Shown here in pieces: positions 1 through 64,000 of a stretch of 64,000 bases of DNA. The DNA is taken from the NCBI RefSeq assembly GCF_964204645.1, contig NC_134031.1, forward strand, positions 2,029,001 to 2,093,000, read 5' to 3'. The notes below the pieces were generated by a model that searched no databases, had not been told where the DNA came from, and worked only from the letters and a program-made list of their open reading frames with translations. Origin of the DNA: Tubulanus polymorphus. Lineage: Eukaryota; Nemertea; Palaeonemertea; Tubulaniformes; Tubulanidae. Position numbers and translations under genes: made by a program. The first letter of the stretch is position 1. Each line of letters begins with the position of its first letter.

Positions 1-3000
1 CAAGAAAGATTACGATACGATTTAATAAATTGTCCAATCTTGATTGTAAAATTACTCACCGAATCCGAATGTTTTGAATGGATTTTTAAAAATGCCAAAA
101 GACCGGAAATTCCTCGCAGTCGACTGTACGCGGTGGTGTATATGTACCAAAAATTGTCGTATCTCATAAAACTGGCGCGCAATGCGCAGTTGTATTTTAC
201 CTAATTCTAAAGCTCAGGTCATAGCTTTAATGTCGCGTGATAATTCATTCGGCATTTCATGATTTATCTCGCTATGTTTCTCGTTATTGCAGTCATAAAC
301 TAGGTATAAAATGGGCCGAGTTGACGTGCGCTATGGCTCCCGCGGTGTACTAACCCGCGTCTACGTGGCGTAACGTTCTTTTATAGAGGATACGTGAGTA
401 ATGGCGACATTTTTGTTTTGCTCGGTAAGATTTGCCGTGAAACGCGGGCGGTGCTCGCTTGTCAACCATCCTCGAATTATTACAACCCGATATTCCGTTA
501 CTTATCGAGATATATCTAACTTTTTTTTTTTAATTTCAGAATTTAAGTTACGCATAGGCCTTAGAAACGGGCTTGATTAAAACGTTTGAAAAATTCTAAA
601 CGCAGAACTTCTTAAGTTTATAAAAATCCAATTCCTATTCTCAGTAAAAAAGGCCTAATTCTATGTCAGGGCCTTGTTCTATTAAGAATTAATGAGTAAA
701 AGAATATTTGAAAAATCCTAGTTTTCGGACTTCTTCAATTCACGCCGGTGGAATCGAATCTATTTTTAGTCTCTGATATCTTCTATGACAAAATCTAATG
801 GTGCTAAAACGTGGCTGAATCCTGGATCAGATACTAGTAGGTAATTTGATGATGAAAGATATGGCGGGTTTCGAGGTTTCATAGAAGTACCTTATACGCG
901 TCCCGCTGTTTAAATGCATCGCTGACGGGTTCGAACGAAAATACCACAATTTGTGTTTAGCAACAACCGAATGTCTGTCAAGAGCAATCAAACTGCGGGT
1001 ATACAATACAATAACAGTGATTAGAGTGCGATATGAAACTCCGATCTGAGAATGGCAATTATAATATATTATATGTATAATGCGGGTTGCGAATGATGAT
1101 ATGTTATGTTTAATATATGTCTCCAGTGAAAACGGTCTCGCTGTTGTGTCGGTCTCGCTGTTGATGAGCAGATCTGTTGCGACAAGAGGTGTCAATATTG
1201 GGCCTGTAATATTTATAGGACTCGAACTTACTTCTGAATGGGTAGTGAATGTTTTTAATTGGTATTATAAATTCGTGATTTTTAGATGTGATTTATGGAA
1301 AATATAGCGAACAACCACACCTCAAAACGCATTTCATGAACCCAATTATAATTCAGGCATTTTAACGAAAAAAATTAGAAATTCGTTGATAAAATCACAC
1401 GATATATGGATGCGTTTTTTTTTTAAATATTGGTCTCTAGACGGAGCAAAACTCCGTGAATGTTTCTTACAATTATAGAACTTGGTCTTATCACAAATTC
1501 AAACAATTCGCAGAAGAGGAAAAAACGCTGAAATCTTCTTCGACGCAAATTTGTTACAAGTGCCTAATATCTATATATCTGCCACAGCGTTACCATTTTT
1601 TATCAAATCCCGCGCAATAAAACCGGAGAGATTTGTTGCTTTGTAAATAGATAATATTTATCCTGGTGCGCGTGGATTTACGACCTGGCTCGAAGCCACC
1701 AACACACTGATGGGGTCCGTGGAGGTGGTTGAGATAACGAACAGGATACACGCATACGTATCGTGCATTGTGAGAACGTGTAACAGTTATAACGAAAATC
1801 ATCGGACAATTTCCGTGTAACGATTTCTGTCGGGCGACTAGTTCGACTTCTTCCAAAGTAAAGATGCAGTATTTTGTCGCGGCGACTTCTGTCGTATTTA
1901 CGAATCGAGTATAGTTACGAATAAACCGATGTAAAATGTCGTTATTTCTGGTTAACAAATGATAAGAACTTTTGGCAGACATTTCATGGGAGATACATGA
2001 TTTCAAAGAGCCAACAAAACAATAACAGTTTCAATTACTAATGGCTAACTATCAAATTAGTCTAGCACCATTTATTGAAGTGTGTTCAGATAAAAGGAAT
2101 TCATGTTAATATTATCAGTACTACTTGACTGTATTCATTTATCTAATTTTTATAAATGGTAACTTACAAGCCCGCGCCCGTTGAGGGCTGGGTAGTGTTT
2201 TACTGTACTTTGCCCGAATATACACATAAATATGATAAAAAGTGTTAATTCAATGAATATGAATCATTATCTATGTTACTCTAAATTGATAAAGAATACA
2301 GTACAAGTTTCAGTATGAGACTAAAAGTGCCCGTTACCAATAAAAGATTATCCCGTTATGTCAACTGTTTTTTTTCTCAAAGAAATAAATCGACATTTTT
2401 TCGTAGACCTGCCCAAAAACAGCGATTCGATCCTTTAATCGTTGCAAAATTGCCGTCAAAAATCGGTATTCAGTCAACAAGATAGGAGGGAAATATATAG
2501 AGACATGCTGAAAATGGAACGGCGTCGAGACAAAGGGACATTAAACCCCGTACCTACTACATGTTATTCTCGGCGGTAAGCGTACTCGCTTACCCTCGTA
2601 AACTTACCATATCATTAGATAATCCGACATCGGTCTAAAGTTAATCTCACTGGTCTATGCTCGTTGTAAGTCTAATCCCGGGTGTACATGCTATTGTTGT
2701 TGAACGCGGGATAATCCAGCACCGCTCTATCGCGCGTATGCGATTCGGGGCGAATGATGCTGCAACACCGCCACTGAGCCAGCGAACAGACGGCGTATGA
2801 TATGTGCCGTTCCCGAACCGTCTGTCGTCAACTGAACCTGATGGGGGCGCGTTATCAATGACTATCTCCACGTCGACAAAAATTCAACCCTGTTTGTAAA
2901 TACGTCTATTATATGGTACACTCTCCTCGTAGTGACCAGGAAAAATCTCACCTCAGTTTGAACGATCATCGGGCGCGAAACCACTGCGAAGTGAGCGACT

Positions 3001-6000
3001 TCATATCCAGCCGTCGCCCTGTGCGGCAATTCACACGTTAACGTCTGGCAATATTATCATTCGGCACAATAAAATACTCTCGGTTTCCCGCGAGGAATGA
3101 TGTCAAAATTTACCCGACGCGGCAGATCCGACAAGCGGGGGATGAGCGTCAGATAGAGATAGAGAGAGAGAGTGGTTTTATCACCAGCGCACCCGGGCTG
3201 GTAATCGAATAACCGGGGTAAGTGTGGAAGCTTTGTGTGGCATTAATTCTCGCGAATAACGAGCTTCCAACATACATAATCCTTAATCAGATACAACAGC
3301 AATAAATGAGTTAACTTATAAATATATCAGGATAGTTTTTGAAAGGTTTCTTAGCCTTAACGATGTCCATTCTAAGAAATCATTGCGATAGAAATTCAAA
3401 CAGAATAGATTATACACGTGAAGACATTTAGCCGGTGTTCATGTCACTAGTATTAAAACTAGGTCAGAAGGCAGTTTTTACCTTGTTTTTATGTGTCAGC
3501 AGTCGACACGGCGACAACGATGGAATAAATTCGTGGTGATTCTATTTGCATTATTCTTATACACGTAACGTTGAGGCAGAGACTTAACGAGATGCATTGT
3601 GAATGAAACGGTAATATATCATCTGAGTAGCGGACACGACTAGACTCGCGATAATAAAAAAAAAACATTTAATGGCTTATACCGCCGAATGAAATCATTA
3701 AGCGACGCCATTGCGACCGAATCGCCATCTGACGGCTTTAAACGACACGCAACCCTCAAATGGGTCGTACGCAAATTAGAAAATGTCGACAACGTACCCG
3801 AATGTTATGGTTGGTGTAGTGTCCACATCGATAACACATTTTCAACTGTAGTTAACCCTTTAGTCGTCGCTAGCGCTTTACGGTCAGTGACATCCTGTGG
3901 CGTTAAGCCTAGCGCACATCGACACTGCGATTGGAGACAACTAGTTGCCAGGCAGTTTTCGGCGCATGAGAGAAACTGGCTGGATACAATCAGTTGCTCT
4001 CATATCCGTCGATGTGAGCGCTCCATAATCAACAACACATGGTTGTAACTGACTAAAACAAAGCTATTTGTCATGTGACTTGTGATGCCCTCAAGAATAT
4101 TTGCTAGACCACATCTCAGTTGCTGTCGATGTGTGCGCTATAGACCTAGCGACCGGCATGAGCCACGTAGTTGCTGGTTTTTACTAAATTTTCGATGTGC
4201 GCGGGGTACTCGCTCACTAGCAACTAGTTGTCTCCAGTCGCTTTGTCGATGTGCGCTAGGCTTTAGGCAATAAAGCGGTACAGGGCACAACTAAAAACAG
4301 TATAGACTCCATGATATTCTGTGTTGGAGGGAGGCTAAAGTTTATAGAAAATTAACTAAATTTTGACTAAGTCATCCTAATGTCACGCACGCCACCTAGC
4401 GGAATAGCTGGCGACCGGGATGGTCCACTAAGATGCAAGAGGGCTTGTCATTATCAAGAAGAATGCTATCTTGCTCTGATCCTTGACCGAACAATTCGTC
4501 CAACAAGAAAGTTCACCTTAAATATGCAATAAATAACCACAAAACGGATCAATTAATGATCAGTGCTTAAATTAGATACATTTATTATTTATCATTATAA
4601 TAATTGTTATCATCATGATCATTAGACCATGTTTAATATGATCGGTATAACATTATTCGTTCGTAGATACAAAATTCAATTCGAGTTCAAATATATGTGG
4701 ACAAGAAAACAAACAAAGAAAAAAAGGAAGACAGACCTTTTCATTATCATCATCATTATTATCGATATCATTATTATCATTATCATTATTACTAGTACAA
4801 GAAATAATGCTATCGTATTAGTGTTATTATTATCTTATGAAAACTTTCGTATTCTATAGTAAGTAATTGCATAAAATTCCCAGAGTAAAATACTAATCAT
4901 TTTACACGGAAAGAACCTATAATTCTGCTCATTGCTAGAGGGTTGGCCTAAAAAGTGATTACAACCCGAAGAATAGGGAATGAAAATGATCATTTTCTTA
5001 AAAACTCAAGCCGGCCGCAAACGCTTAGAGGAATTATTCCTCTATCGGGTGTAACGTCTGAACAATCTCACAGCCTTTGTATCATATCAAGTCTCATTCC
5101 TCGTACGGCATCAGAAACCGACCCAGTCGTCTCTACGCCCGCCATAGACGTATGCTCGCGGCCGACTTACGAATATGATCGTAGCGTGGATAAAATGAAA
5201 TGTTTAAATCCTAGCTCTAGCCGGTCGAGTTCTGATGCACGTTGCAATAGGCCCTGTATTCAGAAGAGAATAGGTTCGATTTATTAAAATGAAGGTTAAC
5301 AATACGTTTATGATTATCTAATACCGTTTAAATGTAGCGTGATACTTTAAGATTGTTATCTTCTGACGGTTCGTGCAGTTTTAATTGATTCTTTTTCTTA
5401 CGGTTGCGGTGTTACCACAATCGTACACCAGATGGCGTCTCTTTATTAGAAATACGGACTTAAAAAGTGAAGCGATATTCGTAATTTGGTATAAAAAATC
5501 CTTAAAACGACGATTTGTAACTACGATGATAAAAATGTGGAATTTCTTTTGAAAAAGAACCAAACGGTGTATTCAGAATTGAAAGCTTGCTAAGAACGAT
5601 ACAGTTGATACGAAGGTATTTCGGTCGGGTGTACAGTGTCTTCAGAAGGGGAGTTCAGTTCAACGAGTAATTCGACAAGCCTTTTGAAACATTTATTAGG
5701 AACTAACACGAAACTTGCTCCGCGTGAAGAAACATATATCGCGGATACTTGAATTTTTAATCGGAGCAAAAAGATCGTATTTTAAGTGGAGGCGTATAAA
5801 AATTTACATCGAACATCGACATTTGGGTATCAAGGCTCAGTTCTACACCTAATAACTAAGATTTGAATCTTTTTAGTAACATCACAGAAAGCGAGCGCAA
5901 TTTCAGTGTCTGGACTCAGTTGCACAGTCGTGACTTCATTTCATAAGTGGTTTCAGATCATAAAGTCTGGCCCTAAGTTGTTAGACACGGAACTATAAGA

Positions 6001-7839
6001 ATGGCCTTAAGTTGTTAGATTTCCGTTAGAATCGTGGACTCTAAAACGTCCACGACAGAACTAAGTAAGTTCCAGGCATGTATTGAAGCTAAGCCACGGC
6101 AGTACAACTGGTCACTGGGGTATTCATTATATACGACCGAACGTCTAGTAATATTTACGAAATAACAATTCAAGCAAAACGATTGTGAGATTACGAAGAA
6201 AATAACGACGAAGATGCAGAAATCTATCGCGTGGAAAATATATCAAAAAGCACGAGTGACGAGATGAGGAACTTCGTCCGAGCTTCGTCCGAACTTCGTC
6301 GATGAATTTCAAAAATATGAGAGAAAAAATTCGAGTGCAAACACACGTATTATTATCGCGTAGTGGAGTATTCTTGAAAACGACTAGAATTGTGTTTTTT
6401 ATTTTCTATTATAATCAATGAGTAATTGCTACACGTTTATTTTGATCTGCTGCCAATAAGGGCGATGATGATAAGATTATAAATTCAATGGATTTTATGA
6501 ATAAGAAATATAGTGAAGCTCGATTCATGCAAGATTTTGTCCAGTGATATATAAAGTGCTCTGAGACGTAAAAGGCGATCGTATATTTGTAGAAGATCGG
6601 CTTAACAAATCGGGAAACTGTGAATCCAGTCTCATAGGTTGTGTGGGGTCTTACAAAATCTGAACCCAGTTCCACAGTTGTGCGGATTCAGTTCATAATG
6701 TCCGTGACCGATTTCTTTTTTCACGTACGGATAACGTCAAAAAATCTATTGATAAAAACCAACGACAAAAACCGAACATTTGCCAAACATTAGCAATAGA
6801 GTTGAATATTAGAAAATGTGAGTTGTACATGAATCGTAAGAACTCAGATAGGTATAATCGTGGCCATCTTTAAAAGCAAAAACTAATAATACAAGAAATT
6901 TCCTTGGTTGTAGAAGACAAACAATTATATACGGTGACCTCTCAAGGACGTTCCCTAACCGTATTCTTTCGCTATTATTCGAAGAGAACAAGACATATAT
7001 AAAACGTTAAATATTTGATATTTCTGTCAACGTTCGCGCCGGCGTTGCGCTCACATCGAAAAACCATCGCCTTGGTAACCATTTACACATCAGCCCAGAC
7101 TCCGCAGTGTGTAGTCATATTCGACGCGCAGACTCAGCCGCCGCCGCTCTACACAAACGGGCAACAAATCAAAACGAAAAACAAATACTTTAAGATATAT
7201 ACTTAAAATTTTAACTGTTTCATCATCGATAAAACCATCCCGAAGGTGTGAGATTAAGAGGTACATTAGTAGCTAAATAACAAACGATACGATCGTAAAA
7301 TCGAAAATGAAACGACGAGGTTACATTCTTTTTGGAATCGTTAAAACGCCTTCCCGATTATGGAGATGTTGGAATGATAAAATCGCTCCCGATGTTGGAC
7401 AATAGTTCGCGTGGATTTTTCTCCGCGATCGTATAGTAGTAACTGACTGCCCGCATGTCAGCACGTGGTCATTGATCGCGGTAGTGACTAAAATCCAGAC
7501 CCGGATTCGGACTCCGGACTCAAATGCACCGGACGCTTTAAGTCGATACACTGGTCGCTTAAATATGCAAATATTCGCCGAGTTTCATCGCGACGAATAG
7601 GAAATATATAACGCGCATGCGCACAACGACGCTGGGAAGAAATTCGAATATATTACGAGTATGTCTAGTGTATATAGCAAAAACGATTTGTTTAAATACA
7701 TTCGATTAAAAAATCACCTGCACCTCGATGATGACGTAATGTCGGCAACGATTATCATAATTAACCGTGATTATCCTGATCAATATGAGCAGAAAGTAGT
7801 CCCGCGGATTGATTTGCTGATTTGAATACGGTCGTCTGT
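1..7839. other. Gene-poor flank
   Basis: No exon with convincing splice sites or recognisable protein. Open frames here are short and AT-rich with no family resemblance. A fold-back element (3.9-4.27 kb) and ATT/ATC-rich simple sequence (about 4.57-4.81 kb) lie inside. The 3'UTR of the claudin-like gene must extend into the right edge; I see no clear AATAAA on the minus strand close to it. Confidence 0.5.
3901..4268. mobile_element. Fold-back element with about 55 bp inverted ends
   Basis: The left end (3901-3956, containing CCTAGCGCACATCGACA and GAGACAACTAGTTGCC) is the inverted match of the right end (4216-4268, GCAACTAGTTGTCTCC ... GTCGATGTGCGCTAGG). The core carries further degenerate copies of the same TCGATGTGNGCTA word. 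No transposase, so a non-autonomous MITE or fold-back element. Confidence 0.65.
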
Positions 7840-7865
7840 TGTTGTTGCTGTTGTTGTTGTTGTTG

Positions 7866-7866
<1 letters not shown>
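7840..7866 (-). repeat. (CAA)n run directly after the claudin-like stop codon
   Basis: On the minus strand the stop TAA is followed at once by about nine CAA/CAG triplets. It is therefore transcribed in the 3'UTR of the claudin-like gene. It cannot be coding because the stop precedes it. Confidence 0.8.
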
Positions 7867-42950
<35,084 letters not shown>

Positions 42951-45769
42951 GATGCAGTTTTATCTAGTATATATGTATATATGTTTATGACACGAATTCA
43001 ATCAATTCTGTTCAGCTGAGAATCTGAAGAGAAATGAAAATATAGAAACAACTCAATTAAGGCATCAAACGTAAGATCAATAAAGGCGCACAAACCACCA
43101 AAGACGAGTTTGCCTTTTATGTCGAGAAAAATCATAAACCTTTGAAACTTGTTCATATACAAAAGATGGTCACATCCTTAAACCCCCAATGACATCACTG
43201 ATACCACAATGGTATGAAACTTTTTTTCAACTGGGTAATGGATGTTCGATATCAAAATCCTCGTCCATGGAAAGGTTTTTAAGCCTAAAACGGTTAAGTT
43301 TGAATTGTTGTCCTCATCGAAAATGTGAAGTAAAGAATACATGAATTAACATTTGAATTAAACTCCGTGAAACTGGACTATGGGTAGTTCTGTGACGTCA
43401 AAGGTGGATTTATGGAGACGCTGGCCATATTTGGCCATATTTGGGCCAAAGTGTTAATGTAGGCTACATGTACGTAGGCGCATTCCTATCGACGTTAAAT
43501 AGCAGGGGACGACGCGATAATAAATCTTATGTCGCCATATTTACCAGTCATCAGTAACGTGAGAAGAGTAGCAATTTATTCTTTCTGTTTCATGTGGATT
43601 TTCTACGCGTTGAGCCGGACACAACGCAGACGACACTCGCGCGCGCACGCATATAATAATAACACCCATTTACCCCAATCTATTCCAACATCGTCGCCGC
43701 TGCTGCTTCCCGGAGATTAGTCTAACGCGATAATCAGATAGATATAAAGACGTTTCCAATTATTCGCGCGTTTGTTGAAGTGTTTTCTGAAACTAATGGC
43801 AATTGATTTCTCCCCAAGGTCACCAGTCGATATGAACGCGTGCATACTCTGATGAGATTTCTGTGTTACTCTTTAAGATAAACTCTTCTCTACGTGCATT
43901 ATTCCTATCAACATTCAAATAGCTCTTTGATAAGCTTCAGTAATTGCTGTATCGTTAATGATTTGCCATTTCGCCTCTCTTACTTTTTGGTGGATATCGG
44001 AGGCTTATTGTCGGTTTTAAGAAAGTGGTTACAACTAACAGAGTAAAATTGCCACCATTTATAATAAACTTTCTTTATGTTTCGAAATATGTTTTTTAGG
44101 GTGTTTCTTTTATTTCTTAGGGTAAATCGCTAGTCGGACGGGAAAGGAAGTTTTGAGAGCGAATCTTAGCTCGGCTCTTTCAACAACTGAAAAGTTTTCT
44201 ATTTCATATATCGTAATAATGTACAAAGCATTTTGTGATCATATAGAAAGGTCGAACCAGCACCGAGAAGGGATGATGAGAAAGATAAAGTAGATTTTGA
44301 ATTCAGCATCCACATGACTCACCGCACCAAACATCCTTTACGAAAATCGGTTTCGTTGTATGAGTTCTGTGTATCGGTGCACACAGAGCCTATCCTCGTC
44401 ACCCGGAAGCTTTACACGCCGCACCACAAGCGCGTCGATGTCATTATAAGGACAAATGTGCATACGTCTCTATATACATATATCGCCAAACTATGTTTTC
44501 GCAAACGAAAAACGAACGCGTCACTGACGCAATTAGCGCATGTATATATGCATTTATTTCACTGCGTAATTTTCGTCAACAGCTGATAATTACAATTCGC
44601 TGCGAACCGCTACCGTTATAGTTATAAATACGGCGTAGTGTCGCGTTCTATGCACCATCCAATCCATCCGTCGGATCATCTGACCCGGCTCGATTTACTA
44701 ATAGAAATTATAAATGACAGTTCATATTTCGCATATAGTAAGCGTATAGGGATGCATACACACACCCACTGATATCCATGATGATCGACGACCATCGCGC
44801 ACTTGTTTGTCGTTACGGATTCAGAGTATGTCCCGGCACCGACAGATCCATTATGATAATCGACGCATTCATATATCTTCAAGCTTTTAATATCGGTATC
44901 CGGGTGGGAAAAACAGCGCTGCTCTCCGTCGCTAGGCCGAAGTGGTGTGCGCGACAAGTCGACAAAAGTCATCTAAATGCCGTAAATAGAACGAGAATGC
45001 GGCAGCCAGTTTTTGCTAAGTGAAAATGGATTTGTAGTGGTCCTTGTGCCGCGTACCGAATCGCATATCGGGAACAAGACGTAAATACTAGATTGCTGGA
45101 AGACGCTGAGATGGAAACAGTCATTTTGTTCGCGAGATCGGCCCAAACAAATGCAAAAATATCCCTTTGTCGTTAAATGAAATTCTTATTTTCAGATCGC
45201 TTGCGCTGAGGAAATAGGCAAGATTCGATCCATTCCGTAAATAAGCAAATCTCTACTGATTTTAATAATTCATCTGTGATAATATAAGAGCGCTTACGTG
45301 TACGCCGTGACCCGCGCAACCGGTTACCGAAAGTGTTCCCGGGTTCATATCTTACTCAACAAAATATACTTATATATGATATCTCCGAAAAGACACTTAT
45401 CGAAATAGCCGCGATGATTTTATATAGAATATTATAGAGCATATTGCAACGCGACGAGCGCCACGCAAAATTGTGCAGAATAAAATCTCATTAGATAGAC
45501 CAGTCAGGCGCCCGTCTTATTTACATATGGTTATTAAGCAAAAGGCAAATATATGACACTTGGGGACAATTTCTGATCTGATATGCGAACAGTTTTCCAA
45601 CGACTGCTATACTAGTGTTCATTAGTGGCGATGTAGGTTTCAAATACAACCCACACATATTCTTCTGATTCTTACCAATCATTAATTGTATATACATCAT
45701 GAGTTGTCCATCCCTAACTGTTGAACCGATCTCACGTACCCGGCCACCCCTAACTGTGTTTACTATACA

Positions 45770-45980
45770 GCGGCCGTTTTAGATTAGGCGAATTTCGTCG
45801 GCGAATTCGGTGAAAAAAATACATGTTATCGTTTATCAGCGACGAATTTGTGGGGCGAACTTATCTACGCCGAATTCGTCTAATAGTGTCAACCTTGGTC
45901 TCCTGAATTCTGAATCGCAGGCGAATTATAGGCCAACTGCGAATCATTTGCCGAAAAAATTCGCCTAGTGTCACAAACCT
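45770..45980. mobile_element. MITE-like element rich in GCGAATT palindromes
   Basis: AGATTAGGCGAATTTCG at the left and AAAATTCGCCTAGTGTC at the right are inverted. Inside are more GGCGAATTCG/CGAATTCGTC copies. No coding capacity. Confidence 0.5.
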
Positions 45981-46179
45981 AGCCATAAATAGGCAACGAT
46001 TCCTTCTTTCTCCACTGCTCATCGTCATATTTTGCAAATACGACATAAAGCTGAATAAGCACTGCTCAAACTAGTATTTGTCTACGGGTTCACTATCATT
46101 TCATGTCGTCATCGGTTTTAATTACTTTTTCTTTTCGGTTGCTTTATGATAACGTATACTGCTCATGGCTACCAACCCT

Positions 46180-46290
46180 GAAAATGTAGAGTATTCCTGG
46201 AGATGACTACAATGTATAAGGATATAGTCGAAATGTTGAGTAAACTACGAACTCAAGGAAACATTTTTGTACTTTGAATTATTTGTTCGT
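46180..46290 (+). repeat. Single copy of repeat family R3
   Basis: AGTATTCCTGGAGATGACTA ... GGATATAGTCGAAATGTTGA, followed by AAACTAC and AACTCAAGGAAAC. It matches the monomer of the tandem array at 49.09-49.56 kb. Confidence 0.6.
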
Positions 46291-47225
46291 TATTATCATG
46301 GGATTCTCATCACAACACGGATATAGTGTTTCATGGTTAACATAGTCGAAACGTAATAATGAACTGCCTTTATTAATGGGGAGCCTCATGTTTATCATAT
46401 GTTTTCATTCGGATTGTCATAATTTTATTGCAAATATTTGTTACGTAAAATCGATAGAGTCCCGTGTGTAAAACATTCTGGTGAAACATTCATTCGGGCT
46501 TGTTAATATCTCGTTCCATGACGCGTAGTTCGTGCAATTCACCACGGGAAGCGCAAACGGCCGCGCGTCGACATATTTTCTGCTCACATGGCGCACATTT
46601 CGCTCGACGTCTCAATCTAATTCTCCTCGCGTCTCGGAAAAAGTATCACGAAAAACTAAATTTCAAAGCGGCGCCTCTCATTCAGAAACACATTACGGAA
46701 ATAATCTTTTTATTCATTTATTATTCATTTCCACGAAATCAAGAACACACTATAGTCATTATTATGCGCATAGTCGTGAATCTAATTACCAGCGGGTTCG
46801 AATCCCTAAATTACATAACATTGATATATAGAATCTATTATAATATTTATGTTAATGTATAACGTATGACTTGCTTTAAAAAAACTAACAATATATCTTG
46901 TTGAGTGTAAACATTGACTTAATGAAACGTTAGCCGTATATACTGTGAAACGGACCTCTGCGGTTTCGAATATGACTGTACAATAACATAGGTTCCTTAT
47001 CGTCGCAATACTAACGATTAACAATATATAACAACAATATTAAACAATGAAATGGCGTTATATGCATTTTACTAAAACGTTGCTTCGCAAATCATGAACC
47101 GCACGTTAATCATTATATGCACCGCGCAAAATACCGAATAAGAAATTCGCGTTCGTTTTTGACGCTATGAGATTTTGACCCTTCATGTCGCGTTGTTTAT
47201 ATCACTGGTAGCCGCCGCGTGATCT

Positions 47226-50200
47226 TCACACGTCTTCATCCACATTTTGTTCGGGTAGAGACTCTCCCGCTGCATCCAGAGCTTCACCGCTTTCCGTGTG
47301 GTTGAAAAGTGATTTGTACGCTGCAAAGAAAAGAGCGTGACTATAATCTTTGCATAAATCTAATTTTTCAAAGTCGGTCCCGAATGGTTGGAAATCGTCG
47401 TATAGGAGCCTCCCCAGGCAGTGATCGCGATGCCAGACACCCACAATCAGCAACCGATATTGTTCTGCCTATGCCCGGTATACAAATAGCCTAGTCTTCT
47501 GGGCCCAGAAACACAGTCGTGACCTCAGTGAAAAAGTGGTCTAAATCATGAGGCCGGTTGTTAGATTAGCTCTAGTTGGTAAAAGAATGGTCTTCAATCT
47601 AATTCACGAATGTACAGCTGGACCCTGAATAGCAAGATTGCAAGTAAATTCATATTCTACCCGAAATTAAGCCTCGGTTCGAACAGACGCAGCGATATAA
47701 ACAGGAGTTAGCGAATTGAACAGCCGCGTTTAGTTCTTAGTGAACCGTCTCGGCACCGTGCCGGTCGCGTGGGTTATTACGTATGATACCAACAGAGCGA
47801 TAGAGGTAGCAGTGAATCTTTTCCATACTTACCCGGTTCAGGTGTTGGATCGTTCGAGCGGTGGTAACCTCCAGCCGCCTCAGCCACACAGCCGGGCATA
47901 CACGCCAACGACTCTACAAAACCTTCTTTATCCGTCAACCAGTACGTTTTAAGCATCCCCTTACCCTAACGAACGATAAAGAACCTTACGAGGATAAGAT
48001 ATGGAGATTTTCTCACGTAATGTCGTCAAAAAGTCGGAAGATTCTGGCCTACCTTGAGTTCCATTTCGCCTCGAAATTCAAACTTGAATACCGGATCCAG
48101 AGCCAGGCCACCGTAGGTCACGTGACTGCAATGGATCCGACCGGCTGGATTGAAAAAAAGTTTACAAATACAGAGAGGTCCAGTGATAAGGTTAGTAGCA
48201 AACATTGCCTAGAGATCGGTGGGACGCACGAAAAACACCTATAATGAAGTATGCCTTTTACTTGCATCCAAAGTGGAAAATGAAGCCCCGATATCTGTTG
48301 TTCTTAAGATCTGTAACAAAATGATTTAAAAATAATTTTCACATGACTTTGTACTTACGTTGGCCGGAGGCTTCCATACGCGAGGCCGTATTCACCGTGT
48401 CTCCGAACAGACAGTATCGCGGCATCTTTGAACCGACCACACCGGCAACCAGAGCACCTACAAACAGTCAGCGAAAACGTAATTCGATCAGTTAATTTCA
48501 TTAGCGATCAGCGAGAGACGAACGAACGGAAAAATTCGCGGCGGATTCTATATTTTTGTTGTCAATACGCGGTGAAGGTTATTTGATTATTTCAGCTCAA
48601 GGCGATGTCTTTAAATGCTAAGGACGACGTTCTGTGGGCATTCTGTAATCACAAATACCACCCTGGACCCAGTTCTACAGTTGTGAGTTATGATTTGACT
48701 CTGGGTTAAATCATTGAGAATGAATTGATTTTAACTCAGAGTTAACCCTAAGTCACGACTGTAGAAATGGGTCCTAGACGTTATATGCATCGGATATCCG
48801 ACCAAAACCCGCAGAATCAGGTATACTGGCACATCCTCAAGTTCGGGGCCACATACTATAAAAGATCTATCTTGATCTGATTTGATTTATTTGACGATTA
48901 TCAAATTGAAACCCATACCTGTGTGTATTCCGGATCGAAGCTGCATCTTTGTACCGATCATGTGCGGGATTTCCACGTGTGACACGTGATGCAGTAAATC
49001 TAGAGCCATCGATGCTATTTCTGTCAGATGTTTCCTTGCGTTACGTTTCGGCACGCCTGTAAGAATCAAGGAGACGAGTGTATGACCACAATAACAATAT
49101 TCCTGAATATAACCGGATATAGTTGATATGTTAAATGAACAACTAATAGCTCAAAGAATACTGTATTCCTGAAAATGACTATAAGAATATAATTGAAACG
49201 TTGAACTACTAGCTCAAGGAATACAGTATACCTGAAGATGACAATCAGAGTCGAAATGTTGAATGAACTACACTAGCTCAAGAAATACGGTATTCCAGAA
49301 GATGACACTCAGGATATAGTCGATATGTTGAATGAACTACACTAGCTCAAGAAATACGGTATTCCAGAAGATGACACTCAGGATATAGTCGAAATGTTGA
49401 ATGAACTACACTAGCTCAAGGAATACAGTATTCCTGAAGATGACTATTAGGATATAGTCGAAAAGGAATACAGTATTCCTGAAGATGACTATTAGAATAT
49501 AGTTGAAACGTTGAACTACACTAGCTCAAGGAATACAGTATTCCTAAAGAAGACTACAGTAAGGTATTACAGTCGAAAAGATGAATAAACTTCAAGCTCA
49601 CGGAATCTTTTCAGACTCGTCGGACATGTCGAAAAAGCACAAGGCCGCTATATCTACGTGTTCCAACATTAACGCTACATGTTCCGCTACAGACTGACCT
49701 GATACGATCATATACGCGTCGCCGATTGTTTCTACTTTGTATACGTCATAAATACCGATCCGAGCGTCGAAACACATGTACAATCCGTTCAGCATCTGAA
49801 TCACCTGAAACATTGACAACGACGACGTTAGTTAGATCGAAATCGCCTTGGACTGTCTTCAATCCAAGCTATTATTGTGTAATGACCTGAGATGATGTTA
49901 TAACAAATACCTGTATAGGCGTACAGTTCGCTGATATCTTCGTGAAGCCGACGATATCGGAGAAATAGACGGTCGCGTCGTTGTAGGCTTCAGGTATGAC
50001 GTGTCGACCCTCTTTCAGTTCTTCGGCGACGATTTTCGGCAACATTTGAAACAGCATCGAATTAGTGCGGTGTCGCTCCTGATTGAAAACCTTCGTCTGG
50101 TCGGATAATGTATTCGCGTAGCGCTGTATGTCCGACATGATGGCTTTAACGAACGTGATCACCAACGGGCAGATAACGATAACCAGGATAAACACGCTTA

Positions 50201-52138
50201 AACTAACCGTCAAGTTTTTGACGTCGCGTTTCAACGAATTGTTCAGTTTAACTAGAATCACGTTAGCCACGTGACGCTGCACCTCATTCAATATATCGAT
50301 ATAGATAGTCATATTGTCGAACCAGTACGTGCTCATTTGCCAAGACGGCTGGTGATTGGTCAGATTGTTTCGGCTGATTTCGTTGCGCATGTTTGAAATG
50401 TGATAGGTGAAGTTGTTCGTCGTGATGTACTTCTTTTTTTCGCCGTCGAAAATACTTTGAATTTCGGGTATGAACTTCTTGGCGTTTTGCCAGTTACCGG
50501 AGCCGACGTTGTGCTTCTCTAAATACCACAGATAATGGCTGTCTATTTCGAACGACCCGCGCGAGTAGAAAACGCCCCCTAGCGTCCTTTCGATACCCAT
50601 ATCTTCTTTACTCATAACTAACAGCTGATAGGCGACCAGCGACCGCCAGACCTCGCCGTCTTTCGATTTTTGTATGGACATGTACATCCAATCGATGAAG
50701 ATCTTTATCGCGTTCGAATAGAACAGAATTTCGCGATAGGCGTCCGTAGTATCAGGCTCCAGGTAGGCGCGGTGGTTGCGGATGTACTGCAGGAAATCGT
50801 CGCGCGTGTTAAACTGCGCTAATCCGACGGATTTATCTTCGCTTTTCGGCCATTGCGTCAGACTTTCGAACGCCGAGTCGGTGTCCGGGTAGCGTTCACG
50901 TAGAAACATACGCGTTTCGGCTCCCAGTGTGCTCAGATACAGCGCAGTCATGTCCCGTTCTCTCTGTAGGTTGTGGATGACGACCGCGGTCTCCATGCTG
51001 AATTTGATCGTATCGCGTACGATCGTTTTCGCGTCGTTGTCTTTAGAAATCGTCGACAAGTCGATGACGCACATGACGCAAAGCGCCATGATCGGTATCA
51101 ATGTGAGGATCATCATTTTGGTCATCTGAATTTGTTTACCTGGCGATGACGAAACGCTGACATTCATTTTTACAGGATTTAGGGAGTTTGTAACAAGGTT
51201 GAAACTACTAGCATTTCAATTGGCACGTTTTTAGTTAAGAACTTTATCAAATAAACCAACGTTTTTGGTCTTATACATAAATTATGGAACTGTAGAACCA
51301 GAGTCCAGTTCAATGCAGTATATAAAATATATTTCTAAATCCAAAACGGTATCCACCTTCATTGTGCAACTGGCATCAGGAGTTTATCTATAAACTCGAC
51401 ATAATATTTGGGAATTCATGTTGGCATGAAACATAAGCCTTTTAGAATGCAAAGAAAATGAGCTCCGAGTCGCTTGCACGGATTTAAGACCAGTGTAAGA
51501 GCGACCTAGTTCTATACTAAATCTAACAACGTAATAATCTTAACAATTGAGACTGAAACAAGGCCTTGAAGAATGAGAAATTGCGACATGTGATTTCGGC
51601 TACGCGGTTTTGGAATTCTATCCATGCATCAAAACATACAGAAAATACTTGTATTTATGGTATTTGATGGATTTCCATATAAATTAGCCAATTGTTTCAC
51701 TTCCCATCATTAATTACGTGAAATTATGTTCCGCTGTTGTGCGTAATGCATTGACTTGGCGAACGACCTATATCTGTGAAACTGTAGAACCCAGGGATGC
51801 AGCATAGGGCAACGTGTACCATGGCTTAGATTTAAGACCGGGATAAGACCATCTTAGTTCTATAGCAAATACAACAACTTTAGAACAGTTTTCCTTTGGA
51901 CTTAAGAAGTCGTCACGACTGCGCAAAAAGGGCCAGGGAGCCACAGACCACAACATACAGAAGTACCTGCTTTTGTGAGCGGGCTAACACCGCATATTCG
52001 AGTCTTATCTTCCGCGTCGTCAAGAGCATCGGTAAAACTATCATCTTGATTCGTTCGTTTCGTCCAGAAAACCAACTGTTTCTCATTGCTATCGAGACTA
52101 CCGTCGGTGTGAAAACTTTCAGCGTTAATCAGAGACAT
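47226..52138 (-). CDS. NIT-domain receptor guanylate cyclase (NIT-GC A)
   Basis: Predicted membrane guanylate cyclase making cGMP from GTP. Coding exons on the minus strand: 52138-51967, 51139-49911, 49804-49699, 49056-48919, 48457-48359, 48144-48053, 47965-47833, 47320-47226. They sum to 2064 bases (687 residues) with every phase matching. Order: cytosolic N-tail; TM1 about 64-86; NIT sensor about 95-345 with conserved [19 protein letters not shown] and [17 protein letters not shown]2 about 371-392; coiled linker ending [10 protein letters not shown]; cyclase domain from about 445. Metal aspartates are D452 (YFSDIVGFT) and D496 (GDAYM). Guanine-selecting residues are E492 (KVETIGD) and C564 (YCLFGDTVN). 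Transition-state N571 and R575 are present, so it should be catalytically competent as a homodimer. Exon 1 has a strong acceptor (TTTTGTCAG) 12 bases before the ATG, implying a 5' noncoding exon. An extra C-terminal tail of about 60 residues, rich in acidic residues, is absent from its neighbour B. NIT-domain cyclases in other animals have been linked to NO/nitrite sensing; the ligand here is inference. Confidence 0.93.
48665..48774. mobile_element. 110 bp palindromic MITE, family R1, in an intron of NIT-GC A
   Basis: GGACCCAGTTCTACAGTTGT and ACGACTGTAGAAATGGGTCC are inverted ends; the inner GACTCTGGGTTAAAT and TTAACTCAGAGTTAA also pair. It lies between the exons at 49056-48919 and 48457-48359. 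Confidence 0.65.
49085..49565 (+). repeat. Tandem array of about 68 bp monomers, family R3, inside NIT-GC A
   Basis: Six to seven copies of a monomer with GGAATACAGTATTCCTGAAG, then GACTAT ... ATAGTCGAAA, then CGTTGAATGAACTACA and AGCTCAAG. Two adjacent central copies are almost identical; the outer ones are diverged or cut short. It lies in the intron between exons 49804-49699 and 49056-48919. GGAATAC/GTATTCC and GACTAT/ATAGTC are two hairpin stems in each unit. Confidence 0.85.
51775..51936. mobile_element. R1-family element next to exon 1 of NIT-GC A
   Basis: Left TGAAACTGTAGAACCCAGGG and right AAGTCGTCACGACTGCGCAA fit the family ends; the core has ATAGCAAATACAACAACTTT. It begins about 30 bases past the first coding exon, inside intron 1. 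Confidence 0.5.
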
Positions 52139-52148
52139 TGTGATGATC

Positions 52149-53241
52149 CTGACAAAATAGAGACAAAATATTATACGAGTTCGCAACCTGATCGTACAAA
52201 TACTAATCATAATGTTAATATTAATTATTTAGAAAGGAAACAAAAAATTATGTAAACTCAACCGCCGATCACACAACTATAGCTGTACTTCGATTTCAAA
52301 ATCAAAACCCCTGTTTCGCTCCCGGCAGGTGTGGTGGGTTTGTAAGGGACACTCAAATCAAAAAAATCAAACGAAATTTACCAACCAAATAAATAACAGG
52401 GTCAATCCCTATTTCAAGATAGAAAAAACATTTTAATGATTTATTTCATCATCAATTAAATCGAACAACACTACAAAATAAAGTACACGACAGAATTAGT
52501 AGATTGATGATAGCGACCCGAACAGAGCCATCAAGGCTGTACTAACTATCAGAGATAAAATCAACGATTATTATTATACTTAGATGAATTCGAATCAATC
52601 AGGAAATCGTAAAAATCAAAATCGTCGATTAATTAAACAGGACGCAAATCTTCTTCGAACAAAGGTTGAATAGACGACTAGCTGCAGGAAACCGGTGCTA
52701 TACTCGACTACTCAATCCCAGTACGCGATTTTATATCAGAATTCAATTTCGTCAAGTGAACTTACGTACGATTTACATCGGTGATATTCCTACTTGCATC
52801 AACACATCATACACGCATCACTGGAAAAATAACTCGAGTAATGACTGGTTAGTAATTCACTAATACGGGCTAGGAGAAAAAGTCAACTAAACCTATCAGT
52901 GCGCATGTCAGAAAATAACCAGATGCCGTAGACACCCTACCGGCTAACTAATTTTCATCTAATAATAATCATCTATACTTGGCGTGTTAATTAATCAACG
53001 ATGGGAACTATCTCGTGACTAAACGACGATCCCGCTGATATTTACGAAATCGTTTTTTCGCAAATTCGAAGTCGATCGATGATTACGAGGAGTGACTTAC
53101 GCGCGATCGAAGCGCCATGTTTTACTTTTTGCGAAGTATGGATATTTCGTTTACTCTTGCGCGTAAGCTCGGCTGCACCAGTGATATCTTTTATCGAGGA
53201 ACCTTTTTTTCGTTTCGAGGGAATCACGACTGCAGTCGAAA
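52149..53241. promoter_or_regulatory. Shared divergent interval between the two NIT-GC genes
   Basis: About 1.1 kb separates the two start codons on opposite strands. It is AT-rich with no coding exon and no repeat that I recognise; it contains the predicted 5'UTR intron of A. By position it must hold the promoter of B and probably that of A. I see no clear TATA box or named binding site, so this is a positional call only. Confidence 0.5.
53101..53240 (-). other. Probable 5' noncoding exon of NIT-GC A, antisense to the start of NIT-GC B
   Basis: A consensus minus-strand donor (GTAAGT) begins at 53100. A strong acceptor for NIT-GC A (TTTTGTCAG) ends at 52149, giving a 952-base 5'UTR intron with the ATG 12 bases into the next exon. 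The upstream limit of this exon is not visible, so the far boundary is a guess. If right, the A transcript starts within or next to the 5' end of NIT-GC B. The match of one good donor to one good acceptor is the only evidence. Confidence 0.45.
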
Positions 53242-56200
53242 ATGAAGTCGAAAGAAAAAAAAGTGGCCTCGATCTTGGCCGACGATGACACGACAATGTC
53301 TACCGATTCACAGGAAAGTTCCGGAGTCGCCCTCGATCAGTCGATTCGTAATACGCTCAATGAAACGGGAGACGCCGGGTGGATGGCTCTGTGTCGCGGG
53401 AATCCGCTGACACTTCGAGGTAAATTTCGAATCTAATATTTTCAATGATTTCAACGATTCATTGAAGAAAGAATTATGATTGGTTACTAATGACGTCTTT
53501 TTAATTCTCAATGACTCGGACGATTCAGTAAAAAGTTTATAATGACAACCTTCTCATTATCATTGACTTCATCGATTCAGTAAAATTATGATAAGTAACA
53601 ATGACGATGAACTTTTCAATCTCAATGACTTCAGTGATTGAAATTATGATTCGTTTTCAAAAAATGGTACGACCTCAACGATGATTTTGTAGAAGCTGCC
53701 ACAATGAGAGACGGTTGTCAGACATTCTCTTACCAATTTTTTCCTTTTCAGGTAAAAGAGTTCAAATGGCGAAGATGATGATATTGACGTTGGTTCCGAT
53801 TTGCGCTTTGACGGTTATTTGTATCGTCGATTTGGCGACGATTTACGCCGAAAACCGCGGACAGTACGACATCCGTGATAACATCCGGTTCAGCACCGAG
53901 ATCGGAACCGTCGTACACTACCTGCAGAAAGAGCGGGACATGACGGCGCTTCATTTGAGCACGATGGGCGCCGAGACGCGAATCTTTCTCCGCGAGCGGT
54001 ATCCGGACACCGATAAGGCTTTAGACAAACTGTCTAAATGGCCTGAGAAGACTTCCGGTACTATTTCGCAGTTCGGAAGCGCTAAGGACTTTCAAACTTT
54101 TATCAAACGCCATCGCGATAAACTGGAACCGGGCGAGACGGACACCTTTGCCGAGATCAAGTTCTATTCGGACGCTATCAAGATCTTCATCGATTGGATC
54201 TACGCCTTCATACAGGAATCCAGCGACGGTGACCAGTGGCGCAACCTAGTGGCGTATCAGTTGCTAGTTCTATCGAAAGAAGACATGGGAGTTGAACGCA
54301 CGCTAGGGGGCGTATTCTACTCGAAGGGCTCGTTCGAGAAATACAGCGATTATTTGTGGTACATGTCCAAGCATAACACGGGTATCGGCCGTTTTAAAGC
54401 GGCTCAGCGATTCACTGAAACAGTGGCGGATTTCTTCAACGAAGAAATTCCCAAACACACGAAAAACTTTACCGAATCGATTCGACGAATGAGAATGGAC
54501 ATCAGCCGTAACAATATGACCGGCCGAGAACCGTCCTGGGAAATGAGCACTTTCTGGTTCGATAACATGACCATCTACATCGACATCATGTTTCAGGTAA
54601 TTTTTCCCCTTTCTAACGATTCATAAGTTTTAATTTGGTGTCAAAAGAGGGATGGGTGACAACTAATCGCGCTAGAGGTTTTAGTTTAAAAAATGTTAAA
54701 ATCTGTCCGATTAATGCGGGACCTGTTGGACCGCCTCAAAATGGCGCCTGGAAACTTCCCTATCACTTTGATAGCTTCAGAAGTTTCTTTTTGAACAATC
54801 AAAGCACGTTGTTGGTCTATGCTATGACTCTTGGTTCGTTCCCGCGTCAGAGACATAATTCCAAAATAGATCTTAAGCCATGCCTAAACCATCCGGAACC
54901 TGAATCTGCGACCACGAATGTGGTTCAAGTCCAATCATAGGCAGGTTTCGACTGGTCTCTGCCGATTCCGGAATACTCTAATGGTGGGTTCGTTTCAACC
55001 ACGCCTTGCCAATTACGGAATAGCTTAACCTGTAACCTGATAGAAGCGGCTGGTAGAGAGTTTGGAAACCGGAGTTACATCTTAAACCGGTGTAATCGAA
55101 TCGAAACCCGTTTAGATTAGTCAATTCTAAACCCCAACCAACGGCGACAAGCATCCAAATTCGTCTTCAACTTTACTCACACTCATTCGTATTGTAGGTG
55201 CAAGTTAAAATGGCCGATGTCATCCTACAATCGCTGGAGGTGTCTCTAACCCGCGATCTAAAAGAGATGAGCGTAAGCATCAGTCTGTTCGCCTTGGTGG
55301 CGCTCATCTGCCCGGCCGTGATCACATTCGTGCGAGCCATCATGAACGACACGCAGAAATACGCGCTGAATTTGGCCGATCAGACGAAAGCGTTGGCGAA
55401 AGAGCGCAGACGCACCGACTCGCTTCTCTACCAGATGATACCGAAAATGGTCGCCAAACAACTGAAGAAAGGCCAACACGTTAGCGCCGAATCGTACAAC
55501 GAATGCACGATATATTTTTCGGATATTGTGAGCTTCACGAAGATATCGGCGGATTGTTCCCCGATGCAGGTGATATCCATGTTGAATAGTTTGTACATGT
55601 GTTTCGATGATAGAATCGATTGTTATGACGTGTATAAAGTTGAAACTATCGGCGACGCTTACATGGTTGTCTCAGGTAAACATAGATAGCATGACGAGGC
55701 AATTCAATAGAAAATGTCTTGTTTTTCAGATAATCTAAAATCAGATAATTAGAATGAAAAAATGAAGTCCGGAAAGTTTCCTTGATGTAGTAGGGCCTTT
55801 TTTTTTTCAACGTTAGTTCAGTATTTCCGAAGATGACTATTAGAATATTGTCGAAACTTTGAATAAACTACAACACTAGCGCAAGGAAACTTTCTGAACC
55901 CATTTCTCATTCTTATTGTGGTATTTTATTTATATTATCGTTATGCAGCACAGATTTAGTGTTTTTCATCAGTGTTTTTTTCAAAGGCTAATAACAGCCC
56001 CCAATAAGGCTCCAATTGAAGCATATGTAATTTCAAACTTTTGCCCATTCATATACACAAACCAATCATACGTTTTAAGATGATATGATTATGATATGAC
56101 TAAGATCACACGTTGCTTCTTTTATGGAATTGCTCCGCTAGCTAAAATTGCCTTTAGAAATAATAACAGCATTCATTATTTCAGGTGTTCCGAAACGTAA

Positions 56201-57424
56201 TGGCAGACGTCACGTGACAGAGATCGGCACGATGGCGTTGGATCTGATGCATCATATCGGACATTTAGAGATTCCTCACCTTCCTGGTCACAGGATGCAA
56301 CTCAGAGCCGGTTTACATTCAGGTACGGTCGATGGTCGATATCCACCTGCAGGGTCACGAGATTCTTAAGCCGGGCGTAAGCCGGCCTTGCGACCGCTTG
56401 CGACTCACTGCGACGCGACTCACTGCGACCGCCAGCGACGATCGCGTCGCAACGACCAACCGACCTACGCTACCTTGCGACTGCCAGCGATGGGTTGCGA
56501 CTGCCAGCGACGCCAGTCACAATGAGTCGCACATGTTCTACTTTCTGCGACGCGACGCGACCGTCGCAACCGATCTACGCGCTCTTGCGACTGGGAGCAA
56601 CTAGTCGCACAGAGTCGCTGACAATCGCGTCGCAACCGACTTGCGTCCCCACTTGTGACGCAACGCGACGATCGCGTCGCGTCGCAAGGTCGACCTACGT
56701 CCGGCTTACATTTGCGTGTTCTATATATAAATGTGCTCATTTTTCAATCGAAGGCCCTTGTGTGGCGGGAGTTGTCGGATCGAAGATGCCCAGGTACTGT
56801 CTGTTCGGAGACACGGTGAACATGGCCTCCCGAATGGAGTCGCATGGCCTTCGTAAGTAAATAACTTGTATCTCGATTTCAAACATCAAATATCTTATAA
56901 GTTCCTGTTATCAAACAGCAGATTGCGTCGAGTTATCGCTCCGACTGCCCTGGAATTCACGTCATACTTTGGAGAGAGTTTATTGGGACCGCGAGATCCG
57001 AGGCAACCGTGCAGTCTACTCATTATAGAAATATACAAATATTGGCCCTATATCTATAGAGAATGCTCTTTATAATATTTCCAGCGTCTAAAGTGCACAT
57101 AAGCGAATCTACCAGAGATTTACTTTACTCCGAATCTGAATACACGATTTCTAATCGCGGCGAAGTTGAGATCAAGGTAATGTAGTTGTTGTCGGATAGA
57201 TGGCGCGAGCGGGGAACTCGAGATTGACTCGAGAAATTAGTCATCCAGTCGTTACTAGAAATGAAGATCGATCAGTGTTCGTTTGGTTGATTTTCATCGT
57301 CTTTTTCTTACAGGGAAAAGGCAAAATGAGGACGTATTTTTTGGAATCGAAGGCTAATCTTGAAGAGTTGTTGCCGTGTCACGGGGGCTGCGTGGTGCTT
57401 CCATTGGCTGAGATGTACTCGTAA
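53242..57424 (+). CDS. NIT-domain receptor guanylate cyclase (NIT-GC B)
   Basis: Paralogue of the divergent minus-strand cyclase. Coding exons: 53242-53419, 53752-54596, 55198-55675, 56185-56322, 56754-56852, 57085-57176, 57314-57424. Total 1941 bases (646 residues), phases consistent throughout. Layout: cytosolic tail 1-60; TM1 about 65-88; NIT domain about 100-335 ([34 protein letters not shown]); TM2 about 368-390; linker with [11 protein letters not shown]; cyclase domain. Catalytic residues: D450 (YFSDIVSFT), D494 (GDAYM), guanine-selecting E490 and C562, transition-state N569 and R573. All are present, so an active guanylate cyclase is expected. The last four introns and the intron before TM1 sit at the same codons and phases as in gene A. 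B has an intron at residue 341/342 (FQ|VQV) that A lacks, and lacks A's intron after residue 467. The acceptor of exon 5 is ATCGAAG, weaker than usual, but phase and homology fix it. It ends shortly after the cyclase domain. AATAAA lies at about 57818. Confidence 0.93.
55800..55905 (+). repeat. Single copy of repeat family R3 in an intron of NIT-GC B
   Basis: AGTATTTCCGAAGATGACTA ... ATTGTCGAAACTTTGAATAA, then ACACTAGCGCAAGGAAAC. It lies in the same relative intron (before the GVPKRN exon) as the array in gene A. Confidence 0.6.
56376..56705 (+). repeat. GCGAC/TCGC-rich degenerate tandem repeat in NIT-GC B
   Basis: Irregular repeats of TTGCGACTGCCAGCGA, GCGACGCGACT and GATCGCGTCGCAACGACC. 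It is GC-rich in an AT-rich intron (between exons ending 56322 and starting 56754) and rich in self-complementary GCGAC/GTCGC words. Confidence 0.7.
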
Positions 57425-58565
57425 AAAGAGTTTCGTAATCCATTCGGGGCCGAACTTGCAAGAATGCTCGCTAAGCGTGTGGTGGTAGATCGCTTAACTG
57501 TCAACGAATAAGGGTTAGAAAGCTATTTGGGATGTGAGGTACTAATGCGAAGTCAAAAGTAGTTCATTTTCAACTACTCCGACTGTGTAACCGGGTCTAG
57601 ATATTTGAGAACAATTTCCTATTTTGGGAATGTAACGTTTTTCTGGTATTTCATAAGTAGTTTATAGAAAATCACGTTGGGTAAAATATAAGTATATCTA
57701 ATAGTGTTGAATAGTTGAAAGGTAATGATGCTGTTGAATATTGTCTATCAAAAAGTTCAAAATGTTTTAGAATATTGTATGTTTCTCGTTTTTATCGTTT
57801 ACTATGTATCCACTATAAATAAACGTTGTTTGTATATGAAAACAAAACTCGTTGATATTTCATCAGATACTGGTGAAAACAATCATCTGAAGACAATCAG
57901 GTGGTTATTTCAAGCTATAATGATACAACTATGTCAGATATCCACATATATCTACAGTTGTGTGATGCTGTCGCCCCTGGAACAGGAGACAAATAAGAAA
58001 TCACGTCCTAAGTAAAAAAAATTTGATTAATTTCATACTGGATATAACGAACATATTTTCTGGTCCCTTGAAGTTCGCTGTAACGAGGTTCCACGGTAGA
58101 AACAATGACCCAACTTAATGGACTTAACATAGGTCATCTTCAATTGAGTTAGCATCTAGATTAAAGTAAACACCAGTCTTATGGAGAACTGAGCCAAGGA
58201 ATGCATGGACTTAGCGATGCTTTTATCGCGATCCTCCACCGACCACACAGGGTTTCACGGGGAAGTAAGGAAAAACCAACTCGCAATGATGATCGCGCCG
58301 TTCTGTATTAGCTAACAGCGAGGGGGGTCTTACACTTAATCTTAGACGATAATCAAGCCGTACAAGTCACATCAAGGTAATATCGTAATTATGGTTATTA
58401 GACACTGTTATCAAAGGCGTTCGTTCTTTGACGCTTCGTCTGAAATTACCGGCGTCAATTCGATGCCGGGCAATTTGTAACAGCAGCCGCTCACAGAGAG
58501 AACTAGAGAGAACTAGTCTGTCGTCTGCTAAACACACGTGTGCGACTACACGTTTAGTGTAGGTA

Positions 58566-58800
58566 TCAATCTGAGGCCTGGGGTCCAGCCCACAGACACC
58601 CTGAAGCCTAAGTCAACGCCTCGGACACTCTGCAGCCTGGGTCCGACCCACAGACACTCTGCAGCCTGTGTTCAGCCCACGGACACTCTGCGGTAGCCTG
58701 GGTCCACCCCACGGACACTCTGCAGCCTGGGTCCAGCCCACGGATACTCTGCGGCAGCCTGGTCCAGCCCACAGACACTTTGCAGCCTGGACCCTGTGCC
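58566..58800 (+). repeat. Minisatellite, about 33-36 bp unit
   Basis: Seven or so units of CTGCAGCCTGGGTCCAGCCC followed by ACGGACACT. The minus-strand open frames over it are periodic by-products. Confidence 0.85.
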
Positions 58801-59052
58801 AATTAGACAATCGACCGCTTCATGACGACCCGCGTATGAAAACTCAAAACGGCCACTAGTCTAACTTAAGACGAAACGTTCCGTGGACAGTCGGGTGGAA
58901 GGCGAAAATATTTCTAAAAATTTGAAATATTCCTGTGCAGGTGATCGCGTTTACCTTCGAGGAAATGATACCAAAATGATACCAGAAATATCTAATGATG
59001 TATAAAGTTCTAGTTTAGTTGTAATAGTTTATCGTGGAATGCCCATCACATC

Positions 59053-59061
59053 CCCCCCCCC
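59053..59061 (+). repeat. Poly(C) run
   Basis: Nine C in a row, a likely site of length error or polymorphism. Confidence 0.7.
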
Positions 59062-59807
59062 GTGTCGCTGTTTCACACTATTCGGAAAGGTCATCATACG
59101 TAATTTCGGTGTCGTAGATAGAAAATTTACTTCCATCTTTTTATTGGACTAGATGACAGACTGAACCGCCGAGCATTAGATTAGCGTTGTATATGCTACC
59201 GGCGCTGCGCACGCGGATTTTTTTCTTGCTACTGATACAAATAAAACCGACGCGTTTTGCATCTTCGACGGTGATCGTCTGTACGGACGATCCGTTAGTG
59301 GCGGTATCATCTTCAGGTAAATGCCGTCGCCGAATGGTTGTGAATTACCCCGGTATTACCCGCGTGTACGACCGTATTATGCGTCCTACTCGACACGGGG
59401 GACTCAGTACAGTCCACATTACTGCAATAATAATCCATAATTAATTAGGGTAACGTCGTATTTGAGGTTGTCGTCGAGAGTGTGAGTAAAGACAGCCAAT
59501 AACTACCAGGCGCTCGATCGCTTTTCAATGCGTACAAGACGGCGAAAAAACTGCGCGACGCATATCGTAAAAAACGTGACTTGGATGAACTTCTTATAAT
59601 GAGATTCAGATGACAGACGATATTTTTTGTTAGTTCTCTTTCAGCTCCGATCAGAATCGTGTTCTCTTTGGGTGCTGTATTTAGCGATCCAGCAATCAGT
59701 TCTTTTTCTTAAGTTGAAATGGGGAATTTTCCCTATCATCGATTAATTTGGATTTGATTTGAATACTGTATCGCTTACAGGTCGACGTCACCTGCCGGGA
59801 ACGGAAC

Positions 59808-60003
59808 AGGTGGTTTGATTTTTAAATGGAAAGTCGAAGTAAACCGAGTCGGATGATCCGTCGAATTCATTGACATAACTTTGAAACATTCTTTTTCTTT
59901 TAAATCGAAGTACATAATTGGAGATTTCGGTTCTGGTTCTGGGCAAAAAGTCTTCCATCCAGACTGAACCGGCAAACGACTGGTCGGGGCCATGCAGTTT
60001 CAC
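59808..60003 (-). CDS. Unassigned possible internal exon
   Basis: Two overlapping minus-strand frames stay open. One reads LHGPDQSFAGSVWMEDFLP to TTCSVPG and stops just before a possible donor CAG|GTGACG; its codon use looks coding. No family is recognised, no clear acceptor is seen, and the upstream edge (CAGTTTCACAGATGTGGCCC on the plus strand) resembles an R1 repeat end. It could equally be repeat-derived. Confidence 0.2.
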
Positions 60004-60087
60004 AGATGTGGCCCGGTTAGTTTGAAATCATTTTATCATGAACTATCACTTTTCACCATAAACGAATAAGAACCCGCAGTAGATTTG

Positions 60088-60239
60088 TAGAAACAGTTTA
60101 TTTCCTTACAGTTTCGAGGTGAAAACTAAACCTCATCTTCAGAGAAACAAAAAAAATATATTTGTTTGTTTTTCTTTTGTTTTGTTCCTCTAAGGTTTAG
60201 TTTTAACCTCGAAACTTAATGGAAATAAACTGTTTTTAC
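60088..60239. repeat. 152 bp long palindrome
   Basis: GTAGAAACAGTTTATTTCC ... TCGAGGTGAAAACTAAACCT at the left pairs with AGGTTTAGTTTTAACCTCGA ... GGAAATAAACTGTTTTTAC at the right. Arms are about 65 bases and the centre is T/A-rich. If transcribed it would form one long hairpin. Confidence 0.75.
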
Positions 60240-63039
60240 AGATAGATCAACTGTGGGTTTTATTCGTTAACTCTACACTGAGATTTATATCAGTTCACTT
60301 CAGCCACTTTTCACCATTCGCAGAATGAACTTATGGAAACGTCTTGAAAAGGAGTCAAACCTAGGATGGGTTTCCTCAATCGTAACCTGCTTTACTTTCT
60401 AAGAAATGGCACGTAACAAAGGATCGCGTTACTTTCGAATACGAAGAATTCTCGAATGCGTCTATTCGTCTTCGATTTCAAATCGAGTTACGGTTAACAC
60501 TATATACCGGCATACGGTTCGTCGTGTGTAAGTATTATTTCCACTGTTTTTTTTTTCTTATCGCCCGAAGAAGAACTTTCAACGCGCCAGTTCTAACCGA
60601 CTGATCGAATCGAGCCGCGCACCGATCCAAATTAAATTTGGCACCACCGTCGTAGAAAAAGCGGTATCGGTACCAATAATCACAAAATGGTGCCTGCGAC
60701 GACATCGCTGAACAGCGACAAACAGCGACGAGAATTTACGAGCGAAGAATCAGCAGCGATGAAAGAGCTCTCTGTAGTTAGTTATTACTTTATTTTTCGA
60801 CTCATTGACGAGGCGGCCGCATAGCCTGCCGTACGGTCGCGTGTGTAATCAGGAGATAACGCAGGCAAAGGGAACCTAATCACCGACCAAAAACCACGGC
60901 GCCGGCAAACTAACGCCGCGCTAACTAATCCCCTTACAGAAGAGAGGCAGGACGGTACTTGTTCGCCCGCGGCTGTCTGTATTCGCATCTATAAGCCCAC
61001 GATATACAACTCTTTCCTCCGAGTCTGACCGCGTGATGCAGATACGAAAAACTTCGTTTTTATACGGCTGCATGTTCCGGCCGAGTTTTCTGACTGTCAC
61101 CGCTGAAGGCGATTCTGCATCACTGCGCGGGGGGTCGGGAAAGAATGGCCGTCAACAACCTGACGCCACAATCGTCTAAATTATGCAACGTACGTCAAAA
61201 TGTCGCAGCAGCTAAACATGAAACGGTCTCTCAATCCGTAACGCGATCGAATCCGCCGTGAAATTGCGATCTATTTCTTTCGTTGCGATTTGAAATATTT
61301 TGTACGAACGCGGTGAATGCGCTTCGGTGAACTTATCAACGCGATAAACAATTCTTATTCGACTTAAATTATCGAAAGTCGAATACGTGTTGATCGATTA
61401 ACGAAAGTAATACGCATACAATAGTCATTAGATAATGGTTTTTAGCCGGGTTGTTTGCCAAGGGCGAAACCGTGTTTACATATAACCATTGATGAAACAC
61501 TCAGTTCGTGTTGTAACGACGATAAAACAACCCGTACTAAGAAATGAATCGGAAATGTTTCTTCGAGCTGATAGTTTATTCAATGTATCCTTTATTCCAC
61601 TCAGTCCATATCTTCAGGTTGCCCTCTTTATAGGATTAGTCGGAACGTCGAATAAATTACTAACTAAGGAATATATTTTCGACTCAGTTCTCATTCTGTT
61701 TTCTACCAGGGAAGTGCCCTCCTTATGTATTCACTCAATTTCGATTTGATTTGGTGTCCCTGTTTCGAAACACCACACCCGCCGGGAGCGAAACAGTAAC
61801 AGTATTTCATGAAACAATCGTGTTACAACAGTATTCGGAACCACCCACGTCTACGTCGCACCATGTTTTAGAAAGAGGGGCTTCACGCCTGCAGTTACGC
61901 AACAAAGTTCCTGGTCTCATCATCGTAATTATATGTGTCATGGGTGTATTTCCTGTGCGTTATTTTAATGAATTTCTGGGAAAAGGCATAAGCCAGAACT
62001 CGGTCGCTTGATCTGCAGGCAAGGTTAACAAACTCAGCAGTGCGTTAGTATAAAATGTAGCAATGCTCTAATGGCAAAAATCCACGAAAATTTTTCATTC
62101 ATGATCTGCCTTGAAAACGTCATTTATGATTAGGTCGCTAAATCGATTAATCGCAGATAAATGGGGTTCGAACCTAATTCACAACACGAGGTTGTTGCCG
62201 CGTCACCGTCCTATTTCACAAATTCATATCGCAAGATGGCCGCATCGAACTAGGAAGAGACAACCGACACACGATTAATTAACCACACGGCGTCATAATT
62301 CTAATGATTGATGATAAAATTGCGCGAAACACTGTCAGAATTCTAGTACAAACCGATTCAAATCTGTTGAAATATTCGTTCGTCTTTGAAGAGACAAAAA
62401 CCACCGTAAAAAAGTATCTCAATCGATCCGGAAACGGAAACGAGACGTCGATCCGAGCAAGAATTCTACGATATCCAGAAAATTTCGTCAAATTTCATGA
62501 AAAACATGATATACCTGTATAAAAAGGATATTGTCGTATTAATGTAGCCAACTGATTCTGCAACGTATTAACAAGAGGTTACAGATTACGGACCAGCGAT
62601 AGGGAACCATGACAGTATTTTTCCCACCAGATGGCGTGACTAGTCGTCATTAGTTCTCAAAACAGATACTCCGTGACCAGCACCTTCAAGAAACCGTATC
62701 TGCCATAAATACTAATCCGATATACACTAACTTTAGGCAATATAAAAATGATATTAGGTTAGAGAAGTATATAATAGAACTTGGTGATGACTTAGGAACT
62801 AGTTTATTTGAATTTAGGGTCGAGTCCTATATTTTACCTGTGAACAATTTTCAAACCTTCACTAAGACAGAACCGATAGAACCGACCATTTTCTGTTTGA
62901 CTATACCTTACTTAACGAACAACGCAAAAACTTTTTGAATTTGAATACCTTTAATACCCTTGATATTCTGAAAAACCCAACGGTCAAATTAGCTAAATTC
63001 ATTAAGACCGGCTTAGATGTATATAGATCCCTCCAATAG

Positions 63040-63113
63040 TATATATAGTATTGTAAATAGTTGATGTATATAATAGTATATATAGTATTGTAAATAGTTG
63101 ATGTATATACATT
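63040..63113 (+). repeat. Local tandem duplication
   Basis: AATAGTATATATAGTATTGT followed by AAATAGTTGATGTATATA occurs twice in a row. Confidence 0.8.
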
Positions 63114-63230
63114 TTGTTACGTTTTCATTCTCTAAATTTTAATCACTTCAGTGTTGTTTTGTAAATATTTGTATATACATGTGTAATAGTTTTCCTCCAT
63201 ATACCATGGAAATGGTTGGAGTGTAAATAA

Positions 63231-63268
63231 AATCGTAATCGTAATCGTAATCGTAATCGTAATCGTAG
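63231..63268 (+). repeat. (CGTAAT)n microsatellite
   Basis: About six CGTAAT units after TGTAAATAAAAT. It probably forms the tail of the retrotransposon-like segment upstream. Confidence 0.85.
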
Positions 63269-64000
63269 TTCTCAGTAATTGATTTACTATGTAAATGCTA
63301 ATTATTTCTTCCATATACTCTGGAAATGCTTAGGAATATAAATAGATATTTTCTATTCTATTCTTAGTTCTCTGGATAGCGCGCTATTTTTCGGGCCTAT
63401 ACGAGACCCGGGGTCGATCACTGTCACTTCTTCATCGATAACCCGGGCAAACATACTCGATTCACTTTCCCGAGGTCGACGCGATCACCACAATAGCGTT
63501 CCCGAAGGTTCCCTATTAGAAAAAAAGGATCGAACTGCATCCGTATCAACCGTAATGCAATTTTCCGAAGTTCTATTTTTCAAAAATTCTATTTTTCAAA
63601 AAAATTCATCCGGTGTTTTTCAATCTAGATAATATTTATAGATATCGAAGCGAACGAGTCATTGGAACAATGATTAAATACACATACATTTTATTAAACA
63701 GAATCCTTGTGGCGTATTGGCACCGTCTTACGTCATCGTTTTTTGCCGTTCGAATATTTCTTTTAACGATCGGAATACAGAAAGTTAATCTCATTAGTGG
63801 TTAGAATTTAATTTACGAGGAAATAGGCCAACGGCAAAATCGAAACAGCGTTTAGTAAAAACGATCCTTTATTAAGTTTATCAACGTACAACCGCTTCAT
63901 TTACGAGATTGAAGTTTAATTAGTTATCCTCTCACTGATTTCCGTTTTCACAGTGTGATTGTGACCTTTTAAAGATAATATTTCGCGAGAATGTTGATTA

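Follow-up and report, generated by a model that had tools for sequence, protein, structure and literature searches.

Two divergently oriented genes, here designated A and B, lie in the window (the whole stretch of 64,000 nucleotides of Tubulanus polymorphus DNA that was analysed). As judged from their sequences, they are catalytically complete receptor guanylate cyclases with a NIT sensor domain (NIT-GCs) and ordinary additions to a known animal family. What is new is found among their sister genes, most of which show complementary losses of one half of the catalytic site. We consider it quite likely that A and B are complete and capable of acting as homodimers, and that eight relatives in the same genome are obligate heterodimer subunits that arose apart from soluble guanylate cyclase (sGC).

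Both genes were spliced by hand. A runs from 52138 to 47226 on the minus strand and encodes 687 aa in eight exons, with its stop codon at 47226; B runs from 53242 to 57424 on the plus strand and encodes 646 aa in seven exons, with its stop codon at 57424. Both frames were open, the phases were consistent, and GT-AG was found at all junctions. The internal junctions were reproduced by a spliced aligner written for the present analysis, with other family members as the template, except for the junction preceding the last exon of A, which the aligner left unmodelled; exon 8 of A and the outer ends of both genes are based on the hand model. A preliminary description of this locus had reported a head-to-head pair with about 1.1 kb between the starts, reading through with consistent splice phases. 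The start codons, at 52138 and 53242, are indeed 1,103 bp apart, and the read-through was borne out by hand splicing and, for most junctions, by the aligner. The gap between them (52139..53241) is a candidate common regulatory region; a promoter scan of it used a bacterial consensus and is meaningless for this animal.

Exon contents were assigned from splicing, from Pfam for the NIT region and from a residue table for the catalytic motifs. Exon 1 of A (51967..52138; ATG at 52138, donor CAG/GTACTT, phase 1) encodes the N-terminus and the motif before TM1, a 15-residue stretch that aligns with the conserved family motif C-x-GNPLTxxGKRIQ. The start codon of A is uncertain because an in-frame ATG lies upstream within the same open frame. 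Exon 1 of B (53242..53419) provides its start codon, N-terminus and a 12-residue motif. TM1, the whole NIT domain, TM2, the signalling helix and the start of the cyclase with a metal Asp (FSDIVGF) are encoded by exon 2 of A (49911..51139). In B, exon 2 (53752..54596) encodes TM1 and most of the NIT domain, and is followed by a phase-0 intron seen in B alone among 12 NIT-GC genes; exon 3 (55198..55675) encodes the end of the NIT domain, TM2, the signalling helix and the cyclase with FSDIVSF and a 10-residue motif. The corresponding 10-residue motif of A, with the guanine Glu and the second metal Asp, is in exon 3 (49699..49804). The phosphate Arg of A lies in LRSGIHTG (exon 4, 48919..49056), which in B reads LRAGLHSG (exon 4, 56185..56322), and the 16-residue motif, with Cys, Asn and Arg in A, is in exon 5 of each gene (48359..48457 in A and 56754..56852 in B). 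Exon 6 (48053..48144 in A and 57085..57176 in B) is followed by the exon with the KGKG motif, which in A (exon 7, 47833..47965) also carries TYWL and in B (exon 7, 57314..57424) includes the C-terminus and stop codon. A has an extra last exon (exon 8, 47226..47320) with a C-terminal tail and the stop codon, to which nothing corresponds in B.

Pfam analysis of the spliced proteins matched the NIT domain above the cut-off in both (residues 111-351 of A, E = 4.8e-23; residues 113-350 of B, E = 3e-24), together with Guanylate_cyc (E = 1.5e-63 for A and 4.6e-68 for B). Hydropathy placed one hydrophobic segment on each side of the NIT domain, which occupies about 240 residues within a TM1-TM2 loop of about 280 residues. 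Both proteins thus comprise a short N-terminus, TM1, NIT, TM2, a signalling helix and a C-terminal class III guanylate cyclase, and the unusual domain order described earlier for the two paralogues is confirmed, as is their membership of the known animal family of NIT receptor guanylate cyclases. An ERxRT motif lies in the signalling helix directly after TM2 in both proteins, and the end of the Pfam HNOBA model matched this helix above the cut-off in B and below it in A. A sequence search of the PDB gave GC-A as the best match of the A cyclase. Both proteins have D-E-D-R-C-N-R at the seven catalytic positions, in agreement with the earlier statement that the catalytic residues are intact. Since both half-sites are present on each single chain, A or B would be able to act as a homodimer.

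The duplication that separates A from B is old, with synonymous sites close to saturation (NG86 dS about 2.0; fourfold sites identical at 65 of 148); 370 of 636 aligned residues are identical. In a comparison of the two genes, the CTPIQ/VIQ intron was present only in A and the IMFQ/VQVK intron only in B, and one intron kept by A was absent from both B and another family member, C1_29. The suggestion that the pair arose by inverted tandem duplication found weak support: the whole-protein tree joined A and B as sisters (88/90, under the starred level), but of the cyclase-only trees one did not resolve A and B and the other grouped A with C1_29 (95/65).

The preliminary description also proposed that the pair may be co-expressed as homo- or heterodimeric sensors of NO, nitrite or nitrate. 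One form of this proposal is that A and B act mainly as an A:B heterodimer that senses NO and is expressed from a common head-to-head promoter. The head-to-head start codons fit it; matches to NO synthase lie at two places and these, with nine matches to HNOB, suggest that NO signalling exists in this animal, and Platynereis NIT-GC1 is required for photoreceptor NO signalling (PMC10584369). However, both catalytic sites are complete and neither needs a partner, and an old duplication with differing introns also speaks against it, so that we regard the A:B heterodimer as doubtful. The notion that A and B are obliged to pair together was dropped, both being catalytically complete. On the sequences examined, the case for heterodimers is stronger with the eight half-site paralogues than with A and B.

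Twelve NIT-GC genes, A and B included, were found in the genome. Four are complete, A and B among them; four are alpha-like, having lost only the Asn/Arg half of the site; and four are beta-like, having lost only the metal/triphosphate half. Both halves were lost in none of the 12. Residues were assigned to subunits following the account of a rhodopsin cyclase in PMC7384201. The split motifs were legible in the raw tblastn output of ten paralogues, ahead of any splicing. The guanine Glu and Cys (the purine positions) are kept in all 12, as expected of guanylate rather than adenylate cyclases, and two conserved NIT arginines also are kept in 12 of 12. N-glycosylation sequons numbered 55 in 3,375 aa of loop versus 13 in 3,716 aa elsewhere across the 12 proteins, and this excess indicates that the loop is extracellular.

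The split was further examined by a screen of 54 cyclase columns that are invariant in 14 receptor guanylate cyclases and the four complete NIT-GCs (one gap per column permitted), with the classes named beforehand from known residues. Seven columns were changed in all four beta-like genes; six of these were changed in no alpha-like gene and the seventh in one of four. Five columns were changed in all four alpha-like genes and in no beta-like gene, two of these five falling in uncertain C-terminal exons of the alpha-like genes. No column was altered in all four of both classes. C1_29, complete by the seven positions, has Glu in place of the first Lys of KGKG, and this Lys is kept in C7_6, which is classed as alpha-like. 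Each paralogue is represented by one model, hand-picked among the results of at most three templates; the C7_6 model merges aligner runs. For the last exon of C2_28.814, a candidate better than the modelled one was seen.

That most sister genes each lack one catalytic half suggests that these function only in mixed pairs, and the complementary losses across the eight paralogues are what heterodimers would display in sequence. The probable role of the eight split genes is that of obligate heterodimer subunits. All evidence for the split family comes from one genome, in which the gene counts overstate independence, with about three loss events. Loss of a half-site need not abolish activity, because sGC beta homodimers are reported to be active (PMC5225109).

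Alternatively, the half-site NIT-GCs could be dead pseudo-cyclases that regulate or decoy the complete NIT-GCs, A and B among them. Half-site loss fits any noncatalytic role, and of four half-site pairs compared, two show a cyclase domain conserved better than the NIT domain (78 versus 53% and 72 versus 37%), as a dimerising decoy requires; the reverse holds in the other two (76 versus 84% and 77 versus 85%). Against this, each gene has lost one half and never both, and a decoy would have no reason to retain the other half. In addition, the guanine Glu and Cys are retained in eight of eight half-site genes, and the alpha-like and beta-like genes are equal in number, four and four. We consider this explanation unlikely.

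In the same genome, the genes for sGC alpha and sGC beta carry the same half-site split; the mapping of their residues to the half-sites follows PMC7384201 in part. Several changes are to the same letter in the two groups of genes, NIT-GC and sGC (D to G, I to V and A to K; N to T and R to K). The genome has 112 exon matches to the cyclase family, and the loci behind them were retrieved apart from several on C10 and one on C11. The first tree of cyclase domains used 18 of 21 non-NIT domains, excluding the divergent L020, L022 and L023. From the last tree L019, an adenylate cyclase, and L034, a long sGC-like row, were omitted as well; this tree added five receptor guanylate cyclases and excluded five catalytic positions and their neighbours. 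L034 itself has lost Cys, Asn and Arg and kept the metal Asp. In these trees, a receptor guanylate cyclase is one with neither a NIT nor an HNOB match.

The last tree separated sGC from receptor guanylate cyclases plus NIT-GCs at 99/97. A single clade of NIT beta and sGC beta was rejected in two tests (p = 0.02, and p = 0.007 with the last tree), as was a grouping of NIT alpha with sGC alpha (p = 0.0001, and p = 0.003 for the alpha trio with the last tree). None of the nine HNOB matches in the genome falls at a NIT-GC locus; the cyclase domain was examined for eight of the nine (C11:11.87M left out), HNOB and cyclase being linked by nearness and strand. The candidate assignment of the half-site paralogues as soluble guanylate cyclases was rejected on these two grounds. 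The half-site state probably evolved independently of sGC. A single clade of all eight half-site genes was rejected as well (p = 0.018). Two alpha origins were favoured by whole proteins (p = 0.013) and by NIT alone (p = 0.045) and were not favoured by the cyclase alone (p = 0.058 and 0.09). In the best trees, the 12 NIT-GC cyclase domains did not form one clade, C2_23 lying beside receptor guanylate cyclases (85/80 and 89/87), although a single clade was not rejected (p = 0.30 and 0.29).

The shared letters within one genome could also point to domain exchange or gene conversion from sGC alpha and beta into NIT-GC genes. However, the trees made without the catalytic columns group NIT alpha and beta with receptor guanylate cyclases and reject their joining to sGC, and the nearest solved structure was GC-A for the one alpha-like and one beta-like domain tried; such an exchange seems very improbable. 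Least probable of all is that the half-site genes are decaying duplication pseudogenes patterned by chance: the small number of independent losses would allow this, but the spliced models of ten of ten paralogues contain no stops (partly by construction, because the aligner penalises stops), the only half-site pair with a computable dS (C2_28, dS 2.2) has a dN/dS of 0.07, the other receptor cyclases examined, 14 in number, are all intact, and 31 of the 54 strictly conserved columns are kept in all eight. The half-site genes are under constraint.

These observations suggest how the receptors may work. A small nitrogen-oxide ligand would bind extracellularly, between the NIT helices bearing the two conserved arginines; TM2 and the coiled helix would transmit the change; and closure of the cyclase dimer would yield cGMP inside the cell. 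A and B could each operate as homodimers, with A:B mixed dimers possible and not required, and the eight half-site members would be obligate alpha-beta subunits whose dimers each contain a single active site. A and B are probably receptors for extracellular nitrogen oxides with cGMP as the intracellular product; that NO is the direct ligand is solely an inference. The assignment of the two NIT arginines as ligand binders follows PMC7400543. For the bacterial receptor PA4520, a recombinant NIT domain showed no binding of either nitrate or nitrite (PMC6381276). An AlphaFold model of exon 2 of A, run together with exons 2 and 3 of B (three rows), was nearly all helical, with a mean pLDDT of 46, too poor to judge the NIT fold of two four-helix bundles. 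A PDB sequence search with the NIT segment of A gave no credible match, and a search through genomes of bacteria and archaea and through viral contigs (alignment A2) gave no tblastn-confirmed relative, which has little bearing on bacterial NIT proteins. A search of the assembly for COX1 gave no match.

On balance, we favour a reading in which the family forms an independent alpha/beta membrane NIT-GC system, that is, a heterodimeric nitrogen-oxide sensor producing cGMP only where the subunits meet, with A, B and two others self-sufficient and the alpha-like state probably arisen twice. NIT-GCs are candidate nitrogen-oxide receptors of animals, and a role in NO signalling has been reported in one annelid. 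The complementary half-sites predict genetically which subunits must share one cell, and biochemically that they would be inactive alone and active together. If this is correct, heterodimeric guanylate cyclases would have originated once more in animals, in addition to sGC and nematode ODR-1/DAF-11, and with several changed residues shared with sGC.

Animal NIT receptor guanylate cyclases were described in insects and sea urchins in 2006 (PMC1592074) and in placozoans and other animals by Moroz et al. in 2020 (PMC7400543). Like A and B, these have NIT outside, a signalling helix and receptor-type cyclase inside, and two NIT arginines; the placozoan proteins share the TM-NIT-TM arrangement (PMC7400543). 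The portions of these two accounts that were consulted do not mention complementary half-sites, whereas in the genome analysed here one of the two halves has been lost from 8 of 12 genes. Platynereis NIT-GC1 and NIT-GC2 (Jokura et al. 2023, via PMC10584369 and PMC11412693) are, like A and B, NIT-GCs of a marine animal, and the bacterial proteins NasR and the chemoreceptor PA4520 have a Pfam NIT match in common with them. C. elegans ODR-1/DAF-11 is a receptor guanylate cyclase that works as an obligate heterodimer, each chain contributing residues to one catalytic site; unlike for the half-site NIT-GCs, no NIT domain is mentioned in the relevant part of PMC5225109. We infer a separate origin for the half-site NIT-GCs, from trees made without nematode sequences. 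The sGC alpha/beta pair has the same half-site split as the NIT-GC paralogues, with several identical substitutions, but it carries an HNOB sensor in place of NIT and transmembrane segments and belongs to a different branch of the cyclase tree.

The preliminary description reported a head-to-head pair of NIT receptor guanylate cyclase (NIT-GC) genes, here A and B, at 47226-57424, and the pair is real. In the spliced models, gene A (minus strand) has eight exons (52138-51967, 51139-49911, 49804-49699, 49056-48919, 48457-48359, 48144-48053, 47965-47833 and 47320-47226) and encodes 687 amino acids; gene B (plus strand) has seven (53242-53419, 53752-54596, 55198-55675, 56185-56322, 56754-56852, 57085-57176 and 57314-57424) and encodes 646. 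Both proteins are open, every junction is GT-AG, and the phases agree. A purpose-written spliced aligner, guided by templates from related genes, reproduced the internal junctions of both, except for the last exon of A, which was modeled by hand and lies outside the aligner model. Both spliced proteins match Pfam NIT and Guanylate_cyc; the signaling helix also draws an HNOBA end match, above the cutoff in B and below it in A. By hydropathy, NIT is flanked by two transmembrane (TM) segments, one before and one after it. Across 12 family members, 55 glycosylation sequons were found in 3,375 residues of the inter-TM loop versus 13 in 3,716 residues elsewhere, an excess that makes an extracellular position the most likely one for the NIT domain. 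An intron of A carries a minisatellite (49115-49556; 69-bp unit, about five copies, palindrome AAGGAATACAGTATTCC). By eye, the B intron at the same position (after VSG) holds one similar unit at about 55820-55890, and dense short GCGAC-type repeats occupy a B intron at 56370-56700.

The pair is ordinary for its family, and the surrounding family is the more interesting. Within the 268-Mb assembly of 77 contigs, in which the window occupies C7:2029001-2093000, 13 NIT matches were assigned to 12 genes, a lower bound because the search scores the best candidates only. Besides A and B on contig C7, these are, named by contig and position in Mb, C7_6.33 (C7:6.33M), C1_29 (C1:29.35M), C2_0.84 (C2:0.84M), a head-to-tail C2_28 pair (C2:28.814M and 28.819M), C2_23 (C2:23.80M), C4_2.62 (C4:2.62M), C10_13.10 (C10:13.10M) and a converging C2_1.0 pair (C2:1.009M, plus, and 1.013M, minus). 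The models of the ten other genes contain no stops, although the aligner penalizes stops. C2_23 (locus L014) differs in its intron pattern and carries a divergent NIT segment, LERGTTVRYE, and trees place its cyclase beside ordinary receptor GCs; it may be a very divergent member or the product of a separate fusion.

In class III cyclases, the active site sits between two chains. The seven positions that define the guanylate cyclase site of this class were scored: two metal Asp, the phosphate Arg, the guanine pair Glu and Cys, and an Asn and an Arg belonging to the other half. The rhodopsin cyclase structure shows one subunit holding both triphosphate and metal and contributing the phosphate Arg, while its partner contributes the second Arg together with a Lys (PMC7384201). 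All seven are present in A and B, bearing out the earlier claim of intact catalytic residues, and in C1_29 and C2_23. In four alpha-like genes (C2_0.84, C2_28.814, C2_28.819 and C7_6.33), the metal side is intact, but Asn is replaced by T or S and Arg by K or I. In four beta-like genes (C4_2.62, C10_13.10 and the C2_1.0 pair), Asn and Arg are intact, but the first metal Asp is replaced by G; both members of the C2_1.0 pair lack the second Asp and the phosphate Arg as well. All 12 genes retain the guanine Glu and Cys and both NIT arginines. These motifs are visible in raw tblastn matches of the ten paralogues and so are not splicing artifacts.

With the classes already named, we screened all columns; 54 cyclase columns do not vary, with one gap allowed, across 14 receptor GCs plus the four complete NIT-GCs. 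All eight half-site genes keep 31 of them. Seven are changed in 4/4 beta-like genes (alpha-like, 0/4 in six and 1/4 in one), and five in 4/4 alpha-like and 0/4 beta-like genes, two of the five in or beside uncertain last exons; none of the 54 is changed in all eight genes. The KGKG motif is lost in the three alpha-like genes of C2, altered in C7_6.33 (first Lys kept) and kept in 4/4 beta-like genes. Its first Lys is altered in C1_29, which weakens the "complete" label for that gene.

A catalytic half-site split is already known for the alpha and beta chains of soluble guanylate cyclase (sGC), and the same residue examination reproduced it in this genome as a positive control: two beta-type sGCs have D to G with Asn/Arg kept, and two alpha-type sGCs keep D and have T/K for Asn/Arg. 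Of the other HNOB cyclases examined, three are complete and one (row L034) has lost Cys, Asn and Arg. Guanylate cyclases without a NIT or HNOB match were complete at the seven positions in 14 of 14 cases examined (last exon of L040 unmodeled). Half-site genes thus number 8/12 among NIT-GCs versus 0/14 among receptor GCs (Fisher p 0.0003, relatedness ignored). On the tree, Asn/Arg loss takes three changes and Asp loss two, one of each in sGC. At C5:3.893-3.904M (L033), a beta-type sGC gene adjoins an alpha-type gene on the same strand.

The half-site genes are very unlikely to be pseudogenes. The alpha-like C2_28 pair has a dN/dS of 0.07 (dS 2.2). In two of four half-site pairs the cyclase is better conserved than NIT (C2_0.84 versus C2_28.814, 78 and 53%; the C2_1.0 pair, 72 and 37% identical), but it is not in the C2_28 pair (76 versus 84%) or in C4_2.62 versus C10_13.10 (77 versus 85%). 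For the three other pairs, dS was not computable, and dN was 0.13 to 0.43 on whole proteins.

Judging from trees built without five catalytic positions and their neighbors, the split of the half-site NIT-GCs is not borrowed from sGC. The sGCs separate from receptor GCs plus NIT-GCs (99/97), and the beta-like genes (100/99) and the C2 alpha trio (100/99) each form one clade on the receptor side; C7_6.33 groups with A, B and C1_29 (96/94). The best solved-structure match of the beta-like C4_2.62 and alpha-like C2_28.814 cyclase domains is GC-A. A clade of all 12 NIT-GC cyclases is not recovered in the best trees and not rejected as a constraint (p 0.30, 0.29). Whole proteins (p 0.013) and the NIT domain by itself (p 0.045) reject a single clade of all four alpha-like genes; the cyclase by itself does not (p 0.058 and 0.09). 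Also rejected were one clade of all eight half-site genes (p 0.018), a grouping of the beta-like genes with sGC beta (p 0.007; p 0.02 in an earlier tree) and one of the C2 alpha trio with sGC alpha (p 0.003; p 0.0001 in the earlier tree).

A and B are identical at 370 of 636 aligned residues (NG86 dS 1.99, dN 0.36; 65/148 fourfold sites identical); with synonymous sites almost saturated, the duplication is an old one. The two genes share five intron positions. The intron between CTPIQ and VIQ is present in A, C7_6.33, C2_0.84 and both C2_28 genes and absent from B, C1_29 and five further genes; one B intron is unique among the 12. The inverted tandem duplication proposed in the preliminary description is likely, since A and B are sisters on whole proteins (88/90), where grouping B with C1_29 is disfavored (p 0.055), although cyclase-only trees leave the order among A, B and C1_29 unsettled. 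Such a duplication would imply that the same intron was lost separately in B and C1_29.

Elsewhere in the window, 58576-58790 holds a tandem array whose periods are 29 and 61 bp, and a long TA-type microsatellite at 36846-37280 reads as an ORF in which I and Y alternate. Two minus-strand ORFs (18586-19023 and 35428-36495) end, by eye, in a TM segment and a short W-containing stretch and are perhaps four-TM claudin-like proteins.

From their residues, A and B would each form two full sites as a homodimer, and half-site NIT-GCs would make just a single site, when paired in a mixed dimer. The genome has NO synthase matches at two places and HNOB matches at nine, so NO signaling is likely present in this animal. 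One of these NO synthase loci (C2:7.13M) has a receptor-type guanylate cyclase (L040, C2:7.10M) about 30 kb away. Nitrate, nitrite or NO has been proposed as the NIT-GC ligand (Moroz et al. 2020; PMC7400543), and Platynereis NO signaling requires NIT-GC1, according to a commentary (PMC10584369); the NIT domain of bacterial PA4520, however, showed no binding of nitrate or nitrite (PMC6381276). From a ctenophore, a derived NIT-like cyclase has been reported (PMC10073611). In the literature searched, which includes few subscription papers and not the main Platynereis paper, we found no description of complementary half-sites in NIT-GCs, which is weak evidence that they are new. Among receptor GCs, Caenorhabditis elegans ODR-1/DAF-11 is described as an obligate heterodimer (PMC5225109).
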